A DNA stretch of 64,000 bases, from IMG/VR virus record IMGVR_UViG_3300036770_003454, positions 1 through 64,000 of that record. The stretch is one strand, 5' to 3'. The notes under the pieces were generated by a model. That model had not been told where the DNA came from and did no database searches. It worked only from the letters and a program-made list of their open reading frames with translations. Every line of letters begins with the position of its first letter. Position 1 is the stretch's first letter. Positions 1-64,000 of the stretch are shown here, one piece after another. Made by a program: the position numbers and the translations under genes. This DNA comes from a virus.

Positions 1-1816
1 CAGTGTGTGATGCAGCATTAACTACACCGGTATAAACACCAGTAGAATTAGCAATTGTACTTGTACCAACAGTGTGTGATGCAGCATTAACTACACCGGT
101 ATAAACACCAGTAGAATTAGCAATTGTACTTGTACCAACAGTGTGTGATGCAGCATTAACTACACCGGTATAAACACCAGTAGAATTAGCAATTGTACTT
201 GTACCAACAGTGTGTGATGCAGCATTAACTACACCGGTATAAACACCAGTAGAATTAGCAATTGTGCTTGTACCAACAGTGTGTGATGCAGCATTCATTG
301 TTCCTGTAGTATAAACACCAGTAGAATTAGCAATTGTGCTTGTACCAACAGAAAACAACTGTGCGTTTACAGTTCCTATATGATATGCCCCAAGAGTATT
401 AGCAATAAAAGCAGTTCCAATATTATATGCGAAGGCATTTACAACAGTAGAATTTGCAACGAATGATGTACCAACAGTATGTGATGCTGCATTCATTGTT
501 CCTGTAGTATAAACACCAGTAGAATTTGCAATTGTTGATGTACCAACAGTATGTGATGCAGCATTCATTGTTCCTGTGGTATAAACACCAGAAGTATTTG
601 ATATTACTGAAGAACCAACTGTTATTAAAGCAGAATTTACTGATACAGAAGAATTTACAAAACCTGTTATTGTTGTATTTCCAGCAGAAAGTGTTGTAAC
701 ATCACTAACTGCACCTGCTAACGATGATGTTCCGTTTACTCTAAATTTGTGTGTTGGTGCAGAATTTGAAATTCCAACATTTCCAGAAGTTGTTATGTAA
801 AGAGTTGTTCCTAGTGTGGTTACATTTTGAGTAGATGTTATTCTTAATACTGATAAATTTCCACTAAAACTTGCATTTGAAGAAACACTGAGATTAGTTC
901 CACTAAAGGATATATTAGGACTAGAAAAAGATGTATTAGAATTAACGACAAAAGTGTTTGTTGATATAGTAACAGAACCAATAGTATTTGTAAAAGAATT
1001 GTTGGAACTATTAAATACCAGATTTCCATTAAAAGTAACATTTTCATCATCACGGACATATTCTGAAGGTATAAGACCCGGAGTAAGACCAAAAGAAGTC
1101 CAATATGCTGAAGTTCCGTCAGAAGCAATAATTTCATTTGTATTTCCCGCAACACCATCAATTAATATTGTTCCACCAATAGCCAAATTTCCACTGGTAT
1201 GAAAACCAGAACTATTTACTAAAGATGCTCCATTTACATTCAACCCTCCAGAAGTAATCAAAGTATTGACAAGATTGTTTCCAACAAAAACCGTTGTCGT
1301 ATTTTGTAAACTACCACCAGTTCCAGTTGTAGTATTCCCAACAATAAAAGTATTAGACCCAACAAAGTTAGTATAAACACCAGTAGAATTGGCAATTGTT
1401 GATGTACCAACAGTATGTGATGCTGCATTCATTGTTCCTGTGGTATAAACACCAGTAGAATTAGCAATTGTTGATGTACCAACAGTATGTGATGCTGCAT
1501 TTATTGTGTTAGCATTTATAGATATTGCATTAACACTTGTTGAATTTATAGTACCGTAAGAACTGGCATTAATTGTTGTTGCATTTATAGTAGTAGTAGT
1601 GATGGTAGTTGCATTGACAAGACCAACATATAACCCAGTTGCATTTGCTGTGACGGTGGTTGATACTTGTAAAGAAGTATTTACGAATCCAGTTCCGTTG
1701 ACGGATAAAGTATGTGTTGGTGATGTATTATTGATACCAACATTAGCACCTGATGTTACGATTACGGTATTTGCTACTGTAAGTCCTTTGCGGACTTCAA
1801 AGTTCTTGTCTGCCAA
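1..1816 (-). CDS. repeat-rich tail fibre protein (3' end outside window)
   Basis: A minus-strand frame stays open from a TTG codon at 1816 to the window edge, over 605 codons. TTG is chosen because it carries a good ribosome binding site (GGGAGAATAGGAAC) and the protein begins MADKNFEVRKGLTV, an N-terminus typical of T4-like fibre proteins. The product is rich in Asn, Ser, Thr and Val and consists of short beta-type repeats such as VGTSTIANSTGVYTG. At 1-276 four copies of a 69-bp (23-codon) unit are almost identical in DNA; more diverged copies lie at 277-600 and 1370-1500. A less repetitive stretch at about 600-1330 may hold globular domains. The likely role is host adsorption. The C-terminus is missing, so a chaperone domain cannot be assessed. 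Confidence 0.8.
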   Translation of the reverse strand, partial: MADKNFEVRKGLTVANTVIVTSGANVGINNTSPTHTLSVNGTGFVNTSLQVSTTVTANATGLYVGLVNATTITTTTINATTINASSYGTINSTSVNAISINANTINAASHTVGTSTIANSTGVYTTGTMNAASHTVGTSTIANSTGVYTNFVGSNTFIVGNTTTGTGGSLQNTTTVFVGNNLVNTLITSGGLNVNGASLVNSSGFHTSGNLAIGGTILIDGVAGNTNEIIASDGTSAYWTSFGLTPGLIPSEYVRDDENVTFNGNLVFNSSNNSFTNTIGSVTISTNTFVVNSNTSFSSPNISFSGTNLSVSSNASFSGNLSVLRITSTQNVTTLGTTLYITTSGNVGISNSAPTHKFRVNGTSSLAGAVSDVTTLSAGNTTITGFVNSSVSVNSALITVGSSVISNTSGVYTTGTMNAASHTVGTSTIANSTGVYTTGTMNAASHTVGTSFVANSTVVNAFAYNIGTAFIANTLGAYHIGTVNAQLFSVGTSTIANSTGVYTTGTMNAASHTVGTSTIANSTGVYTGVVNAASHTVGTSTIANSTGVYTGVVNAASHTVGTSTIANSTGVYTGVVNAASHTVGTSTIANSTGVYTGVVNAASHT

Positions 1817-1850
1817 GTTCCTATTCTCCCTTGGTTAGTGTTTTTATTAT

Positions 1851-1858
1851 TATTTATA
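1851..1858 (-). promoter_or_regulatory. late promoter, TATAAATA
   Basis: The minus strand reads TATAAATA, the T4 late-promoter consensus, 34 bp upstream of the TTG start of the repeat fibre. It lies just beyond the stop codon of the next fibre gene upstream. Confidence 0.7.
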
Positions 1859-1859
1859 T

Positions 1860-4598
1860 TTATGCTGCTAATTTTGCTTTAAGTTGTTCTACTTCTTCTG
1901 ATAATTCTTGTATTGCTTTAATTAGAATAGGAAACATTTTCATTGGATCTGCTTCCCATTTATCGGGATTTTCTTTATGAACTAATCTGGTATATTCAGC
2001 ATAACCAAATTGTTGTTCTACTTGATCCAATTCTTGTGCTATGAAACCAAAATCTTTTTTACCTTTTCTGGTTCTATCTCTGGTATTCCAATCAAACATA
2101 ACTGGTCTAACTGCTTTGATATAATTGAGACCAACTGGTATATTTTGGATATTTGTTTTATCACGGATATCTGATAGAGATGAAATGGAGGTATCAGCAC
2201 AACGAAGATTACTTATATTAGCATCACCTAAAGTAAATTCGTTTGATACTGTTGCTGATGATGGTTGTGCATTATATCCAAGTAATGTATTGTTGGTTCC
2301 TGTTGTTATGTTGCTTCCTGCTGTTAGACCAACTGCTGTATTATTAACACCTGTTGTATTTGAAATTAGAGCATGCCGACCAACTGCTGTATTATTAACA
2401 CCAGTTGTACTATTAAATAGTGCTCCCTGACCAACTGCTGTATTGTAGTAACCTGTTGTATTGTAATATAATGCATTCAATCCAACTGCTACATTATCAT
2501 AACCAATTGTGTTGGAGTATAACGCATTTTGACCAACTGCTGTATTTTGAACACCTGTTGTATTTGAATATAATGCATTAACACCAAATGCTGTATTGTA
2601 GTAACCTGTTGTATTAAGAATTAATGCTTGATAACCAACTGCTGTATTTTGAATACCTGTTGTATTTGATAATAATGCATTCAATCCAACTGCTGTATTG
2701 TAGTAACCTGTTGTATTGTAATATAATGCATTAACACCAACTGCTGTATTATTAGTGCCTGTTGTATTGTAATATAATGCATTCAATCCAACTGCTGTAT
2801 TATTAACACCTATTGTATTTGAATATAGTGCGTTTAAACCAACTGCTGTATTATTAACACCAGTTGTACTATTAAATAGTGCTCCCTGACCAACTGCTGT
2901 ATTGTAGTAACCTGTTGTATTATTAAATAGTGCTGATCTACCAACTGCTGTATTATAATTGCCTGTTGTATTGTAATATAATGCATTCATTCCGACTGCT
3001 ACATTACTAACACCTGTTATATTTGAATATAGTGCCTGCAAACCAACTGCTGTATTTTCAACACCTATTGTATTACTTAATAATGCTGATCTACCAACTG
3101 CTACATTACTAACACCTGTTGTATTATTATATAAACTTGCAGAACCAACTGCTATATTATTAATACCTATTGTATTACTTAATAGTGCAGTCATTCCAAC
3201 TGCGGTGTTATGAGCACCTGTTGTATTTGTAAATAATGCTCGTCGGCCAACTGCTGTATTATCAGTGCCTGTTGTATTGTTTGCTAGTGTGTTTTCACCG
3301 ATTGCTGTATTTCTAACACCTATTGTATTATCAAATAATGCTAGATAACCAACTGCTGTGTTTTCAATACCTGTTGTATTTGCTAGTAATGATCCTCTAC
3401 CAACTGCTGTATTATTGTTGCCTGTTGTGTTATTTTGTAATGCTTGCGCACCAATTGCTGTATTATCAATACCAACTGTATTTGAAAGTAGTGCTGAACC
3501 ACCAACTGCTGTATTTCTAACACCTGTTGTATTACTTTCTAATGCAGGAGAACCAACTGCTGTGTTACTAACACCTGTTGTGTTATTTTCCAGCGAATCT
3601 CTGCCAACTGCGGTATTATCATTGCCTGTTGTATTTGCATAAAGTGAATTTAAACCTACTGCTGTATTTCTAACACCTGTTGTGTTTGATGATAGTGCTG
3701 ATCTACCAACTGCTGTATTATCATTGCCTGTTGTGTTTGAATATAGTGCTGATTGTCCAAGTGCTGTATTATCAACTCCTGTTGTGTTTGAATATAGTGC
3801 TGCAAATCCAACTGCTGTGTTATCATTGCCTATTGTATTAAATCTTAATGATAATCTTCCAACCGATGTGTTATTACTGCCTGTTGTATTTGCAAATAAA
3901 GCACCACGACCAACTGCTGTATTTTCAATACCAATCGTATTTGAATTTAGTACTTCTACACCAACTGCTGTATTATTAATGCCTGTTGTATTTGCATTTA
4001 GTGCTGATCTGCCAACTGCTGTATTATCATTGCCTGTTGTATTGTTTGCTAGTGTGCTATCACCAACTGCTGTATTTCTAACACCTATTGTATTATCAAA
4101 TAATGCTTGAAAACCAACTGCTGTATTATCAACCCCTGTTGTATTTGCACCAAGTGCTTGACGACCAACTGCTGTATTATCACCGCCTGTTGTATTTGTA
4201 TATAATGCTGATCTGCCAACTGCTGTATTATTAACACCTGTTGTATTTGAAAATAATGCTAGATAACCAACTGCTGTATTATCACCGCCTATTGTATTTG
4301 TATATAATGCTTGAAAACCAACTGCTGTATTATTAACACCTGTTGTATTTGAAAATAATGCTTGACGACCAACTGCTGTATTATCACCGCCTATTGTATT
4401 TGTATATAATGCTTGAAAACCAACTGCTGTATTATTAACACCTGTTGTATTATCAAATAATGCTTGATAACCAACTGCTACATTACTAATGCCTGTTGTA
4501 TTATTCTTCAACGCATCAATACCAACAGCAATGTTGGTGCTAGAATAACTAGCACCATCATAATCCAAAACAACCGAACCTTGGATTTTTATTGCCAT
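1860..4598 (-). CDS. 17-residue-repeat solenoid tail fibre with S74 chaperone domain
   Basis: 912 residues. After about 22 N-terminal residues, roughly 43 tandem 17-residue repeats of the form NTAVGxxALxxNTTGxx run to about residue 775, giving a 51-bp DNA periodicity; such repeats suggest a beta-solenoid shaft. From about residue 808 the sequence SDIRDKTNIQ ... FGFIAQELDQV ... LIKAIQELSEEVEQLKAKL matches the Peptidase_S74 intramolecular chaperone family, which trimerises fibres and then cleaves itself off before the conserved Ser. It sits between the other fibre genes and is probably a receptor-binding long fibre. The repeat number is likely to vary between relatives. Confidence 0.9.
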   Translation of the reverse strand: MAIKIQGSVVLDYDGASYSSTNIAVGIDALKNNTTGISNVAVGYQALFDNTTGVNNTAVGFQALYTNTIGGDNTAVGRQALFSNTTGVNNTAVGFQALYTNTIGGDNTAVGYLALFSNTTGVNNTAVGRSALYTNTTGGDNTAVGRQALGANTTGVDNTAVGFQALFDNTIGVRNTAVGDSTLANNTTGNDNTAVGRSALNANTTGINNTAVGVEVLNSNTIGIENTAVGRGALFANTTGSNNTSVGRLSLRFNTIGNDNTAVGFAALYSNTTGVDNTALGQSALYSNTTGNDNTAVGRSALSSNTTGVRNTAVGLNSLYANTTGNDNTAVGRDSLENNTTGVSNTAVGSPALESNTTGVRNTAVGGSALLSNTVGIDNTAIGAQALQNNTTGNNNTAVGRGSLLANTTGIENTAVGYLALFDNTIGVRNTAIGENTLANNTTGTDNTAVGRRALFTNTTGAHNTAVGMTALLSNTIGINNIAVGSASLYNNTTGVSNVAVGRSALLSNTIGVENTAVGLQALYSNITGVSNVAVGMNALYYNTTGNYNTAVGRSALFNNTTGYYNTAVGQGALFNSTTGVNNTAVGLNALYSNTIGVNNTAVGLNALYYNTTGTNNTAVGVNALYYNTTGYYNTAVGLNALLSNTTGIQNTAVGYQALILNTTGYYNTAFGVNALYSNTTGVQNTAVGQNALYSNTIGYDNVAVGLNALYYNTTGYYNTAVGQGALFNSTTGVNNTAVGRHALISNTTGVNNTAVGLTAGSNITTGTNNTLLGYNAQPSSATVSNEFTLGDANISNLRCADTSISSLSDIRDKTNIQNIPVGLNYIKAVRPVMFDWNTRDRTRKGKKDFGFIAQELDQVEQQFGYAEYTRLVHKENPDKWEADPMKMFPILIKAIQELSEEVEQLKAKLAA

Positions 4599-4601
4599 TT
4601 T

Positions 4602-5321
4602 TTACCTTCTAATATTTACTTTATACCATTCGTAAAAATTGCCAATCCATCTCTTTTCACCAGAATGTCCACAACTTACAACTGGATCAATATAAATCTT
4701 TTCACCCATATCAACCCATTTTCTACACATTACAATATCTTCACTAACTAATTGTCCATCAATAACTTGAATGTCAAATACCATTCTTGTTGGTTCAGGT
4801 TTATGTGGTTCTTTGTATTCAGGACTTGCTTCCCATAGTTTCAATAAAGCATCTCTCCTAATACGCATCATTCCTGTACCAACTGCATCTACAATTGATA
4901 AACCATTATCTTCAATCTTTAGTTGTGATGTTAATTTAACATTGTATTGTTCAAAATCACTTTTCTTAACAACAGGTGCACCAACAATACCAACATCATA
5001 TTCTAACATCCGAAAGAAATCATTTGGATTCCAATCCATATCACAATCAATGAAGAATAAATCATCAACATTAGAATCTATTGCCATCTTAACAATATCA
5101 TTCCTTGCTCTTTGAACTAAAGCATCAAAACTCATATAAACAGCAATAACATTGATATTTCTTGTTAAACCAATTTTACAGGTTTCCGATAATGCAGATG
5201 CATGCCATACATTCACTTTTCCATCATAAGAGGGTGCTGCAAGCATAACAGTTCGCATTTTAGGTTGTTCAGAAACTTCTGGAGTTTCTGTCTTTACATT
5301 TTTCATTTTTTTCATAATCAT
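4602..5321 (-). CDS. GT-A fold glycosyltransferase
   Basis: 239 residues. The sequence has a GT-A layout: an N-terminal nucleotide-binding segment (MLAAPSYDGKVNVWHASAL), the segment RARNDIVKMA, then DDLFFIDCDMD, a DxD-type metal/nucleotide-sugar motif at about residues 85-95, and VDAVGTGMMRIRRDAL further on, as in family-2-like phage glycosyltransferases. It lies inside the fibre operon, 3 bp upstream of the solenoid fibre gene, so modification of fibres or virion proteins is a reasonable inference; host surface sugars are the alternative. The first of three near-terminal ATGs is taken (AAGG box upstream); MKKMKNV is also possible. Confidence 0.7.
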   Translation of the reverse strand: MIMKKMKNVKTETPEVSEQPKMRTVMLAAPSYDGKVNVWHASALSETCKIGLTRNINVIAVYMSFDALVQRARNDIVKMAIDSNVDDLFFIDCDMDWNPNDFFRMLEYDVGIVGAPVVKKSDFEQYNVKLTSQLKIEDNGLSIVDAVGTGMMRIRRDALLKLWEASPEYKEPHKPEPTRMVFDIQVIDGQLVSEDIVMCRKWVDMGEKIYIDPVVSCGHSGEKRWIGNFYEWYKVNIRR

Positions 5322-5329
5322 TCATCCTT

Positions 5330-5647
5330 TTAGTTCAAATCGTTAATATTAAAATCAGATACTTTTTCTTCGGTTGCTGGTGTATTATGTGCTTCATAGT
5401 GAGCATCAAAAATTACATCCATATTTGGTGGCATAAAACCAATCAATTCTGCTTTTGTGAATTGTGATGTTGTTTTGTTAAGATATTCCACATCTTCTGT
5501 ATGTGGATATGCACGAGACCATGTTGTTCCATCATTTCTTGTGTGTTTGTATATTACTTCAATATCCCACTTTTTGACAATATTGTCAGCAATATTAACT
5601 GTGGGTTGTGCTTTTTTAAGTGTTTTAGTTGTTGAGTACTTTGCCAT
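5330..5647 (-). CDS. hypothetical virion-region protein
   Basis: 105 residues, not recognised. It has a lysine-rich N-terminus and a Trp/Tyr-containing middle (WDIEVIYKHTRNDGTTWSRAYPHTEDVEYL). There is no signal peptide or membrane segment. The start has a strong GGAGG site, and a TATAAATA late promoter lies 41 bp upstream, so it is expressed late with the fibres. Confidence 0.65.
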   Translation of the reverse strand: MAKYSTTKTLKKAQPTVNIADNIVKKWDIEVIYKHTRNDGTTWSRAYPHTEDVEYLNKTTSQFTKAELIGFMPPNMDVIFDAHYEAHNTPATEEKVSDFNINDLN

Positions 5648-5667
5648 TTTCGACCTCCGTTGGATTA

Positions 5668-6366
5668 CTAGGCATTGTTGATATTACTATTTATATTATC
5701 TATTTGCTTTTGTTGTTCTTTAATTGCTGCAATTAGAAAAGCAATTATTTCAATATAGTTAATTGTTTTTGTACCATCTGCTTTTTCGTGTACAATTGAA
5801 GGTAGAATTTTCTCAATTTCCTGAGCAATTAAACCATATGAAATGTTTTTATTGTTTTTCCATTGAAAAGACACAGGATTGAATTGATTGATTATATCAA
5901 TTGAATTATTGATTTGTTGAATATTTTCTTTGAGAGAAATATCAGACACATTATCAAAATGGACAGCAAAGACTGTATTTGAGGAATTTATATTCCCTGC
6001 GACATCTAATGGATATGAAGGACTGCTTGTGCCAATACCAACATTACCATTAGCAACAAAATAAACAGAATTTCCTACAGTAAAGGTATTTGATATAGAT
6101 GCATTGGCATATGTGGCAGAATTAGAAGCACCAGAAAAAGAAGTAGAATTGATACTAGAATTAACAGAACTATTTCCTATTTTTATATCAGAAAATACAG
6201 ATAATGATGTTAAATTACTACCTGTTTCAAATATATTTGTTCCGTCAGATGAATATAGTTTTCTATCTGTGAGATTGATTGCTAGTTCACCAATGCTTAA
6301 TGTAGATGTGTTTGGTGCTTTACCAGCAACAGAAGATCTTCGTAATTTGAATATTGTATTGGCCAA
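5668..6366 (-). CDS. short tail fibre with S74 chaperone domain
   Basis: 232 residues. The N-terminal 50 residues (MANTIFKLRRSSVAGKAP ... LSIGELAINLTDRKLYSSDG) are the module that starts many T4-like virion fibres. A short NSSVNSS-type beta segment follows. The C-terminus from about residue 140 (ISLKENIQQINNS ... YGLIAQEIEKILPSIV ... IEIIAFLIAAIKEQQKQID) is a second Peptidase_S74 chaperone. At this length it may be a fibre tip or an auxiliary spike. Confidence 0.8.
   Translation of the reverse strand: MANTIFKLRRSSVAGKAPNTSTLSIGELAINLTDRKLYSSDGTNIFETGSNLTSLSVFSDIKIGNSSVNSSINSTSFSGASNSATYANASISNTFTVGNSVYFVANGNVGIGTSSPSYPLDVAGNINSSNTVFAVHFDNVSDISLKENIQQINNSIDIINQFNPVSFQWKNNKNISYGLIAQEIEKILPSIVHEKADGTKTINYIEIIAFLIAAIKEQQKQIDNINSNINNA
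5688..5695 (-). promoter_or_regulatory. late promoter, TATAAATA
   Basis: Exact T4-type late-promoter octamer on the minus strand, inside the last codons of the short S74 fibre gene. It is placed to drive the 105-residue gene and the downstream fibre genes. Confidence 0.6.
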
Positions 6367-6412
6367 TTTTGGTCTCCTAAATCAGTATATACTGATTGGC
6401 AAATATGCCTAC

Positions 6413-6931
6413 TTAAAAAGTACCAGAATCAGTTGATTGTTCTACCAATAATTCTGATTTCTTTTTCTTTTGTTTAGAATTAGTATTGTTATGTAACCGT
6501 TCTAATTCTTCTGTCTGTCTATTTATTTCTATTTGTAAATCTTTAATTTGTTTTTCATAATTAGATCTCTCATTAGAGAACTGTATAACCTTGGTTGTTA
6601 GTTCGTGTGCTCCAGTCTCAAGTTCTTGGATTTTCTGCTCTAATCTGCTTGAAACTTCTTTAAACTTGGTTTGTTCTTCTTCCAACCTAGATTTTAACAT
6701 GTTGTTCTCATTTGTTACCCTTTCAAAAGAGTCTATTGCTTGTTTTCCAATATCTTGTTGATTCTGAAAAGCATGTTGCATTTGTTTTATTTGCTCAATT
6801 AAATTATTATTCTTTTCACTGAGAATATGTAATTTAATCTCATAATCAACTTTACTCCTCATGTTTTCAACCAACAACTGTTCTTGTTTTTGTATGTAAA
6901 GCAAATGCATATTATCAGAATTTTCGTCCAT
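6413..6931 (-). CDS. coiled-coil protein ending DSGTF
   Basis: 172 residues, almost wholly a long coiled coil (heptad-rich from about residue 20 to 150: LEEEQTKFKEVSSRLEQKIQELE, split here only by register changes). A basic KQKKKKSE patch follows, then a C-terminal DSGTF. The same type of tail (DxG[ST]F) ends the next two structural genes upstream, so it is probably a virion or fibre-assembly protein. No named family recognised. Confidence 0.7.
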   Translation of the reverse strand: MDENSDNMHLLYIQKQEQLLVENMRSKVDYEIKLHILSEKNNNLIEQIKQMQHAFQNQQDIGKQAIDSFERVTNENNMLKSRLEEEQTKFKEVSSRLEQKIQELETGAHELTTKVIQFSNERSNYEKQIKDLQIEINRQTEELERLHNNTNSKQKKKKSELLVEQSTDSGTF

Positions 6932-6991
6932 GTCTCACTCCATAAATTAGTCAGTATAAAAATTATCCGTTATATTATAATAGTGTCTATT

Positions 6992-8518
6992 TCAAAAACT
7001 TCCGCCATCAAGCGCTTCATAAATCAATGCAGAACCATTAGATTGTAGAACCTGTCCATCTGTTCCTAATGAAAGTTTTCTAAATCCATTAGAAGTATTT
7101 GCCACAAGAATTTCTTCAGCAGTATATGAATTATAACCAGTACCACCTGAATTTCCTGATAATGGAGAAGACAGTGATATAGTATTAGCAGTAATATCAA
7201 CATTAAGAGTTGAATTTGCAGTAATAGAAACCACTGATGAATTTGTAAACAAACCACCTGATGAAAGATATGTATTCAGAGTAGCAATTCTATAAGAAGC
7301 ATTAGCAGTATCAATAGTATTATTACCAGTTAAATCTTGTGTAAGATTGTCAAATAATTTAAATAATTGATCGGTAGCATCTCTAAAAAATCCAGCATGT
7401 CTGACAGTAGCACCTCCATCAGTATAAGTACCAGAGAAACCAATATCTAATAAATCGCCTGGATTATTTGCAGCAAGAAGAATCTGGGCATCACCTACAA
7501 TTAACGAACCAACATTTGTAGTAGTGACATTACCAGAAACAATAAGATCTCCACCAATTTCAACATTTCCATCAAAGTAACCTGTTGTAGAATGGACATT
7601 TTGTGTATGGACTTGAGTCCATCTCATGGTATTATTACCAAGATGGTAAGTAACATTAGCAGAAGGATTTAGATTGCCTGTAATAACACCTAGTACAGAG
7701 ATTGTATCTGCGACATTGTTTCCTAAACTGGTATTACCAATAACTGTTAAATCTGTTGTAATTGTCACATTATTAACAGATAAGTTGGCAGCAGCAGCAT
7801 CAATTTTTGCAGAAGTGACTGTTAAATTAGAAGAAATTACAGTATTAGTTCCACCAAGGGTATTATTTCCAGTATAAGAACCATTTCTAGAAAGAGTATC
7901 TGACATAGCATTTGAATATGCAGAACCAGAAACAGTAGCAGCATATGAAACAGCATTTGAATATGCATTTGCTGCTTTATCATCTGCATAAGTTTTTAAT
8001 GCATAATCGGATGCAGCAGTTCCACCAAGATTATTTGCATTATTTGCAGTACCAGAATAATTGGTTGCAGTAATAGAACCAGAACCAATGGTTATTGTAT
8101 TAGAGACAAAAAGAGTATTTGTTGATTTAGTAAAGGTGAATCCAGCAACACCATTTGCCACACCACCATCATTAAATTGAACAAATGTATCTGAACCAGA
8201 TGTTCCGGTTCCCCAATAAATTGATGTTCCATTTGATACTAAAACTTGCCCATTTGAACCGGAAGAACCATTTGCCCAAATAGATGTTATCGCAGCATTT
8301 GCAACAATGATTTTATCTATTTCAGAATTTGCATTAGCAATCAGTGCTTGATTGGCAGTTAATACTCCTGGATTTCTTTTGCCACCAATAGCAACAATTG
8401 AACCATTAGAACCAATATAGAGCACATCACCATTTGCAGTGAAAGCAAGTTCACCGTTTGCTAATGATGCAGGAATTGCGGTATTTAACGACCTTTTAAT
8501 CTGTATTAAATTGGGCAT
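6992..8518 (-). CDS. tail fibre / virion structural protein ending DGGSF
   Basis: 508 residues. It starts with the fibre N-terminal module (MPNLIQIKRSLNTAIPASLANGELAFTANGDVLYIGSNG) and continues with beta-rich Asn/Thr/Ser sequence containing an NNLGGTAASDYALKTYADDKAANAY segment of the phage-fibre repeat type. The last residues are DGGSF. Its own late promoter TATAAATA lies 23 bp upstream. Probably a trimeric fibre or whisker protein. Confidence 0.75.
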   Translation of the reverse strand: MPNLIQIKRSLNTAIPASLANGELAFTANGDVLYIGSNGSIVAIGGKRNPGVLTANQALIANANSEIDKIIVANAAITSIWANGSSGSNGQVLVSNGTSIYWGTGTSGSDTFVQFNDGGVANGVAGFTFTKSTNTLFVSNTITIGSGSITATNYSGTANNANNLGGTAASDYALKTYADDKAANAYSNAVSYAATVSGSAYSNAMSDTLSRNGSYTGNNTLGGTNTVISSNLTVTSAKIDAAAANLSVNNVTITTDLTVIGNTSLGNNVADTISVLGVITGNLNPSANVTYHLGNNTMRWTQVHTQNVHSTTGYFDGNVEIGGDLIVSGNVTTTNVGSLIVGDAQILLAANNPGDLLDIGFSGTYTDGGATVRHAGFFRDATDQLFKLFDNLTQDLTGNNTIDTANASYRIATLNTYLSSGGLFTNSSVVSITANSTLNVDITANTISLSSPLSGNSGGTGYNSYTAEEILVANTSNGFRKLSLGTDGQVLQSNGSALIYEALDGGSF

Positions 8519-8540
8519 AGGAAATCCTTTTTTTATTTCT

Positions 8541-8548
8541 TATTTATA
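8541..8548 (-). promoter_or_regulatory. late promoter, TATAAATA
   Basis: Exact late-promoter octamer on the minus strand between the 82-residue gene and the 508-residue fibre gene that it should drive. Confidence 0.7.
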
Positions 8549-8551
8549 TTT

Positions 8552-8800
8552 TTAAAATGTTCCCGCATCAATAGGACCGTCAATATCATCAAAATCCAAT
8601 TTTTCAACATTGTATGTGTCAGTATTAGCATTATAAACAAGGGTTCCCCCATCTACCTCTGAAGCAGCATTTACATCTGTAAGTTGATCTAATCTCGTTG
8701 AAATAACACCTGCTGTTATGCGAGCAGGAACTGTTGGTTCTCCAATATCAACCTTTGTGATAATTTTTGGTTGTGTTTTTAATTTTACTTTAATGGTCAT
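8552..8800 (-). CDS. small virion protein ending DAGTF
   Basis: 82 residues. A basic N-terminus (MTIKVKLKTQPKI) precedes LDQLTDVNAASEVDGGTLVYNANTDTYNVE, a tail-fibre-type motif, and the protein ends DAGTF. It overlaps the upstream gene by 4 bp (ATGA), so the two are translationally coupled. Probably a small structural protein. Confidence 0.7.
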   Translation of the reverse strand: MTIKVKLKTQPKIITKVDIGEPTVPARITAGVISTRLDQLTDVNAASEVDGGTLVYNANTDTYNVEKLDFDDIDGPIDAGTF

Positions 8801-9117
8801 TTAGTAACTTCCGGAGTTATAGTAACAATTCCTTCTAGTAATCTGGTAACATTATTTGAAGTATCAACCAACTCTACATCATACACATATCTTCCAGCAA
8901 CAATGTTTGCTGTTTGTGCAGATGTTAAAGAAAGAGTCAAATCACCATTTGCTAATGCGGTTGTAAAAGATACAGAGGAGTTTGATAAGTAATGTTTTCT
9001 AATTTGACCACGGGCAGTGTATACATCAGTATTAACAGAAACATCTGCTGCTGTTGTTAATGAAATAACTTGAGTAAAAGTTGTTCCTTGATCTATGACT
9101 AAATTAATTTTTGCCAT
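8797..9117 (-). CDS. Ig-like beta-sandwich virion protein
   Basis: 106 residues. The alternating hydrophobic pattern (INLVIDQGTTFTQVISL, ARGQIRKHY, LTLSLTSAQT, GRYVYDVELVDTSNNVTRLLEGIVTITPEV) resembles the BppU-N/Ig-like domain found in phage baseplate and fibre proteins. It is coupled by ATGA to the 82-residue gene downstream. The role is inferred from fold resemblance and position. Confidence 0.65.
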   Translation of the reverse strand: MAKINLVIDQGTTFTQVISLTTAADVSVNTDVYTARGQIRKHYLSNSSVSFTTALANGDLTLSLTSAQTANIVAGRYVYDVELVDTSNNVTRLLEGIVTITPEVTK

Positions 9118-9132
9118 TGATGCATTTTTTCC

Positions 9133-9160
9133 TTGACAATGTTTTTTGTACCTGTATAAT
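9133..9160 (+). promoter_or_regulatory. consensus sigma70 promoter antisense to the fibre block
   Basis: Plus-strand TTGACA, 16 bp, TATAAT, followed at once by the palindrome CACTGTGTCAGTG (9161-9173). It lies in a 67-bp gap and points into the 3' end of a minus-strand gene; no plus-strand gene follows. Confidence 0.5.
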
Positions 9161-9184
9161 CACTGTGTCAGTGAAAACATAATA

Positions 9185-9988
9185 TTAAATAACGATTAGA
9201 TTTCTTATACCTTTGATTTGGGTATTGCTTACTGTAGGTGTTACATAAACTCTACAATGTGTAGTATTTGAATTAGAACTAAATGTTCCTAATTGTGTAT
9301 TAGTAATCAATACACCAAAATCATTGATTAAACTATTACCATCTGCTCCTTCATGTAATACCATTAACTTATTTGCTTGATGTGCATTAGCATTATTGTC
9401 TTTTATTGTTACAAAGTATTCTGCTGCTCTATGTGTGCTAATAGTAAAACTATCAACCAATTGTGTTGCAGTACTTGTTGTTTGGACATTGAGAGTTAAT
9501 GATAATACTATTGGAATATTATTGATAGATAATCCTGTTGAATTTACTGTAGTATTTTGAGTAGAATTTCCAACAGATATATTTGTAGTAGATACTTGTA
9601 TTGAATTTGCAATAGTATTTACAGTTGAGTTTCCGATTGAAATTATAGTACTGTTTGCAACAGTATTTGATGAAGAATTGCCTATAGTAATTGTAGAAGA
9701 AGTTATATAGAGATTATCAGTAGAATCTCCTACGGCAAGCCTTGTTCCAGTTATTAGAAGATTTGAAGAAAGTGTAAGAACGGTAGCAGTAGATGTATTA
9801 CCGCCTCTTAAAGTATTTGCGGTAAGTGTAGTAGAAGTAAATATTCCATTAACAACTGCATTACCTGTTGTTGTATCAGAATTGACTGTTATGACTTTAT
9901 TTGACATAGCATCAGCAAGATCATTGGTTCTATCTAACCAGAATTGGAATGTTGATCCATTTGATGTATTTGCTACGGAAATTGTCAT
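9185..9988 (-). CDS. beta-repeat virion structural protein
   Basis: 267 residues. The middle (about residues 95-150) is built from imperfect 14-16-residue repeats such as ISIGNSTVNTIANS and ISVGNSTQNTTVNS, which recur in the 404-residue virion protein at 18199-19413. The C-terminal third (SFTISTHRAAEYFVTIKD ... MVLHEGADGN) resembles a compact fibre head domain of T4-like marine phages. It abuts the downstream stop-start boundary of the next gene. Probably a baseplate-attached fibre. Confidence 0.75.
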   Translation of the reverse strand: MTISVANTSNGSTFQFWLDRTNDLADAMSNKVITVNSDTTTGNAVVNGIFTSTTLTANTLRGGNTSTATVLTLSSNLLITGTRLAVGDSTDNLYITSSTITIGNSSSNTVANSTIISIGNSTVNTIANSIQVSTTNISVGNSTQNTTVNSTGLSINNIPIVLSLTLNVQTTSTATQLVDSFTISTHRAAEYFVTIKDNNANAHQANKLMVLHEGADGNSLINDFGVLITNTQLGTFSSNSNTTHCRVYVTPTVSNTQIKGIRNLIVI

Positions 9989-10192
9989 TTACTTTAATCT
10001 TTCTAGAATTAGGTTAAGCATTTGTTTCATTTCTTTCACTTCATTTTTTACATTTTCGATTTCATTTAATTGGTTATCCAATTTTTTTTGTTTTGCTTTT
10101 TGTAATTTATATGCTTTTAGAGCAGCGTTATCAGTATTTATGACTGCTCCTGGATTATGTTTATCTCTAATAAAACCATCAGACCGTTTCAT
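9989..10192 (-). CDS. small coiled-coil virion protein
   Basis: 67 residues. It starts MKRSDGFIRDKHNPGAVINTDN, then a C-terminal heptad coil (LDNQLNEIENVKNEVKEMKQ). It lies between the giant baseplate gene and the 267-residue structural gene with almost no spacing. Homologous short coiled-coil proteins are common in T4-like marine phages; function unknown. Confidence 0.7.
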   Translation of the reverse strand: MKRSDGFIRDKHNPGAVINTDNAALKAYKLQKAKQKKLDNQLNEIENVKNEVKEMKQMLNLILERLK

Positions 10193-10221
10193 TGTTTATC
10201 CTCTTAGTAAAACTGAGTATA

Positions 10222-13200
10222 TCACATTTGCAATGCAATTGCTCTTACATCTTGCAATTTTGGCACTCTTACTGCATTATTTGATAATAGAACAATTTTT
10301 ATTGCAAATTCTTTAAACCCAACAAATCTTGACCCTTCTGAGTTTGTATATTCCACAATTCCATCATCTGGAGAATCTGGATAGATATAATACACTGCTG
10401 CTGTGTTTGTTTGTTCTAATCCTTTATCGACCGTAAGATATGTATTGTTTGCAATAGAAGTAACAGTTCTTATAGCAAAATAATCATCTGCTTCTATTCT
10501 AATCAATTGTCCTACTGTTATGTCTTCCAAGAAGAAGGTTCCTGTAATATTATGTCCTGTTTCAGATGTAGTTGATGCACCAATGTCAACATTAGCACCA
10601 TCTCTAGTTTGTGAAAGTGCAATATGGCTGGCATTTGCATAACTTATAAAATAAGAAATTCCTGAAATTAATCCTGTTATTGCAGTGTTGCCAGAATCTA
10701 CAGAATATAAAACTTGATCTCCTACTCTAAAATATGTATTTGCGTCTGTGATTGTAATAGTATCGTTCGTGTTGTTTACTTGTGTGTTTGCATTAAAATT
10801 GTGTTTTTTCGCAGAAATTGCGGTATTGCTTGATTCGATTGATATCCCTCCAGGGAAAGGATTATATATATCAAATCCAGAATTTGCAAATGCTGCATAT
10901 GGCACAGAATTTACGATAGGTACTGTAAACAAATATTCTTTAAAATCAGATGTATTTGTTTGTGATGAATATATAAAATTGCTATTATTTGCATACTGCA
11001 ATTTTGTCCATACTTTATCATCAAATGGTTGTGGATCTTCATTGTTTAAAAATTTAGCATATACTTCAACATTAGTTTCTACAGGTCTATATGCTGTAAG
11101 ATAAATGTTCAAAGACTCTGCTTCTTGTCCGTCTGCCAACACAACTTTTTTAGAAATATATTTGCTTGCTGCATTTCCATATCGGGTGTGTTCATCAGTA
11201 TTATCATCATTGATAATATTTTGAACAAACATCATTACTTTTCTTGAAAGATTGATTACAGGAGAAATCAAACTATTCTCTGTAGACAATTCAATTTTAA
11301 ACTCTGAAGATTTATTTGAAGATAAAGAAGTTATTTCATTTGACCTAGACACAATATGTCTTTCATTATCAATGAATTGGTAATCAAGTTCATTGATAAC
11401 ATTTTGGTATTTTGTATCAAATGTGTTTGAATTTGATGTGCCTTTAAATGAAAATGATAAAGAGGTTCTTGTTGGTTCTAATATTCCAAATTTAGGAACA
11501 ACCGCATGATATTTCAAATTGTTAACAGTAACAATATTAGCATAGGCAACAAGAGTGCTTACATTGATATGGGATGTGTTTGATGCGTCCTGTGGTCTAT
11601 AAATTGCAATTGTTTTATTTGTTGTATTTGAAAAATATGTTGTAGAATTTGCAGTTGAAGAATCTAACCATAGTGTACCGTTTGCTTCATCAAAATATTG
11701 TATTCTACCAGAAACAAAATTTGTAACTAAAGTATTTGCTATTATACTATTAATATTTGCAACATCAACTGATGTTGTGTTAACAGTAAATACTGTATCT
11801 CCAATTTCTAGTCTTGTTGAAGAATTTGCTTTAGTAAATCCGTCAACAGTTAAAAATTCGTCATCATCATTTTTAAATATTGCAGTTCCTGTGTTTGAAG
11901 TGAAATTTGGTCTATATATATTAAATTTCAAATCTTCTTTTTGAAATGCGGTCCATGTATCTCTATTTGCAGATATAAACATCAATCCAGTATAAGGATT
12001 GGAGAAAATTTGTGTATTTGAAGAAACATCATACCCCCCTGTTTCAGCAGTCCATATTAGATATTCTGGACTGTTGCCGTCAGGTTGAACAAAAAATGCA
12101 TATTGATTTCTTAGTAGGTATACAGGATAATCAAAATTAAATTTTGTTTCCAATGAAGCATTGTTGCTTGTAGAAATTGCACTTGATTCTAAATATGAAG
12201 ATGCCAAAATTCTCCTTGTGTCTGGCATATTATTTTCCATTTCACAAAGATACACAGAACACCCAAGATTTTGATCTTTGCTTTTAAAATATACACCCAC
12301 ACCTGTCATAAAAACACCAGGAATGTATTCTGGAGGTTCTACATAAAATGATTGTGCGATTGGATCATCGTGTATATATGTTTGTTGTGGAGTATTATCA
12401 ACAACATCAACGGAAATGCTTTGTATGGTTCTTTCTTTTACTGTTTCTGTGTAATTAAATTCTGGTTGCCTGATATTAATCGTAGTTGAACCTTTTGTCA
12501 CTGCAATGTTATCTGCTGTAAAGGTTGCTTTTGAGGTTGTTATTTGCGCAGAAGCTCCAATAACTAGATCATCAACATTTGTTAATTGAAATACTCTATC
12601 TCCTGTCCTGAATTGTGCTTCAGGAATTCTAAACAACCCGCATACAAATCCATTTGCGTCTGATGTTAATCCCTCTCCCCAATTAAATCCTACTTGTTGT
12701 TTTACGACAAGATCTTCTTGTCCTTCGGCTACTGCAATTGGAACACCAGGAATGATTGGAAAATCATCTTCATTTAAATTTCCTTGAACACAATATTCAT
12801 CTACATTAATATCATCAAAAAATGCATGAAGAGTAGTATTTGGTTTCATATTTGTTGCAACAAAAGCAACAATCCTTGATCTCATATAAGGTTGTACTGT
12901 AATATCTTTTACATATGAACCCAAATTTATTTCTTCATTAATAGAATTGATTTTCATTTGCTTTACAATTTGTTGTTGCAAAGTTTCTGTTGTCGTTGTT
13001 GTTGTGGTTATATAACCATCAACAACAGATTCTGAAGTAACAGACAAATTCTTAACATTTCTCCAATCTCCATATATTGCCGAGAATGGATTTTGTAATC
13101 CTAGTTTGTCCCAAGGCATGTTTGCATATTTTTCCCATGCTGTACTTAAGTCCAGATTTACATTTACGTTTGGTGCTTCTTTACTATCACGATAAAAATC

Positions 13201-16200
13201 ATAAGATGGATATAGTTTTACTCTTCCGTTCCATTGCCATAGTGCTTCTGTTGTATTTCTTACTTTTGTAGCGTATCTTTGTCCAATAGCAACTACTTCA
13301 TTATATGGTAGTGTTAAAATTGGTCCAGTCATTTGGACGTTGGTAGAATTAGAACTGATATATCTAAAATCGACATCATGAACATCAAAAATAGGTCTGG
13401 CAACAGTTTCATCTTTATCAATTGATATTTTATATTCTATATCAGAAACATTACCCAACCCATGAGAATTGAATGGGTCTGCAAATATTCCATTTTTAAA
13501 TCTATCTAATCCGTTGGCATCTGGAATAGTCAAATCTTTAGCTTGTTGTTCTAATGCATTTAATACCGTATAATATTCTAATCTTCTAATTCTATCTTCT
13601 AGAGTTCCAACATCCTTCATAGTATATCTTTTATTTGTCTTTAAGTTGATTCTAATATAATCTATGTTAGGACCATATAATTCAAAATCTTTTCTAGTTG
13701 GTGTTGGATATGCTGGAACATAACATTCTGCAATTATGCTTCTATCACCATCAACAAAAGGTGCTCTTGGTAATGTAGATGGTTGTCCTTGTTTTACTGT
13801 AAAAACACCATTTGGATCAAGAGTAACCAAATCAATTCGTGGTAAATAATTTTCAATGTCTGCTGTGAAATTAGAATCAGGTGCGATAAAATGCTGTCCA
13901 GATGCAGAAACATTGAATGATGTGTTTGATGTTGCTGGATTTTCTGTAGCATCTCCAATTGCAGTTGCATTAACGTTTGCTGTGTTGTATTTTACTGGTC
14001 TAAAATCAATAACATTTCTCAAACTAACATTTTGATATGTTGGTATTTCTATTGTTTGTATAGCAGTTGTATTTGCAGTGTTTGCATCATCTATTGGATA
14101 AGATTCTACTGAAAAAAATCCAATAGAGGCAGAGGAGTTTGCTGTAAAAACATCTAATTCTACGAGAATTCTTGTTGAACTTGTTATTTCAGAAGAATAT
14201 TCTGGTTTTACAATTAATCTGCCATGATCATAAAAGGAATCTCTTTGTCCTGTATCTAATTCAAACCAAGTTGATCTCTCTGCATTTGTGTTTGCATATG
14301 TTGTTCCAACATATATGTTTTTTATTTTGTGAACATCTACAAGCCCCAAATCCCATGGACCTGTTGTTGTGGTTGTGTTGTTTGAACAATTAATTTTTAC
14401 ATATCTGGATTTGTTAATTATTTTTGGAATAGAAATTGCTTGATTTCTATTAACTGGATAAGAACAATAAACTGTTTGTGGTGTTGTTGCAGAGTCAAAA
14501 GATGCTGTTGGTATGTTTACGTTTGCTGTAAATGTTGTGTTAGAAGTTATAGAAATAGATTGAATTGGCAATGGTGATCCAGCAACAAAAAATCTTTGAT
14601 AATTAGATGTGCCATTACTAAATGGTAATGCAGTATCAATTGTTAAAGATGTGTTATTTGCAATTGAAACAACTCTTCTGATATATGTTTGTGTTGTGTT
14701 TGCATATATTCTTATATTACAATTTGCTTCCAATTCTGTGGTAAAATTTGTTCCTGACCCTGTTATGGTCTTTGTGCCTGATGTTACTGCAACTGTGCTT
14801 GTTAAATTTGCAGTATATGTACTTGATGATATGCAAATATTATAATCGTCTAAAGAATTTCCTGTTAAAGTTGAACCAGTAGTAGAATTTAATCTTTCTG
14901 AAGATGCGCCAGCATATGCAGTATCTATGGTCACAGATATTGTACCATCTGTCGCAAGTGTTGCTTGTTTTATTTGATTGTAAATAAAACTAGTATCTCC
15001 TATGCCAGTATTATTGGTCAATCTCTTTATCGCAGATAACCCAGTATCAAAATATGATTGTGTTTTTGTAGATTCTTTTATTACTGCAATTCCATTTTCA
15101 AGAATAATGTCTGCTTTTGCTTTCCCAAAAGTTCCATCCATGTACATACTTTTAACATCTGTGGAAAAATTTTTCCCAGAATTCATTCTTATATTAAACA
15201 AATATAGATAATATCTAGCATTTGGAGATCCTTTTGTACCATCTTCATGAACAACTGCTCTTATGTTAGCATATCCTACAACAGACCCTGATGGAATCGT
15301 TGTAATTCCTTCATATTCAGAAATAGATTTTTGTGGTTGGTCATATAAAGAAATTTCAGACAATTTTTTAAAATCAAATTGTCCCAAATATTCATTACAT
15401 ATGACATAATTTCCATAATTTGCTGTTATTATTTGGTTTTCAGCAACCTCTGTTATTGTTGCTTTCTGAACAGTTACTTTCGATGTTCCAACTTTTTCAA
15501 TTCTATTTCCTCTCACATATCCTATTCCAGGAGATATTCTGTAACGAAATTGTTGAGAATCGTTTTCATCTAATATAGATTCTACTTGAAAAGGATTGAC
15601 TACATAATCTCCAGATTCTTCATATGTTTTTCTTGCAAGTTGTTCGTTTAAAACATTATAAAACGGATCATCTTTTTGTTGTGTTGGAAATCCGTTATCA
15701 AATTCAACAATAGCAAAGAAATTTTTGTTGTTTGAAGTATCAGTGTTTAATTTGGAAACTAAAGTTGGGGTCAACTTTAATCTATGTGCACCAGGAGCAT
15801 TTTCATTTGGATATCCTAACGCATTATCCAATAAAGATTCATCTTGATTTTCATCAACAATTGTTTCTGTAGTATCAAATCCAACTACATATGAATCTAC
15901 ATTCGTTGAAAAATCTCTGACAGTAATAACTTGTCTATTAACTAAACTGAAAAATCCTTTTTGATAAATTGTACCATCTGTACATCCAATCAAATAGGCA
16001 TTTCCATCAGCATCAAATACACTATTAGACGACAACGCATTAATTGTATATGTTAAATTATTAGCATCTAATGTTCCAAATTTGTTCTGATTGGAATTAT
16101 AAAAATATAATGTATCTCCAGGAGCAAATCTATTAACATCATCTCCATCAAGATCTGTTCCCGTAAAAGTATAATCTAAATAAAATCTATTTGTTTCCCT

Positions 16201-16611
16201 AAAAGTATTATTTGCATTTTCTTTAGTACCATCTTTCGCAATTCTTATTGTTGCACGAACTGCACTGTTTGATTCTGTAGAATTTGTTACAAGATATGTT
16301 TCTTCAGTATTAGATGTTAGTGTGGTTGGATAAATATCAGAAATTAATCCGTTTGCAAATGAAAAGAAATCATCAACCGCAATAAAATGAACATTAGGAT
16401 AATAAATTATACCAACACCGTCAACAATTGAACCATCTTTGAATACATGATTTCCAAATCTTTCAATTTGAGATTGTAATATTGTCTGTTGTTGTGTCAA
16501 TTCTCTTGCTTGAACAGCAACAGTAGGTCTATACAAAACTCTATAATAATTCTTTTCTGGATCATAATCATCAAAATATGGTGGGACGTTGAGGTCTTTT
16601 TCTAATGCCAT
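10222..16611 (-). CDS. giant baseplate wedge/pin protein (DUF4815 type)
   Basis: 2129 residues. The N-terminus (MALEKDLNVPPYFDDYDPEKNYYRVLYRPTVAVQ, then ARELTQQQTILQSQIERFGNHVF) is the signature of the very large DUF4815 structural proteins that sit downstream of gp8 in cyanophage-like T4 relatives, in the place of T4 gp10 and its neighbours. Further domains: repeated beta modules, an SWWELDTGQ-like segment, and near the C-terminus (about residues 1955-2030) a module SYFISYANASHIALSQTRDGANVDI shared with two other virion proteins here. No catalytic motif was seen. The likely role is wedge periphery and fibre attachment. Confidence 0.8.
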   Translation of the reverse strand: MALEKDLNVPPYFDDYDPEKNYYRVLYRPTVAVQARELTQQQTILQSQIERFGNHVFKDGSIVDGVGIIYYPNVHFIAVDDFFSFANGLISDIYPTTLTSNTEETYLVTNSTESNSAVRATIRIAKDGTKENANNTFRETNRFYLDYTFTGTDLDGDDVNRFAPGDTLYFYNSNQNKFGTLDANNLTYTINALSSNSVFDADGNAYLIGCTDGTIYQKGFFSLVNRQVITVRDFSTNVDSYVVGFDTTETIVDENQDESLLDNALGYPNENAPGAHRLKLTPTLVSKLNTDTSNNKNFFAIVEFDNGFPTQQKDDPFYNVLNEQLARKTYEESGDYVVNPFQVESILDENDSQQFRYRISPGIGYVRGNRIEKVGTSKVTVQKATITEVAENQIITANYGNYVICNEYLGQFDFKKLSEISLYDQPQKSISEYEGITTIPSGSVVGYANIRAVVHEDGTKGSPNARYYLYLFNIRMNSGKNFSTDVKSMYMDGTFGKAKADIILENGIAVIKESTKTQSYFDTGLSAIKRLTNNTGIGDTSFIYNQIKQATLATDGTISVTIDTAYAGASSERLNSTTGSTLTGNSLDDYNICISSSTYTANLTSTVAVTSGTKTITGSGTNFTTELEANCNIRIYANTTQTYIRRVVSIANNTSLTIDTALPFSNGTSNYQRFFVAGSPLPIQSISITSNTTFTANVNIPTASFDSATTPQTVYCSYPVNRNQAISIPKIINKSRYVKINCSNNTTTTTGPWDLGLVDVHKIKNIYVGTTYANTNAERSTWFELDTGQRDSFYDHGRLIVKPEYSSEITSSTRILVELDVFTANSSASIGFFSVESYPIDDANTANTTAIQTIEIPTYQNVSLRNVIDFRPVKYNTANVNATAIGDATENPATSNTSFNVSASGQHFIAPDSNFTADIENYLPRIDLVTLDPNGVFTVKQGQPSTLPRAPFVDGDRSIIAECYVPAYPTPTRKDFELYGPNIDYIRINLKTNKRYTMKDVGTLEDRIRRLEYYTVLNALEQQAKDLTIPDANGLDRFKNGIFADPFNSHGLGNVSDIEYKISIDKDETVARPIFDVHDVDFRYISSNSTNVQMTGPILTLPYNEVVAIGQRYATKVRNTTEALWQWNGRVKLYPSYDFYRDSKEAPNVNVNLDLSTAWEKYANMPWDKLGLQNPFSAIYGDWRNVKNLSVTSESVVDGYITTTTTTTETLQQQIVKQMKINSINEEINLGSYVKDITVQPYMRSRIVAFVATNMKPNTTLHAFFDDINVDEYCVQGNLNEDDFPIIPGVPIAVAEGQEDLVVKQQVGFNWGEGLTSDANGFVCGLFRIPEAQFRTGDRVFQLTNVDDLVIGASAQITTSKATFTADNIAVTKGSTTINIRQPEFNYTETVKERTIQSISVDVVDNTPQQTYIHDDPIAQSFYVEPPEYIPGVFMTGVGVYFKSKDQNLGCSVYLCEMENNMPDTRRILASSYLESSAISTSNNASLETKFNFDYPVYLLRNQYAFFVQPDGNSPEYLIWTAETGGYDVSSNTQIFSNPYTGLMFISANRDTWTAFQKEDLKFNIYRPNFTSNTGTAIFKNDDDEFLTVDGFTKANSSTRLEIGDTVFTVNTTSVDVANINSIIANTLVTNFVSGRIQYFDEANGTLWLDSSTANSTTYFSNTTNKTIAIYRPQDASNTSHINVSTLVAYANIVTVNNLKYHAVVPKFGILEPTRTSLSFSFKGTSNSNTFDTKYQNVINELDYQFIDNERHIVSRSNEITSLSSNKSSEFKIELSTENSLISPVINLSRKVMMFVQNIINDDNTDEHTRYGNAASKYISKKVVLADGQEAESLNIYLTAYRPVETNVEVYAKFLNNEDPQPFDDKVWTKLQYANNSNFIYSSQTNTSDFKEYLFTVPIVNSVPYAAFANSGFDIYNPFPGGISIESSNTAISAKKHNFNANTQVNNTNDTITITDANTYFRVGDQVLYSVDSGNTAITGLISGISYFISYANASHIALSQTRDGANVDIGASTTSETGHNITGTFFLEDITVGQLIRIEADDYFAIRTVTSIANNTYLTVDKGLEQTNTAAVYYIYPDSPDDGIVEYTNSEGSRFVGFKEFAIKIVLLSNNAVRVPKLQDVRAIALQM

Positions 16612-16614
16612 TTG

Positions 16615-18189
16615 TTATACCTGTATAATTATTTTAAATGATTCTATTTGTGAATTTGATCTTTCTGTAGCTTCAATATTTTGAAAATACATAGGATATA
16701 AGTCTTTTGTATATATATCTTTTATCGAAGAATATTCAGTTGTCATTGTTGAACTGTTGTTTGAACTATCAATAACAGTTTCTGTATCAATGAAATTTTT
16801 ATCCCCAACAAGTTTTATTGAAGTTCCTTCAACATTCTCTATTGCTGCAATTTTTGCTTTTGCACCAGAAGTTTGTCCAGTCAGTATATCCCCCACGGTA
16901 AATGGAGAAGGGGTTCCGTTGCTCGTTAATGCTGCATTAATTAGTGAATTAAATGTGTTCGCAGTATATGCTCCACCCTTTTCAGCAGTCAGAGTCAATG
17001 TTGATGGGTTTTTAATCAATCCTATTTTGTTGTATTTTACATTTATTGGAATTGTTCCTAATTCACTGTTTGCAAAATTAAAATTGAATGATACTCCTTG
17101 TGAATAAAGTTCTGTTACTGGATTTGCTCCATGCCCACCAGGAGGAGCAGGAATACAAACAACATTTGCAGCAGTGGCAGTATTTTGTGATGCAGTTGCA
17201 ACCGGAGATGTTATTATTTGTATGTCTGCTCTGGTTATACCATATCCTTTATTTACTAATTGTATAGTGTGTATGCCTTTTGTAGAAGCATTCACTAATG
17301 CAATTGCTGATGGACTTTCATCACCGTCAGTGGAAAATTTTACTTGAGGACCAATATAATATCTTGATATTGATGGTGTTATGTATGATGTTGTTGCAGG
17401 ACTTGACAACCGAACATATATACCAGATGCATTTGAAAATGAATTGCTAACAACTCTCAATTGTGATGGTTGTGTGTTGGATGTTATATAAATTGAATTG
17501 TTCGTATAATAACCAGTTTGTCCTTCAGCAGCACTGCTAATCTGTAATACTGTGCTATTTACTATTCCTAATATTGTTCCGTTGCTGGTTACATCATAAC
17601 CAACTCCTGAATTTTGTATTGTTACTACATCTATACCAGAATATTCGTATGCAGATTCTACCATTTCTCCATTTGCATATACAGGCATAAATGCTTCTGT
17701 TCCAAATCTTTTTACTACTTTATCTGCAATAGAAGTAATATATCTCCAAACATATCCGTCTTCTGTAGTGAATGATGTTGCTTGAATTTGTTCTGGTTTT
17801 GCAGTTGATGCAGCACCATTTGCATTGTTGAGGCACTTAAAAATGTTATAAAATCCTCCTTCTTCTGAAGGATTTACAATAACATAAAAATTTGAATTGC
17901 CTAATGTTGTTTTTGTATTATCAAATTTGTCATATACTGTGTTTGCTGCCCAAGTAATTCTTCTTATTACTGGAAAAATATCAGTATTAGTTATTCTTTT
18001 GCCAAATAACATTGTCCAATTATTAAAAAAATAAGAAGTATATTCATCAGAAGTTTCTATAGGAATTGTATTTCCAGTCCATTCGTCCGGATTGGCAGCA
18101 AACCCGTAATAATATGAACTGCCTGTCTGTATAGACTTAATGATATCTTCTACCATCGCAGTTTTAAAATGTGGTGTTAATTTTCCCAT
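16615..18189 (-). CDS. 8: baseplate wedge protein gp8
   Basis: 524 residues. The N-terminus (MGKLTPHFKTAMVEDIIKSIQTGSSYYYGFAANPDEW) and the following IDEYTSYFFNNWTMLFGKRIT-like segment match gp8 of cyanophage-like T4 phages; T4 gp8 is shorter (334 residues). It lies downstream of the gp6/gp7 region and 3 bp upstream of the giant protein gene, the T4 order 6-7-8-10. It forms part of the baseplate wedge. Confidence 0.75.
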   Translation of the reverse strand: MGKLTPHFKTAMVEDIIKSIQTGSSYYYGFAANPDEWTGNTIPIETSDEYTSYFFNNWTMLFGKRITNTDIFPVIRRITWAANTVYDKFDNTKTTLGNSNFYVIVNPSEEGGFYNIFKCLNNANGAASTAKPEQIQATSFTTEDGYVWRYITSIADKVVKRFGTEAFMPVYANGEMVESAYEYSGIDVVTIQNSGVGYDVTSNGTILGIVNSTVLQISSAAEGQTGYYTNNSIYITSNTQPSQLRVVSNSFSNASGIYVRLSSPATTSYITPSISRYYIGPQVKFSTDGDESPSAIALVNASTKGIHTIQLVNKGYGITRADIQIITSPVATASQNTATAANVVCIPAPPGGHGANPVTELYSQGVSFNFNFANSELGTIPINVKYNKIGLIKNPSTLTLTAEKGGAYTANTFNSLINAALTSNGTPSPFTVGDILTGQTSGAKAKIAAIENVEGTSIKLVGDKNFIDTETVIDSSNNSSTMTTEYSSIKDIYTKDLYPMYFQNIEATERSNSQIESFKIIIQV

Positions 18190-18198
18190 TATCTTCCT

Positions 18199-19413
18199 TT
18201 AAGATCCTATAGACATCCAAAATACATTTGTAGATGTTGCATTAGCAGTTCTTATAACAGCAACAGTATTATTTACACTTTGTACAGATGCTTGATATGT
18301 AGCAACACTAGTATTACTAGTTGCAGTAACAGACCAACAATTTGTCGTATATGCTGAAGTAAATGTAGCATTGCCGTCACTGCTATTTGCAGAAACCCAT
18401 CCCCAATTTAATTTAAGTCCATTTGGTAAAAATGTATATCCGTTTGCTGCTGATGTAGAACTGCCTAGAGTTAATCCAGTATTTGTCGCAACATTTGCAG
18501 TTTGTACAAACAAATAACTAGAGTTTGAAAAAACATTTACTGTAGAGTTTCCAATAGATATGGAATTTCCACTGTATACAGCAGAAACACTAGTATTGTT
18601 ATTTAATGTAATTTGTCTAAGTGTTATTTGTGTGTTTACATTAGTATTTGAAATGTGTATAGAATTTGATGTTATGTTGTTGTTTACAGAACTGTTACCT
18701 ATAGCAAATCTATTCCCAACAATATTCACATTTGTTGATGTGCCATTACTAACATATATTGTCGTGGAATTTACATAAAGATTAGATGCCAAATAAACTA
18801 CTGTAGAATTTACTACAGTATTTCCAATGCTCAATGCTGTACTGGTTAATGTAGAATTTGTAGTAGAGTTTGAAATCTTTGTGTGTGTTGAATTAGCAAC
18901 AGTATTTACAGTAGAATTTCCTACGAAAATGCTTGTGGTATTAACAGTTACAGATTCTAGTGTAATTGAATCTGTAGCAAAAACAATGTTTGAATCAACA
19001 TCACTAGTTAACGAGTGTGATTCTCCTGAACTGGTTGTTCTAGCATCATTAATATCAATATTTGCTCCACCTTCAGTTGCTGATAAAGCAAGTGCTGTAG
19101 AATTAGCAAATGAAACATAATAAACAGTGTTGCCTGTTAATGGTGAAATTGGTGTGTTGCCAGATGGAACGGTATATGTTACTTCTGTGTTCACTGGAAA
19201 TTTAGAATTTGCTAATGATACAAATAAAACATTATCTGTATTAGAAAATCCTAAAGAGTTTGCTGTTATTGTGGCAGAATTTGATAATCCAAGAAATGCT
19301 AATCCGGTATAAATTTCGGTAAAATTATCATTCACCTTCGTCATTGCATCTCGGAGAGTGTCTCCTGTGCCGTCGTTTGGTGATGAACCTGTTTGAACTA
19401 TTTTCTTTGCCAT
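18199..19413 (-). CDS. virion structural protein with NDGTGD N-terminus
   Basis: 404 residues. It begins MAKKIVQTGSSPNDGTGDTLRDAMTKVNDNFTEIY, a well-known N-terminal module of structural proteins in T4-like phages. Residues about 60-135 hold the module YYVSFANSTALALSATEGGANIDI shared with the gp7-like and giant proteins. The middle has NSTVNTVANS-type repeats as in the 267-residue protein. A late promoter lies 29 bp upstream. Likely a short baseplate-attached fibre, in the gp9 position. Confidence 0.75.
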   Translation of the reverse strand: MAKKIVQTGSSPNDGTGDTLRDAMTKVNDNFTEIYTGLAFLGLSNSATITANSLGFSNTDNVLFVSLANSKFPVNTEVTYTVPSGNTPISPLTGNTVYYVSFANSTALALSATEGGANIDINDARTTSSGESHSLTSDVDSNIVFATDSITLESVTVNTTSIFVGNSTVNTVANSTHTKISNSTTNSTLTSTALSIGNTVVNSTVVYLASNLYVNSTTIYVSNGTSTNVNIVGNRFAIGNSSVNNNITSNSIHISNTNVNTQITLRQITLNNNTSVSAVYSGNSISIGNSTVNVFSNSSYLFVQTANVATNTGLTLGSSTSAANGYTFLPNGLKLNWGWVSANSSDGNATFTSAYTTNCWSVTATSNTSVATYQASVQSVNNTVAVIRTANATSTNVFWMSIGS

Positions 19414-19441
19414 CGTCTTCCTTTAATTTCTTTGTTCACAT

Positions 19442-19449
19442 TATTTATA
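19442..19449 (-). promoter_or_regulatory. late promoter, TATAAATA
   Basis: Exact late-promoter octamer overlapping the stop codon of the 852-residue gene; it drives the 404-residue gene and probably gp8. Confidence 0.65.
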
Positions 19450-22003
19450 TTGTAGTGTTAGCAACATATGTTTGATCTATTGAAATTAATGTGCTATCAC
19501 TATTGAAAAGAGTATTCGTTGAATCTACAGTTATTGTATTTGCATATGTTATTGTTGCTAAGAACGGTCCAAATCCATCACCAACTGTTATCGGAGAACT
19601 TTCTGTTTTAACTAACAAATACTTGCCAAACATTTCTGTTCCGGCAATATGAAAAGTATCATATAATATCTTTTTATACTTGTTCAATTTAACAGATGTT
19701 TGTAACTCGTATGAAAAATCTTGGTAATAATAACTGTCTTGTATATATTTATCGGAATTTAAAAATCCTCTTGTGGTTGTCCACCTACCTTTTTCAGTGC
19801 CAAGACCAGATTTTCTAACTCTGCCAGTTACTTCATTCTCATAATTGTAATCTGTTAAAGTTGTTGTTAAAATAGCATTAGAACCAGTGTTAGACTTAAC
19901 ATAAATGGTTGGGACAGATGTATATCCAGAACCAAAAAAGGTCATACCAACCGCATTTATTTTACCAGTTGAATCAGTAGTAACAAATCCTTTTGCAGGC
20001 ACATTTGGATCACCGCCAGAAAATAAAACAACATCGTTATTGGTATAATCAATTCCACCGTTTAATATCGAAGGAGTATTTACTCCACCATACAAATATA
20101 GTTTGACAAATTCTCCTTCGTAATAACCACTACCAGAAACTACTGCTTTTGTTGTTGCAACAATGCTATTGCTTGTGTCATATGGAGTAGCATAAACATT
20201 TGCTATAGCATTCAAAGAAAACTCTGAAATCAAATCAAACACCGAGGAATTTGGTGGATAATTTGATGTTAATATGTCTGCTCCTATACGATAAACAGCA
20301 GTTGCAGTAGAATTTAATGATGGTTTTCCATAAAGAGTTAATTTTCTTGAAACTTCATTGGTTAATGTGTGCGTTTCACCAGGAAAAGATGTTCTAGTTT
20401 CTGTTATATCAATATTTGTTCCACCTTCAGTTAATGATAATGCTAAAGAACTGCTGTTTGCAAATGAGATATAATAATAAGAATTGGCAGTTAATCCAGC
20501 AATAACAGTATTCGTTGATGGAACAGCATAAAAAACATAATCATTGACATTGAAAATAGAATTAGCATCAGTGATGTATAATACATCATTTGCCGCATCT
20601 ACTCCAAAAGTATTGGCAAATATATTAACTTGATTGTCTATAGATCTAATTATATGAGATTCTATTGTGTTACCATCATTAAAATCTGCTTGTATGTAAA
20701 TAATTCCATTTGCTTCCAAGAAGCTATCAAACTCGGTATTAGCACCATACACTATCGTGCTGTTACTATTATATTTCAAACTTCCATCTAAAGGACTTGA
20801 TTGTATTACTGTTTTAATAAAAGTATAAGGAACTGCTGTATAATTATTTCCAGAATTAAGATTTCCTAAAGAAGCAATTGCTCCTATTTGACCTTCTTTG
20901 AATGTTAATATTGTTCCTAGAGGAGTTTCATCAAAAACTAAAGGAATAGGAGGATCGTTGTTGAAAAGAGCAGTAAATCCATTAGTATTAACAGTGTTGA
21001 TTACATCTCCCAAAAATCCACAAATCAAATCACAACAGTATTCAATTTGTTTTGTATATGCTAAACTATCAATTCCAAAAGATGCTCCAAATCCAGTGGT
21101 ATCACCTTCAAACCTGTATATAAATGTTTCAGAATCAAGCATATATCCCCACCCACCATTAATGAGTGTAAATACTAATTGCCCTCTACCATTTCTCAAT
21201 GATGTTACTTTAACTTGACCTTCTTTACCAAGAGAAATTATATTATTATTTGCGTCTCTGTGCGCAATTTTTAACACATCACCAAGACTAAATCCTTTTC
21301 CTCCTGAAATAATTTCTACATTATCCAAAGATCCACTTATTACTGGAGAATTTAATAAGGTTGCAGATAAGTTGTCGGTGGTATCTAATAATTGTTGACT
21401 GACTATTTTTTCACCAACCGCAAAATCTCCTCCTTTTGGAGAAATGTTTGATAGGTAAAATATGTGAATTATATTATCATAAAATGGTTCTGTTACATAA
21501 CTTTCAACGATTGCTGTTGTGCCAGAAGCAATGCCACGAATTGTTTTACCAACAAATGATGGACTTAATTCCGATTCTGATATTTCAATATATTTTCTTT
21601 CTTTCCAAGTTCCATCAGAAGGTTTTAATATATCTCTACTCGGTAAATAGAGTTCCATTTTTTGATTATAAATTAATTTGAATAATAACTCAAAACATTG
21701 TATAGAACCTTTTGTTCTGTATACATCTAATACATGTTTTAACAATTTTCTTTTGTTAATGATTGTATTAAATGGTATTCCATACAAATATTTCTTTTGA
21801 AAGAATAAAAGAAAATCTTCAAGAGTTTCATCTAAATCTCTGTAATTCAGAATATTTCTTGATTGGTTGATTGTATTTCCTTCTTCTTCCATCCAGGCAT
21901 AATATGCTTTTACGAATGAAATAAATGCTGGACCTTCTTCTTGATAGAAAGCAGGAAATTGTTGTTCGACTAGATTTGATATTTTTTGTTCTATATTTTC
22001 CAT
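19445..22003 (-). CDS. 7: baseplate wedge protein, gp7-like
   Basis: 852 residues. The alpha-helical N-terminus (QQFPAFYQEEGPAFISFVKAYY, then SRNILNYRDLDETLEDFLLFFQKKYLYG and HVLDVYRTKGSIQCFELLFKLIY) is the conserved start of a large structural protein encoded directly after gp6 in marine T4-like phages. The gene overlaps gp6 by one base. Position between gp6 and gp8 and size support gp7 (T4 gp7 is 1032 residues), but sequence identity with T4 gp7 could not be judged. Residues about 480-545 carry the shared YYYISFANSSSLALSLTEG module. Confidence 0.6.
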   Translation of the reverse strand: MENIEQKISNLVEQQFPAFYQEEGPAFISFVKAYYAWMEEEGNTINQSRNILNYRDLDETLEDFLLFFQKKYLYGIPFNTIINKRKLLKHVLDVYRTKGSIQCFELLFKLIYNQKMELYLPSRDILKPSDGTWKERKYIEISESELSPSFVGKTIRGIASGTTAIVESYVTEPFYDNIIHIFYLSNISPKGGDFAVGEKIVSQQLLDTTDNLSATLLNSPVISGSLDNVEIISGGKGFSLGDVLKIAHRDANNNIISLGKEGQVKVTSLRNGRGQLVFTLINGGWGYMLDSETFIYRFEGDTTGFGASFGIDSLAYTKQIEYCCDLICGFLGDVINTVNTNGFTALFNNDPPIPLVFDETPLGTILTFKEGQIGAIASLGNLNSGNNYTAVPYTFIKTVIQSSPLDGSLKYNSNSTIVYGANTEFDSFLEANGIIYIQADFNDGNTIESHIIRSIDNQVNIFANTFGVDAANDVLYITDANSIFNVNDYVFYAVPSTNTVIAGLTANSYYYISFANSSSLALSLTEGGTNIDITETRTSFPGETHTLTNEVSRKLTLYGKPSLNSTATAVYRIGADILTSNYPPNSSVFDLISEFSLNAIANVYATPYDTSNSIVATTKAVVSGSGYYEGEFVKLYLYGGVNTPSILNGGIDYTNNDVVLFSGGDPNVPAKGFVTTDSTGKINAVGMTFFGSGYTSVPTIYVKSNTGSNAILTTTLTDYNYENEVTGRVRKSGLGTEKGRWTTTRGFLNSDKYIQDSYYYQDFSYELQTSVKLNKYKKILYDTFHIAGTEMFGKYLLVKTESSPITVGDGFGPFLATITYANTITVDSTNTLFNSDSTLISIDQTYVANTTI

Positions 22004-23817
22004 TAGTCTAATCGTTCAATTACGTTTATAGTTACATCTTGTAAATTAACAGAAAGAAAATCTGATTGTTTTACAATCACATCTTTTGCTCTTAATGTTA
22101 CATAAATTGAAACAAATCCAGAATAATCAGAAACTCTTAAATTACTTATTGATACTCTACCAGTTTCATAATTTACACTTCCAACATTTGAATTTAATAC
22201 AGTAAAAATATCATTTATATATGCATATACTATTAATCTACCTCTACCGTCATCTATGATTTTACTGTCTGTGTAATTATTTCCAGATTCGTCTTGGAAA
22301 GTAAAAATAGAACTTTCCACAATTGTCAATCCTAAAGATTGTTCTAGTGTTGGTGTTACCCTACCAGGATGTAAAGCATTATTATAACCAATAACGAAAG
22401 TTTCTCTAAAATTAATTCTTGGTGATAACTTTTTAATCAATCTAACATTTGTATCATTGCTTACAATGCTAACATCACTATCGTCGATTTCTTTTACAAA
22501 CTTAGAATATCTAAAATCATTATTGAATATTTCTAAATTCTCGTTACTATAATCGTCAATTGCTCTTCTTACTGTGCTTCTTAATTCTGTTGCAGTTTTT
22601 GATGTCAAAGTTGTATCATATTGAATCGTTGTTTTTATTTCAAGAAAGAAATATTCTGGATCTTTAACAACAATTCTTGTTGGGATAGATGCATATTTTT
22701 CAAGATATGAAGCAATAGTTGTTTTTACAGTATCTGTTGCTATTTCATTTCCAACTGGTTTAATTGAAACAATAACTTTACCATATTGTTTTGGTTCAAC
22801 AGTTTCTCCACCATAAACAGAAACATCTGAAACAACTTCACTAAACGCACTAAGAACCAATGATTTGTAGTCATCTGATGCAACTGCTCTTTGTTGTGCA
22901 GCAAAATATCTTGGTGCTAATTTTCTGATAGATTCAATGGATTGTTCATCTGCACCTCCAGAAGCATTTTCTACAGTTGATATAGTATATGAACTCATTG
23001 CTCCAAGATCAGTTGGATCAAAATCCAATGAAAATGATCTAGCACCGTTTGCAAGTGATCCGGCAGATATTCTGTAATCAATTACAATTGTTGAATTTAT
23101 TTTTGGTTGTCTGCCAAATAAATTTTCACCAAATAAGATTTCATAATAACCATTTCCTACAGGTTGTATGAAAAATACTTTTGATGTTTCTGTCACTCCT
23201 AATAAAGTATTTGTAACAGTATAAATGTCTCCGATTTCGGTATTATCTTCATATACAACAACTGTTATTGAATTAGTATCAACATTTCTATTGGTTATTC
23301 TAAATCTTTGATTTTCAATTCCTTCTAAAAATGTATAAGTATCTTTTACATAAATTCCTTCATATATGTCTGTTTCAAAACTGTAAGTATTATTTGCAGA
23401 TGAAACTGTGATTGTTTCTGGAATTGTAAAGGTATATGCATCACTTTTTACTAGTGTTGTGAATGGAGAACCTTTTTGGATTGTGAATGGACCATCATTT
23501 CCTTCTTCTACATTAAAAGTGACTTGAACAGTTGCTTTTGCAGAACGAACTGAATTTGGTAGATAATTTAATTCTTTTGCGTGTGATAGAACTGAATTTC
23601 TAAGTTGTGCTGAATCAAGGAATGCTTCTGATAGCACCATATTAAGATAAAATGCATTTTTGAAGGTATTGTAGGATAATAGATCCAGAAGAACATTTAA
23701 GTTTGAACCTTCAAAGTCATAATCTTTGAAAATTGTTTGTTCTTGTAGGTATGTTTTGAAACTATTTTTTAAAGATGCGAAATCCAGATCAACTAGATTT
23801 ATGCTTGTATTTGCCAT
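22003..23817 (-). CDS. 6: baseplate wedge protein gp6
   Basis: 604 residues, near the length of T4 gp6 (660). It has the gp6/gpJ-like layout: an N-terminal helical part (DLDFASLKNSFKTYLQEQ, DFEGSNLNVLLDLLSYNTFKNAFYLNMVLSEAFLDSAQ) and a central baseplate-J-like domain (ESIRKLAPRYFAAQQRAVASDDYKSLVLSAF ... VSDVSVYGGE). gp6 forms the ring that joins wedges around the hub. It lies between gp25 and the gp7-like gene. Confidence 0.9.
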   Translation of the reverse strand: MANTSINLVDLDFASLKNSFKTYLQEQTIFKDYDFEGSNLNVLLDLLSYNTFKNAFYLNMVLSEAFLDSAQLRNSVLSHAKELNYLPNSVRSAKATVQVTFNVEEGNDGPFTIQKGSPFTTLVKSDAYTFTIPETITVSSANNTYSFETDIYEGIYVKDTYTFLEGIENQRFRITNRNVDTNSITVVVYEDNTEIGDIYTVTNTLLGVTETSKVFFIQPVGNGYYEILFGENLFGRQPKINSTIVIDYRISAGSLANGARSFSLDFDPTDLGAMSSYTISTVENASGGADEQSIESIRKLAPRYFAAQQRAVASDDYKSLVLSAFSEVVSDVSVYGGETVEPKQYGKVIVSIKPVGNEIATDTVKTTIASYLEKYASIPTRIVVKDPEYFFLEIKTTIQYDTTLTSKTATELRSTVRRAIDDYSNENLEIFNNDFRYSKFVKEIDDSDVSIVSNDTNVRLIKKLSPRINFRETFVIGYNNALHPGRVTPTLEQSLGLTIVESSIFTFQDESGNNYTDSKIIDDGRGRLIVYAYINDIFTVLNSNVGSVNYETGRVSISNLRVSDYSGFVSIYVTLRAKDVIVKQSDFLSVNLQDVTINVIERLD

Positions 23818-23820
23818 TTA

Positions 23821-24243
23821 TCATCTAACTCTTTGAATTGATAGGTCTAATGAGAAGGTCTGATCTGGTATATTTATAATTGAAAAAACAAGTGTTATAT
23901 AATATCCATTATTGTCCAAATCTTCTTGTAATCTAATATCTTGTATAATTGCTCTTGGTTCATATGCTGCAATTGCTTCACCTAGTTGTATTCTAATTAT
24001 TTCAATTGTTGATGGATCATACAATTCAAACAAAGATTGTTTAATTTTTGAACCTTTGTTTGAATCATAAAATCTTTCACCAATATTTGTTAAGACAATA
24101 TTTTTAAGTGCCTGTTTAACAGATTCTTCGTTAGTGACTCTGGCAAGAGCACCAGTTAAAGGATTTTGTTCAAAAGAATTAAGAAAGTCTGTATATATTT
24201 CTGTTTTCTTTTGTTCTAAAGAATATTTATCTGCTCTTGACAA
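23821..24243 (-). CDS. 25: baseplate wedge protein gp25 (lysozyme-like fold)
   Basis: 140 residues, close to T4 gp25 (132). Recognisable gp25/GPW features: DFLNSFEQNPLTGALARVTNEESVKQALKNIVLTNIGERFYD and the EPRAIIQDIRL segment, with the conserved EPR triplet. It is the sheath-initiating wedge subunit. It is followed by gp6 and contains a late promoter for gp6 near its 3' end. Confidence 0.92.
   Translation of the reverse strand: MSRADKYSLEQKKTEIYTDFLNSFEQNPLTGALARVTNEESVKQALKNIVLTNIGERFYDSNKGSKIKQSLFELYDPSTIEIIRIQLGEAIAAYEPRAIIQDIRLQEDLDNNGYYITLVFSIINIPDQTFSLDLSIQRVR
23871..23878 (-). promoter_or_regulatory. late promoter, TATAAATA (inside gene 25)
   Basis: Exact octamer on the minus strand, 54 bp upstream of the gp6 start and inside the end of gene 25. 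Confidence 0.5.
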
Positions 24244-24249
24244 TTTTTG

Positions 24250-24546
24250 TTATCCTTGTCCGTATGCAAAAACATTTTGACTTCTTTGTAATGGTATTGT
24301 TCCTGTTGCTGGATCATGCCCTTCACTGTCTTGTGTTTTTGCTTGGTCTCCAAACACAATTACTTTTTTTCCGTGAATTTTGACGGAATCTCCGACGATT
24401 GGTTTTAGTGGTCCACTCAATCCATGATCACAAATATCATCTTCAACAGACCATAACAATCCGTTTACTCTAACAGAATTTTGTTCTGTTACTATTGTTC
24501 TTGCCCCACAAAGTCTAAAATCCGTATCTCTATGTGCCCCTGGCAT
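24250..24546 (-). CDS. PAAR-type spike tip protein (gp5.4-like)
   Basis: 98 residues. It begins MPGAHRDTDFR and has VRVNGLLWSVEDDICDHG and VKIHGKKVIVFGD, the paired-strand PAAR layout; His5, Cys13 and the CDH at about 39-41 are candidate metal ligands. PAAR proteins cap the central spike and pierce the outer membrane. It sits between the spike gene and gp25, as expected. Confidence 0.85.
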   Translation of the reverse strand: MPGAHRDTDFRLCGARTIVTEQNSVRVNGLLWSVEDDICDHGLSGPLKPIVGDSVKIHGKKVIVFGDQAKTQDSEGHDPATGTIPLQRSQNVFAYGQG

Positions 24547-24548
24547 TT

Positions 24549-25166
24549 TTATGCTTCTCCAGGACTTTCTGGTCCTGCATATCCTGAAGCACCTCCAGAC
24601 TTATTTAAGTTTGTTGCTGGAGATTGAACATCAACTTCGGTTGCTGATCCTACTCTTAAAACTTCAGATGATTCGAGCACTCCTCTTCCTTTAGAAGAAA
24701 TTTTCATTGTTCCTTCAACATTTAAATTAAAATTGCCAGTTGCTCCCATATAAACATTTTTTGCTTGTATTCCCAAATCTCCTTGTGGCATTGACATTGC
24801 AACCGATCCTCCGACAACAATTCCTGCATCACCAGCAACTTCTATGTGTGTTCCACCACCAACTTGTAATTTTGAATGTCCTTTAATATGAACATCATTA
24901 TTTTCATCTACAGTAATTGTTACTCCACCTTTATTATATTGTTTGTTTTCACCTATATTCATAGAAACTACTTTGCCATTTGGCATAAATTCTACATATG
25001 ATCCCGATGGATGAAATACCTTCAATGCTTCTTTTCCAGGTTCATTTCCAACAATTACTCTGATTCCACCAGCAGTTTGATATACATGATTATATGGGTA
25101 TTTTGATTCTGGTGTTGTTGTTTCGTTTGCTCTTTGTTTGCCTGGATCTTCATATCTATTACTCAT
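24549..25166 (-). CDS. central spike beta-helix (separate gp5 C-terminal domain)
   Basis: 205 residues. From about residue 30 the protein is a run of short beta-repeats (VVSMNIGENKQYNKGG, VTITVDENNDVHIKGHSK, LQVGGGTHIEVAGDAGIVVGG) like the triple-stranded beta-helix of T4 gp5C and VgrG. There is no lysozyme domain. It overlaps the OB-fold gene upstream by 8 bp and precedes the PAAR tip. T4 gp5 is thus split here into two genes. Confidence 0.8.
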   Translation of the reverse strand: MSNRYEDPGKQRANETTTPESKYPYNHVYQTAGGIRVIVGNEPGKEALKVFHPSGSYVEFMPNGKVVSMNIGENKQYNKGGVTITVDENNDVHIKGHSKLQVGGGTHIEVAGDAGIVVGGSVAMSMPQGDLGIQAKNVYMGATGNFNLNVEGTMKISSKGRGVLESSEVLRVGSATEVDVQSPATNLNKSGGASGYAGPESPGEA

Positions 25167-26148
25167 ATAATATTTCTCCGTTCAAATATGCTTGTTTCCA
25201 TTTTATATATTGTGCGGTTTCTTTACCAAATTCATTCAGTGGTTCTTTTTTAGTTAATTCTTTATACAGTCTTCTTAATTCTTCTTCCAGTGCATTTTCA
25301 TTATCTTTTTTGTTGTCTCGGTTTGATTCTTGTTTTATTAAAGATGCTATTCCCTGTATCGCACCTAATATGTTTCCAAATCCACCAACAGATAAATTTG
25401 CTAATATGTTTTGACCAGATTTAGCAGTTGTTTTTAATTGTTCAATCATATTAACAGCATTTGGTATTAATTCTTGAGATATTTTTTGTACTTCTTTTGT
25501 AGGATTTGTCATGTCCATGTTATTGAATGCAACATTTCCAAAAGACAAAAATCCAGATAAAACTTTTGATGCTCCTCTTAAATCATATTTTGCTTCTGTT
25601 TTTGCCATTGTTTTTATGGCATTAATTGGATCTCCATTAAATGGAACAGATGGTAATATTCCGTTCATTAACGAATACGCAGTCTGTGTTGTTGCTGATA
25701 TGCCTTCAGAAACTGTTTTATTATTAAATAATCCTTTGCCTCCAATTATCTTTGTGAATATGTTACCAAAAACAGCGGTAACTAACTTTAGAGAAGTTGA
25801 TGTTGACTCATCGTGTCTGTCTGCTTTATTTTTTTCTTTTTCATGATTGGTGACTGATCCCATAATTACCCAACCTTGTTGTCCAAGATTAAATAATAAG
25901 ACTTTAGAACCAATTGCATAATTGCCAGCAGGGAATTTTCCAACTTGTCTTAATTGTGGTTGATTATTTGTTAAACAAGCAACCCAAGGCAATTTTTCGT
26001 CTGGTATTTTTCCTTGGTCATCTTGCTCACCAAGGATTCTACATTTAAATCGTCCTGATTCATCAGGGTCTTTATCATCAACCACAACAGCATATTGAAA
26101 TGTCTGACTTTGTAACGGACCTTGTTTATCACTAGGATTATATGCCAT
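25159..26148 (-). CDS. 5: hub OB-fold protein (gp5 N-terminal part)
   Basis: 329 residues. Residues about 15-105 form the OB-fold of gp5/gpV/VgrG-type hubs (YAVVVDDKDPDESGRFKCRILG, LPWVACLTN, GNYAIGSKVLLFNLGQQGWVIMGSV). The rest is helical, with a mildly hydrophobic 'NILANLSVGGFGNILGAIQGIASLI' region at about 245-270 and a charged C-terminus, and no lysozyme catalytic sequence. It links the spike to the hub trimer. Start confirmed by the tight junction with the hub gene upstream. Confidence 0.75.
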   Translation of the reverse strand: MAYNPSDKQGPLQSQTFQYAVVVDDKDPDESGRFKCRILGEQDDQGKIPDEKLPWVACLTNNQPQLRQVGKFPAGNYAIGSKVLLFNLGQQGWVIMGSVTNHEKEKNKADRHDESTSTSLKLVTAVFGNIFTKIIGGKGLFNNKTVSEGISATTQTAYSLMNGILPSVPFNGDPINAIKTMAKTEAKYDLRGASKVLSGFLSFGNVAFNNMDMTNPTKEVQKISQELIPNAVNMIEQLKTTAKSGQNILANLSVGGFGNILGAIQGIASLIKQESNRDNKKDNENALEEELRRLYKELTKKEPLNEFGKETAQYIKWKQAYLNGEILYE

Positions 26149-26154
26149 CTTTAC

Positions 26155-27480
26155 CTACCATTGAACACAATATATGTCGGTTGTACCATTTATATTTAGT
26201 GGTTCTCGTTTATTCCCTTGACCATTTTCAGTAAATCTAATTTCATGTATTAATCTTGGTACAAATAAAACTTTGTTCATTATTTGTGGTCTATCTGATA
26301 CTCCAATGGGAGCAGTTACTGTTATTCTACTACCACAAGTAACATTTACTCCTGTTTGTAATGGAACAGATATCCAATATTTGGGAGCATAATTTAATGT
26401 CGTCAAAAATGCTTCTTCTGAAGTATTATATCCACCTGGACCGTTTTTATCTATTTGTCTTTGTTGCATTAATTCATCAAGCATACTAAACATCATTCTA
26501 GCACCATATCTGCCACGAGATGCTTGTTGTAACATTTGTTGTGCTTTACCTTTTAACCCTTTTATTTTATTCATAAAAGAAAGATTCAATACTTTTGCGG
26601 CAACATTAAAACTATTGATATAATTACCAGTTTGTACATCAAAAAATGAGGTTGCATTTATCAATCCTGCAATTGTTCCCGCAGATGCAGCGCCAGAAGA
26701 TTCTCCAGCAGGAGCAACAGGTCTAAAATGTATGATATTGTTATATCCAAACATTGTTTCTTGTAAAGATGCTCCTTGTGCAGGAATATGCTTAAATGAC
26801 TCTAATACAGAACCTGTCTCTAATATCATTTGCAACGGTGCCATCACATATCCAGGTTTATTTCTGAAATATACAGGAGCACAAGTTTTATAAGCACCAT
26901 AGACACATCTATCAAGAATATCATGTATTGCTTTAATAGGTTTCTTATTCTTTACTTCATGAGGTTTTTTTTCACTGCCAATAAGTCCAGTTGAGGGCAT
27001 CAATATTCTCAATCCACCGTTTACTGCCATATATGCGTTATGTATCGCAGCAGCAGCAGCAGTTCCGGGTATGTTTGCAAAATTCTCTAATACAGTATTA
27101 TGCTTATCATTGTAGTATTCTTGTCCTATCAATTGTATAGTATGTTGCATTCTTGCATCACCACCTCCACCTAAAGGTTTTGAATCATATGAATAGATAC
27201 GAAATTGTTCTGTATAAGTTTTAGTTTGTCCACCATCTGACCTAGGTGCTTCAAAGGTGATAGTAACAGGAAATGTTGGTTGAACGAATAATTCCCATGT
27301 GTTTAACATGGTTTCAATTACTAATTGTCCTGTGAAATATGCCTTGCATATGTCTTCATAAATACGCAATTCTTTTACATGGAAATTATTTTTAACATCT
27401 CCATTAACAAGTTCATAATATTGTACAGAATTAATTGTACATGTTCTTAAAACTGCTTTTGTCGGTTGTATAACTGCCAT
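26155..27480 (-). CDS. baseplate hub protein, gp27-like candidate
   Basis: 441 residues. The N-terminal half (LRIYEDICKAYFTGQLVIETMLN ... VTITFEAP ... EQFRIYSYDS) reads like a tail-hub domain that measures out two tube-like sandwich domains, and position directly before the OB-fold gene is where T4 has gp27. No residue-level identity with T4 gp27 was established. It overlaps gp53 by one base. Confidence 0.55.
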   Translation of the reverse strand: MAVIQPTKAVLRTCTINSVQYYELVNGDVKNNFHVKELRIYEDICKAYFTGQLVIETMLNTWELFVQPTFPVTITFEAPRSDGGQTKTYTEQFRIYSYDSKPLGGGGDARMQHTIQLIGQEYYNDKHNTVLENFANIPGTAAAAAIHNAYMAVNGGLRILMPSTGLIGSEKKPHEVKNKKPIKAIHDILDRCVYGAYKTCAPVYFRNKPGYVMAPLQMILETGSVLESFKHIPAQGASLQETMFGYNNIIHFRPVAPAGESSGAASAGTIAGLINATSFFDVQTGNYINSFNVAAKVLNLSFMNKIKGLKGKAQQMLQQASRGRYGARMMFSMLDELMQQRQIDKNGPGGYNTSEEAFLTTLNYAPKYWISVPLQTGVNVTCGSRITVTAPIGVSDRPQIMNKVLFVPRLIHEIRFTENGQGNKREPLNINGTTDIYCVQW

Positions 27481-28403
27481 TATGTTATATTCGTGCTCAG
27501 ATTTGTTGTTGAATCTACATCTTCATTCATTGCTTGTTGGAATTGGTCAACTAATAAAATGTGTTGTCCAGAACCAACTAATTTAATGTTCTTTTTCTGT
27601 TCATTTATTTCTGTTTCATAATCATAATAAGAAACAGCAGACCAAAATACCCCTTCATCAACAGTAAAGTTTTGAAATGTTATATCTGCATTAGATACTG
27701 TTACATTTGCAAAAGTTGTTTCACCAACAATAGTTTTATTAAATGTGGAGTTTGCTGATGTATTTCCATCAACATTCTTTATTCTTAATATTGTTGAGTT
27801 TGCTATAATTACTTCACCTGTTCCAACGGTTGCATCTTGTCCTGGAATCTTAATATCAACAAGTTCTCCAGCAATAAATCCGTTTGATGTATTATTTGCC
27901 GAGATGTTGTATTCTACTATTCTGTTTAAATTTGTTGTTGCATCAAATTGTTTTCTTTTATAAGAAACAATTTTGTTTCCTGGTCCCCATATTGGAGAAT
28001 AGTATTTCTTCCATGATTGTTGAAGTGTATTATTATAAAATGATACGGACAGTTCTCTATCATCAGAATCCCAATTATTTCTATAGAAAATAATTTTCTT
28101 TTGTGCGTGTTCTATTGAACCATATTTTTCAATGATTAAAGATTCAAACTGAGCATCATTTAGATACCATTGATAATATGGATCGATGATTTCGTTTGAC
28201 ATATAGATTAACCAATCAAGTTCTGAATCATTATAATAGTATTCTGCGATATGATCAGAACGAAGTTGGTGTTTAATTTCGTATGGATAAAATAAGTAAG
28301 GAGACTTACGAGGTTCTTCAATAAGTTTTGCTCGTCTAGAGATATCCTTGACGAGATAATTATTGTAATATAGATTTGGCAGTTTTTGAAAATATCTATC
28401 CAT
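27480..28403 (-). CDS. 53: baseplate wedge protein gp53
   Basis: 307 residues. The N-terminus (MDRYFQKLPNLYYNNYLVKDISRRAKLI ... PYEIKHQLRSDHIAEYYYNDSELDWLIYMSNEIIDPYYQWYL) is typical of gp53; T4 gp53 is 196 residues, so this one carries a C-terminal beta-rich extension from about residue 150. gp53 joins the inner wedge and contacts the tube base. It is 2 bp downstream of gp48. Confidence 0.85.
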   Translation of the reverse strand: MDRYFQKLPNLYYNNYLVKDISRRAKLIEEPRKSPYLFYPYEIKHQLRSDHIAEYYYNDSELDWLIYMSNEIIDPYYQWYLNDAQFESLIIEKYGSIEHAQKKIIFYRNNWDSDDRELSVSFYNNTLQQSWKKYYSPIWGPGNKIVSYKRKQFDATTNLNRIVEYNISANNTSNGFIAGELVDIKIPGQDATVGTGEVIIANSTILRIKNVDGNTSANSTFNKTIVGETTFANVTVSNADITFQNFTVDEGVFWSAVSYYDYETEINEQKKNIKLVGSGQHILLVDQFQQAMNEDVDSTTNLSTNIT

Positions 28404-28405
28404 TT

Positions 28406-29380
28406 CTAATTAATGCCTCTATCTTGTGCATCTCGTGCGTCTGCTCTTTGTGTTTCACTGGAATCATAAGTATAATATCTAAAGGCATCAAATGGATTAT
28501 TTGTTGGCATATCATTTTGTAAAATAAAGTCTCTAGATAACCAATATTCTAACTCAATGAAATTCATTGATACTAAAACGGACTCTGGCGGAGAATCACT
28601 AGGATTTCCCGGTGATGCGTAAAAAGAAGGAACGGGTTGCCCACCTGCGTAATCTACTCTTATAGAGGATAGTACGCACGGTTTGAATTTATATAAAAAT
28701 TTTGCATTTGGAACAAAATACATAGTAAATATTTTTGGAAAAATTAAAACCCCAGTAGCAACCGTCGCCACAACCCCAGGAGCAAAATTGTCACCAAGAG
28801 ATCTTGGATGCATTGCCTTTTTTAATAAAAATATAATTTTTTGTATCGTTTCTGATTCATCAAAACTTTTTGGGGACAGTTTCCAAGATAACTGAAAAGT
28901 TCTGAAATCTGGAACATCTAAGGTTACTGATTTGAAGTTATTTACGGCAAGACCAAAAGCAGCACCCCCGGCTTGGGCAGCAGTTTGTCCAACTTGCGAT
29001 GCTGCTCCTGCAAGTACTGAAGCAGCAGAACTAAGAACTGAAAGATAATTGAATCCTGTATTATAATTGACTTCATGTTCTGCCGTTAGTCCTGTTGGAA
29101 GAGGCAGTTTAAACATTTTTTGAAATATTATTCGGTTTCCTATAGTCCATTCGTTTTCAATTAAAGTAAAATGATATTTTGGCACATCAAACGGGAATCT
29201 ATAGTCTGCTTGTCTAATTTGTCCTGCTATACGTTCTTCAATTACTCTAGAAGGATTTCCAATTATGTTTGATGTTTGATATCCTGAAACATTATACCCT
29301 TGCTCATCAAAAAATGTTCTTTGAGAAGATTGTGGTGCGTTTGATTGTCCTGATTGCACACTGCGTGGAAGTAATGCCAT
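28406..29380 (-). CDS. 48: baseplate tail-tube cap gp48
   Basis: 324 residues (T4 gp48 364). The N-terminus is Ser/Gln-rich; an Ala/Gly-rich segment lies at about 110-145; the C-terminal part (FLYKFKPCVLSSIRVDYAGG ... ESVLVSMNFIELEYWLSRDF) matches the tube-like domain of gp48, which starts the tail tube on the hub. It is the first gene of the minus-strand baseplate block, 31 bp downstream of the palindromic late promoter. Confidence 0.75.
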   Translation of the reverse strand: MALLPRSVQSGQSNAPQSSQRTFFDEQGYNVSGYQTSNIIGNPSRVIEERIAGQIRQADYRFPFDVPKYHFTLIENEWTIGNRIIFQKMFKLPLPTGLTAEHEVNYNTGFNYLSVLSSAASVLAGAASQVGQTAAQAGGAAFGLAVNNFKSVTLDVPDFRTFQLSWKLSPKSFDESETIQKIIFLLKKAMHPRSLGDNFAPGVVATVATGVLIFPKIFTMYFVPNAKFLYKFKPCVLSSIRVDYAGGQPVPSFYASPGNPSDSPPESVLVSMNFIELEYWLSRDFILQNDMPTNNPFDAFRYYTYDSSETQRADARDAQDRGIN

Positions 29381-29411
29381 TTGATTCCCTGTAATAATAT
29401 GCGTTTTTAGT

Positions 29412-29425
29412 TATTTATATAAATA
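29412..29425. promoter_or_regulatory. bidirectional palindromic late promoter
   Basis: TATTTATATAAATA is a perfect 14-bp palindrome in which two TATAAATA late-promoter octamers overlap by 2 bp, one per strand. It lies 31 bp from the gp48 start (minus) and 43 bp from the gene 4 start (plus), in the gap between the two divergent late blocks. Confidence 0.75.
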
Positions 29426-29468
29426 CTAAGAGGCAATAGTATATTGCCAATAAACATAGAGTATTATC

Positions 29469-29912
29469 ATGGCAAGAAACTATCACCAAGGATATTTTAA
29501 ACCCAAAAATCCCAAAAAATATATGGGTGATGCAAATAATATTGTTTATAGATCAAGTTGGGAGAAAAAGATGCTAAGTTATCTTGACTCTCATCCTGAT
29601 GTAATATCTTATGCTTCAGAAGAATTTTTTATACCTTATTTATCACCAGTGGATAATAGATTGCATAAGTATTATCCTGATATGCTTGTCAAAAGAAAGA
29701 ATAAACAAGGTATAATAGAAACTTTGGTGATAGAAATCAAACCAAAACATCAGACACAACCACCTACAACAAAAAGAAATAAAAAAATGGTGTTACACGA
29801 GACAGCAACTTTTGCCATTAATCAAGCAAAATGGAAAGCAGCAGAAAATTTTTGTGCTGATAGAAAATGGAAATTTCTTATTTTAACAGAAGAAAGTCTA
29901 GGCATCAAATAA
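29469..29912 (+). CDS. 4: head completion protein gp4
   Basis: 147 residues, T4 gp4 150. It carries the gp4 signature GYFKPKNPKKYMGDANNIVYRSSWEKKMLSYLDSHP and the nuclease-like core with the Asp/Glu/Lys set (YYPDML, VIEIKP). gp4 is needed to complete the DNA-filled head before tail joining. It is the first gene of the plus-strand late block. Confidence 0.92.
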   Translation: MARNYHQGYFKPKNPKKYMGDANNIVYRSSWEKKMLSYLDSHPDVISYASEEFFIPYLSPVDNRLHKYYPDMLVKRKNKQGIIETLVIEIKPKHQTQPPTTKRNKKMVLHETATFAINQAKWKAAENFCADRKWKFLILTEESLGIK

Positions 29913-30535
29913 TGGCAGAAGAAAAACATAAAGAAACATATTTTGATAGACTAAAAAATACATTGGGTTCAAAATTAAAAGAAGCAACACAAAATGCTAT
30001 TGACGCATATTTGAAATTATCAAGACAACTTGCTGGAAAACAAGCAAACGGTCGTGAAGTTATGCGTGATCCAGATAGACTTATTACTTTGTTACAACCA
30101 AAACATCTTGGTAGAATGTGTATGTATTTCTATGATCCAAAGTGGAAAGAAGAACTGCCTTACTTTGATAGATTTCCATTAGTTATTCCTATTGAAATTT
30201 ATAAAGACGGATTTCTTGGATTGAATTTACATTATCTTCCTCCAAACAGAAGAGCAGTTCTTATGGATGCTCTGTATAGAAATGTTATTAAAAATAGACA
30301 TTTGGACGAAAGAAAAAGAATTATAATATCATATCAATTAGTTAAAATGGCATCAAGAAATAGAAATTATCTGCCTTGTGTTAAACGATATTTGTATGAC
30401 CATTTAAGATCACGGATATATATTGTAGATCCAGATGATTGGAATATTGCTTTGTTTTTACCAACAGAAAGATGGGCAAAAGCAAACAAGAGAAGAGTCT
30501 ATCAAGAATCTTTAGATAAGATTAGAAAAGGTTAA
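29912..30535 (+). CDS. conserved T4-like virion-assembly protein
   Basis: 207 residues from ATG 29912, which overlaps the gp4 stop by one base (TAATG); this start is preferred over an in-frame ATG 45 bp earlier inside gp4. Sequence features are an N-terminal amphipathic helix and the block LLQPKHLGRMCMYFYDPKW ... LPYFDRFPLVIPI ... GFLGLNLHYLPPNRRAVLMDALY, known as a conserved uncharacterised protein in marine T4-like phages. The gene order next to gp4 suggests head or neck completion (gp2/gp3 are the T4 neighbours), but that is only position-based. Confidence 0.7.
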   Translation: MAEEKHKETYFDRLKNTLGSKLKEATQNAIDAYLKLSRQLAGKQANGREVMRDPDRLITLLQPKHLGRMCMYFYDPKWKEELPYFDRFPLVIPIEIYKDGFLGLNLHYLPPNRRAVLMDALYRNVIKNRHLDERKRIIISYQLVKMASRNRNYLPCVKRYLYDHLRSRIYIVDPDDWNIALFLPTERWAKANKRRVYQESLDKIRKG

Positions 30536-30538
30536 TAA

Positions 30539-31144
30539 ATGCCAGGATTTAATATAGAAAATTTTAAATCTGAATTGAATAGTAGAAATAGTGTAATGAG
30601 AAACAACAAATTTCTCATTACATTTCCTTCTCCAAGAATAATGTTAGGAACAGGTGGAGAAACAGCATCAATAAATAGGTCAATTGAGTTTTGGTGTGAG
30701 TCCATTAATCTTCCCGGATATCAGTTAATGCAGCATGATACCAGAAGATGGACATATGGACCATCAGAAAAAAGACCATTTGCTCCAAACTTTCAATCAT
30801 TACAGTGTTCATTTATTTCTGATGGGAAAGGAGAGGTTTGGAAGTTTTTTAATAATTGGTTGCAGAAAATAATGCCGCATGATACTGACGTAGGATTTAA
30901 TACTATTTCTAATTTTGGTGGATTTCCATACGAACTTAAATATAAAATTGATTATGTTACTCAATTGAATATTGCTGTGTTTGATGAAACTGGAAAAAAG
31001 AAACCTATTAACATTATTTGTAAGGAAGCATTTCCTTCACAGGTGATTGACACAAACCTAAATTGGGCAGATACCAACAACACTGCTAGAGTTGGTGTTG
31101 TTTTTGAATACTTAGATTGGTATACTATCAGAGAAAATGAATAA
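30539..31144 (+). CDS. tail-tube-fold protein, gp54-like baseplate tube initiator
   Basis: 201 residues. NNKFLITFPSPRIM, IEFWCESINLPGYQL and the C-terminal FPSQVIDTNLNWADTNNTARVGVVFEYLDWY follow the gp19/tail-tube fold pattern of strands and closing YxxW. The true tail tube gene is not in this part of the genome, so the best fit is gp54, the tube initiator that sits on gp48; a second tube paralogue is the alternative. Confidence 0.6.
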   Translation: MPGFNIENFKSELNSRNSVMRNNKFLITFPSPRIMLGTGGETASINRSIEFWCESINLPGYQLMQHDTRRWTYGPSEKRPFAPNFQSLQCSFISDGKGEVWKFFNNWLQKIMPHDTDVGFNTISNFGGFPYELKYKIDYVTQLNIAVFDETGKKKPINIICKEAFPSQVIDTNLNWADTNNTARVGVVFEYLDWYTIRENE

Positions 31145-31161
31145 TAAGGAGAAACATTGAA

Positions 31162-31872
31162 ATGCTACCTAAATTATCACACCCAACATTTGACGTTGTT
31201 ATTCCTACAACAAAAGAAAAAATTAAAGTTCGTCCAATGCTTGTCAAAGAAGAAAAGATTCTTCTAATGGCAAAACAATCAGAAGAAAGGGCAGAACAAT
31301 TAAATGCTATCAAACAAGTATGCAATAATTGCATAGTTACCCCAAATATAAAAGTGGATGATCTTTCATTCGTTGATATGGAATATCTGTTCCTTAAGAT
31401 TCGTTCATATTCAATTTCAAATAAAACTAAAGCATCTTATAGAGACAATGAAGATGAAAAGGTTTATAATTTTGAAATTGATTTTGATAAAGTAGAAATC
31501 AAACAAGAAATAGAAGCAAATCCTGTTATTGATCTCGGAGATAATATCTCATTGGTTCTTAGATATCCTCCAGTATCTGTTTATACGGATAAGGAGTTCT
31601 TTAATTTGTCAGATGACAAAGTATTTGAAACGGTTCTGCTTTCCAGTATGACAAAGATATTTGAAAATGATAAAGCATATGATTGTAAAACAGTGAATAA
31701 AGAAGAGTTGTTAGAATTTGTTAATTCAATTCCAGCAAAACAATACGAAAAGATTCAAGAATTTTTTAATTCAATACCAACACTATATTATGCAATTGAA
31801 TATAAGAACGAAAAGGGGACAGAAAGAAAGATTGAATTGAGAACCTTAGAAGATTTTTTTACATTTGGTTGA
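31162..31872 (+). CDS. 26: baseplate hub assembly protein gp26
   Basis: 236 residues, T4 gp26 208. The N-terminus (LPKLSHPTFDVVIPTTKEKIKVRPMLVKEEKILLMAKQS) and the FVDMEYLFLKIRSYSIS segment are characteristic of the T4 gp26 / T4_baseplate family, a helper of hub assembly. Its 3' end holds a T_TTT_TTT heptamer in frame at 31854-31860, 9 bp before the stop, and the next gene lies in the -1 frame. Confidence 0.8.
   Translation: MLPKLSHPTFDVVIPTTKEKIKVRPMLVKEEKILLMAKQSEERAEQLNAIKQVCNNCIVTPNIKVDDLSFVDMEYLFLKIRSYSISNKTKASYRDNEDEKVYNFEIDFDKVEIKQEIEANPVIDLGDNISLVLRYPPVSVYTDKEFFNLSDDKVFETVLLSSMTKIFENDKAYDCKTVNKEELLEFVNSIPAKQYEKIQEFFNSIPTLYYAIEYKNEKGTERKIELRTLEDFFTFG
31854..31860 (+). promoter_or_regulatory. 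possible -1 frameshift site T_TTT_TTT
   Basis: A run of seven T sits in the gp26 frame as T TTT TTT, fitting the X_XXY_YYZ pattern. Shifting -1 here bypasses the gp26 stop and reads directly into the 69-residue gene. The -1 frame is open from 31836 to 32078. Confidence 0.45.
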
Positions 31873-32078
31873 ACCATAACACCTTGGAGAATTACTACAA
31901 GGTGGCGTTCAACCTAGTTCATCAGCATAAGTTCGTGACGGTATTAGATTTAGAAAATCTGATACCTTTTGAACGTGATATCTATATGTCATTGATTAAG
32001 GAAGATATTGAGAAACGTGAAGAAGAAGCAAAACAGGCACGATTGAAAGCAGAAGCAATGCAGAGAAGAGGATATTAA
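31869..32078 (+). CDS. 51: gp51-like hub assembly protein / possible gp26 frameshift extension
   Basis: 69 residues if started at TTG 31869, which overlaps the gp26 stop (TTGA). The helical sequence MNHNTLENYYKVAFNLVHQHK ... LENLIPFERDIYMSLIKEDIEKREEEAKQARLKAEAMQRRG resembles the short gp51 proteins encoded beside gp26 and also the T-part of G/GT tail chaperones. No ribosome binding site of note precedes the TTG apart from the gp26 coding end, so coupling or frameshifting is plausible. Confidence 0.65.
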   Translation: MNHNTLENYYKVAFNLVHQHKFVTVLDLENLIPFERDIYMSLIKEDIEKREEEAKQARLKAEAMQRRGY

Positions 32079-32081
32079 TCT

Positions 32082-35000
32082 TTGGCAGACTTACCAAAAC
32101 CACCAGGAAAATCGGCAGTTGAAGCAGCAAATGCTGCGTCTGCACCAGGAACTGGAAAAACAGAAACAAAATCTCGGGTGCAAAAGTTTGCAGAAAAACT
32201 TAGGGAAAGTCGTGAAAGTCGTGAAAGTCGTGCCGAAAAACTAAAAAGAAGAGATGAATTAGCAGAGACTCCTGTTGTTTTTGGAAAAAACACAATGGCA
32301 GTTGGTGCTGCTCGTTTTGCTTCTACTGTAGAAAGAGAATTGACTAATGTATTTGGTTCTAAAATAGGTGCTGCATTAAGAGAATCAAGACGTGCAGAAC
32401 CAGGAAAGAAATTATCAACATTTGGTGGTGCTTATCTCAGACAATTAACATCAACTATTGGTAGTATGGGCATCATTGGTGAAGGAATTGCTAATAGACT
32501 CAGAGACCAAAGAACATTTAATGAAGATCCTCAAAAAGAGTTTGAAAGAGAAAAGGGAAACTTTCTTGCCGTTTCTAATGATTTGAAACAAGCAAACTTT
32601 AATTTTCAAAAATTAAAAAAAGGACAAGAAGAATTAACGAAGGTAACAAAAAATGTTGCCGATAAAATTGAAAATATTGATGGAACAGTAACAAAACTCA
32701 AAGAAGAGTTTTATGAATTTCAAAATGTTAATTTTAGACAGTTTAGAGATAATGTAGAAAGAAGACTATCTGTATTAGAGGGCAAATCAGAAATGCCTTC
32801 TTCAATATCTAGCAATTTTGCACAACCAAATAAAAAGACTTCATCTAAACCAGAAGCTCTTGGAATAGATCCAACAAAAGCACTTGTTTCTGGTGGTGTT
32901 GTTTATACTCTATACAGACTTATTAAAAAATTTGGTTTTAAAAGATCTATTGAAATTATAGCAAGAAAACTAGGATATAGAGCAGCAGCGTCTTTGGTTG
33001 GAAAAATTGCGGTTGGTGCTGTGGGTGGTGCTCTCTCAGGAGGAGTTGTTGCTGCTATAATGGTTGCTTGGACCACGAAAGATTTGTATGATGCAGTAAA
33101 GGCACTAGAAGAAGAACCACCTGAAGAGGATGAACAAAATAAAGTAAAACAATTAATTGAAACGGAAGAACGAAGAAAAAGATATATAAGTAAAAAGTCC
33201 AGAATGGAACTCATTCAAGGACCAGAATCAGAATTAAAAAAATTTGGTCCTACTGCTCCAATAACAAAACCTACACAAAACAACCCTCTTATTAAACCTT
33301 ATGCAACCACCCAACAAAAGAAAGGTTTATTTGGTTTAGGTGGTTTTCCATCTACATCAAGACCTTCTCCTTCTTCTTCAATACAACAATACGCACAAAG
33401 ATTTAAGAAAGAATCTTCATTTGGAGAATCATTTGATCGTCAGATGATTGAACGTGAGAAGTCCCAATTCCTTCAGTTTGGACAATTACCTAGAGGGTTT
33501 GAGTTCTTACCAGGACATATGGGTAGGTTAGGTCAACCAGAGGCAGTTGCTGCTCGTGGTGCTATGCCATTGGGTGGTTATGGTGGTGTTGCAGGTGTTC
33601 CTGGAATGCCAAGTGGTGGTTATGCTACAGGTGGTGGAAATGCTGCTGGATATACTACAGGACCAACTGCGAATGTTGGAAGAGAAGGAACAAATGTAGG
33701 AGGTAGAGAAACAACTGGTGGTGGTACAACTGCCGGTGGTGGTGCAGAATCTACTAGTGCAGGAGGTAGAGGTGTTGGCACTGGACAAGGATATTCTCCA
33801 GGGGCGCAAGTTAATGCATTTCAGGTGGGTGGTGTTGATAGATCAGCATTTTTTAATCAGATGTCTCCAGAAAATAAAGAGAGACTTTTTGCTCTTGTAT
33901 ATAATGAAGCAAATAAAAAAAGAAAAGAAGATTTTGCAGATATTATGGAAACAATATTTAATAGGGCCGCAGGAAGATCAAATAATGTATTATCAAAAGA
34001 AATTTTTGGTTTAGCACATTATTTTGAACCTCACTTAAAGGGAAAAACTTCAGCAGCGCAAGAGGCAATAAGAAAAAATCCAGAAATGATGAGAATGTTG
34101 GAATCCGCTTTAGGAGAAGTTCTTGCCGGTAGAAAACAAGCAGTCGATCCATCAGGAAATCCCGCAATGCACAATTTTGCGTGGCCTAGATCTGGACAAC
34201 ATGGTTCTATGGTTCGTGGTGAGTTTTTATACAATAAACCAGAAGAACTGGGCAAAGCAAAAAAAATACCAAGTTTAACCGCAGAAAACATAGAAAAATA
34301 TAGAAAAATGCTTGAAGCCGGGGGATTTGTAGTTCCTTCACCTCCAACAGGAACACCAACATCAGGAGCAGCACCAACACCAGGAGCAACACCAGCACCA
34401 GGAGCAACATCTATGTTGCCCCGAGTTGGTGGTTTTTTTGGATTGCCTGAAGGAGCAAGTCTTGGTCCTGGAGGAGGAATAACTTCTGGTGTACAACCTC
34501 AACCTCAACCTCAACCTCAACCAGGGGAAGGAAGAGCACCAATAAGAATGGTAGGTGGAGCATCCTCAAGAGGAGAAAGAAGTTCTTGGAACAATCTTTC
34601 TCTAGAATTTAGAGCAAGATTGATGGCAATGTATAATGCTATGCCGCCAGAACTAAGACAACAATTATCAATCACATCAGCATGGAGAAGTATAAAAACA
34701 CAAGCACAAATATATGCAAGATCTCCTGGAATGGCCGCAAAACCATCTTCTAGAGCGCCTCATGTAAGAGGAGAAGCAGTAGATTTTGGTGGATTTAAAA
34801 ATTTCCATAATACTGCCGCAGGAAAATGGGTTCATGAAAATGCTAGAAAGTTTGGATTACATTTTCCTATGATGGGAGGAGGAAGAAGTAGACTTTTTGA
34901 ACCATGGCACATTGAACCAATACCAAAATTTGGTCAAAATTTCTACGACCCAAAAAATCCATCAAGTGCTTATACTATACCAGAAACGGGAATGGCACCA

Positions 35001-36383
35001 AACAAAGTTCCTGAAAATTTATCGTCATTAAATTTAAAACCCGGAGCAGGAATTTCTATTATGCCAGGAACATCTATTGTTGGTCCTGGTGCAGAAGCAT
35101 TTCAAGGAATGTTTCCTGGATTGCCCGAAGCAACTGGACCTAAAAAAGAAAGTACATTTAAGTTTGGAATGACAGGACATGGTAGGGCGCCCCTTGGATT
35201 CCATCAAAAAGGCAAAGTAACTGTTAATCCTGCTTTAACTTTAAGGGAATATGGAGAAACTGCAACGACAATTGTACATGAAAGAGGACATCAATTAAGA
35301 TATAACGTAAGAAAAAAAATAGAAGAGAAAATCAAAAAAGGAACAGCAACACCAGAAGAACGTGCCGCATTAGAATATAGTTTACAAAGGGCCCCTTATT
35401 CTATGAGAAACGAAGAACTTCTTGCAAATTTGGACACTATAAAGTTTGTTGAAGGTCTTCCTGAAAAAGATAGATCCAGATATAAAAAAGGATATGATGC
35501 CTCTAACAGATTTGTTGAAAGAGGATTGATGGAAAAATTCAAACAATCATATCAAAAAGAAATTGAATTTTATGGATTGGACTCTTTAGAGAAAATTATA
35601 AACTCTGACTTATTTAAAGAATTTGCATCTAAAAAAATGGCAGAACTTGAAAAAACTCGTCAATTCTTTATTGATAAACATAAAGAATTCTTTCCTCAAC
35701 AACAAGGTGTTACTCCTGCGACTCAAGGAGTTGCTCCGCCTTTTACTCCTGGAATGTTAAGACTTTTTGGTCCACAAAACTCCACCCCAAATGCAATTCC
35801 TCCTTCTGTTACTCCTGCACCAGCACCAGGAGCACCAACTGCACCAACACCAGGAGCAACACCAGCACCAGCACCAGTAGCAACACCAGCACCAGGGGCA
35901 CCAACTGCACCAGCACCAGCACAAGCAGCACCAACAACAACACCGCCTCCACCACCAGTTCCTCCAGGTCCACCAGGACCACCAGGACCACCGGTTCCTT
36001 CAATTCCTTCTGGTCCAACTCCCGTTCCTGGAATAATGATAGCACCACAACCACAAACTCCTCCTATTCCTGCACCTCCAGCAGCACCAGGAACAATTGC
36101 AGGAATTACTGGAGGTTATATGGGAGGAGCAGCAGCAGGAATGCCATCTGAAGGAGGAGCGGCGGCAGCAGAATCCGCAGCAGCACTACAACAAGCACAA
36201 ACTCCTCCAGCAGCAACCCCAGCAGAACAATATACAGGACCAAAAACACCACAAGAATCAACAGGTAGATCAGGTTCTCCAGGCCCATCAACAAGTTCAG
36301 GAGGTGGTGGTAATCATCCAGAATCAGCAGGAGAATCTCCAGGTTCAGGTGGTTCAGGTTCCTACGGACGTTGTTTTGTATAA
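32082..36383 (+). CDS. multidomain tail protein with three hydrolase-like domains
   Basis: 1433 residues, TTG start with an AGAGGAT site 3 bp after gp51. Order: basic Arg/Glu helix (30-60); coiled coil (150-230); membrane-like segment [21 protein letters not shown] (305-325); Gly/Thr-rich linker (490-590); a SleB-like fold at about 600-720 ([13 protein letters not shown] ... [11 protein letters not shown] ... HNFAWPR); Pro/Ala linker and PQPQPQPQ; an M15 peptidase at about 840-945 ([24 protein letters not shown] zinc motif); an HERGH (HExxH) metalloprotease-like motif at about 1066; and a long Pro/Ala/Gly tail with [10 protein letters not shown] collagen-like sequence. It takes the place of the tape measure/hub gene after the chaperones. 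It probably travels down the tail and opens the cell wall. Confidence 0.75.
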
Positions 36384-36408
36384 AAAAAGAGAGGCAGAAA
36401 TGCCTCTC
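36382..36408 (-). terminator. terminator after gp32
   Basis: Hairpin GAGAGGCA-TTTC-TGCCTCTC followed by seven T on the minus strand, 17 bp after the gp32 stop. It also touches the stop of the convergent plus-strand gene. Confidence 0.85.
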
Positions 36409-36424
36409 TCCTATTACCAAAAGA

Positions 36425-37327
36425 TCAATCCTTGATCTTACCTAGAATGTGCTCTAGGTCATCATCATCATCATCAAATGCCATTTCTGTCTTTGATTCT
36501 TTGGTCTTCTCAGTAAACTTTTGCTTACCCTTTGGTGCTTCTGCTGTAAGTTCAACAAGTTTACCAGGAACATTAGTTAAACCAAGAACTCGATCAAGTT
36601 TTGTCTTTAGTTCTTCGTAAGTCTTAAAGTTCTTTGGATCAATAAATTCTTGTAGAGAATGTTGTTGCTTCCAAATTGCCTCAAGTTCATCGTCATCATC
36701 CGAAATTGCTGAAGAAGAATCAAACTCTGACTTATCATAGTTACGATATCCGTCAACCTTACGAATCTTTAACTTGAAATTTGCACCTTCCCAAAAATCA
36801 AAAGGATTTACTGGTGCTTCATCATCAAATTCTGGGTCCATAAGATAATTGATCTTATCAAAAATCTTCTTACCATACTTGTATAGAAATACCTTACCTT
36901 CATTCTCAGGATTCTCTGAATCCTTAACTACAAGGATGTTAGAGATAAAATGCAACTTACGCTTCTGTGCTCTTGCCTGTTCCTTGTCTGCTTCAGAACC
37001 AGAGTTCCAAAGTGTTGTGTTATAATCACTGACTGGATCAGACTTGCCAATCGTAGTTAATGAATTCTCAATGTACCAAGAACCTGATGGTCCCTTAAAT
37101 CCATGAGAAAATACACGAACAAACGGAAAATCTTCTCCCTTTGGTGCAGGTAGAAAACGAATAACAGCATAACCATTACCTGCCTTATCTACCGTTGGTT
37201 CCCAGAACCTTTCATCTGGACCATTATTGCTTTGTTGGGGAGTGCTAACCTTATTGATTTCTTGGGTTAGCTTTTCGATTTGTGCTTGACGTGACTTCTT
37301 AAGATCAGCAAAGGATGTATTTACCAT
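36425..37327 (-). CDS. 32: single-stranded DNA-binding protein gp32
   Basis: 300 residues, T4 gp32 301. The N-terminal LAST-like motif (KKSRQAQIEKL), the OB core (FWEPTVDKAGNGYAVIRFLPAPKGEDFPFVRVFSHGFKG, with NPFDFWEGANFKLKIRKVDGYRNYDKS), and the acidic C-terminus (MAFDDDDDDLEHIL) identify it. The zinc-binding Cys residues of T4 gp32 (between the two OB halves) are absent: the equivalent stretch around KLHFISNILVVKD has no Cys. It coats ssDNA in replication and recombination and recruits gp59. A late promoter and an AU-rich 70-nt leader precede it. Confidence 0.95.
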   Translation of the reverse strand: MVNTSFADLKKSRQAQIEKLTQEINKVSTPQQSNNGPDERFWEPTVDKAGNGYAVIRFLPAPKGEDFPFVRVFSHGFKGPSGSWYIENSLTTIGKSDPVSDYNTTLWNSGSEADKEQARAQKRKLHFISNILVVKDSENPENEGKVFLYKYGKKIFDKINYLMDPEFDDEAPVNPFDFWEGANFKLKIRKVDGYRNYDKSEFDSSSAISDDDDELEAIWKQQHSLQEFIDPKNFKTYEELKTKLDRVLGLTNVPGKLVELTAEAPKGKQKFTEKTKESKTEMAFDDDDDDLEHILGKIKD

Positions 37328-37398
37328 GATTTTCTCCGTATTATCTGTATTGTTTATATTATTGTATTATTGTATCCATAACAAAGCATTCACAATGT

Positions 37399-37406
37399 TA
37401 TTTATA
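37399..37406 (-). promoter_or_regulatory. late promoter TATAAATA for gene 32
   Basis: Exact octamer overlapping the stop of gene 59. The 37330-37398 leader is nearly pure A/T with repeated TATTATTGTATT, a sequence type suited to gp32 self-binding, as in T4 autoregulation. Confidence 0.6.
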
Positions 37407-37989
37407 CAGCATTTACTAACAACTTCACAACAGTCTTACACTTTTGACTTTCTATCTGCAAGAAAGGTTTATACTTAACAATAACCTTTCCTACAGAATT
37501 CCAAACAACATCTTTTGCAAGATGTTTATTCCAATATGAATAACAACGACATGCTACAACAAATAGTATTAAGGATTCTAATGATATTTCCTTTTGTAGA
37601 TATTTGACAATACATGTTGGATGTCCGTCATCAGGAACCTTTATAAGGTCTTCTAAAGAGCAAGTCAAGAACAATTTCTTCATATCTTGTTCAAAATTAT
37701 AATGCAATGATTGCACTCGTTTTGTCCAAGATTGATATATCTTAGTGCTCTCTTGATTGTGAGATATTTCACCTGCCCAAAAGGTAGGATTCTCAATAAA
37801 ATTAGCAATCAAATATCCTTGTGGATCTCTATGCTTTGCTAATTTTTGAAAGTAATACTTATCTTTTCTTTTTTGATAATGTTTATCTGTTACTTTTGTT
37901 TTACCTTGATACTTATGAAAATCATAAGTCTTCTGTGTAAAATGATTCTTTAAAGCAACATATAACAAAAATGCCTCAAATGGTTTCAT
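37402..37989 (-). CDS. 59: helicase loader gp59
   Basis: 195 residues, T4 gp59 217. Diagnostic block HYQKRKDKYYFQKLAKHRDP (T4: AYQKRRDKYFFQKL), then the FWAGEISH and IYQSWTKRVQSLHYNFEQDMKKLF segments and a C-terminal helical domain ending near VVWNSVGKVIVKYKPFLQIESQK (T4 has LNIDSQKAK). It loads the gp41 helicase on gp32-coated forks. Position next to gene 32 is as in T4. It overlaps the upstream gene by 4 bp. Confidence 0.93.
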   Translation of the reverse strand: MKPFEAFLLYVALKNHFTQKTYDFHKYQGKTKVTDKHYQKRKDKYYFQKLAKHRDPQGYLIANFIENPTFWAGEISHNQESTKIYQSWTKRVQSLHYNFEQDMKKLFLTCSLEDLIKVPDDGHPTCIVKYLQKEISLESLILFVVACRCYSYWNKHLAKDVVWNSVGKVIVKYKPFLQIESQKCKTVVKLLVNAV

Positions 37990-38651
37990 GATAAAATGTT
38001 TTTTTGTTTATAATGTAAATAAAGTTTTGGAAATGCATTAACGATATCTTCATAACCAGTATCTTCTGGTTTTCGGAAAGGATGAAAAACATCTGGATAC
38101 TTTTTAGCAAGAGAAGTAAACATCTTTTGGTATGCTATGTGTTTTGCTTTTGCTGCTTTATGTAAACTTGGTTTTCCAAAACCTGGTTCATATGCTTCTG
38201 CTCTCAAAAATGTTGGGATACCATTCTGCTTCATTTCATCAGCAAATTGTTTTCCACGAGTGAGAATATGATTTTGTATTATACCTCTAATCTTAGCACC
38301 AACTGCTGCTCTTGTTGCTGGAGGATATTTTCCTTTATTAATACTTCTATACTTATCTTTACCAAAAGAAAAAGATATATCAACAGCACCGGGTTCATTT
38401 TCCTCTTCTTCAAACTTGACTGGTTTTTTTGGATCGGTAGGAAGATAATGTGTTATTGATACTTCACCCTTATGCCCTTCATGTTCAAAAGGATAAATGT
38501 GTTCATGTTGAGAAATATTGCTGCCATCAGTATGTTTTGTTTTTACAATTTTAGGTTCAGGAATATTAGATTCAAAAATAACATCCTTATCCCACACATC
38601 TGAATCCCAGATACTTGTGTATGGATAAAGGATGCTATTTAAGGTTTTCAT
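37986..38651 (-). CDS. conserved hypothetical between genes 33 and 59
   Basis: 221 residues, not recognised. The N-terminal part is rich in His and acidic residues (SNISQHEHIYPFEHEGHKGEVSITHY), followed by VDISFSFGKDKYRSINKG ... AVGAKIRGIIQNHI, a pattern reminiscent of uncharacterised modules in cyanophage virion proteins, and a basic helical C-terminus. It overlaps gp33 by 4 bp (ATGA) and gp59 by 4 bp, so it is made with the replication proteins. Confidence 0.7.
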   Translation of the reverse strand: MKTLNSILYPYTSIWDSDVWDKDVIFESNIPEPKIVKTKHTDGSNISQHEHIYPFEHEGHKGEVSITHYLPTDPKKPVKFEEEENEPGAVDISFSFGKDKYRSINKGKYPPATRAAVGAKIRGIIQNHILTRGKQFADEMKQNGIPTFLRAEAYEPGFGKPSLHKAAKAKHIAYQKMFTSLAKKYPDVFHPFRKPEDTGYEDIVNAFPKLYLHYKQKNILS

Positions 38652-38881
38652 GCTAGTATTGTTCCTGTTCTTTTTAGAAAATGAAGATCTTCTGCTTCTT
38701 GTTGAATGAGAAGTTTGATATGTTGATTCTTTTCCAAGATTTCACCAATGTATTCTATCTCAAGTCCAGTTTTTTCACAATACATTATACAGGCATCAAT
38801 ATAAGAAATGTTATTATCTCTAACAAACTTTTCAATTGTGCTGCTCACTTGTAAAATACTTTCCATTACGATCTTACTCAT
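38648..38881 (-). CDS. 33: late-transcription co-activator gp33
   Basis: About 77 residues from ATG 38881; an ATG six codons earlier is also in frame but lacks a ribosome binding site, while GGTGGAAAG stands before 38881. The core TIEKFVRDNNISYIDACIMYCEKTGLEIEYIGEIL aligns with T4 gp33 (IIEKMVEEFGMSYLEATTAFLEENSIPETQFAKFI). gp33 bridges RNA polymerase and the sliding clamp at late promoters, which fits the many TATAAATA boxes here. It overlaps speD upstream by 8 bp. Confidence 0.85.
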   Translation of the reverse strand: MSKIVMESILQVSSTIEKFVRDNNISYIDACIMYCEKTGLEIEYIGEILEKNQHIKLLIQQEAEDLHFLKRTGTILA

Positions 38882-39266
38882 ATTTAAACTTTCCACCACC
38901 TATGATTTCTAGTTTATTATCTCTATCTATATATGTGTAGTCAATTAACTTAGGAGTAAATCTCTTCATCTTATTGAATACAACATCTATATCAAGGGTT
39001 GAACAAGTATAAACATCCAATTGAATTATGGAAGGATTATCTTCATCCCAAATATGCATGGCAATGTGCGAGGTTTCAATACAACAAACACCAGTGAATC
39101 CTCTGTTTCCGGGCATATTACAATATACGACATGTGGACCAGATAATATCTTCATGTTAATCGATTCAATTAAATCTTTGAACCAAACATGCATATAATC
39201 TAAGTCTTCTTCGTATGGTGGATTGGCAATTTCTGCTCTAATAATCAAGTGCTGGTGTTTTAACAT
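38874..39266 (-). CDS. speD: S-adenosylmethionine decarboxylase proenzyme (SpeD-like)
   Basis: 130 residues, the length of class 1B AdoMetDC. It has the self-cleavage/pyruvoyl region ETSHIAMHIWDE (Ser as the pyruvoyl precursor, His) and the catalytic Cys segment LDVYTCSTLD. The enzyme makes decarboxylated SAM for spermidine synthesis; phage forms are known in marine T4-like phages and are probably used to adjust host polyamines. It is co-transcribed with gp33. Confidence 0.85.
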   Translation of the reverse strand: MLKHQHLIIRAEIANPPYEEDLDYMHVWFKDLIESINMKILSGPHVVYCNMPGNRGFTGVCCIETSHIAMHIWDEDNPSIIQLDVYTCSTLDIDVVFNKMKRFTPKLIDYTYIDRDNKLEIIGGGKFKYE

Positions 39267-39308
39267 TTCTTTTTATCATCTACCTCCTTTAACCATATTG
39301 GTTTGTTA

Positions 39309-40577
39309 CTAAAGTCTTGCTGCCTGAACATGCATCCAGTCAAAATTGCGTGATCTTCCTAATGATATCCAACCTTCTTCTTCCCATATTTTCCAAAAAA
39401 GTTCACAATCAGGTTTTGCTAATCTTGCCTTATCTCTTCCCCATCTCAATTGGTTTCTATCAGGATCAAAATCAACGGCAATGCCCCATGAATGCATTGA
39501 CCATGAGGAACCACCACGCATTTTCCGTACATTAAGACATCCACCCCATAAGTCAATACCTAGTTTTCTTCTAACACTGGCATCTGGATAAGCATCACCA
39601 ATTCTTTCTAAACAACGTAACATTGAATCGTGAACTTTTTCATGACAAGAAAATGATTTAATAACTTTTTTCTTATCCCATGCAATGTACATATCCCAGG
39701 GTAATTGTATTTTGGTTTGGTTCTCTCCTGGTTTGCCAAAGTATTTCAAACAGTCTTGTTGTCTTGGCCAATCATTTTTAGGAGTGATAATATTAATATC
39801 TCTCCAAAGAGAGACGTTATGAAGAATGCTTGGATCTTTTCCCTTTGCTTCCCATTGTTCTCTTGCAAATCTTGTTTGTTCTCCCACAAACCCGTCAATA
39901 GGACCAGTATCAAATCCTTCTTTTTTATAAATGCTTTGTTCTATACCAATAAGCAATCTGTATCTGGTCCATCTTTTAATACCAATTCCTTGTTTTATTA
40001 AATATCTTCTAATTGCAGAAAGAGATTGTGGTCCGATGATACCATCAACATTTCCATTAAAGATGCCTTCATCTTTTAGAAATTGTTGGATATAAGAATT
40101 ATTCATATTTTTGGTTGACATTTTTTCAACAATACCTTCTTTAAATCCTTCATAAATTTGAATATATGAAAGAAGTGAAATTCTTTGTTCTTCAGTTAAT
40201 GAAGATAGTTTTGTATTTATGTCTATGCCAGTTTTGTCTGATAGAAATTTAGCATATGCTGTTGGATTGTTATTATCATATTCTGGAGCATAAATTTTAA
40301 TAGCATTAATCAATGATAAGTTATAATATCGTGTTGTTGGAGAAAATAACAAATCGTGTTTTGCTTTATTTCCATGTTCGTAAGTAGGAAATATAGCATG
40401 TCCTTTATTATCTTTTCCAATAGCACCATATTGTTTTGCAAAAGTTCCAAATTTTAAATTGCCTGGATTATTACATCTCCATGAAATCGTTCCTTGTGAT
40501 CTTTTCAGTTTTGAACCATCAGAAATTTCAACGGTTATATAATCTTTACCTGTAGATAAAACCTTTACAATTTGCAT
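39309..40577 (-). CDS. modular endolysin, M15 peptidase type
   Basis: 422 residues from ATG 40577, which has GGAG six bases upstream; an ATG four codons earlier has none. The N-terminus (ISWRCNNPGNLKFGTF ... GHAIFPTYEHGNKA) is a domain seen in phage muramidase-like and virion lysis proteins. Two peptidoglycan-binding-like repeats follow (IQQFLKDEGIFNGNVDGIIG at about 165 and SIYKKEGFDTGPIDGFVG at about 215). The C-terminus is an M15 D-Ala/L-Ala peptidase (SSWSMHSWGIAVDFDP ... FDWMHV zinc motif). It lyses the host at the end of infection. It starts just after the tmRNA terminator. Confidence 0.88.
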   Translation of the reverse strand: MQIVKVLSTGKDYITVEISDGSKLKRSQGTISWRCNNPGNLKFGTFAKQYGAIGKDNKGHAIFPTYEHGNKAKHDLLFSPTTRYYNLSLINAIKIYAPEYDNNNPTAYAKFLSDKTGIDINTKLSSLTEEQRISLLSYIQIYEGFKEGIVEKMSTKNMNNSYIQQFLKDEGIFNGNVDGIIGPQSLSAIRRYLIKQGIGIKRWTRYRLLIGIEQSIYKKEGFDTGPIDGFVGEQTRFAREQWEAKGKDPSILHNVSLWRDINIITPKNDWPRQQDCLKYFGKPGENQTKIQLPWDMYIAWDKKKVIKSFSCHEKVHDSMLRCLERIGDAYPDASVRRKLGIDLWGGCLNVRKMRGGSSWSMHSWGIAVDFDPDRNQLRWGRDKARLAKPDCELFWKIWEEEGWISLGRSRNFDWMHVQAARL

Positions 40578-40592
40578 TGCTATCTCCATAAA

Positions 40593-40631
40593 AAAATAAT
40601 GGTAGTTTTTCTGTTTCGAGGAAAACTACCA
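40593..40631 (-). terminator. terminator of the tmRNA gene
   Basis: The minus strand reads TGGTAGTTTTCC, a short loop, GAAAAACTACCA, then TTATTTTTTT. The strong hairpin and T run close the tmRNA transcript 16 bp before the endolysin ATG, so endolysin mRNA must come from read-through or from another start. Confidence 0.85.
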
Positions 40632-40930
40632 AACCCAATGAAACTATGCTGCTAGGCGAGTTTCAAATGGTGCGTTATCATTTGCGACACCTAAGTTTTT
40701 TCTTACGTTAACCCAGTTTGCACGGGACATCTCCATTACCTTCTCTTGACCCGTCGAAACTATTTCGTCCCCATCAAAGATACACTAGTGAGATTGGCAC
40801 TCACATTCCAGGAATCTCCGCACTCCGTCCCTGTGTCCTACTGCTTTCTTAGACGATAGTGTATCTATGGTGGAGACGTGGAGTACTGCCCTCCAGTCCG
40901 AATCAATCGTTAATAATCTCAACGATGTAG
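40600..40930 (-). ncRNA. ssrA: permuted two-piece tmRNA (ssrA)
   Basis: The minus strand encodes the two tmRNA halves in permuted order. First comes an acceptor piece (40868-40930) with T-arm TGGAG-GGCAGTA-CTCCA and 3' end CGTCTCC-A-CCA. A 95-nt intervening segment follows (40773-40867). Then comes the coding piece starting GGGGACG at 40772. GGGGACG pairs with CGTCTCC as a 7-bp acceptor stem with one G-U. A pseudoknot-like pairing ACGGG/CCCGT follows. The tag frame (40644-40685) reads ANDNAPFETRLAA then TAG. The intervening segment is closed by AGATACACTA/TAGTGTATCT and must be cut out, leaving two RNAs. It is more GC-rich than its surroundings, which hints at host origin. It rescues stalled ribosomes and tags products for proteolysis. 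Confidence 0.93.
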
Positions 40931-40933
40931 GGT

Positions 40934-40964
40934 TATTTATATCTCATCGTTATCTTGTTGTCAA
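40934..40964 (-). promoter_or_regulatory. tmRNA promoter, sigma70 and late consensus combined
   Basis: Minus strand TTGACA (40959-40964), exactly 17 bp, then TATAAA (40936-40941); the -10 is part of an exact TATAAATA late octamer (40934-40941). The -35 overlaps the stop codon of the oxygenase gene. Confidence 0.8.
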
Positions 40965-41524
40965 GAGAAATGTAGATAGGTGCTCAACAAATATTTGTTG
41001 TTTGAAATCGGTGGATGCCCCTTATGCGGATACATCCACATCGGAGGAAACATTACTAATCTTCCTGCCTTTGGTTTTACCTTTAAATCTAAATTTAAAA
41101 ATTCAGTTTCCCCACCTTCATCAACATCGTTTAAATACCAAAAGAAAGCAAAAAACCTTTTCATTGTTTCAGATGATGATGCATCAACATGGGTATCAAA
41201 CAAATCATTTCCATCATTCAAATACTTCTTAATTCGTACTTGTTCAAAAGAAAATCCAGGTTTCCAAAAAAATGTTTCTGGCACATTCTTTCTGTAAACT
41301 TGAACAGCAGCAATCAAATGATCAACAACCTTATTATGTAAAGCAGTATCAATAGAACTATGTTGTGTGAAATTTAGTTGTGTGAAGTTTGGTGTTTTGT
41401 TTAAATCAAAACGTTGGTGAAGTTCCGGGTTGTTTTCAAATAATGAAATTAATTGCTCACATAATTCTGGAGTCATAGTCCCATCAATAACAGCACAAAA
41501 ATCTCTCAATGCAAGTTCAGTCAT
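40961..41524 (-). CDS. 2OG-Fe(II) oxygenase (prolyl 4-hydroxylase-like)
   Basis: 187 residues from ATG 41524 (AAAGGAATTGAA upstream), one base after the preceding stop. Iron ligands: HVD in LFDTHVDASS (about residue 122) and the distal His in MYPHKGHPP (about 165-168); the 2OG-binding basic residue is Lys in NNKYLLSTYLHF. The family hydroxylates peptides or nucleobases and is frequent in marine T4-like phages; the substrate is unknown. Confidence 0.85.
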   Translation of the reverse strand: MTELALRDFCAVIDGTMTPELCEQLISLFENNPELHQRFDLNKTPNFTQLNFTQHSSIDTALHNKVVDHLIAAVQVYRKNVPETFFWKPGFSFEQVRIKKYLNDGNDLFDTHVDASSSETMKRFFAFFWYLNDVDEGGETEFLNLDLKVKPKAGRLVMFPPMWMYPHKGHPPISNNKYLLSTYLHFS

Positions 41525-41525
41525 T

Positions 41526-42002
41526 TCAATTCCTTTCATTTTGGGCAAACTGTATTTCATCAAACCCTTCTTCTTTTAATGGAAAATCACGAGTCACAAT
41601 CATTCTAGAAAGAACTTCTACGGGAATTATCTTTCCAGGTCTATTCTTTAATCTCTCATTTAAGTCAGTTGGATTATCAAAATATACAGCAATCTTTTTA
41701 TAATGTGATGGAACTAGTTTAAGTTTCTTTGCACGTGATTTGAAAGTCAAATTAACTTGGTCCCATATCACATCATCATTTCTATCAAATGCATATCGTG
41801 CAATCTTATGTGATACCTTTTCTGCAAATGAATATGATAAATCGTCAAACATCTGATTGTAAGTTAATCGATGTTTATCGGCAATCATTTGAATGATATC
41901 GTCTGTAGATATGATTGTGGTGGGTTGGTCAGTTTTGAAGTTCTGGCACCATGTTGTTTTTCCACTTCCTGGCAATCCAACTAGCATATAGAATGTGTTC
42001 AT
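41526..42002 (-). CDS. P-loop polynucleotide kinase-like protein
   Basis: 158 residues, start ATG 42002 with GGAG eight bases upstream. Walker A GLPGSGKTTW at residues 8-17, STDDI for phosphate/base catalysis, and a lid with RLKNRPGKIIP. This is the AAA_33/T4 Pnk 5'-kinase layout, without the 3'-phosphatase domain of T4 Pnk. It probably phosphorylates 5'-OH nucleic acid ends in repair of host-cut RNA or DNA. Confidence 0.75.
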   Translation of the reverse strand: MNTFYMLVGLPGSGKTTWCQNFKTDQPTTIISTDDIIQMIADKHRLTYNQMFDDLSYSFAEKVSHKIARYAFDRNDDVIWDQVNLTFKSRAKKLKLVPSHYKKIAVYFDNPTDLNERLKNRPGKIIPVEVLSRMIVTRDFPLKEEGFDEIQFAQNERN

Positions 42003-42037
42003 GATGTTCTCCATATTGTGTATGGTATTTAGGTAAC

Positions 42038-42065
42038 AAAAAAGGCAGGAACCGAAGTTCCCGCC
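42038..42065 (-). terminator. hairpin terminator with UUCG loop
   Basis: Minus strand GGCGGGAAC-TTCG-GTTCCTGCC then TTTTTT, just after the stop of the 107-residue gene. Confidence 0.9.
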
Positions 42066-42074
42066 TCGTTTGAG

Positions 42075-42398
42075 TTATGCTGCTTCTGCCATTTCGTTCT
42101 TCTCATCAGCATTCTGCTTCAAAGCATCAACTGTATTCTGGGGTGCTTCAGCAGCCATAAAACTATCATATCCAAGTTGGGTAATGGTAAGAGTTGCGTC
42201 TTCACCAACACCATCCTTAACTGCCAGTCCCTTCTTCACAAGAGAAGAAGTAGAACCAGCAAATGACCGCTTCTTTTCAAAGAGGTTGCAAGAATGCGAC
42301 CAAACAGGATTACCAACCGGGTGCTTACCATCGTGAAACTGACTAGAGATAATACCACGAAGAGCAAGCTTCTCATTAGCAGTAAGAGTGATAGTCAT
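42075..42398 (-). CDS. winged-helix-like small protein
   Basis: 107 residues from ATG 42398 (GGGAACAAAA upstream); ten codons earlier another ATG lacks spacing to a ribosome site. The pattern LTANEKLALRGIISSQF ... SFAGSTSSLVKKGLAVKDGVGEDATLTITQLGYDSFMA looks like a MarR-type winged helix. It ends in a Glu/Ala tail. It has its own sigma70 promoter and terminator. Probably an early regulator. Confidence 0.7.
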   Translation of the reverse strand: MTITLTANEKLALRGIISSQFHDGKHPVGNPVWSHSCNLFEKKRSFAGSTSSLVKKGLAVKDGVGEDATLTITQLGYDSFMAAEAPQNTVDALKQNADEKNEMAEAA

Positions 42399-42428
42399 TT
42401 TTGTTCCCTTTCTCATCATTATGTTCAT

Positions 42429-42457
42429 ACTATAGCACAGGGTTTAGTTCAAGTCAA
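42429..42457 (-). promoter_or_regulatory. sigma70 promoter TTGACT-17-TATAGT
   Basis: Preceded by the GTGC extension common to this promoter family; it drives the winged-helix gene. Confidence 0.75.
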
Positions 42458-42717
42458 GCACTTTGTTGAGAGGTGGGTATGCTAGATTGCATATCTCGCA
42501 ATCCCCTCTCCAATTGTTGCATATGTTCCAGTTCACTTTCCAATCTATTAGTACGACTAGCAAGTGAAATATATGATTGCATCATATATCCGAGAGCATA
42601 ATGAACAGACTTTTCTTTCTCCATAAGTCTAACCACTCGGACTACGGTATCCGTGAATTCTGAGTATTGCATAGTCAACCTCATTCCAAGTTGAAACATC
42701 GGATCAGTGAAGGCCAT
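42454..42717 (-). CDS. hypothetical helical protein
   Basis: 87 residues, helical, with SRTNRLESELEHMQQLERGLRDMQ forming a C-terminal coiled coil. Very strong AGGAGGGAC site. Own sigma70 promoter upstream. Function not recognised; a small early host-takeover protein is likely from context. Confidence 0.65.
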   Translation of the reverse strand: MAFTDPMFQLGMRLTMQYSEFTDTVVRVVRLMEKEKSVHYALGYMMQSYISLASRTNRLESELEHMQQLERGLRDMQSSIPTSQQSA

Positions 42718-42743
42718 TTTTGTCCCTCCTTGATTATGTACCT

Positions 42744-42772
42744 ATAATAACATACCTCTCTGTATTTGTCAA
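42744..42772 (-). promoter_or_regulatory. sigma70 promoter TTGACA-17-TATTAT
   Basis: GTGCTTGACA with optimal spacing, directly upstream of the 87-residue gene. Confidence 0.75.
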
Positions 42773-42784
42773 GCACTTTTTTCA

Positions 42785-42792
42785 TATAAATA
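42785..42792 (+). promoter_or_regulatory. late promoter TATAAATA (plus strand)
   Basis: Exact octamer only five bases before the ATG of the plus-strand gene at 42798. Transcription would begin at or next to the start codon, giving a leaderless or nearly leaderless mRNA. Confidence 0.5.
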
Positions 42793-42797
42793 GATGT

Positions 42798-43040
42798 ATG
42801 CTGATACTTAGAAAAACAAGTCTAGTCACATTAGACATATTCTATTATATTCCAGATTATCCGATGCTTGTCAACGAGTTTGTTTGGCAAACAGAAGACA
42901 TTGTTCCTGATATTCCGAGGGTACATAAGTTTCTGAAGTTCTGGAAAGAAAACAATTTGGCAGTTATAAATCAGATACTAATTTCACATTCAGATAAATC
43001 AAACATGAATATAACAGACTTCTATGAGAAATTAAATTGA
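42798..43040 (+). CDS. conserved small T4-like phage protein (plus-strand singleton)
   Basis: 80 residues from ATG 42798. The core SLVTLDIFYYIPDYPMLVNEFVWQTEDIVPDIPRVHKFLKFWKEN is a conserved small protein of T4-like marine phages, function unknown. It is an isolated plus-strand gene among minus-strand early genes and has a late promoter. A longer frame to 42720 adds a hydrophobic stretch but no better start. Confidence 0.7.
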   Translation: MLILRKTSLVTLDIFYYIPDYPMLVNEFVWQTEDIVPDIPRVHKFLKFWKENNLAVINQILISHSDKSNMNITDFYEKLN

Positions 43041-43065
43041 AAAGAATCAGGGGACCGAAGTCCCC
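43040..43065 (-). terminator. hairpin terminator GGGGAC-TTCG-GTCCCC
   Basis: Minus strand GGGGAC, TTCG loop, GTCCCC and a TGATTCTTTT tail after the 55-residue gene. It may also stop the convergent plus gene, though without a T run on that strand. Confidence 0.7.
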
Positions 43066-43074
43066 CAATTTAGT

Positions 43075-43242
43075 TCAATGATATGTTACCCATTCATCAT
43101 ATAGAAAAACACATATAATGACATTTCGTTCAGATTTAATCGCACAAGTGCAATCATATCCTTCTGCTACCTTCTTTGCGTCTTCTAAAGAATCACTATA
43201 TGTGTAATCAAAGTTCTCATTCATGGGTATAATGGTAAACAT
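43075..43242 (-). CDS. hypothetical 55-residue protein
   Basis: 55 residues: MFTIIPMNENFDYTYSDSLE, then DAKKVAEGYDCTCAIKSERNVIICVF. GAGG site seven bases before ATG 43242, which overlaps the previous stop by one base (TAATG). Function unknown. Confidence 0.65.
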   Translation of the reverse strand: MFTIIPMNENFDYTYSDSLEDAKKVAEGYDCTCAIKSERNVIICVFLYDEWVTYH

Positions 43243-43376
43243 TATCGAACCTCGATTGTGAACTTTTGATTGTTTGAAAGAAGACTATCAATCGTTGATT
43301 GAATCTCTTTCATTGCACCATTGATTCGTGCAACAATCCGAGTCTTGGTATTATCAAATACGGTAATAGTGATCAT
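43242..43376 (-). CDS. hypothetical 44-residue protein
   Basis: 44 residues (MITITVFDNTKTRIVARING ...). Good GGAGGA site, own sigma70 promoter, TAATG junction to the next gene. Function unknown. Confidence 0.65.
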   Translation of the reverse strand: MITITVFDNTKTRIVARINGAMKEIQSTIDSLLSNNQKFTIEVR

Positions 43377-43397
43377 TGATTCCTCCGTTGAAGACAA

Positions 43398-43661
43398 TTA
43401 CATCATACCACAAAATCGTCGGTTGTCAAGTGCAGGAGTTAGATATGCTGCATTTTTCAAAAGACGAATCTCTTCGGGTTGTTCACAAAACTCATTGAGA
43501 GAATTGTGGACATGAAGTTCCCGTCCTATATCACGAATTGTTTTAGAAGGTGATGTTAGACGGAATTTAATAAAGTTCCAACAATCTCGTTCTACACGAG
43601 AACGAAAAAGTGTATGGACTGTGAAACAATCCTCAGATTCGATTAGCACTACCTTGAACAT
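43398..43661 (-). CDS. hypothetical 87-residue protein
   Basis: 87 residues, mixed alpha/beta, with Cys at CFTVH, DCWNF and NEFCEQ. No family recognised. It follows the 59-residue gene with a 4-bp gap. Confidence 0.6.
   Translation of the reverse strand: MFKVVLIESEDCFTVHTLFRSRVERDCWNFIKFRLTSPSKTIRDIGRELHVHNSLNEFCEQPEEIRLLKNAAYLTPALDNRRFCGMM
43402..43429 (-). promoter_or_regulatory. sigma70 promoter TTGACA-16-TATGAT
   Basis: CACTTGACA on the minus strand, inside the 3' end of the 87-residue gene; it drives the 44- and 55-residue genes. Confidence 0.7.
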
Positions 43662-43665
43662 TTGC

Positions 43666-43845
43666 TTACCCCAATAGGTCTATTAGGTTTCCCTTACTAT
43701 CAACTGCCTTGACACGTTTACCAGCAAAACTGGATTGTGTCAATTTCATCTGTTGAATTACATACCTATCGTTTAAGTTTTCAATAATGCGAACTGGCAT
43801 CCAATTGCCACCTACATCTTGAATCATAATAGTTACGTTATTCAT
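43666..43845 (-). CDS. hypothetical 59-residue protein
   Basis: 59 residues (MNNVTIMIQDVGGNWMPVRI ... KLTQSSFAGKRVKAVDSKGNLIDLL). SH3-like beta pattern. A TATAAATA octamer lies just upstream. Function unknown. Confidence 0.65.
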   Translation of the reverse strand: MNNVTIMIQDVGGNWMPVRIIENLNDRYVIQQMKLTQSSFAGKRVKAVDSKGNLIDLLG

Positions 43846-43855
43846 TTTAGTTTCC

Positions 43856-43863
43856 TATTTATA
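43856..43863 (-). promoter_or_regulatory. late promoter TATAAATA
   Basis: Minus-strand octamer ten bases before the 59-residue gene, embedded in the T tract of the preceding terminator. Confidence 0.5.
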
Positions 43864-43893
43864 TAAAAAAAGGATGGCAAATTAATGCCATCC
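43864..43893 (-). terminator. terminator overlapping a stop codon
   Basis: GGATGGCA-TTAATT-TGCCATCC then TTTTTTT on the minus strand. The stem includes the last codons (NGWH) and the stop of the 57-residue gene. Confidence 0.88.
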
Positions 43894-44055
43894 ATTTAGT
43901 GGGGAGTAAGTTTCAAAGTGCTCTGCAATTCCATCCATGATATAAGCAAGAGAACATTCAAAACCAGACTTCTCTGCTTTCTCAATCGCAGAAACGATAT
44001 CGTTTCCACGGTAGATGGGAGTGCCAAAGTTGATCAGTGTAACAAGATAAGTCAT
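43882..44055 (-). CDS. hypothetical 57-residue protein
   Basis: 57 residues from ATG 44055 (AAGGAGATACGGG upstream); the longer frame runs into the promoter. MTYLVTLINFGTPIYRGNDI ... IEKAEKSGFECSLAYIMDG. Function unknown. Confidence 0.65.
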   Translation of the reverse strand: MTYLVTLINFGTPIYRGNDIVSAIEKAEKSGFECSLAYIMDGIAEHFETYSPLNGWH

Positions 44056-44083
44056 CCCGTATCTCCTTTTCAACGATGAACAT

Positions 44084-44112
44084 ACTATAGCACAGGGTAG
44101 GATGGATGTCAA
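44084..44112 (-). promoter_or_regulatory. sigma70 promoter TTGACA-17-TATAGT
   Basis: GCTTGACA with perfect spacing upstream of the 57-residue gene; it overlaps the end of the methyltransferase gene. Confidence 0.75.
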
Positions 44113-44648
44113 GCAGGAAAAGATTTATACAAAACATATTTCATTCGAATATATTCTGGTAATTGTTTTGGGTCAAATAACATCCATGCACATCTTCCCG
44201 TGCCATTTCCATTAACAATTCTACCAGTTTCAGTTTCAAATTTTATCAAATCAGAAACGATATGCATTTCAACTAAATGTTTAACAACATCTTGTCTTGC
44301 TTTAGCTGCTATATATTCAACTCTAAGCAAAAGCAAGCAAGGAACTTTCCATTCATATAAACATTTTTTTATAAGGCTGTATCCTAAAGTAAATGGTGGA
44401 TTTGTAATAACACCATCAATGTTATCTGGTTTAGACATCAAAGTAAAATCTCCTTGTAATACTTTTGGAGATTTTGGATTGATATCAGTTCCTAAAATCA
44501 CATTGTCAAAATACTCTAGTATCCTTCCATCTCCAGCACATGGTTCCCACCATTTTTTATTAACATCGAGAAGAGGGCGAGCTAATTCAATAGCAGGAAA
44601 TGGTGTTGGATAATATTCTAAATATTCTTTTTGTTTTCTATTTCTCAT
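44109..44648 (-). CDS. DNA adenine N6-methyltransferase-like protein
   Basis: 179 residues. SAM motif EPCAGDGRIL (about 34-43), VILGTDINPKSP, and the catalytic TNPPF (about 81-85, motif IV). It is small for a stand-alone methyltransferase and lacks an obvious target-recognition domain. It overlaps by 4 bp (ATGA) the nuclease-like gene upstream, so the two form a pair; see that entry. Confidence 0.75.
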   Translation of the reverse strand: MRNRKQKEYLEYYPTPFPAIELARPLLDVNKKWWEPCAGDGRILEYFDNVILGTDINPKSPKVLQGDFTLMSKPDNIDGVITNPPFTLGYSLIKKCLYEWKVPCLLLLRVEYIAAKARQDVVKHLVEMHIVSDLIKFETETGRIVNGNGTGRCAWMLFDPKQLPEYIRMKYVLYKSFPA

Positions 44649-45193
44649 AAATAGTGAACCTTACATCCATTAACAGTTTCTGTTTTTTCAATCATGCTTT
44701 CTAGAAGATTCTCATGAATTCTAATTACATCATAACCAGCTTTTGTGGCGGGTTTTCTTTGCCATTCTTCCGATAAATTCTGAAGTGTATCATTCAATTT
44801 TTTAACATTAGTTGGGTTTCTAACATAATATGTGCGTAAAGGTGTTAGATTTTCTTTATGCCACACATTGAATATATAAAGATCGTGATTGATTAGACCT
44901 TTTGCATGAAAAGCAAAAGAAGCTTTGCCTTTATTTATTTTAGAAGTCTTGGTCTCTATTTTGATTTCTTTGTTATCAACTATCGTTTTTCCATCTTCAC
45001 CATTTCTACTATAGTTGCAATTGTAATTAGGGTCTATTGACCGTATTATTACAAAAAATTTCGTCAGACTTATAGTATCAGTTTCTAAAATATCTATTTC
45101 ATGGTTTTTGTATATCACATTTCTTATTTCAATAATCTTTTCTACAGAATTTATTATTTCTAAAACCGAAGAATCGTTTAAGTATTTTGCCAT
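44645..45193 (-). CDS. PD-(D/E)xK nuclease-like protein paired with the methyltransferase
   Basis: 182 residues. KEIKIETKTSKINKGKASFAFH carries an ExK (IETKT) element, and D/E residues precede it (NGEDGKTIVDN), the order of a PD-(D/E)xK core as in Type II restriction enzymes. KAGYDVIRIHENLLESM follows. Translation is coupled to the methyltransferase by an ATGA overlap. A restriction-modification-like role is inferred; family membership is not proven. Confidence 0.55.
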   Translation of the reverse strand: MAKYLNDSSVLEIINSVEKIIEIRNVIYKNHEIDILETDTISLTKFFVIIRSIDPNYNCNYSRNGEDGKTIVDNKEIKIETKTSKINKGKASFAFHAKGLINHDLYIFNVWHKENLTPLRTYYVRNPTNVKKLNDTLQNLSEEWQRKPATKAGYDVIRIHENLLESMIEKTETVNGCKVHYL

Positions 45194-45232
45194 TATTCAT
45201 CTCGCAGTATTCAATTGTTTGAGTTAAAATAT

Positions 45233-45394
45233 TTACCAGTCAACCTTATACCCATCTTTTTCAGGATATTGTTTGCGCCAATAAAACGCAGCATCCATCA
45301 TAGCGTGACCACTCATTTTTGTATATTCCACGGTCTTTACTACATTACCATCTTTGGTAATAGTAAGGGTGTATGTGCCCCAAGGTCTGGTCAT
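45233..45394 (-). CDS. hypothetical 53-residue protein
   Basis: 53 residues from ATG 45394 (AAAGGGAACGAA upstream). MTRPWGTYTLTITKDGNVVK ... DAAFYWRKQYPEKDGYKVDW. Own sigma70 promoter. Function unknown. Confidence 0.65.
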   Translation of the reverse strand: MTRPWGTYTLTITKDGNVVKTVEYTKMSGHAMMDAAFYWRKQYPEKDGYKVDW

Positions 45395-45421
45395 TTCGTT
45401 CCCTTTCTTTTGCATGACTAT

Positions 45422-45450
45422 AATATAACATATATCATAGATGTTGTCAA
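45422..45450 (-). promoter_or_regulatory. sigma70 promoter TTGACA-17-TATATT
   Basis: GCTTGACA on the minus strand, 27 bp before the 53-residue gene. Confidence 0.75.
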
Positions 45451-45476
45451 GCAGGATTTGCTCAGACTACGGAATC

Positions 45477-45568
45477 TGAAGTTGTCGATAACCAAGAGTG
45501 TTTTGTATATTACATTGGTCCTGTGAAGGCAGACTTTATATACAGAACACTCTTTTGAAGTTGTCGAT
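45477..45568. repeat. hairpin element flanked by 13-bp direct repeats
   Basis: TGAAGTTGTCGAT occurs at 45477-45489 and 45556-45568. Between them AAGAGTGTTTTGTATAT (45494-45510) pairs with ATATACAGAACACTCTT (45538-45554), 17 bp with one G-T, around a 27-base loop. It lies in the 220-bp gap between a terminator and a promoter; no gene is seen there. Confidence 0.65.
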
Positions 45569-45577
45569 TGTTGCACA

Positions 45578-45613
45578 TAAAAAGAAACCCCCAGGTTTCC
45601 CCAGGGGTTTCTT
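45578..45613 (-). terminator. terminator after the DUF932 gene
   Basis: AAGAAACCCC / GGGGTTTCTT stem with a 12-base loop, followed by TTTT on the minus strand. Confidence 0.85.
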
Positions 45614-45615
45614 GA

Positions 45616-46584
45616 TTAGGCAGCCTCAGCAAAGTCCACTGCCTTTTCCAGTGCCAGAATCTTCTTCTGACGATTTGGACCGTACCAAGCAGAAGTCAAT
45701 CGGGTATCTTGCGACTGACCAAGAACGTGGTCAATAACAAAGGTAGCAGAATTGTATGCCTGCCACCAAGTACCCCGACCGAAATCTGCACCGGGCTGTG
45801 TATCGAGTGCATCATAAGCAGTCTGTCCGGGACGAGACAACTTATCTTCAGCATCGTCCTTCTTTGAAGTAGAAGGAAACACAGTCTGATAGTACTCCTT
45901 TAGAGAATCTACGCTGAATTTCTTCCGAGAAAGAAACTCTGCCATCTCCTTATAGGAGCCCATGTTGTTCTTAGCAATGCCAAGCGTCTGCTTCACAAGA
46001 TCAGCATCGAACTTACGACGATGATTCAGACGAACAACCATATCTTTCTTTTGCCCAAGGGCAAGAGTCAGAGTATTGTTGCACACAACACGGATGGCAG
46101 TGAATCGAACATCGACGCACTTGCCATACTCATGAGGATTAGAAAAGAGTAGATATGAATCTACTTGATCATCCCCAAGGATTGAGAATGAGTCCTTAAC
46201 TTTCGCCAAGGCCCAAACCATGTTACCCTGCTTGAGTGAACCAGCAGTGTTCATTTCCATATCACCTTCAGCAACGAATTCGGTGAAGAACTCAAATGCT
46301 TCAGTGTTCTGGACAGGCTCCCAATCAGAAGAAATATGAGTGAGAATACGATTGTCCGAAGAACGAACAAGCACATCCTTACCGGTATAAATCTTCTCTT
46401 CACCCAACTGGATGAACTGCGGATGCCGATCAACTGTCCAATCAAGTCCAGCCTTTCCTAGCATCTGCATAGGAGTGAGATCGTTATGAACAGGAACACC
46501 AAGGCCATGCCAAGGAGTCTGATACTGTTCAAGGTTAGACCCTTGCGAGTGAGCATAGGCCATCGTCTCGATTTCATGCGACAT
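45616..46584 (-). CDS. DUF932 / phage-plasmid-like protein (TIGR03299 type)
   Basis: 322 residues. The signature is clear: TPWHGLGVPV at about 24-33, the central YLLFSNPHEYGKCVDVRFTAIRVVCNNTLTLAL, and the C-terminal GTWWQAYNSATFVIDHVLGQSQDTRLTSAWYGPNRQKKILALEKA. The family occurs in phages and plasmids; its biochemical role is not established. Codon use here is richer in G/C at third positions than in the structural genes. Two stacked sigma70 promoters lie upstream. Confidence 0.88.
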   Translation of the reverse strand: MSHEIETMAYAHSQGSNLEQYQTPWHGLGVPVHNDLTPMQMLGKAGLDWTVDRHPQFIQLGEEKIYTGKDVLVRSSDNRILTHISSDWEPVQNTEAFEFFTEFVAEGDMEMNTAGSLKQGNMVWALAKVKDSFSILGDDQVDSYLLFSNPHEYGKCVDVRFTAIRVVCNNTLTLALGQKKDMVVRLNHRRKFDADLVKQTLGIAKNNMGSYKEMAEFLSRKKFSVDSLKEYYQTVFPSTSKKDDAEDKLSRPGQTAYDALDTQPGADFGRGTWWQAYNSATFVIDHVLGQSQDTRLTSAWYGPNRQKKILALEKAVDFAEAA

Positions 46585-46611
46585 AGGTTATCTCCCGTCG
46601 TTTATAAATGT

Positions 46612-46640
46612 ACCTTACATCAAGTTACATAAGATGTCAA
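46612..46640 (-). promoter_or_regulatory. sigma70 promoter TTGACA-17-TAAGGT
   Basis: GTGCTTGACA with a weak -10, directly upstream of the DUF932 gene. Its -35 lies in the left arm of a 19-bp inverted repeat (46636-46654 with 46720-46738). Confidence 0.6.
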
Positions 46641-46738
46641 GCACAAAGTCCACACCAGCAAAATAAAGGCATTTTACTCTGTTCACGGCAATCAATTGTA
46701 TAACAACAAATGGTGCCGATGTGGACGTTGTGCTTGAC
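46636..46738. repeat. 19-bp inverted repeat around a noncoding 65-bp core
   Basis: GTCAAGCACAAAGTCCACA (46636-46654) and TGTGGACGTTGTGCTTGAC (46720-46738) are inverted copies with one mismatch. Each arm contains a -35-like GCTTGAC facing outward. The 296-bp stretch 46585-46880 holds these, three promoter-like sites and the tRNA, and no protein gene. Confidence 0.6.
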
Positions 46739-46755
46739 CTTCTCAAGTGTCCTGT

Positions 46756-46784
46756 ATAGTAGCAGGTCTTTTAAGAAAAGTCAA
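46756..46784 (-). promoter_or_regulatory. sigma70 promoter TTGACT-17-TACTAT
   Basis: GTGCTTGACT on the minus strand, second promoter for the DUF932 gene. A plus-strand TTGACC-15-TATAGT (46734-46760) overlaps its -10. Confidence 0.65.
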
Positions 46785-46798
46785 GCACTTTTTTGATA

Positions 46799-46869
46799 CT
46801 ACCACAGTGGGATTTAAACCCACGCTCCTAAGTACAACTTAGTGTTTTAGATCACTAAACTATGTGGTA
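46799..46869 (-). tRNA. tRNA-Thr(UGU), divergent
   Basis: Cloverleaf on the minus strand: acceptor TACCACA/TGTGGTA, D stem GTTT/AAAC, anticodon loop GTTGTAC with T33, TGT and A37, T arm GTGGG-TTTAAAT-CCCAC. The CCA is not encoded. Odd points are a five-base-pair anticodon stem with one A-G mismatch, a three-base variable region, and the pair 19-56 changed from G-C to A-T in both loops together, which supports a real fold. The Thr identity rests on the TGT loop placement. It is transcribed with the 98-residue gene. Confidence 0.7.
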
Positions 46870-46880
46870 GTACTGATGAA

Positions 46881-47177
46881 TTAATGATCAGAGAATCCGA
46901 AGTTCTCTCGTTCCTCATCCGTCATTAGTTCATCACAGATGGCAAACAAATCACCATCCTGGTAAAGGTACCACTCCTTTCCATTCTTGTCAACATACTT
47001 TGCAGTTGTAAGAACAGAATCCCAAGTTTCCCAATACCATTCATTCTCCGGACCTTCAACCAGAACTTGCAAATCATCAGGATGAATGCCGTTCCAGTTG
47101 TCGGAACAATACTCCGCAAAGAATTGCGGAACATATACTCCACGAGAATCCGAAGCAAGAATCTCAATTCCAGACAT
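46881..47177 (-). CDS. hypothetical acidic protein
   Basis: 98 residues, acidic and Trp-rich: FAEYCSDNWNGIHPDDLQVLVEGPENEWYWETWD ... WYLYQDGDLFAIC. No catalytic motif recognised. Strong sigma70 promoter upstream; the tRNA follows 11 bp after the stop. Confidence 0.7.
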   Translation of the reverse strand: MSGIEILASDSRGVYVPQFFAEYCSDNWNGIHPDDLQVLVEGPENEWYWETWDSVLTTAKYVDKNGKEWYLYQDGDLFAICDELMTDEERENFGFSDH

Positions 47178-47203
47178 TTAAGTTCTCCGTTATTGATACA
47201 AGA

Positions 47204-47232
47204 ACTATACCAAACCTTTTCATAAGAGTCAA
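47204..47232 (-). promoter_or_regulatory. sigma70 promoter TTGACT-17-TATAGT
   Basis: Drives the 98-residue gene and the tRNA. The remainder of the 47178-47322 gap holds only a short GGCAAC/GTTGCC hairpin. Confidence 0.75.
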
Positions 47233-47322
47233 ACACTTTTTTTGGGCAACTTATGTTGCCGTGTAGACCAGATATGCAGTCAGTGCATGACTCTTAGGAA
47301 AAGATGAAGATGCAACTCCCCA

Positions 47323-47640
47323 TTAATACTCAGTTATCAGAACTTGCTTACCAAGATGATCTCGGTGATTCTTCACCCAATATCGTCTACGAGATTGGTC
47401 GTGATACACCGGATCATGTTCCTCAGTAAACTCAATACCTATAGACTTACCCTCATTAGAATTGCGCATATCATCATGAGTAAGATATGCAAATCCACCA
47501 TATTGGTCTGTCTTATGTAGGATAGATTCTACAAAAGACGCAAGAACCAATCGTTCCTTATCGTTATCATCCTGAGAGTTTCGCAAATAGTTATTTGCCA
47601 TTTCTACAACGGTAGTCACTTGTATGGTTTTACGAGGCAT
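47323..47640 (-). CDS. hypothetical 105-residue protein
   Basis: 105 residues from ATG 47640, one base after the stop of the gene upstream. MPRKTIQVTTVVEMANNYLRNSQDD ... VESILHKTDQYGGFAYLT ... IGIEFTEEHDPVYHDQSRRRYWV. This block (helix, then YxGF and a D/R/YW tail) occurs in several phages; function unknown. Confidence 0.7.
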   Translation of the reverse strand: MPRKTIQVTTVVEMANNYLRNSQDDNDKERLVLASFVESILHKTDQYGGFAYLTHDDMRNSNEGKSIGIEFTEEHDPVYHDQSRRRYWVKNHRDHLGKQVLITEY

Positions 47641-47641
47641 A

Positions 47642-47923
47642 TTATGCTCCAAGATAAAACATATCGTTGCCTTCCTTGAAATCGCAACATGCGATCCAAA
47701 GAACCTTCTGCGCAAGTTCATCATCAGACAAATCTTTCAATTCATCTTCTGACCAACCACCAGTAGATTTAAGATATACGATTGCATCGTTCCTGTCAAC
47801 AACAAAATTGAGTTGCTGTTGCCAGTAATTTACTGCTTCAGTAACATCTCCTGATGCTGAACATTCGGAGATACAATTATCCGGTAAGTCTTCTGGATAA
47901 AGATCAAGCACATATTTCATCAT
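47642..47923 (-). CDS. hypothetical 93-residue protein
   Basis: 93 residues, acidic, with LKSTGGWSEDELKDLSDDELAQKVLWIACCDFKEG. AAAGGAG site seven bases before the first ATG. Promoter TTGACT-17-TATAGT upstream. Function unknown. Confidence 0.7.
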   Translation of the reverse strand: MMKYVLDLYPEDLPDNCISECSASGDVTEAVNYWQQQLNFVVDRNDAIVYLKSTGGWSEDELKDLSDDELAQKVLWIACCDFKEGNDMFYLGA

Positions 47924-47946
47924 GTGATTTCTCCTTTGATTTTCCT

Positions 47947-47975
47947 ACTATAGCAAACTTCAAGATGGAAGTCAA
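47947..47975 (-). promoter_or_regulatory. sigma70 promoter TTGACT-17-TATAGT
   Basis: Minus strand, upstream of the 93- and 105-residue pair; the -35 stands next to the preceding terminator. Confidence 0.75.
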
Positions 47976-47980
47976 TCAGA

Positions 47981-48007
47981 AAAAAATCCCTGATTTCTCA
48001 GGGATTT
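47981..48007 (-). terminator. hairpin terminator after the SprT-like gene
   Basis: AAATCCCTGA-GAAA-TCAGGGATTT then TTTT on the minus strand. Confidence 0.88.
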
Positions 48008-48461
48008 AGAATGATATATTTTCCTCATGCAGATGTCTTAGATATCGTACATACAAACCATGTTCTCTGCCCCAAGCTTCAACCTCCCACGGAAGATCGA
48101 AATACTCAGTTTCAGAATGGTCTACATACGAATCTTTCCATTTCTGTAGTGTACCTCTTAATTCACTTTTCAATTCGCCGGTTGCGAATTGTTTGACATG
48201 CACGAGTTCATGTGCCAATGTAGACAATTGGCTTTTGCGAGATAGATATGGATTTACAACAACCACGAATTCCCGTGGATATTTACGATCATCTGCAACT
48301 TCAGTTTGTCCGTTGAGACCTTTTATTTTACGCAAAGAAAGCTCAACACTGATATTCTTCATGAGTTTCTTTGATACCAATCTGGACATAATCCAATTGG
48401 TTGCATAGTCATACTCTTTTAATGAAACTCGCACAGGTTTGCCCGTATATGTAAGTTCCAT
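48006..48461 (-). CDS. SprT-like zinc metalloprotease
   Basis: 151 residues. Zinc motif TLAHELVHVKQ (HExxH at about residues 84-88) with the preceding FVVVVNPYLSRK strand, and a third-ligand/helper region YFDLPWEVEAWGREHG, as in SprT/Wss1-like and M48-like small peptidases. It may act on DNA-bound proteins, or it may have another intracellular target. Its own promoter lies upstream and a terminator downstream. Confidence 0.75.
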   Translation of the reverse strand: MELTYTGKPVRVSLKEYDYATNWIMSRLVSKKLMKNISVELSLRKIKGLNGQTEVADDRKYPREFVVVVNPYLSRKSQLSTLAHELVHVKQFATGELKSELRGTLQKWKDSYVDHSETEYFDLPWEVEAWGREHGLYVRYLRHLHEENISF

Positions 48462-48488
48462 TTACATCTCCTATTACGATTATGCTGT

Positions 48489-48517
48489 ACTATACCACAA
48501 TTCTATTTAGGTGTCAA
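48489..48517 (-). promoter_or_regulatory. sigma70 promoter TTGACA-17-TATAGT
   Basis: For the SprT-like gene. The -35 overlaps the left arm of an inverted repeat ATACCTGT (48517-48524) / ACAGGTAT (48542-48549), a possible operator. Confidence 0.75.
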
Positions 48518-48553
48518 TACCTGTCACCACAAAAATGCATAACAGGTATGCTG

Positions 48554-49273
48554 TTAATAACCTAAAGTTTCACATTCAATAATGAAATCTTTAACGAAAC
48601 CACTTCTACAAATATCATTTCTGGTCATTTGAATAAATTCAAAACTATTCATATTTCTACAAACATTAATTAGTTTTAATAAATCTCTTTTACCATCTCT
48701 TTCAGAAAGGTCTGATTGTTTAGTATCACCTGAAATAATAACTCTACAATTTTCTCCGATACGAGTTAACACTGTAGATATTTCTGCCCAATTCATATTT
48801 TGAACTTCATCAATAATTACTACGGCATTTTTAATAGTTATACCACGAATGAATGATGTAGATATAAATTCGATTTGATTTTTCTGTTTGAGAATATCGT
48901 ATGCATCTCCTCTATTGAATAATTCAGTACAAATTAATTGATATGGAGATTCATAAACTTTAATTTTTTCTTTTTGAGAACCAGGAAGGAATCCGATATC
49001 TCTGGATGGAACAACAGAACGTACAATAATTACTTTATCTTGTTCTTCATGATGTAAAACTTCTTTTAATGCAAGATATAAACCAACGAATGTTTTTCCT
49101 GTACCTGCTGTACCATGAAACATCACATTTTTGTTTTTTCGGAATGAATCAAATGCTTTTTTTTGATTCATTGTTTTGGGTGATATATCACTTAGATTCA
49201 TCACATTGTTGACTGTGATTCCTTGTGCTCTAAGGATTCTTCTTTCTTTTTTAGTTAGTTTTTTATCTTGCAT
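48554..49273 (-). CDS. phoH: PhoH-like ATPase
   Basis: 239 residues. Walker A FHGTAGTGKTFVGL (about 52-65), Walker B VVIIDEVQNM (about 150-159), SGDTKQSDL (sensor-like, about 178-186), all typical of PhoH. PhoH is nearly universal in marine T4-like phages; it is an ATP-dependent RNA-related protein of unsettled role. It overlaps no neighbour and is the 3' gene of a run that starts at rnh. Confidence 0.92.
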   Translation of the reverse strand: MQDKKLTKKERRILRAQGITVNNVMNLSDISPKTMNQKKAFDSFRKNKNVMFHGTAGTGKTFVGLYLALKEVLHHEEQDKVIIVRSVVPSRDIGFLPGSQKEKIKVYESPYQLICTELFNRGDAYDILKQKNQIEFISTSFIRGITIKNAVVIIDEVQNMNWAEISTVLTRIGENCRVIISGDTKQSDLSERDGKRDLLKLINVCRNMNSFEFIQMTRNDICRSGFVKDFIIECETLGY

Positions 49274-49280
49274 TAAACCT

Positions 49281-49511
49281 TTACCAAGTGTTAATAGTTG
49301 ATCTCCGATGCTTCTTTTTCACTTCTTTCAAAACATCACGGAATCCACTATCAGGTTTCTTGGTAAGTGTAGAATACCCTATACTGGGAGCACCATTTAC
49401 AAGTTGTTCCATATTAGGATTTTCCTGTAAATACTTATCTCTTTCAGAGATAGACATAAACACATCTATCTCTTCGTTTGTATCTTTATTTAAGAACTTA
49501 TACGATGGCAT
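49281..49511 (-). CDS. conserved T4-like small protein (MPSYKF type)
   Basis: 76 residues from ATG 49511; MPSYKFLNKDTNEEIDVFMSISERDKYLQENPNMEQL ... GYSTLTKKPDSGFRDVLKEVKKKH. A conserved protein in marine T4-like phages, reminiscent of FmdB-like zinc ribbons but without Cys. Function unknown. Confidence 0.75.
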   Translation of the reverse strand: MPSYKFLNKDTNEEIDVFMSISERDKYLQENPNMEQLVNGAPSIGYSTLTKKPDSGFRDVLKEVKKKHRRSTINTW

Positions 49512-49512
49512 A

Positions 49513-49677
49513 TCAATAATCGTCCGAATGCTCTGATAATGCTCTAACATCTTTTGTTTTAAGAGCAGACTTCATTCTCTTTTGCTTTCTACGATCAATG
49601 TCCTTCTTTCGACGATTCTTTTCTGAATAATCATCATCTTCATAGTCATACCATTTTTGATTACGAGATTTGCTCAT
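49513..49677 (-). CDS. small basic/acidic protein
   Basis: 54 residues: MSKSRNQKWYDYEDDDYSEK then NRRKKDIDRRKQKRMKSALK. Starts by ATGA overlap with the gene upstream and ends two bases before the next ATG. The alternating charge blocks suggest nucleic-acid or protein binding; function unknown. Confidence 0.65.
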   Translation of the reverse strand: MSKSRNQKWYDYEDDDYSEKNRRKKDIDRRKQKRMKSALKTKDVRALSEHSDDY

Positions 49678-50084
49678 AGTAAGTCCTTAAATGCCTCCTT
49701 AATTAGGTTTCTGTCTAGTCCTTTGTAGGGTAGTTTCTTATCTTTTACATTAATTATTAGTTCAGCATCTTTTGGATCAATGCTTTCCAATAATTGAACG
49801 AAAAGTTGTTCTCTTCTAAGTTGTTTCAGATTTGGATTACCTCCTTCAACAAACAGATAGAGTTTTCTTGCTTCATGATATAACATCCCATGTCCCTCAT
49901 TGGTAGGCATAGGTTTATATGGTGCTGGTCCTTTTGGCAACAAGAATTTGATGTTATCATCCCAGGCATACTTAATAACTGTTCTAAGTGCAGGACTATC
50001 ATTGCGTTGTAACCAAGCAACCTTTTCTTTTCTTGTCTTGAAATCCTGAGATTTCTCTAAAATCTCAGATATTGATAATCTCAT
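49674..50084 (-). CDS. DUF6433-like conserved protein
   Basis: 136 residues: MRLSISEILEKSQDFKTRKEKVAWLQRND ... VIKYAWDDNIKFLLPKG ... GMLYHEARKLYLFVEGGN ... LRREQLFVQLLESIDPKDAELIINVKDKKLPYKGL. This conserved phage protein of unknown function lies next to rnh in many T4-like marine genomes. Confidence 0.8.
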   Translation of the reverse strand: MRLSISEILEKSQDFKTRKEKVAWLQRNDSPALRTVIKYAWDDNIKFLLPKGPAPYKPMPTNEGHGMLYHEARKLYLFVEGGNPNLKQLRREQLFVQLLESIDPKDAELIINVKDKKLPYKGLDRNLIKEAFKDLL

Positions 50085-50098
50085 GGTTTCCTCTTATA

Positions 50099-50929
50099 TC
50101 AAAAATCATTTATATGTTCCATTAAATTCTTCATCCTATTTTTTACAAAATATCCAAACAATTTACTTCTATCGTTAGTATTCTCTTTATTTAATTCAAA
50201 AACAATTTGTTGTTCGATGTGATCTGGAATTTGTGTCAAATCAATAAGCATCTTATTTCTGACATAATTCCTATAAAGAGAATGTTCTGGATTACTTTCG
50301 ATATTAGAATAAGTTTCTAACATCTTAGATGTGATTCTACTTTGTCTTTGTCCAATGACAAAACAGTTATCAGGAGAAGCAATGTTTGGAACACCATCGT
50401 TAGAGTCTCCACGAACGATATGTTCAAACAGATATGCTTTTGGGTCATCTGTTTTTAACATAATCATCTTCACCGGATCATATTGTTTGACATGTGGATT
50501 TGTTTGCAATTGTAAATAGTCTTTATCTGTACTAACGATTAAAATAGGTTCTTTTGTATTTTTACATGCTATAGCAATGATATCATCTGCTTCAGCAGTA
50601 TCAACACGAACATATTTATATGGAAACACTTCTTGAAGATCTTTCTTCAATTCATCTAAAGATTCAAAGATCTTAGTCCAATTTAGTTCAGATTTCTCCC
50701 GTGCTTTTTTCCTGGATGCTTTGTAGTATGGGAACTGTTGTTTCCTCCAGTAATTGAAGGAATCAACAGCAAAGACCATTTCACCGTACTCGTGTTTGAA
50801 TTTAGCATTCAAAGAACGAATAGAGTTGAGAGCAATATGTCGAAACAAATCAACATTGATTTCTGATGTTTTATTCAAATCTTTAAGAACAGCAGAAAAT
50901 AACACATTGTTTAGATCAAGGATTATCAT
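50099..50929 (-). CDS. rnh: RNase H / 5'-3' exonuclease (T4 rnh, FEN family)
   Basis: 276 residues from ATG 50929; T4 RNase H is 305. Metal-binding motifs of the FEN family: LDLNNVLF (N-terminal Asp), FAVDSFNYWRKQQFPYYKASRK, DTAEADDIIAIACK (about 125-138) and VSTDKDYLQL, plus RGDSNDGVPNIASPDNCF for the H2TH region. It removes RNA primers in lagging-strand synthesis. It overlaps the upstream gene by 14 bp. Confidence 0.9.
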   Translation of the reverse strand: MIILDLNNVLFSAVLKDLNKTSEINVDLFRHIALNSIRSLNAKFKHEYGEMVFAVDSFNYWRKQQFPYYKASRKKAREKSELNWTKIFESLDELKKDLQEVFPYKYVRVDTAEADDIIAIACKNTKEPILIVSTDKDYLQLQTNPHVKQYDPVKMIMLKTDDPKAYLFEHIVRGDSNDGVPNIASPDNCFVIGQRQSRITSKMLETYSNIESNPEHSLYRNYVRNKMLIDLTQIPDHIEQQIVFELNKENTNDRSKLFGYFVKNRMKNLMEHINDF

Positions 50930-51296
50930 TTGGTTCTTCTTTGATTTCAATTTTTTCTTTGAAGGTTGGGGCAATAAAAACGATTCTATCATCATCTACT
51001 TGTTCAAAACAAGCATTAGCAAATGCATGGAATGGATGTTCAATATCATAATACTTACACATCAATGCTTTCAATGCTTCCATGCAAAAACAAAGTTCTT
51101 TTACTGTTTTATCATCATTTGATAAATGAAAACCAGCATTAGCAATTTGTTCAAGAAGTAGATTTGCTAAGATTTCTGAAATCTCTTCAATCTGTTCTTC
51201 TTTTTGTGTGAGAATGTTTTCTCTTACTTCTTCAATTGTAGGGGGAGAAGGAACTGATTTATTTTTAATAGGAAAAGTAATAATGTTATTTGACAT
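50916..51296 (-). CDS. conserved hypothetical upstream of rnh
   Basis: 126 residues from ATG 51296 (CAGGAATAAAA upstream). MSNNIITFPIKNKSVPSPPTIEEVRENI, a helical region, and VKELCFCMEALKALMCKYYDIEHPFHAFANACFEQ with four Cys. Conserved in marine T4-like phages; function unknown. Confidence 0.7.
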   Translation of the reverse strand: MSNNIITFPIKNKSVPSPPTIEEVRENILTQKEEQIEEISEILANLLLEQIANAGFHLSNDDKTVKELCFCMEALKALMCKYYDIEHPFHAFANACFEQVDDDRIVFIAPTFKEKIEIKEEPNDNP

Positions 51297-51324
51297 TTTT
51301 ATTCCTGTGTTAGAGTTATGATCT

Positions 51325-51353
51325 ACCATAGCAAAGACAGAGATTGTTGTCAA
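51325..51353 (-). promoter_or_regulatory. sigma70 promoter TTGACA-17-TATGGT
   Basis: For the rnh operon, in the 63-bp gap after the heptose operon. Confidence 0.65.
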
Positions 51354-51359
51354 TAAGAT

Positions 51360-51941
51360 TTATAGTATGATTTTTTTATTAAAAGAATATTCTAATCTAA
51401 TATCTTGTGCTAAAGAATGCATCAATATTTGATGACAATCTTCTACAATACCATAATTGTTAGAGTTAACATGAATGCATATATCACTAAGTTTTTTACA
51501 TTCTCCTCCATCAAAACCAACAAATGATATGGTTTTTATATTCAATTCTTTAGCAGTTTTAATTGCAGTAACAACATTTTTTGAATTTCCACTAGATGAT
51601 ATTACAAACAATACACAATTCTCTGATCCATACCATTCCAATTGTTTGCTGAATACATATTCATATCCAAAATCATTGGCAATAGCAGTTAACAAGGAAA
51701 CATTAGAAGTCAATGAAATAACTTTAGTATGTACTTCAGTATCTGTTCTAATTCCTTTCATATGATCACATGAAAGATGTTCTGATATAGCAGAAGAACC
51801 TCCATTACCACATACAAAAATTGTTTTATTATTATTTGCACATGATAATAAAGATCGTTTTACTTCTTCCAATGAAAAAAGATTTATTTGATTTAATGCA
51901 TCATTTAACATCTTTTGGTAAGATATGATATAATTATTCAT
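51360..51941 (-). CDS. gmhA: phosphoheptose isomerase (GmhA-like, SIS domain)
   Basis: 193 residues from ATG 51941, ATGA overlap with the kinase. SIS motifs: FVCGNGGSSAISEHLSCDHM (about 43-62), VISLTSNVSLLTAIANDFGYEYVFSKQL, VISSSGNSKNV (about 112-122). GmhA converts sedoheptulose 7-phosphate to D-glycero-D-manno-heptose 7-phosphate. Last gene of the operon. Confidence 0.85.
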   Translation of the reverse strand: MNNYIISYQKMLNDALNQINLFSLEEVKRSLLSCANNNKTIFVCGNGGSSAISEHLSCDHMKGIRTDTEVHTKVISLTSNVSLLTAIANDFGYEYVFSKQLEWYGSENCVLFVISSSGNSKNVVTAIKTAKELNIKTISFVGFDGGECKKLSDICIHVNSNNYGIVEDCHQILMHSLAQDIRLEYSFNKKIIL

Positions 51942-52915
51942 GAACACATCTCTATAGAACTGCCTTTATCTGTAAATTTAAATTTCACTAGATTTTTATT
52001 TGAAAATAAATCAAGGAATTTATTTTGATTTTGTTCTGGTACATAGAACATAAAATATCCTCCTCCACCAGCACCTAACAACTTACCACCAAGTGCACCA
52101 GATTTCAACCCATAATCATATATTTCATCTAATAAAGGATTGGTGATATTTGTTGATAGTGTTTTTTTAACTTTCCAAGATTCATGCAATAATGAACCAA
52201 AGTCATCTAATTTGTTTTGTTGTAGATAGGAAATAGATTTTTCTGCCATATCAACTAATATTGATACATCAGATACTTTTTTATTTTCTGATAGATTTTG
52301 AACTTGTTCTGCCAATATATCAGAAGCAAATCTATCTGTTTTTGTATTAACAAAAAATAATCTTTGATTTAAGTTTTGTTTAGTGAAGAAATTAATTTCA
52401 ATTGGTTTTACTTCTACATCATACTTATTAAATATGAAACAATTCAATCCACCATATGCTGCTGCATATTGGTCTTGTTTTCCAATAGGTTGTTTGCATC
52501 TATCAATTTCAATATAAGACGACAATTCTGCTAACATTGCTGGACTCAATGCACAATTATATTTCATATAATGTAAAGCATTAATCAGTCCTACAGTAAA
52601 TGTAGATGATGAACCAAGTCCAGTTCCTTTTGTAGGAACATCAGAGAAACTAGCAATTTCAATGTTATTTTTAATATCATAATGCTTTAGAATTTCTTTG
52701 ATTCTATCGTGTTCTATATCATCAATAGTTTTTGGATATTCCATTTTAGAATAAACAAGTTTGATATGATCTGCAACACAAAAATTTGAAGCAATGTAAA
52801 TGTGTTGATTGATAGTAGTTGATACTACCAATCCTTCATTGTTTTCATAATATTGTGGTATATCACTGCCACCACCAAAGAAACTTATTCTTAAAGGAGT
52901 TTTTGTTAATATCAT
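51938..52915 (-). CDS. hddA: heptose-7-phosphate kinase (HddA-like, GHMP family)
   Basis: 325 residues. GHMP layout: TKTPLRISFFGGGSDIPQYY (start), PTKGTGLGSSSTFTVGLI (ATP loop, about 105), and GGKLLGAGGGGYFMFYVP (motif 3, about 285). It phosphorylates heptose 7-phosphate to the 1,7-bisphosphate. TAATG junction to the epimerase gene upstream. Confidence 0.85.
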   Translation of the reverse strand: MILTKTPLRISFFGGGSDIPQYYENNEGLVVSTTINQHIYIASNFCVADHIKLVYSKMEYPKTIDDIEHDRIKEILKHYDIKNNIEIASFSDVPTKGTGLGSSSTFTVGLINALHYMKYNCALSPAMLAELSSYIEIDRCKQPIGKQDQYAAAYGGLNCFIFNKYDVEVKPIEINFFTKQNLNQRLFFVNTKTDRFASDILAEQVQNLSENKKVSDVSILVDMAEKSISYLQQNKLDDFGSLLHESWKVKKTLSTNITNPLLDEIYDYGLKSGALGGKLLGAGGGGYFMFYVPEQNQNKFLDLFSNKNLVKFKFTDKGSSIEMCS

Positions 52916-53880
52916 TATATTTCTTCTCTAACATCCAAGATCCACTGATTGTTTTCTAACCAATCTAATGTACGAACAATTGTTTCTGGTATAGAATATT
53001 TTGGATTCCATCCCAGAGAAATTAATCGGGACACATCTAAATAATTGATCTTACTATCACCAATCCATCCTACTTCATTGCCCGACCAAGTAATCTCAGG
53101 ATTAATTTTCATATAATTAATAATAATTGGAATAGATTCTGTGAGACTACAAGTAGTTGTATTTCCTATATTGAATATATTAACAGGATTATTAGTATTA
53201 CTAACAATTGTTAACATTGCATCTATACAATCATCTACATCCAAATATGTTTTTCTTTGATCTTTACCACCATGTACATATAATTCATTAGGATTCTTTT
53301 TCAACATGGAATAAAAATTATAAATGAATCCATGAGAATATCTTGGACCTGTTATTGATGAATATCTAAAGATCCAAGATTGTGTATCATATGCGGCACA
53401 ATGTGCTTGTACTAATCCTTCACCTGCTAATTTTGCTGCTCCATAAAATGATGTTTGTATAAAAGAACTATTTTCTGGAGTAGGAATTATTTCTGAATCT
53501 CCATATACTGCTGAAGTAGATGAATAAGCAATCTTTTTAATTTCTCTTTGTTTGATCCAACGAAGAACATTATAAGTTGCAAGTATTCCATCATTAATAT
53601 CTTTGTCAGGATAAACAGAACTAAATCTAACATCTGCATTTGCTGCTAAATGAAATACCATTTCAATATCAGATTCAACAATCTCATTTAGAGAATTAGG
53701 TTTTGACAAATCTATATCATAAAATTTAAAATTATTGTATTCATTTAATTCTTGAAGAATTTTTTCATGCATTGGTTGAAATCTACTTACACCAATAATT
53801 CTGATGTTAGATTGAAGCAACCTTAATGTAAGATTGCTTCCGATAAATCCACAACAACCAGTAATCAAAACTGTTTTCAT
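52915..53880 (-). CDS. NAD-dependent nucleotide-sugar epimerase
   Basis: 321 residues from ATG 53880 (GAGGATAAT upstream). TGCCGFIGSNL (Rossmann), VFHLAANADV, SSTSAVYG and FYGAAKLAGE (YxxxK catalytic pair). Extended SDR of the GalE/GDP-heptose epimerase type. It probably alters C4 or C6 of the activated sugar made by this operon. Confidence 0.85.
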   Translation of the reverse strand: MKTVLITGCCGFIGSNLTLRLLQSNIRIIGVSRFQPMHEKILQELNEYNNFKFYDIDLSKPNSLNEIVESDIEMVFHLAANADVRFSSVYPDKDINDGILATYNVLRWIKQREIKKIAYSSTSAVYGDSEIIPTPENSSFIQTSFYGAAKLAGEGLVQAHCAAYDTQSWIFRYSSITGPRYSHGFIYNFYSMLKKNPNELYVHGGKDQRKTYLDVDDCIDAMLTIVSNTNNPVNIFNIGNTTTCSLTESIPIIINYMKINPEITWSGNEVGWIGDSKINYLDVSRLISLGWNPKYSIPETIVRTLDWLENNQWILDVREEI

Positions 53881-53887
53881 ATTATCC

Positions 53888-54940
53888 TCAAGTTCTATAA
53901 ACAAAATATTTGGTTGGAAGTGCTCTTGATTCTGCTGTAGGATACTTAGCATTCAACTCTTCTAGAATTCGTATCCACTTACTATAAACAAATTCTGTAT
54001 TATATCTATTTTGAATATATCTACGAATAAACTTTAATGATTCTATATGAGATGGGTCATTATTTCTTACATCTTCAATTGCTTGTTTAAGATTCAAATA
54101 ATGAATTCCAGCATGTTCATTAGGATTCTCAGAACCATTATACATATACTTATTCAAAGCACCAGAAGTATCTGGTAATGCTGCTAGGTCTGGATGAACA
54201 CATACCATACCATAATACATTGCTTCAAGCAATGCTCTGCACATGGTTTCTGGCCATATATTTGGATATGCAAAAATATGATAGTTATCTCTCAATTCTT
54301 TTATTAAATCAGTATGCTTTGTAAATCCATGATATGTTATTTGTGGATGATCTTTACAAATATTAAATAACTTTTCATATTGTTGATCTCTAGCATCCCA
54401 ACCATACATTTTAAAAGAAGAATGCACATGAAGATGAATGTTCTTATCTTCTTCTGCCAATTTCAAAAATACAGGAACCAGCAATTCCAATCCACGATGT
54501 GGGGTTGTATGATATGATATATTCACTACTTTCTTTGGATCTGGTTTCTTTGGTAGTTCAGGATCTTTTTCATATGAATCTATACAATGCATACCACCTT
54601 CTATAACACTACATTGTGATGAATATGGTGCACCAATTGCTGCTACGAAAGTATTATAATGCCAATTAGATAAAAACACCATTTTATGAAAACTGTTTTT
54701 CATTTCTTCAGATTCAAAAGGTTTTCTACTTTCTGGATCATTTGGTAGATTATGTTCAAACCAAATTCGTATTTTATCTTCTTTTAGTTGTCGTAATCTA
54801 CTTGGAATGATTTGAACATTTTCTAATAGATGTCGAGGAATATGACCATCATATAGAAACCTCATATACATCTCAGTTCCACCTGATGCATTTGAGTTAG
54901 AAATTTCATTTGTTTCCATCAAATCAAAATTATCTTGCAT
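53888..54940 (-). CDS. GT4-family glycosyltransferase
   Basis: 350 residues. C-terminal GT-B domain is clear: NISYHTTPHRGLELLVPVFLKL, ITYHGFTKHTDLIKELRDNYHIFAYPNIWPETMCRALLEAMYYGMVCVHPDLAALPDT (the EALA-type ExxxxxE motif). N-terminal GGTEMYMRFLYDG region. It would transfer the activated heptose or related sugar. ATG lies inside the 3' end of gmhB. Confidence 0.8.
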   Translation of the reverse strand: MQDNFDLMETNEISNSNASGGTEMYMRFLYDGHIPRHLLENVQIIPSRLRQLKEDKIRIWFEHNLPNDPESRKPFESEEMKNSFHKMVFLSNWHYNTFVAAIGAPYSSQCSVIEGGMHCIDSYEKDPELPKKPDPKKVVNISYHTTPHRGLELLVPVFLKLAEEDKNIHLHVHSSFKMYGWDARDQQYEKLFNICKDHPQITYHGFTKHTDLIKELRDNYHIFAYPNIWPETMCRALLEAMYYGMVCVHPDLAALPDTSGALNKYMYNGSENPNEHAGIHYLNLKQAIEDVRNNDPSHIESLKFIRRYIQNRYNTEFVYSKWIRILEELNAKYPTAESRALPTKYFVYRT

Positions 54941-55475
54941 TCTCTATCTCCATAATTGTATGACAAGCATTGTATATATTAGTTGTTTTATAAACAGGAT
55001 AACAGAAATCATATTCTGGAGGACATGAATACTTATATTCATTCCCAACAAAAATGGTTTTCAAACCACTTCTATTTCCTGGAACAATGTCTTTCCATCT
55101 ATCTCCAATCAAATAACTATTGTCTCTATCAATATCATACTTATTGATAAGATATTCAAACATTCCATTATTAGGTTTGTAATCGTTTGAACTTTTATCT
55201 AAAGCACAAACGATTTCATCAATTTGTAGAGTTGATTTTAACATATCACAAATAAGATCAAGTTCATCTTTGCTCATATCTCCATCTTTTACTCCAGGTT
55301 GATTTGTAACGATGAAGGTCATGAATCCTAAAGATTGAACTAATGAAAAAGATTCTTTTACTTTTGGAAAAAACTTAAATTCTGCCAAAGTCCATGGAGA
55401 AGTAAAAGAACCATCTTTTCTTTCTACTAATTCATTAATAACACCATCTCTATCAAAGAACACTGCTTTTTTCAA
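54930..55475 (-). CDS. gmhB: heptose 1,7-bisphosphate phosphatase (GmhB-like, HAD)
   Basis: 181 residues. HAD motifs FFDRDGVINEL (DxD), FIVTNQPGV (Thr), and SYLIGDRWKDIVPGNRSG. The zinc-binding Cys/His segment of GmhB (CxH...CxC before RKPxPG) is missing: the equivalent stretch is ALDKSSNDYKPNNGM. It hydrolyses the 7-phosphate in the family reaction. Confidence 0.8.
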   Translation of the reverse strand: MKKAVFFDRDGVINELVERKDGSFTSPWTLAEFKFFPKVKESFSLVQSLGFMTFIVTNQPGVKDGDMSKDELDLICDMLKSTLQIDEIVCALDKSSNDYKPNNGMFEYLINKYDIDRDNSYLIGDRWKDIVPGNRSGLKTIFVGNEYKYSCPPEYDFCYPVYKTTNIYNACHTIMEIENAR

Positions 55476-55869
55476 TTCTTTTCCTCAATTCAGTTGAACT
55501 ATAACTATGTTTTCTATTTAAATAAACAATCTTGATATTTCTCTCTTCACATATCTTTTGTCCTGTTATCGATTGACCAAGATATTCTTCTCCCATAAAT
55601 CTTACATTAATTGATTCTATTGCTAGAATGTTTTCTAAATCATTTTCTGTGTCATATGGAATTACTTGATTTACTAATTTACAAGACACCAATTGTACAT
55701 ATCGTTCATACATTGATTGAATAGGAATGTTTTTGTATGAACGATCTGTTTGAGGATTGGTATGCAGTCCAACGATTAAATAATCACAATGTTGTCTTGC
55801 TTCTTTAAATAAAGCAAGATGTCCAGGATGTAAAAGATCAAATGCACCGCATGTAAATCCAACTATCAT
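55453..55869 (-). CDS. heptose-phosphate nucleotidyltransferase (HxGH type)
   Basis: 138 residues. GAFDLLHPGHLALFKEA carries the HxGH motif; YSSTELRKRI is the C-terminal KMSKS-like signature. Fold as in TagD/HldE C-terminal domain, making CDP- or ADP-sugars rather than the MobA-type GDP enzyme HddC. It overlaps gmhB by 23 bp. Confidence 0.8.
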   Translation of the reverse strand: MIVGFTCGAFDLLHPGHLALFKEARQHCDYLIVGLHTNPQTDRSYKNIPIQSMYERYVQLVSCKLVNQVIPYDTENDLENILAIESINVRFMGEEYLGQSITGQKICEERNIKIVYLNRKHSYSSTELRKRIEKSSVL

Positions 55870-56564
55870 TTAACCCTCTTATAACTTGCCTTAATATCTC
55901 TTCTTTCCAGAACTTCAAAACCATTCGGAAACAACAAATCTGTTTCGATCTTATCGTGGTCATACATCCAAATATCATCATAGACATATACAGAACCAAC
56001 TACAGATCTTTCAATAAAGAACTTGGTTTCTAGTTCTACTGATGGATTATCGTGAGGACCATCAAAGAAAACAAATGCATATTCATTTTCAATCTTCTTG
56101 AAATTGTTATATACAGGAACGCCATCTGCATATCGTTTAAAGAACTCGGTATCTTCTAAACAGAAAAAGGTGAAATTCAATCCTGCTTGATATGCACAAT
56201 AATATAATGATGGAATTGTTCTATTTCTCATATCATTTGTATAATCAAATCTGCGTTGTGATGTGATTTCTTTGGAAGTAGGATCACCTTCAATTACAAC
56301 TCCTGGATAATGAATTGCCATGTTATAATTTGTACATGGGATTTCAATATTACCATAAGGATCAATGCAGAACATAGAACGATTAGTATCTGCGTTGTTT
56401 GCAAGAGTATCTATGACCATCTTGGCAGAACCACCACGTCTAGTACCAATTTCTACAACTGCCCCAGAAACTCCTCTAATCTGATTTACAGCATTGACGA
56501 GAATATCATACTCTTGTGAATCTGTTCCAAATACTTCTTCTGTAAATAGTCTAACTACTGCCAT
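55866..56564 (-). CDS. class I SAM-dependent methyltransferase-like protein
   Basis: 232 residues. VVEIGTRRGGSAKMVIDTLAN (SAM-binding motif, about 36-56), AFVFFDGPHDNPSVELETKFF (about 160), SVYVYDDIWMY. Resembles TylF/Methyltransf_24 sugar O-methyltransferases. First gene of the heptose operon; probably methylates the sugar. It begins 14 bp before a terminator of the next operon. Confidence 0.75.
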   Translation of the reverse strand: MAVVRLFTEEVFGTDSQEYDILVNAVNQIRGVSGAVVEIGTRRGGSAKMVIDTLANNADTNRSMFCIDPYGNIEIPCTNYNMAIHYPGVVIEGDPTSKEITSQRRFDYTNDMRNRTIPSLYYCAYQAGLNFTFFCLEDTEFFKRYADGVPVYNNFKKIENEYAFVFFDGPHDNPSVELETKFFIERSVVGSVYVYDDIWMYDHDKIETDLLFPNGFEVLERRDIKASYKRVK

Positions 56565-56578
56565 TTCATTTTCTCCAT

Positions 56579-56612
56579 ATAAAAAAAGACCATAGGATTT
56601 CTCCTATGGTCT
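56579..56612 (-). terminator. terminator after the SH3-like gene
   Basis: AGACCATAGGA-GAAA-TCCTATGGTCT then TTTTTT on the minus strand. Confidence 0.88.
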
Positions 56613-56617
56613 ATATA

Positions 56618-56866
56618 TTACTCTACCTGATAAGATGTCACTGAATCTACTCGGAATGATCTCCAATCATCCTTTTCAAGATCAAATACAGAAATCACTG
56701 CATCAGACTTCTTTCGTGTGCTTTCACCAGTTGGCAATGCTTCTGTTGGAATCATTGCTTCACGAAGAGTACAACGCATATTACGTTCAGTTCCATCCTT
56801 CTTTGTAAAGGTTACATTGACCGTACCAGTACGAAGGACATCAAGCAGTTCTTCACGAGCAAACAT
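56618..56866 (-). CDS. SH3-like beta-barrel protein
   Basis: 82 residues. VNVTFTKKDGTERNMRCTLREAMIP matches the small SH3 beta-barrel proteins common in T4-like phages. Strong GAGGAG site, own promoter and terminator. Function unknown. Confidence 0.8.
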   Translation of the reverse strand: MFAREELLDVLRTGTVNVTFTKKDGTERNMRCTLREAMIPTEALPTGESTRKKSDAVISVFDLEKDDWRSFRVDSVTSYQVE

Positions 56867-56894
56867 TATATTCTCCTCTCATCATTATGTTCAT

Positions 56895-56923
56895 ACTATA
56901 ACACACCACAATCCAATTGTCAA
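56895..56923 (-). promoter_or_regulatory. sigma70 promoter TTGACA-17-TATAGT
   Basis: AAAAAAGTGCTTGACA extension as in several others; it drives the SH3-like gene. Confidence 0.78.
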
Positions 56924-57153
56924 GCACTTTTTTGTTGCATATGCTTTACTAAAGCATCATATCCTCCAAGTAGAGTTCCATCTACATTTACAATTATAGG
57001 TAGTAATTTAATACCTGGAAATTTTTGAATAACTTCTTCCCTCTGAATATTTTCACCTATAATCATTTCTGTATACTTCATATTATTTTCATTCATTATT
57101 TGTTTTGCTTTATCACAAAACGAACATCCATCTCTTGTATAAATTGTAATCAT
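56920..57153 (-). CDS. grx: glutaredoxin
   Basis: 77 residues. CSFC redox motif (Cys10, Cys13) after YTRDG, KLLPIIVNVDGTLLGGYDAL (cis-Pro and Gly-Gly). It probably reduces phage or host ribonucleotide reductase. Confidence 0.9.
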   Translation of the reverse strand: MITIYTRDGCSFCDKAKQIMNENNMKYTEMIIGENIQREEVIQKFPGIKLLPIIVNVDGTLLGGYDALVKHMQQKSA

Positions 57154-57154
57154 A

Positions 57155-57451
57155 TTATTTCACCTTTCGTTGTACCAATTCATATATTTCTTCCCACATG
57201 AATTTACTATACTTTGTAATTTTGAGAATACCATATTCTGTTGGACCAAATCTTTTTTCTAATTGTCTAGCATATGTAAGGGCATCTTGTAAAGTATCAA
57301 ATGTAGGAGATTTTTTAAAATAATGAAATACGTAATATGGAGAAATCTGAACATTATCTATTGCTTGACAATGTTCAACCCTATATTCTCGTACATTCCA
57401 TGAAGGATATACCGAGGTTTCTAAAATTGCAATACAATCATCTGCACTCAT
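57155..57451 (-). CDS. hypothetical 98-residue protein
   Basis: 98 residues: VREYRVEHCQAIDNVQISPYYVFHYFKKSPTFDTLQDALTYARQLEKRFG. alpha/beta. It is one base upstream of the glutaredoxin gene. Function unknown. Confidence 0.65.
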   Translation of the reverse strand: MSADDCIAILETSVYPSWNVREYRVEHCQAIDNVQISPYYVFHYFKKSPTFDTLQDALTYARQLEKRFGPTEYGILKITKYSKFMWEEIYELVQRKVK

Positions 57452-57527
57452 TTATTTTCTCCTTTCGTATTATTATTTATGAAATCAACATAAATACTTG
57501 AGTTGGTTCTAACAAAAGGAGAAAACA

Positions 57528-57734
57528 ATGTTTGGAGGATTTTTTGATTTTTTTAAATCATTCAGAAATATTGAAATATCAAATAAGAATAAACCTGATA
57601 TCAAAACCGTTACATTTGATAGTGACGGAAATGTAGTTAATTATCCAACTGGTAATCCAAAAGATGGAACACCAGAGGAAGTTAAGAGAGCAGCAAAAGA
57701 ACTATATGAAAGAATTCAGAAATACGTTAAGTAA
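57528..57734 (+). CDS. small plus-strand protein
   Basis: 68 residues, isolated on the plus strand, AAAAGGAG site. MFGGFFDFFKSFRNIEISNK ... VTFDSDGNVVNYPTGNP ... EEVKRAAKELYERIQKYV. The amphipathic aromatic N-terminus could touch a membrane. Function unknown. Confidence 0.6.
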   Translation: MFGGFFDFFKSFRNIEISNKNKPDIKTVTFDSDGNVVNYPTGNPKDGTPEEVKRAAKELYERIQKYVK

Positions 57735-57923
57735 CTACTTATAGTATTCTGATGAATCTTTATCCCACCATAAATGTGCAGAATCATATCCTTCTTGATA
57801 TGCAGCATTAATTTCATCTTGAATAAGGGATAATAGTTTTTCTGCAATGATATCATTCTTAGATACTGGTTGAATTGATTCTGATTCAACCAGTATTTCT
57901 ATTATTGTTTGTTTATCTATCAT
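57735..57923 (-). CDS. hypothetical 62-residue protein
   Basis: 62 residues (MIDKQTIIEILVESESIQPVSK ... AAYQEGYDSAHLWWDKD). Its 5' coding region contains a perfect 13-bp inverted repeat (57863-57896). One-base overlap with the gene upstream. Confidence 0.6.
   Translation of the reverse strand: MIDKQTIIEILVESESIQPVSKNDIIAEKLLSLIQDEINAAYQEGYDSAHLWWDKDSSEYYK
57863..57896. repeat. perfect 13-bp inverted repeat inside a coding sequence
   Basis: ATACTGGTTGAAT and ATTCAACCAGTAT separated by eight bases. In mRNA this forms a stable hairpin 27 nt after the ATG of the 62-residue gene. Confidence 0.7.
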
Positions 57924-58159
57924 TACTTTGTCTTATTATAAGTCTTAAATGCTCTTAAGATATCATAATTTGTTAAATGATATTTCGGTGTCATTCTAAC
58001 AAAATCATCTTCAAATCTAGAACAACTATTACGAAAATAGTCACTATCCATTTTCCTTGTTGGATATTTGAAGTTTGTTACATATTCAATCAAGTCTAAT
58101 ATTGATAAATCAGGATTTCTATTTGATGCTATCTGAATCTCTTCTAGTAATTCTTTCAT
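57923..58159 (-). CDS. hypothetical 78-residue protein
   Basis: 78 residues from ATG 58159 (GGAG seven bases upstream; an ATG four codons earlier lacks one). MKELLEEIQIASNRNPDLSI ... CSRFEDDFVRMTPKYHLTNYDIL. Function unknown. Confidence 0.65.
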   Translation of the reverse strand: MKELLEEIQIASNRNPDLSILDLIEYVTNFKYPTRKMDSDYFRNSCSRFEDDFVRMTPKYHLTNYDILRAFKTYNKTK

Positions 58160-58197
58160 CTCTATCTCCATTACTATTCATTTCATAGACACTTATG

Positions 58198-58226
58198 ATT
58201 ATACAGATGAGACAAATCATTGTCAA
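58198..58226 (-). promoter_or_regulatory. sigma70 promoter TTGACA-17-TATAAT
   Basis: Full consensus promoter for the 78- and 62-residue genes. The gap 58172-58349 otherwise holds one terminator. Confidence 0.8.
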
Positions 58227-58245
58227 TACAAAAGTACCCAAAACA

Positions 58246-58280
58246 TAAAAAACCCCAACGACAGTTTCTATCATTGGGTT
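58246..58280 (-). terminator. terminator after the 69-residue gene
   Basis: AACCCAATGA / TCGTTGGGGTT imperfect stem then TTTT on the minus strand. Confidence 0.7.
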
Positions 58281-58349
58281 GCTCTATTAATTATGAATAA
58301 CATTGATACAAAAGTAATTTCTAGTAAACTCGACAACTTCCATTGGTTC

Positions 58350-58559
58350 TTAATCAACCAACAATTGAGGGTTTCCATTTTCACTGTCCGTTGTTGTTGT
58401 GTTTTCTTTTATAGTTTTAGTTGCTGCTTCAATGATGATATGCTTTAGTGCATATTGAACAAGTGCATATTTTGTGTCTTCATCCATTTCAAATTTGACA
58501 TCACATGTACCATCTTCATTTTCAATAAGTTCAAGAATGTCTAGGTTCACGGTTTTCAT
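58350..58559 (-). CDS. hypothetical 69-residue protein
   Basis: 69 residues, acidic N-terminus (LDILELIENEDGTCDVKFEMDED), helical middle, Thr-rich tail. Two bases after the zinc-ribbon gene. Function unknown. Confidence 0.6.
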   Translation of the reverse strand: MKTVNLDILELIENEDGTCDVKFEMDEDTKYALVQYALKHIIIEAATKTIKENTTTTDSENGNPQLLVD

Positions 58560-58561
58560 GA

Positions 58562-58696
58562 TTATTCCACCAATAGTTGACGAGTATCTTTATCAGTATC
58601 TTCTGTCTTAATACATTGACATTTATCTTTTTGTGGTGCGTTAACAGAACCACATCTAGGACATAACCATCCTTCTTGAATTTTATTTTTTTCCAT
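58562..58696 (-). CDS. small zinc-ribbon protein
   Basis: 44 residues. GWLCPRCGSVNAPQKDKCQC gives a CxxC ... CxC zinc-ribbon. Overlaps the HNH gene by 14 bp. Confidence 0.7.
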   Translation of the reverse strand: MEKNKIQEGWLCPRCGSVNAPQKDKCQCIKTEDTDKDTRQLLVE

Positions 58697-59042
58697 TTTT
58701 AAATTTCCTATTTTTATTTTGAATATTGAAATCTGCTTCTCTTAAATTTTCAATTCTATCATCGTCTCTTTGTCTGTTTATATGATCTATTGTATTTTTA
58801 GGAAATCTTTTATGAACATAAAAAAAAGCTAATCGTCCTGCTCTATATCTTTTTTTGTTTATCTTTATATATCTATAACCTTTATAATATATTGAACCTG
58901 CCCTTTTTCCTTTTATTCTAGCACCACCAGTTGATTTTTCAATTTTCCAAGTAAAAATGCCGGTATTAGGATCATAATCTAAAACATTAAGAAGATGTTC
59001 ATGAAAAGATTGTTCATCTGTTAATTGTTTGTCTTTATCCAT
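58683..59042 (-). CDS. HNH homing endonuclease-like protein
   Basis: 119 residues from ATG 59042 (GGAGAAAATA upstream). LDYDPNTGIFTWKI at the start (NUMOD4-like), GYRYIKINKKRYRAGRLAFFYVHKRFP, then the His-Me finger IDHINRQRDDDRIENLREA. A free-standing phage endonuclease, probably mobile between related phages. Confidence 0.85.
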   Translation of the reverse strand: MDKDKQLTDEQSFHEHLLNVLDYDPNTGIFTWKIEKSTGGARIKGKRAGSIYYKGYRYIKINKKRYRAGRLAFFYVHKRFPKNTIDHINRQRDDDRIENLREADFNIQNKNRKFKNGKK

Positions 59043-59262
59043 TATTTTCTCCTTCATACCAGTCTTTGCAGTATGACCATCCTTGTGTTGCACCAAATGC
59101 TACCATAAAACCATGAGATAGTGCATTGCTGATGTATTTAGTCCAGTCAATATTCTTATGAAACAAGTGTTGTATAATAATATCAACACCATAAAAAACA
59201 ACGGATGATAATACAAACAGATAAACTGCTAGAATACATTTTAGTGAGGTATCTTCAGACAT
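59035..59262 (-). CDS. small membrane protein
   Basis: 75 residues with one or two membrane segments (CILAVYLFVLSSVVFYGVDII; ALSHGFMVAFGATQG). Coupled by overlap on both sides. Function unknown. Confidence 0.65.
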   Translation of the reverse strand: MSEDTSLKCILAVYLFVLSSVVFYGVDIIIQHLFHKNIDWTKYISNALSHGFMVAFGATQGWSYCKDWYEGENNG

Positions 59263-59482
59263 TATCTATTCCTTCGGGTATAATACCAATAGCAATATCA
59301 TTCAGTTTTTCATTCAACTGATATTCAGACAATCCTGAATAGTTAATTCCGTTATGTCTGTTCTTTAAGAAAGTATATGTATTATCTTCTTCACGAATGA
59401 TCACATAGTCAAACATAATAATTGCTCTTCTTGATTCTTCAACCCTGTTACGATCAATAATCATCATGTTATTCAAAATCAT
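59255..59482 (-). CDS. hypothetical 75-residue protein
   Basis: 75 residues; start at 59482 by ATGA overlap with the gene upstream, although MFDYVIIREEDNTYTFLKNR begins a likely core at codon 23. Function unknown. Confidence 0.55.
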   Translation of the reverse strand: MILNNMMIIDRNRVEESRRAIIMFDYVIIREEDNTYTFLKNRHNGINYSGLSEYQLNEKLNDIAIGIIPEGIDNV

Positions 59483-59721
59483 AGCAAACCTTCTTTCTTC
59501 AAGAAATCAATAATTTTCTGTGCTCTTTTCATGTTACCATGAGATGGACCACCCATATACACTGATGGATGATCCATGATAGATGCCATTGTACGCTGAA
59601 TTATCTCATCTGTCAAGTGTCCATTACCACCACAGTTATTGCAGACAGGACCACCACGTTCTTTAGTGAAGACAACTTCACCGGTTCCATTACATTCTTT
59701 ACATGGTGGTCTATTCATCAC
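59479..59721 (-). CDS. DnaJ-type zinc-finger protein
   Basis: 80 residues. CKECNGTGEVVF and CNNCGGNGHL are two CxxCxGxG motifs, as in one DnaJ zinc centre. Coupled by ATGA. Probably a small chaperone-like or nucleic-acid protein. Confidence 0.75.
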   Translation of the reverse strand: MMNRPPCKECNGTGEVVFTKERGGPVCNNCGGNGHLTDEIIQRTMASIMDHPSVYMGGPSHGNMKRAQKIIDFLKKEGLL

Positions 59722-59948
59722 AACTTCTCCATATTCTCTAACAGAATCTTACGAAATTCTTCTGTCTCTGATAATGCTAATCCCATCTGATGACAAGTCT
59801 CATTTACACAAGCAGCAATAAGACTTTCGTATAATGGAATATTGAAAGTTGTTTTATCTGGATCATCAAACTTTGCTGCTTGTTTTCTGGCAAGTTCAAC
59901 TATCTGTGAATCTGACTTTAATTTATCAAGGATATCTTTATAGATCAT
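59718..59948 (-). CDS. hypothetical 76-residue protein
   Basis: 76 residues, helical (LKSDSQIVELARKQAAKFDD ... ESLIAACVNETCHQMGLALSETEEFRKILLENMEKL). ATGA coupling downstream. Function unknown. Confidence 0.6.
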   Translation of the reverse strand: MIYKDILDKLKSDSQIVELARKQAAKFDDPDKTTFNIPLYESLIAACVNETCHQMGLALSETEEFRKILLENMEKL

Positions 59949-60126
59949 CTTTCAATTCCATATTAATAGCATCATAAACATTTCTTTCAATAAAGATACC
60001 AACAAATTGTGATGCTCTTAAACCCATCAATCTTTCTAATTCATAATTTATTTCTGTTTTATCTAAAACATCATGAAATATTTTGTTTATTTGAGATGTT
60101 GTTTCATCAAAGATATGGTAACTCAT
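59938..60126 (-). CDS. hypothetical 62-residue protein
   Basis: 62 residues (MSYHIFDETTSQINKIFHDV ... MGLRASQFVGIFIERNVYDAI). Overlaps both neighbours. Function unknown. Confidence 0.6.
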   Translation of the reverse strand: MSYHIFDETTSQINKIFHDVLDKTEINYELERLMGLRASQFVGIFIERNVYDAINMELKDDL

Positions 60127-60422
60127 TCTGGTTCACCAGCACAATATGTCACAGGATCTATCAGTTCTTTTGCTGCTTTCATTGCCAAGAGCATTTGATT
60201 GGCAACTGTTGACCATGTGAAAGGATCAATACATTCTGCCTGCCAGATATGTAGACCATCTTGCCAATCAAGTCTACCTGTTAGAATAGGACTTTCTTCT
60301 TCATCAATATGATAAATGATAATTTCGACATCTATCACTTTACCTGTCAATTGAACATATGAATCTCTGGGAATTACTTTATATGTAATCATAGAGCAAT
60401 ATTCTTTTTGATAATCATTCAT
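60123..60422 (-). CDS. hypothetical 99-residue protein
   Basis: 99 residues from ATG 60422 (ATGA overlap). YKVIPRDSYVQLTGKVIDVEIIIYHIDEEESPILTGRLDWQDGLHIWQAECID: a small beta-rich domain. Function unknown. Confidence 0.6.
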   Translation of the reverse strand: MNDYQKEYCSMITYKVIPRDSYVQLTGKVIDVEIIIYHIDEEESPILTGRLDWQDGLHIWQAECIDPFTWSTVANQMLLAMKAAKELIDPVTYCAGEPE

Positions 60423-60619
60423 ATCACATACTTCCTCCAAGTTTCAATTGTAGCAGTATTCTTATTTAATTCATGTTCATCTGTCCATTTAATTTTTTTT
60501 GATGAACCTTGAACGAACACTTTGACAAAATCAATTTTATTTTCAATGATGTTCTTATATTCATTTGGACCATAATCTTCAAAGTCCAGAACATAAACTT
60601 CAAACTTATGAATTTTCAT
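60419..60619 (-). CDS. hypothetical 66-residue protein
   Basis: 66 residues from ATG 60619 (GAAGG upstream), basic. Coupled to the next gene by ATGA. Function unknown. Confidence 0.6.
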   Translation of the reverse strand: MKIHKFEVYVLDFEDYGPNEYKNIIENKIDFVKVFVQGSSKKIKWTDEHELNKNTATIETWRKYVI

Positions 60620-60631
60620 TTTGTTCAACCT

Positions 60632-60790
60632 TCAATCGTCCCATGCGGCATTGTAATATCCTTCTTTCCAGGCATCAAATTCATAATCTTGGTCTATGCC
60701 AGTATATGGATTATCTTCTGGTTTCTTACCATCATAATATGCGTTCTTGCCTTCTTCATACGCAAGATCAACTTTTTCTTGAAGATTCAT
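60632..60790 (-). CDS. RMF/CrpP-like small protein
   Basis: 52 residues from ATG 60790. KVDLAYEEGKNAYYDGKKPEDNPYTGIDQDYEFDAWKEGYYNA follows the RMF/CrpP pattern: EGxxAxxxG, NPY, then AWxxGY. RMF shuts ribosomes into dimers; CrpP-type members act elsewhere. The start overlaps the zinc-finger gene. Confidence 0.65.
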   Translation of the reverse strand: MNLQEKVDLAYEEGKNAYYDGKKPEDNPYTGIDQDYEFDAWKEGYYNAAWDD

Positions 60791-60944
60791 TTTGCTTATA
60801 TTCTCCACACCATTGATTAAAGTTTGTTGTTGGTTGTTCCCATTTTCCACCCACAAACCAGTGTAGGGGTGGAAACCGTCTACACTTACCCCTATCCAAG
60901 TCTTGTTCCCAGAATTTACAGTTATTACACATTTCTCTATTCAT
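60768..60944 (-). CDS. small zinc-finger protein
   Basis: 58 residues from ATG 60944. MCNNCKFWEQDLDRGKCRRFPPLHWF ... WCGEYK: a CxxC-x(n)-C...C zinc module common in phages and enterobacteria. The longer frame adds a hydrophobic stretch that belongs to the microprotein gene in another frame. Confidence 0.7.
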   Translation of the reverse strand: MNREMCNNCKFWEQDLDRGKCRRFPPLHWFVGGKWEQPTTNFNQWCGEYKQNESSRKS

Positions 60945-61024
60945 AATACATCCTTGATCAATAAGACAAACAACACAAACAACATAATAAAGAAAATCCA
61001 ACCTGACATTGTTATGTCTTTCAT
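60941..61024 (-). CDS. 27-residue membrane microprotein
   Basis: MKDITMSGWIFFIMLFVLFV and a hydrophobic tail: one membrane helix with a short charged N-terminus. ATGA coupling upstream and downstream; AGGA site before the ATG. Function unknown. Confidence 0.5.
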   Translation of the reverse strand: MKDITMSGWIFFIMLFVLFVLLIKDVL

Positions 61025-61218
61025 TTCGCATTCCTTTCAAGATCATTCCAAATCTCACTATAAATAGCATCTCTTATAGGATTATGTGTACCAAGATAAC
61101 TTGCTTGATGTGTAATAGTCATAATCATATTATATGTGACTGAATCGGTTGAATTTACTACTGAATTGTGTGTTGCTATATTAATCAATTTCTTGATAAG
61201 AGAATCTATATCAGTCAT
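61021..61218 (-). CDS. MTDI-type hypothetical protein 1
   Basis: 65 residues from ATG 61218. MTDIDSLIKKLINIATHNSV, then SVTYNMIMTITHQASYLGTHNPIRDAIYSEIWNDLERNA; resembles in style the N/T-rich array proteins at 62.4-63.6 kb. Junction AATGACTGATAT with the gene upstream. Confidence 0.6.
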   Translation of the reverse strand: MTDIDSLIKKLINIATHNSVVNSTDSVTYNMIMTITHQASYLGTHNPIRDAIYSEIWNDLERNAK

Positions 61219-61408
61219 TTGAAATGCTCTTAAACATATCTTTAACAATGTTTTGCAAATTTATAGTTGCTATAGATAAAACTTTTTGTGAAGAAATTAC
61301 ATCTGTTAAATAATATACACTACTATACAATTTTTCATCTTGAATTGAGTCTGATGTACTAAAAACTACACAATTATAAACATTTCTTATTTTCCTATCC
61401 GGTTTCAT
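61211..61408 (-). CDS. hypothetical 65-residue protein
   Basis: 65 residues (MKPDRKIRNVYNCVVFSTSD ... SVYYLTDVISSQKVLSIATINLQNIVKDMFKSISND). Ends in ND within the recurrent junction. Function unknown. Confidence 0.6.
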   Translation of the reverse strand: MKPDRKIRNVYNCVVFSTSDSIQDEKLYSSVYYLTDVISSQKVLSIATINLQNIVKDMFKSISND

Positions 61409-61458
61409 TTATCACCTTTAGTACCATACTTTTCTAGTTTCTCTACAATGTCAGTCAT
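61405..61458 (-). CDS. 17-residue coupling ORF
   Basis: MTDIVEKLEKYGTKGDK, ATGA-coupled to the gene downstream and overlapping FNND-stop upstream. It may be a leader that passes ribosomes along, or a real small peptide. Confidence 0.35.
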   Translation of the reverse strand: MTDIVEKLEKYGTKGDK

Positions 61459-61699
61459 TATTAAACTCTTTCATGAATTCTGGTGTCATTAGTTCTAATG
61501 CTTGTTGATAAATAAAATCATCTAGCACATAAGGTATCGTATCATTTTCAACCATGAACTTCACATCAAGCAAAATTCTCTCTAAAGAAAGTCTCAATCT
61601 AACGATTTCACCAATTACTTGTTGCCTGACATCATCTCTTGGAAATCCAAAATCATCCTTGATATTCATATTATTCAGTAGTTCAATAATATCAGTCAT
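61451..61699 (-). CDS. MTDI-type hypothetical protein 2
   Basis: 82 residues (MTDIIELLNNMNIKDDFGFP ... VIGEIVRLRLSLERILLDVKF). Begins in the same ATGACTGATAT junction. Function unknown. Confidence 0.6.
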   Translation of the reverse strand: MTDIIELLNNMNIKDDFGFPRDDVRQQVIGEIVRLRLSLERILLDVKFMVENDTIPYVLDDFIYQQALELMTPEFMKEFNND

Positions 61700-61964
61700 C
61701 CTTATATTTCTCTACCAATCCGTTGTCATAATTATCTTTCCACCAAAAAAGACACGTCGTATAATACTTTGCCATACTATCAGGCAAAAAAGATTTTACT
61801 TGATTTTCAATTTGAATTTTAGGATTCCATTGAATCCATTTTTTGTTCCAATAAATTGCTTTAAACAAATCACATTTTTGTTCTAAATTAAAATATACAC
61901 ACATGTAATAACCAGAAACAGATGGGATATTTTCAGGATAATTGACCCAATTATATTTTTTCAT
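61692..61964 (-). CDS. DUF551-like small protein
   Basis: 90 residues from ATG 61964 (GAGG six bases upstream, TAATG junction). WVNYPENIPSVSGYYMCVYFN ... AIYWNKKWIQW ... FLPDSMAKYYTTCLFW fits the Trp/Pro DUF551 pattern of phage proteins. Function unknown. Confidence 0.55.
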   Translation of the reverse strand: MKKYNWVNYPENIPSVSGYYMCVYFNLEQKCDLFKAIYWNKKWIQWNPKIQIENQVKSFLPDSMAKYYTTCLFWWKDNYDNGLVEKYKDD

Positions 61965-62206
61965 TATTTCCTCATCCACTTATCTTTGATTGATCTACGT
62001 AACCAATGCTTTCCATCTTTAGGTGAATTCCATGCGTTTCCAAAATTCTCTTTATCAGGTAGAACCATATTATCATAGTCCACAGCACTTGTCAATCTGT
62101 GTTTGACAACTCTCCGTTCTCTCTTATGCTCTTGAATTTTAAATGGTTTATCGGATGGAGATTTTGTGTTACCGGATATTGGTGTCTTCTTTCTGGATCT
62201 GGACAT
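61964..62206 (-). CDS. small basic protein
   Basis: 80 residues, Lys/Arg-rich (MSRSRKKTPISGNTKSPSDK, RRVVKHRL, HWLRRSIKDKWMRK). Similar small basic proteins are found in phages and bacteria; nucleic-acid binding is likely. Confidence 0.65.
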   Translation of the reverse strand: MSRSRKKTPISGNTKSPSDKPFKIQEHKRERRVVKHRLTSAVDYDNMVLPDKENFGNAWNSPKDGKHWLRRSIKDKWMRK

Positions 62207-62435
62207 TAGATTTCTCCTTCAAATCTAGTTCATTAGTAATAGTCATACCGCCTGCTAGATATAATGGCATATAGGCATCACCACCAAATCCCATCTTATT
62301 ATAAATGAGATATCTAAAGGTTCCACCTTCAATAGCATTATCTACAATATTTTCCATTACCCAAGCAGTGATTGCTAATTTAGTTCTATAATCACAGTTC
62401 TTGACTAATTCATCTAATTCAGTAAATTCAGACAT
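62169..62435 (-). CDS. hypothetical 88-residue protein
   Basis: 88 residues (MSEFTELDELVKNCDYRTKL ... WVMENIVDNAIEGGTFRYLIYNKMGFGGDAYMPLYLAGG). Its start lies in the ELEN-V junction of the array. Overlaps the basic protein gene by 38 bp. Confidence 0.6.
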   Translation of the reverse strand: MSEFTELDELVKNCDYRTKLAITAWVMENIVDNAIEGGTFRYLIYNKMGFGGDAYMPLYLAGGMTITNELDLKEKSNVQIQKEDTNIR

Positions 62436-62622
62436 TTTCTAGTTCCTTATAAATGGCATTATTAGTGATATTCCAAGTGATATTATAAGTGACCTCATAA
62501 GCTGGAAACAAAGTAACATTTTTAGTGGAATTATCAATGATATGATAAGCAGCATGATGGGTGGCAATATCAGTCGAATTCCAAGTCGAAATTCTAATGG
62601 CATCTTTGATTTTATTCAACAT
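62428..62622 (-). CDS. array protein 1 (N/T-rich, ends ELENV)
   Basis: 64 residues. MLNKIKDAIRISTWNSTDIA ... VTYNITWNITNNAIYKELENV: runs of xN[AIV]T tetrads and the array C-terminus. Function unknown. Confidence 0.6.
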   Translation of the reverse strand: MLNKIKDAIRISTWNSTDIATHHAAYHIIDNSTKNVTLFPAYEVTYNITWNITNNAIYKELENV

Positions 62623-62800
62623 GTTCTAGTTCCTTTTCAATTTCATTGAATATAACATTATCAAGAATACTGCGTGTGAAATGAAAATAATCAGTAAAAT
62701 ATAAAACTGACCATGTTGCTTCTTTTGTAGCACGGTAAATTGATACATCAAGAATTAATCTATTATATGTATTAATATCATCTACGATTTTATTTGACAT
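62612..62800 (-). CDS. array protein 2 (ends ELEHVE)
   Basis: 62 residues starting MSNKIVDDINTYNRLIL, ending IEKELEHVE. Fewer tetrad repeats than its neighbours. Starts inside the previous gene's ELEHV codons. Confidence 0.6.
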   Translation of the reverse strand: MSNKIVDDINTYNRLILDVSIYRATKEATWSVLYFTDYFHFTRSILDNVIFNEIEKELEHVE

Positions 62801-62981
62801 GTTCTAGTTCTCTTTTGATAGCAGTCAAAATACAAGATATTGATGTATCTGTTTTATGTAAAATAACATATGAAGTAGAATAATAAACAGGTTTCCATGT
62901 ATCATTTGAAGTGGCAGCAGTAACAGTTCTGCCGATGTTATTTGTTATATTCCTAATTTCATTCCATGTTTTATCTGACAT
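62790..62981 (-). CDS. array protein 3 (ends RELEHVK)
   Basis: 63 residues starting MSDKTWNEIRNITNNIGRTVTA, ending AIKRELEHVK. Same junctions and layout as the other array members. Confidence 0.6.
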   Translation of the reverse strand: MSDKTWNEIRNITNNIGRTVTAATSNDTWKPVYYSTSYVILHKTDTSISCILTAIKRELEHVK

Positions 62982-63177
62982 TATACAGAGTCTCTTTTAT
63001 TTGAAGACGAAGAGAATCAAATGTTGCTTCTGTCATTCGTTCTCTTACATTATCAAGTACTATATCTTGTAAATAATCACGTGTCAAATCATCCAAAAAG
63101 GTCATTGTTGAAGTTCCGAAATAATGTGTGCCTACTTTATGTGTTTTGATTTTCACAAAGTTCACTGGTTTAGACAT
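62971..63177 (-). CDS. hypothetical 68-residue protein in the array
   Basis: 68 residues (MSKPVNFVKIKTHKVGTHYF ... TFDSLRLQIKETLYNVR), not repetitive, but placed in the array with an overlapping start. Function unknown. Confidence 0.6.
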   Translation of the reverse strand: MSKPVNFVKIKTHKVGTHYFGTSTMTFLDDLTRDYLQDIVLDNVRERMTEATFDSLRLQIKETLYNVR

Positions 63178-63400
63178 GTTCTAGTTCTCTTTTGATAGCA
63201 TTCCCAGTAGCATTAAAAGTGACATTCCAAATGGCATTATCAGTGGCATTCCAAGTAACATTATAAGTGACATTATAAGTAGCATTATAAGTGACAGTTC
63301 TAGTGGCATTATCAGTGACAGTTCTAGTGGCATTATCAGTGGCAATCCAAGTTGCATTTCTAGTGACATACCAAATGGCATTCTTTGTTTTATTTGACAT
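63170..63400 (-). CDS. array protein 4, tetrad-repeat (ends RELEHV)
   Basis: 76 residues. MSNKTKNAIWYVTRNATWIA followed by an almost continuous xN[AV]T / xTVT tetrad repeat to residue 66, then AIKRELEHV. At DNA level a 24-bp unit is repeated near-perfectly at about 63291-63345. The most regular member of the array. Confidence 0.65.
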   Translation of the reverse strand: MSNKTKNAIWYVTRNATWIATDNATRTVTDNATRTVTYNATYNVTYNVTWNATDNAIWNVTFNATGNAIKRELEHV

Positions 63401-63575
63401 GTTCTAGTTCCCTATCAATAGCATTCCTAATTGCGTTAAAAGTAGAATCACTTGTGGCATTCAAAATGACATTAATTGTGATATTTCTAGTGACATCCAA
63501 AGTAACATCACATGTGACATTCTTAGTAGCAACATAAATAGCATTGACCGTTACATCATTGATTTTACCTATCAT
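63390..63575 (-). CDS. array protein 5 (ends RELEHVK)
   Basis: 61 residues from ATG 63575 (GGAGAATTTG upstream, the only array member with a clear ribosome site). MIGKINDVTVNAIYVATKNV, tetrad repeats, AIDRELEHVK. It heads the array, so ribosomes may enter here and pass on by coupling. Confidence 0.6.
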   Translation of the reverse strand: MIGKINDVTVNAIYVATKNVTCDVTLDVTRNITINVILNATSDSTFNAIRNAIDRELEHVK

Positions 63576-63590
63576 CAAATTCTCCATATG

Positions 63591-63615
63591 AAAAGAGTCC
63601 CAGTTACGGGACTCT
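63591..63615 (-). terminator. hairpin after the 115-residue gene
   Basis: AGAGTCCC / GGGACTCT with a six-base loop and a short TTTTC tail. A weak terminator or attenuator before the array. Confidence 0.55.
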
Positions 63616-63622
63616 CTCAGTA

Positions 63623-63970
63623 TCAATCTTCAACTCTTCTATATCCTTCTGGTACATACTCCCTCTGACGGCGAACATGATATGTTCCCTTCTCAAATAG
63701 AATGGGTTCATGTGTATCATAATCACGGAGATGCTCTAGAGCAACAGGATCATTTACAACAAGTAGACAATCCATGATAGAGTCAGGAAGTTGATACATC
63801 TTTACCTTCTCCTTCTCCATCACATGATTATGACCAGTCTCGGAGTGGGTAACAACTACATACTTACCAACTGGCGGCACTTCAACAGCATTTGCAGGAA
63901 TTGGTGTATCAATGCGACGGATGTAAATATCACCTTGAGCCGCACAATTAACAAATCGACGAATATTCAT
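63623..63970 (-). CDS. conserved phage protein next to DUF932-type systems
   Basis: 115 residues from ATG 63970 (TTAGGAGAAATAAA upstream). NCAAQGDIYIRRID, VGKYVVVTHSETGHNHVM (conserved HSETGH-H block), VNDPVALEHLRDYDTHEPILFEKGTYHVRRQREYVPEG. A conserved phage family of unknown function with His-rich core. A frame eight codons longer at the N-terminus lacks a ribosome site. Confidence 0.75.
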   Translation of the reverse strand: MNIRRFVNCAAQGDIYIRRIDTPIPANAVEVPPVGKYVVVTHSETGHNHVMEKEKVKMYQLPDSIMDCLLVVNDPVALEHLRDYDTHEPILFEKGTYHVRRQREYVPEGYRRVED

Positions 63971-64000
63971 TTTATTTCTCCTAAGTTTTTCCATGTTAAG

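Follow-up and report, generated by a model that had tools for sequence, protein, structure and literature searches.

An apparently complete two-piece tmRNA gene of alphaproteobacterial type in a T4-like phage

Of 133 unique tmRNA structures counted in phages, 53 are two-piece, and 50 of these are aquatic (PMC9004378). The tmRNA database holds 79 bacteriophage sequences (PMC11915505). The Methylophilales phage Melnitz (MZ577097; PMC9004378) is T4-like and has an alpha-type permuted tmRNA with an ANDN tag, ANDNYVPVDYALAA, a spacer of 142 nt and a tmRNA promoter described as early only. Mycobacteriophages likewise encode tmRNAs, but theirs are one-piece and not permuted, and DS6A has a TLD-only RNA without a tag (PMC4131195).

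Here we describe one further two-piece tmRNA, of a kind already known in aquatic phages, in the virus record IMGVR_UViG_3300036770_003454 (149,078 bp), of which the first 64,000 nucleotides were analyzed as one stretch (the window). Because the kind is known, the single gene adds one member to it; novelty of a phage-borne two-piece tmRNA as such is not supported, as these genes are published (PMC9004378) and were common in the viral contigs that we sampled.

The locus resembles that of Melnitz in its T4-like setting, its alpha-type permuted tmRNA with an ANDN tag, the promoter layout TTGACA-17-TATAAATA at the tmRNA, and the order PhoH ... tmRNA - gp33 - gp59 - gp32, with other genes interposed in the window. 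Tag, spacer length and the other neighbor genes differ, and Melnitz has a reported glutamine (glnA) riboswitch (PMC9004378), whereas no riboswitch family matched at E up to 5 in 40560-41010 of the window. With the bacterial Rfam families RF01849 and RF04321 (PMC11915505) the gene agrees in part order, acceptor identity, T-loop and 3' hairpin. It differs from them in a G to T change in the D-loop and in a tag that was not found in the bacterial genomes scanned, and a phage promoter motif stands where the bacterial RF01849 consensus has the -10-like UAUAUU. Stenotrophomonas phage vB_SmaS-DLP_6 (DLP_6, KU682439), which is cultured and T4-like, has the closest major capsid protein found (71.5%, against 65% for Sinorhizobium phages phiM12 and phiN3 and 65% for Melnitz) and also a permuted tmRNA, unannotated in its record (KU682439 102838-103059, 136.8 bits). 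The DLP_6 gene is a separate acquisition or lineage: its tag is ANDDSFAPMAIAA, its T-loop is of the TTCGATT type, and it lies beside a tRNA cluster. Unlike the DS6A RNA, the copy in the window has a tag.

Extent and parts of the gene

The gene lies on the minus strand at 40964-40590, from the -35 box of its promoter to the T-run of the putative terminator. The CCA-ended acceptor half is followed by a 95-nt spacer and then by the 5' half with the tag ANDNAPFETRLAA. The parts and the flanking genes are as follows.

40961 to 41563, minus strand: upstream gene, 2OG-Fe(II) oxygenase-like (phrog_61, E 1e-42)
40934 to 40964, minus strand: promoter TTGACA-17-TATAAATA, a consensus sigma-70 -35 box with a T4 late-promoter motif
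40964-40959, minus strand: -35 box TTGACA, overlapping the stop codon TGA (40963-40961) of the upstream 2OG-oxygenase ORF
40941-40936, minus strand: TATAAA, inside TATAAATA (40941-40934), 17 nt from the -35 box
40868 to 40928, minus strand: acceptor (3') half of the tRNA-like domain, from RF04321 and RF01849 alignments, its 5' end placed from the promoter
40906-40900, minus strand: P2 strand TTGATTC in the acceptor half
40895-40879, minus strand: T-arm TGGAG-GGCAGTA-CTCCA, T-stem with 5/5 pairs
40878-40872, minus strand: acceptor 3' strand
40871, minus strand: discriminator A (A73)
40870-40868, minus strand: CCA, end of the acceptor half
40773 to 40867, minus strand: intervening segment (spacer) of 95 nt between CCA and G1, from fold and comparison
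40866-40857 and 40787-40778, minus strand: predicted 10-bp closing helix of the spacer, AGATACACTA / TAGTGTATCT, continuing the acceptor stem
40686 to 40772, minus strand: 5' half, including the stretch preceding the resume codon, from Rfam alignments
40772, minus strand: G1 of the 5' half
40772-40766, minus strand: acceptor strand GGGGACG of the 5' half
40765-40753, minus strand: D-loop AAATAGTTTCGAC
40752-40746, minus strand: P2 strand GGGTCAA of the 5' half
within 40729-40702, minus strand: pseudoknot PK1, pairs kept with compensatory change between relatives
40644 to 40685, minus strand: tag frame ANDNAPFETRLAA with stop TAG (GCA...GCA-TAG), from sequence reading and Rfam
40631-40600, minus strand: 3' hairpin TGGTAGTTTT-cctcgaaacaga-AAAACTACCA, matched by the alpha_tmRNA model to position 355, kept in relatives, and folding
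40599-40590, minus strand: T-run directly after the 3' hairpin
39309 to 40577, minus strand: downstream gene, endolysin-type protein (phrog_17001, E 4e-99)
38648 to 38899, minus strand: gp33-type late-transcription coactivator (phrog_254)

Both Rfam models matched over their full length and above their gathering cut-offs: tmRNA_permuted (RF04321) at 40928-40644(-) with 92.1 bits (cut-off 47, E 1.8e-16, model 1-213) and alpha_tmRNA (RF01849) at 40968-40598(-) with 73 bits (cut-off 50, model 1-355). The original prediction, an alphaproteobacterial-type two-piece tmRNA with an ANDN-type tag in a T4-like phage, all parts present in permuted order, was thus right. Its extent of 40600-40930, given without a strand, had the location right and the limits slightly too narrow. 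In the whole 149,078-bp record RF04321 has this one match. ARAGORN missed the gene in the window at its default threshold and reported it at 95% of that threshold.

The proposed acceptor stem GGGGACG/CGTCTCC is borne out by 7/7 pairs, the third being the alanine-identity G3-U70, and is completed by A73 and an encoded CCA. The T-loop GGCAGTA agrees with the alpha_tmRNA consensus GGCRGUA and recurs in 26 other phage copies, among which it is one of two common types. PK1 pairing shows compensatory changes in both types of tRNA-like domain, in few sequences and with modest statistics. The 3' hairpin reads as a homologue of the alpha-tmRNA 3' hairpin (loop AACAGAA) and, with the T-run, as a plausible intrinsic terminator. 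The minimum-energy fold also paired TTTCTCTTGAC (40970-40960) with GTCAAGAGAAG; we rejected this as an RNA structure because these positions include the -35 box, which transcripts starting at the tmRNA promoter should not contain. Judged by its parts, the gene is apparently complete and probably functional.

The phage is classed as T4-like because gp32, gp59, PhoH, gp33, gp23, gp20, gp45 and gp55 are present. Homologues of gp33, gp55 and gp45 were found in the record by tblastn with the Melnitz proteins, gp55 and gp45 elsewhere than at the tmRNA locus. An S-adenosylmethionine decarboxylase-like gene (window 38874-39266(-), phrog_3125) lies between the endolysin and gp33 genes, and a tRNA-Thr(TGT) at window 46798-46870(-) is the sole tRNA that ARAGORN found in the window. 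Near and distant DNA searches of a phage collection gave no match to the tmRNA gene or its 10-kb surroundings. The alpha type of the tmRNA hints at an alphaproteobacterial host, without proving it. The record, possibly incomplete, encodes no SmpB, so the function of the tmRNA would depend on host proteins.

The promoter

TATAAATA occurs 32 times in the 149-kb record and 25 times in Melnitz, and in each of the two it is joined to a 6/6 -35 box only at the tmRNA. Upstream of phage permuted tmRNAs, TATAAATA was found in 45/74 cases and with a -35 box of at least 5/6 in 37/74, compared with 50/2695 and 4/2695 of random segments from the same contigs, which are related to each other and therefore not independent. 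These contigs had been gathered by patterns or neighbors that exclude the promoter. The hybrid promoter stands at a nearly constant distance from the CCA across phage tmRNAs. On whether the hybrid promoter is confined to T4-like contigs, the counts of contigs having two or more T4-like hits were 37/43 versus 19/27 (Fisher p 0.13). Within the window, TTGACA-16..18-TATAAW was observed 3 times against 0.34 expected, and 7 of the 13 TATAAATA sites are followed by a gene start at a distance of 15-90 nt (baseline 3.6%), several of the genes downstream being structural genes.

From this signature the promoter looks built for both early and late infection, as in many relatives. It predicts early and late supply of the RNA, where the published reading of Melnitz is early only. 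We found no published description of a hybrid sigma-70/late promoter in a literature search of limited reach.

A simpler view, which we consider possible though clearly the less probable, takes the promoter as ordinary sigma-70 and TATAAATA as a common AT-rich -10 variant rather than a late promoter. A perfect -35 box at 17-nt spacing suffices for sigma-70, the genomes are AT-rich (33% GC), and the UAUAUU of the alpha_tmRNA consensus occupies the corresponding place. Such a view is compatible with our preferred reading of the RNA. TATAAA matches the sigma-70 -10 hexamer in 5/6 positions; the optimal -10 is TATAAT, so early activity is itself a prediction. Yet TATAAATA clearly predominates as the -10 at phage tmRNAs, with 44 cases against 6 for TATAATAT and 4 for TATATATA, an unexpected preference if the promoter were purely sigma-70. 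It also precedes the starts of other genes, several of which are structural genes, and the phage encodes gp55, gp33 and gp45.

The tag and the role of the RNA

The tag frame begins with the resume codon GCA and ends in a hydrophobic tail of the LAA type before the stop. The same 13-residue peptide is encoded in four contigs, L225, L235, L230 and L231, which were found via a neighboring endolysin or gp59 gene and not via the tag. Between the window and L230, 8/42 sites of the frame differ, every one a synonymous third position; by our own arithmetic the chance of this is about 1.5e-4 if differences fall at random over codon positions. This pattern points to selection on a peptide conserved through synonymous changes. 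The patterns ANDNAPFE.RLAA and ANDNAP...RLAA had no match in 84,980 bacterial and archaeal species, one genome each, in a scan that had no positive control, and the former matched 31 viral contigs; this supports a distinct tag, as had been proposed. We found no published account of such conservation of a tag peptide together with its lack of a match in about 85,000 species genomes. Related tmRNAs in L239 (minus strand) and in L232/L164 have unusually long tags, ATYKASNDNTPFEAMKVAA and ANIKVSNDNTPFEAMKVAA.

We give a probability of about 0.8 to the reading that this is a complete, probably working phage two-piece tmRNA of alphaproteobacterial type, which acts as an auxiliary ribosome-rescue RNA in infection. 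Expression, timing, processing, charging and function are what we infer from the parts, as follows. Early in infection, host sigma-70 polymerase would read TTGACA-17-TATAAA of the tmRNA's own promoter, and late in infection the gp55/gp33/gp45 machinery of the phage would read TATAAATA. The precursor would fold with its acceptor stem running on into the spacer helix, and host RNase P and 3' tRNA-processing enzymes would cut at G1 and at the CCA end, freeing the 95-nt spacer. The two RNAs would stay joined via the acceptor and P2 helices. Charged by host alanyl-tRNA synthetase via G3-U70, the tmRNA would be brought by host SmpB to ribosomes stalled on broken mRNA. The ribosome would resume on the phage frame, add (A)ANDNAPFETRLAA, stop and be recycled, and the tagged fragment would go to host proteases. 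The original prediction had the phage RNA redirecting rescue or tagging; it is more economical to suppose that the RNA supplements the host pathway, because the tag retains the usual ...LAA degradation end and the record is without SmpB.

The D-loop, AAATAGTTTCGAC, has one G of its GG replaced by T. The GG is otherwise invariant and is a common, not a defining, feature of permuted tmRNA; it is kept in 74/74 other scored phage copies. The T may come from an assembly error or, if real, could weaken the elbow. We treat the T as a variant position or an assembly error because the models still score well above cut-off. It is improbable, if worth stating, that the copy is degenerate, with a recently damaged tRNA-like domain whose RNA is transcribed but poorly charged or poorly bound by SmpB. 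Such a copy would account for a D-loop unique among 75 scored phage copies and for a score under the ARAGORN default threshold, but acceptor stem, G3-U70, T-stem, PK1, tag, promoter and terminator are all intact, and the tag differs from that of L230 only synonymously.

Less probable still is a decoy, an RNA that mainly occupies SmpB and the rescue pathway and so damps host trans-translation, as suggested for the DS6A TLD-only RNA. TLD-only RNAs inhibit tmRNA according to Mao et al. (2009), as cited in PMC4131195, and the record has no SmpB; a decoy, however, needs no tag frame, PK1 or resume region, all of which are complete or kept, and no conserved peptide, whereas the tag is conserved through synonymous change. 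That the gene is a passenger of host origin, a tmRNA fragment from imprecise excision or a leftover integration site, is very unlikely: tmRNA genes are common integration sites and the Melnitz paper raised exchange with a temperate prophage as a possibility (PMC9004378), but several phages (L225, L235) carry the gene at this same locus, its promoter is of a phage style that recurs at many phage tmRNAs, its tag was unmatched in the species genomes scanned without positive control, and this T4-like phage shows no trace of integration here.

With only slightly better than even odds we favor a wider view, in which the hybrid promoter would supply rescue RNA in both transcription regimes and phage permuted tmRNA genes would be cassettes of independent modules, with tags under purifying selection that form the phages' own lineages and are not host copies. 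The gene makes testable when and why phages want a ribosome-rescue RNA of their own. From its conserved tag one would expect tagged proteins to be detectable in infected cells, and the cultured phages Melnitz and DLP_6 permit direct tests.

The spacer and exchange of parts

At 95 nt the spacer is of ordinary length, phage spacers ranging from 4 to 247 nt (median 82). Its ends belong to a wider pattern: a helix of at least 7 bp joins the ends in 87% of phage spacers, against 19% when ends from different spacers are swapped. In 58/72 phage spacers the helix keeps one register, pairing spacer positions 2-8 with -6 to -12, and counting in this fixed register gave several pair types at nearly every position. 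The comparison argues for a fixed-register helix that closes the spacer and has undergone heavy compensatory change, of which we found no published account; it predicts a defined precursor structure in the processing of two-piece tmRNAs. The interior is variable. Compared with L235, the window shows 84-98% identity in upstream flank, acceptor half, 5' half, tag and 3' hairpin, but 52% in the spacer, which is the level of unrelated sequence here. As candidates for the spacer itself, we rejected a hidden tRNA (relaxed ARAGORN draws cloverleaves in the window and L225, and RF00005 had no match at E up to 10) and a riboswitch (no Rfam match).

At least 76 distinct permuted tmRNAs were extracted from viral contigs by a 5'-half pattern and from neighbor-gene loci. 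Two contigs share different parts with the window. L239 shares acceptor half, spacer and PK1 (82-87%) and differs in tag, hairpin and flanks. L225 has the same locus, tag (98%) and hairpin but a different tRNA-like domain (L225 285-686; acceptor GGGCGAT/ATCGTCC, T-loop TTCGACT), which reads as an in-place swap of that domain. These alignments indicate that the tRNA-like domain, the spacer and the tag module are exchanged one without the other by recombination among related phages; we found no published account of this. What merits follow-up is the dual-regime promoter, the spacer helix and the exchange of modules.

Three further contigs, L226, L227 and L228 (for example L227 810-958), have a tmRNA-like 5' half beside an endolysin relative, at 40 bits only. 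This half includes a frame resembling a tag, ANDNEAFDYALAA; a tRNA gene follows shortly after it, and the sequence directly before it showed no acceptor half.
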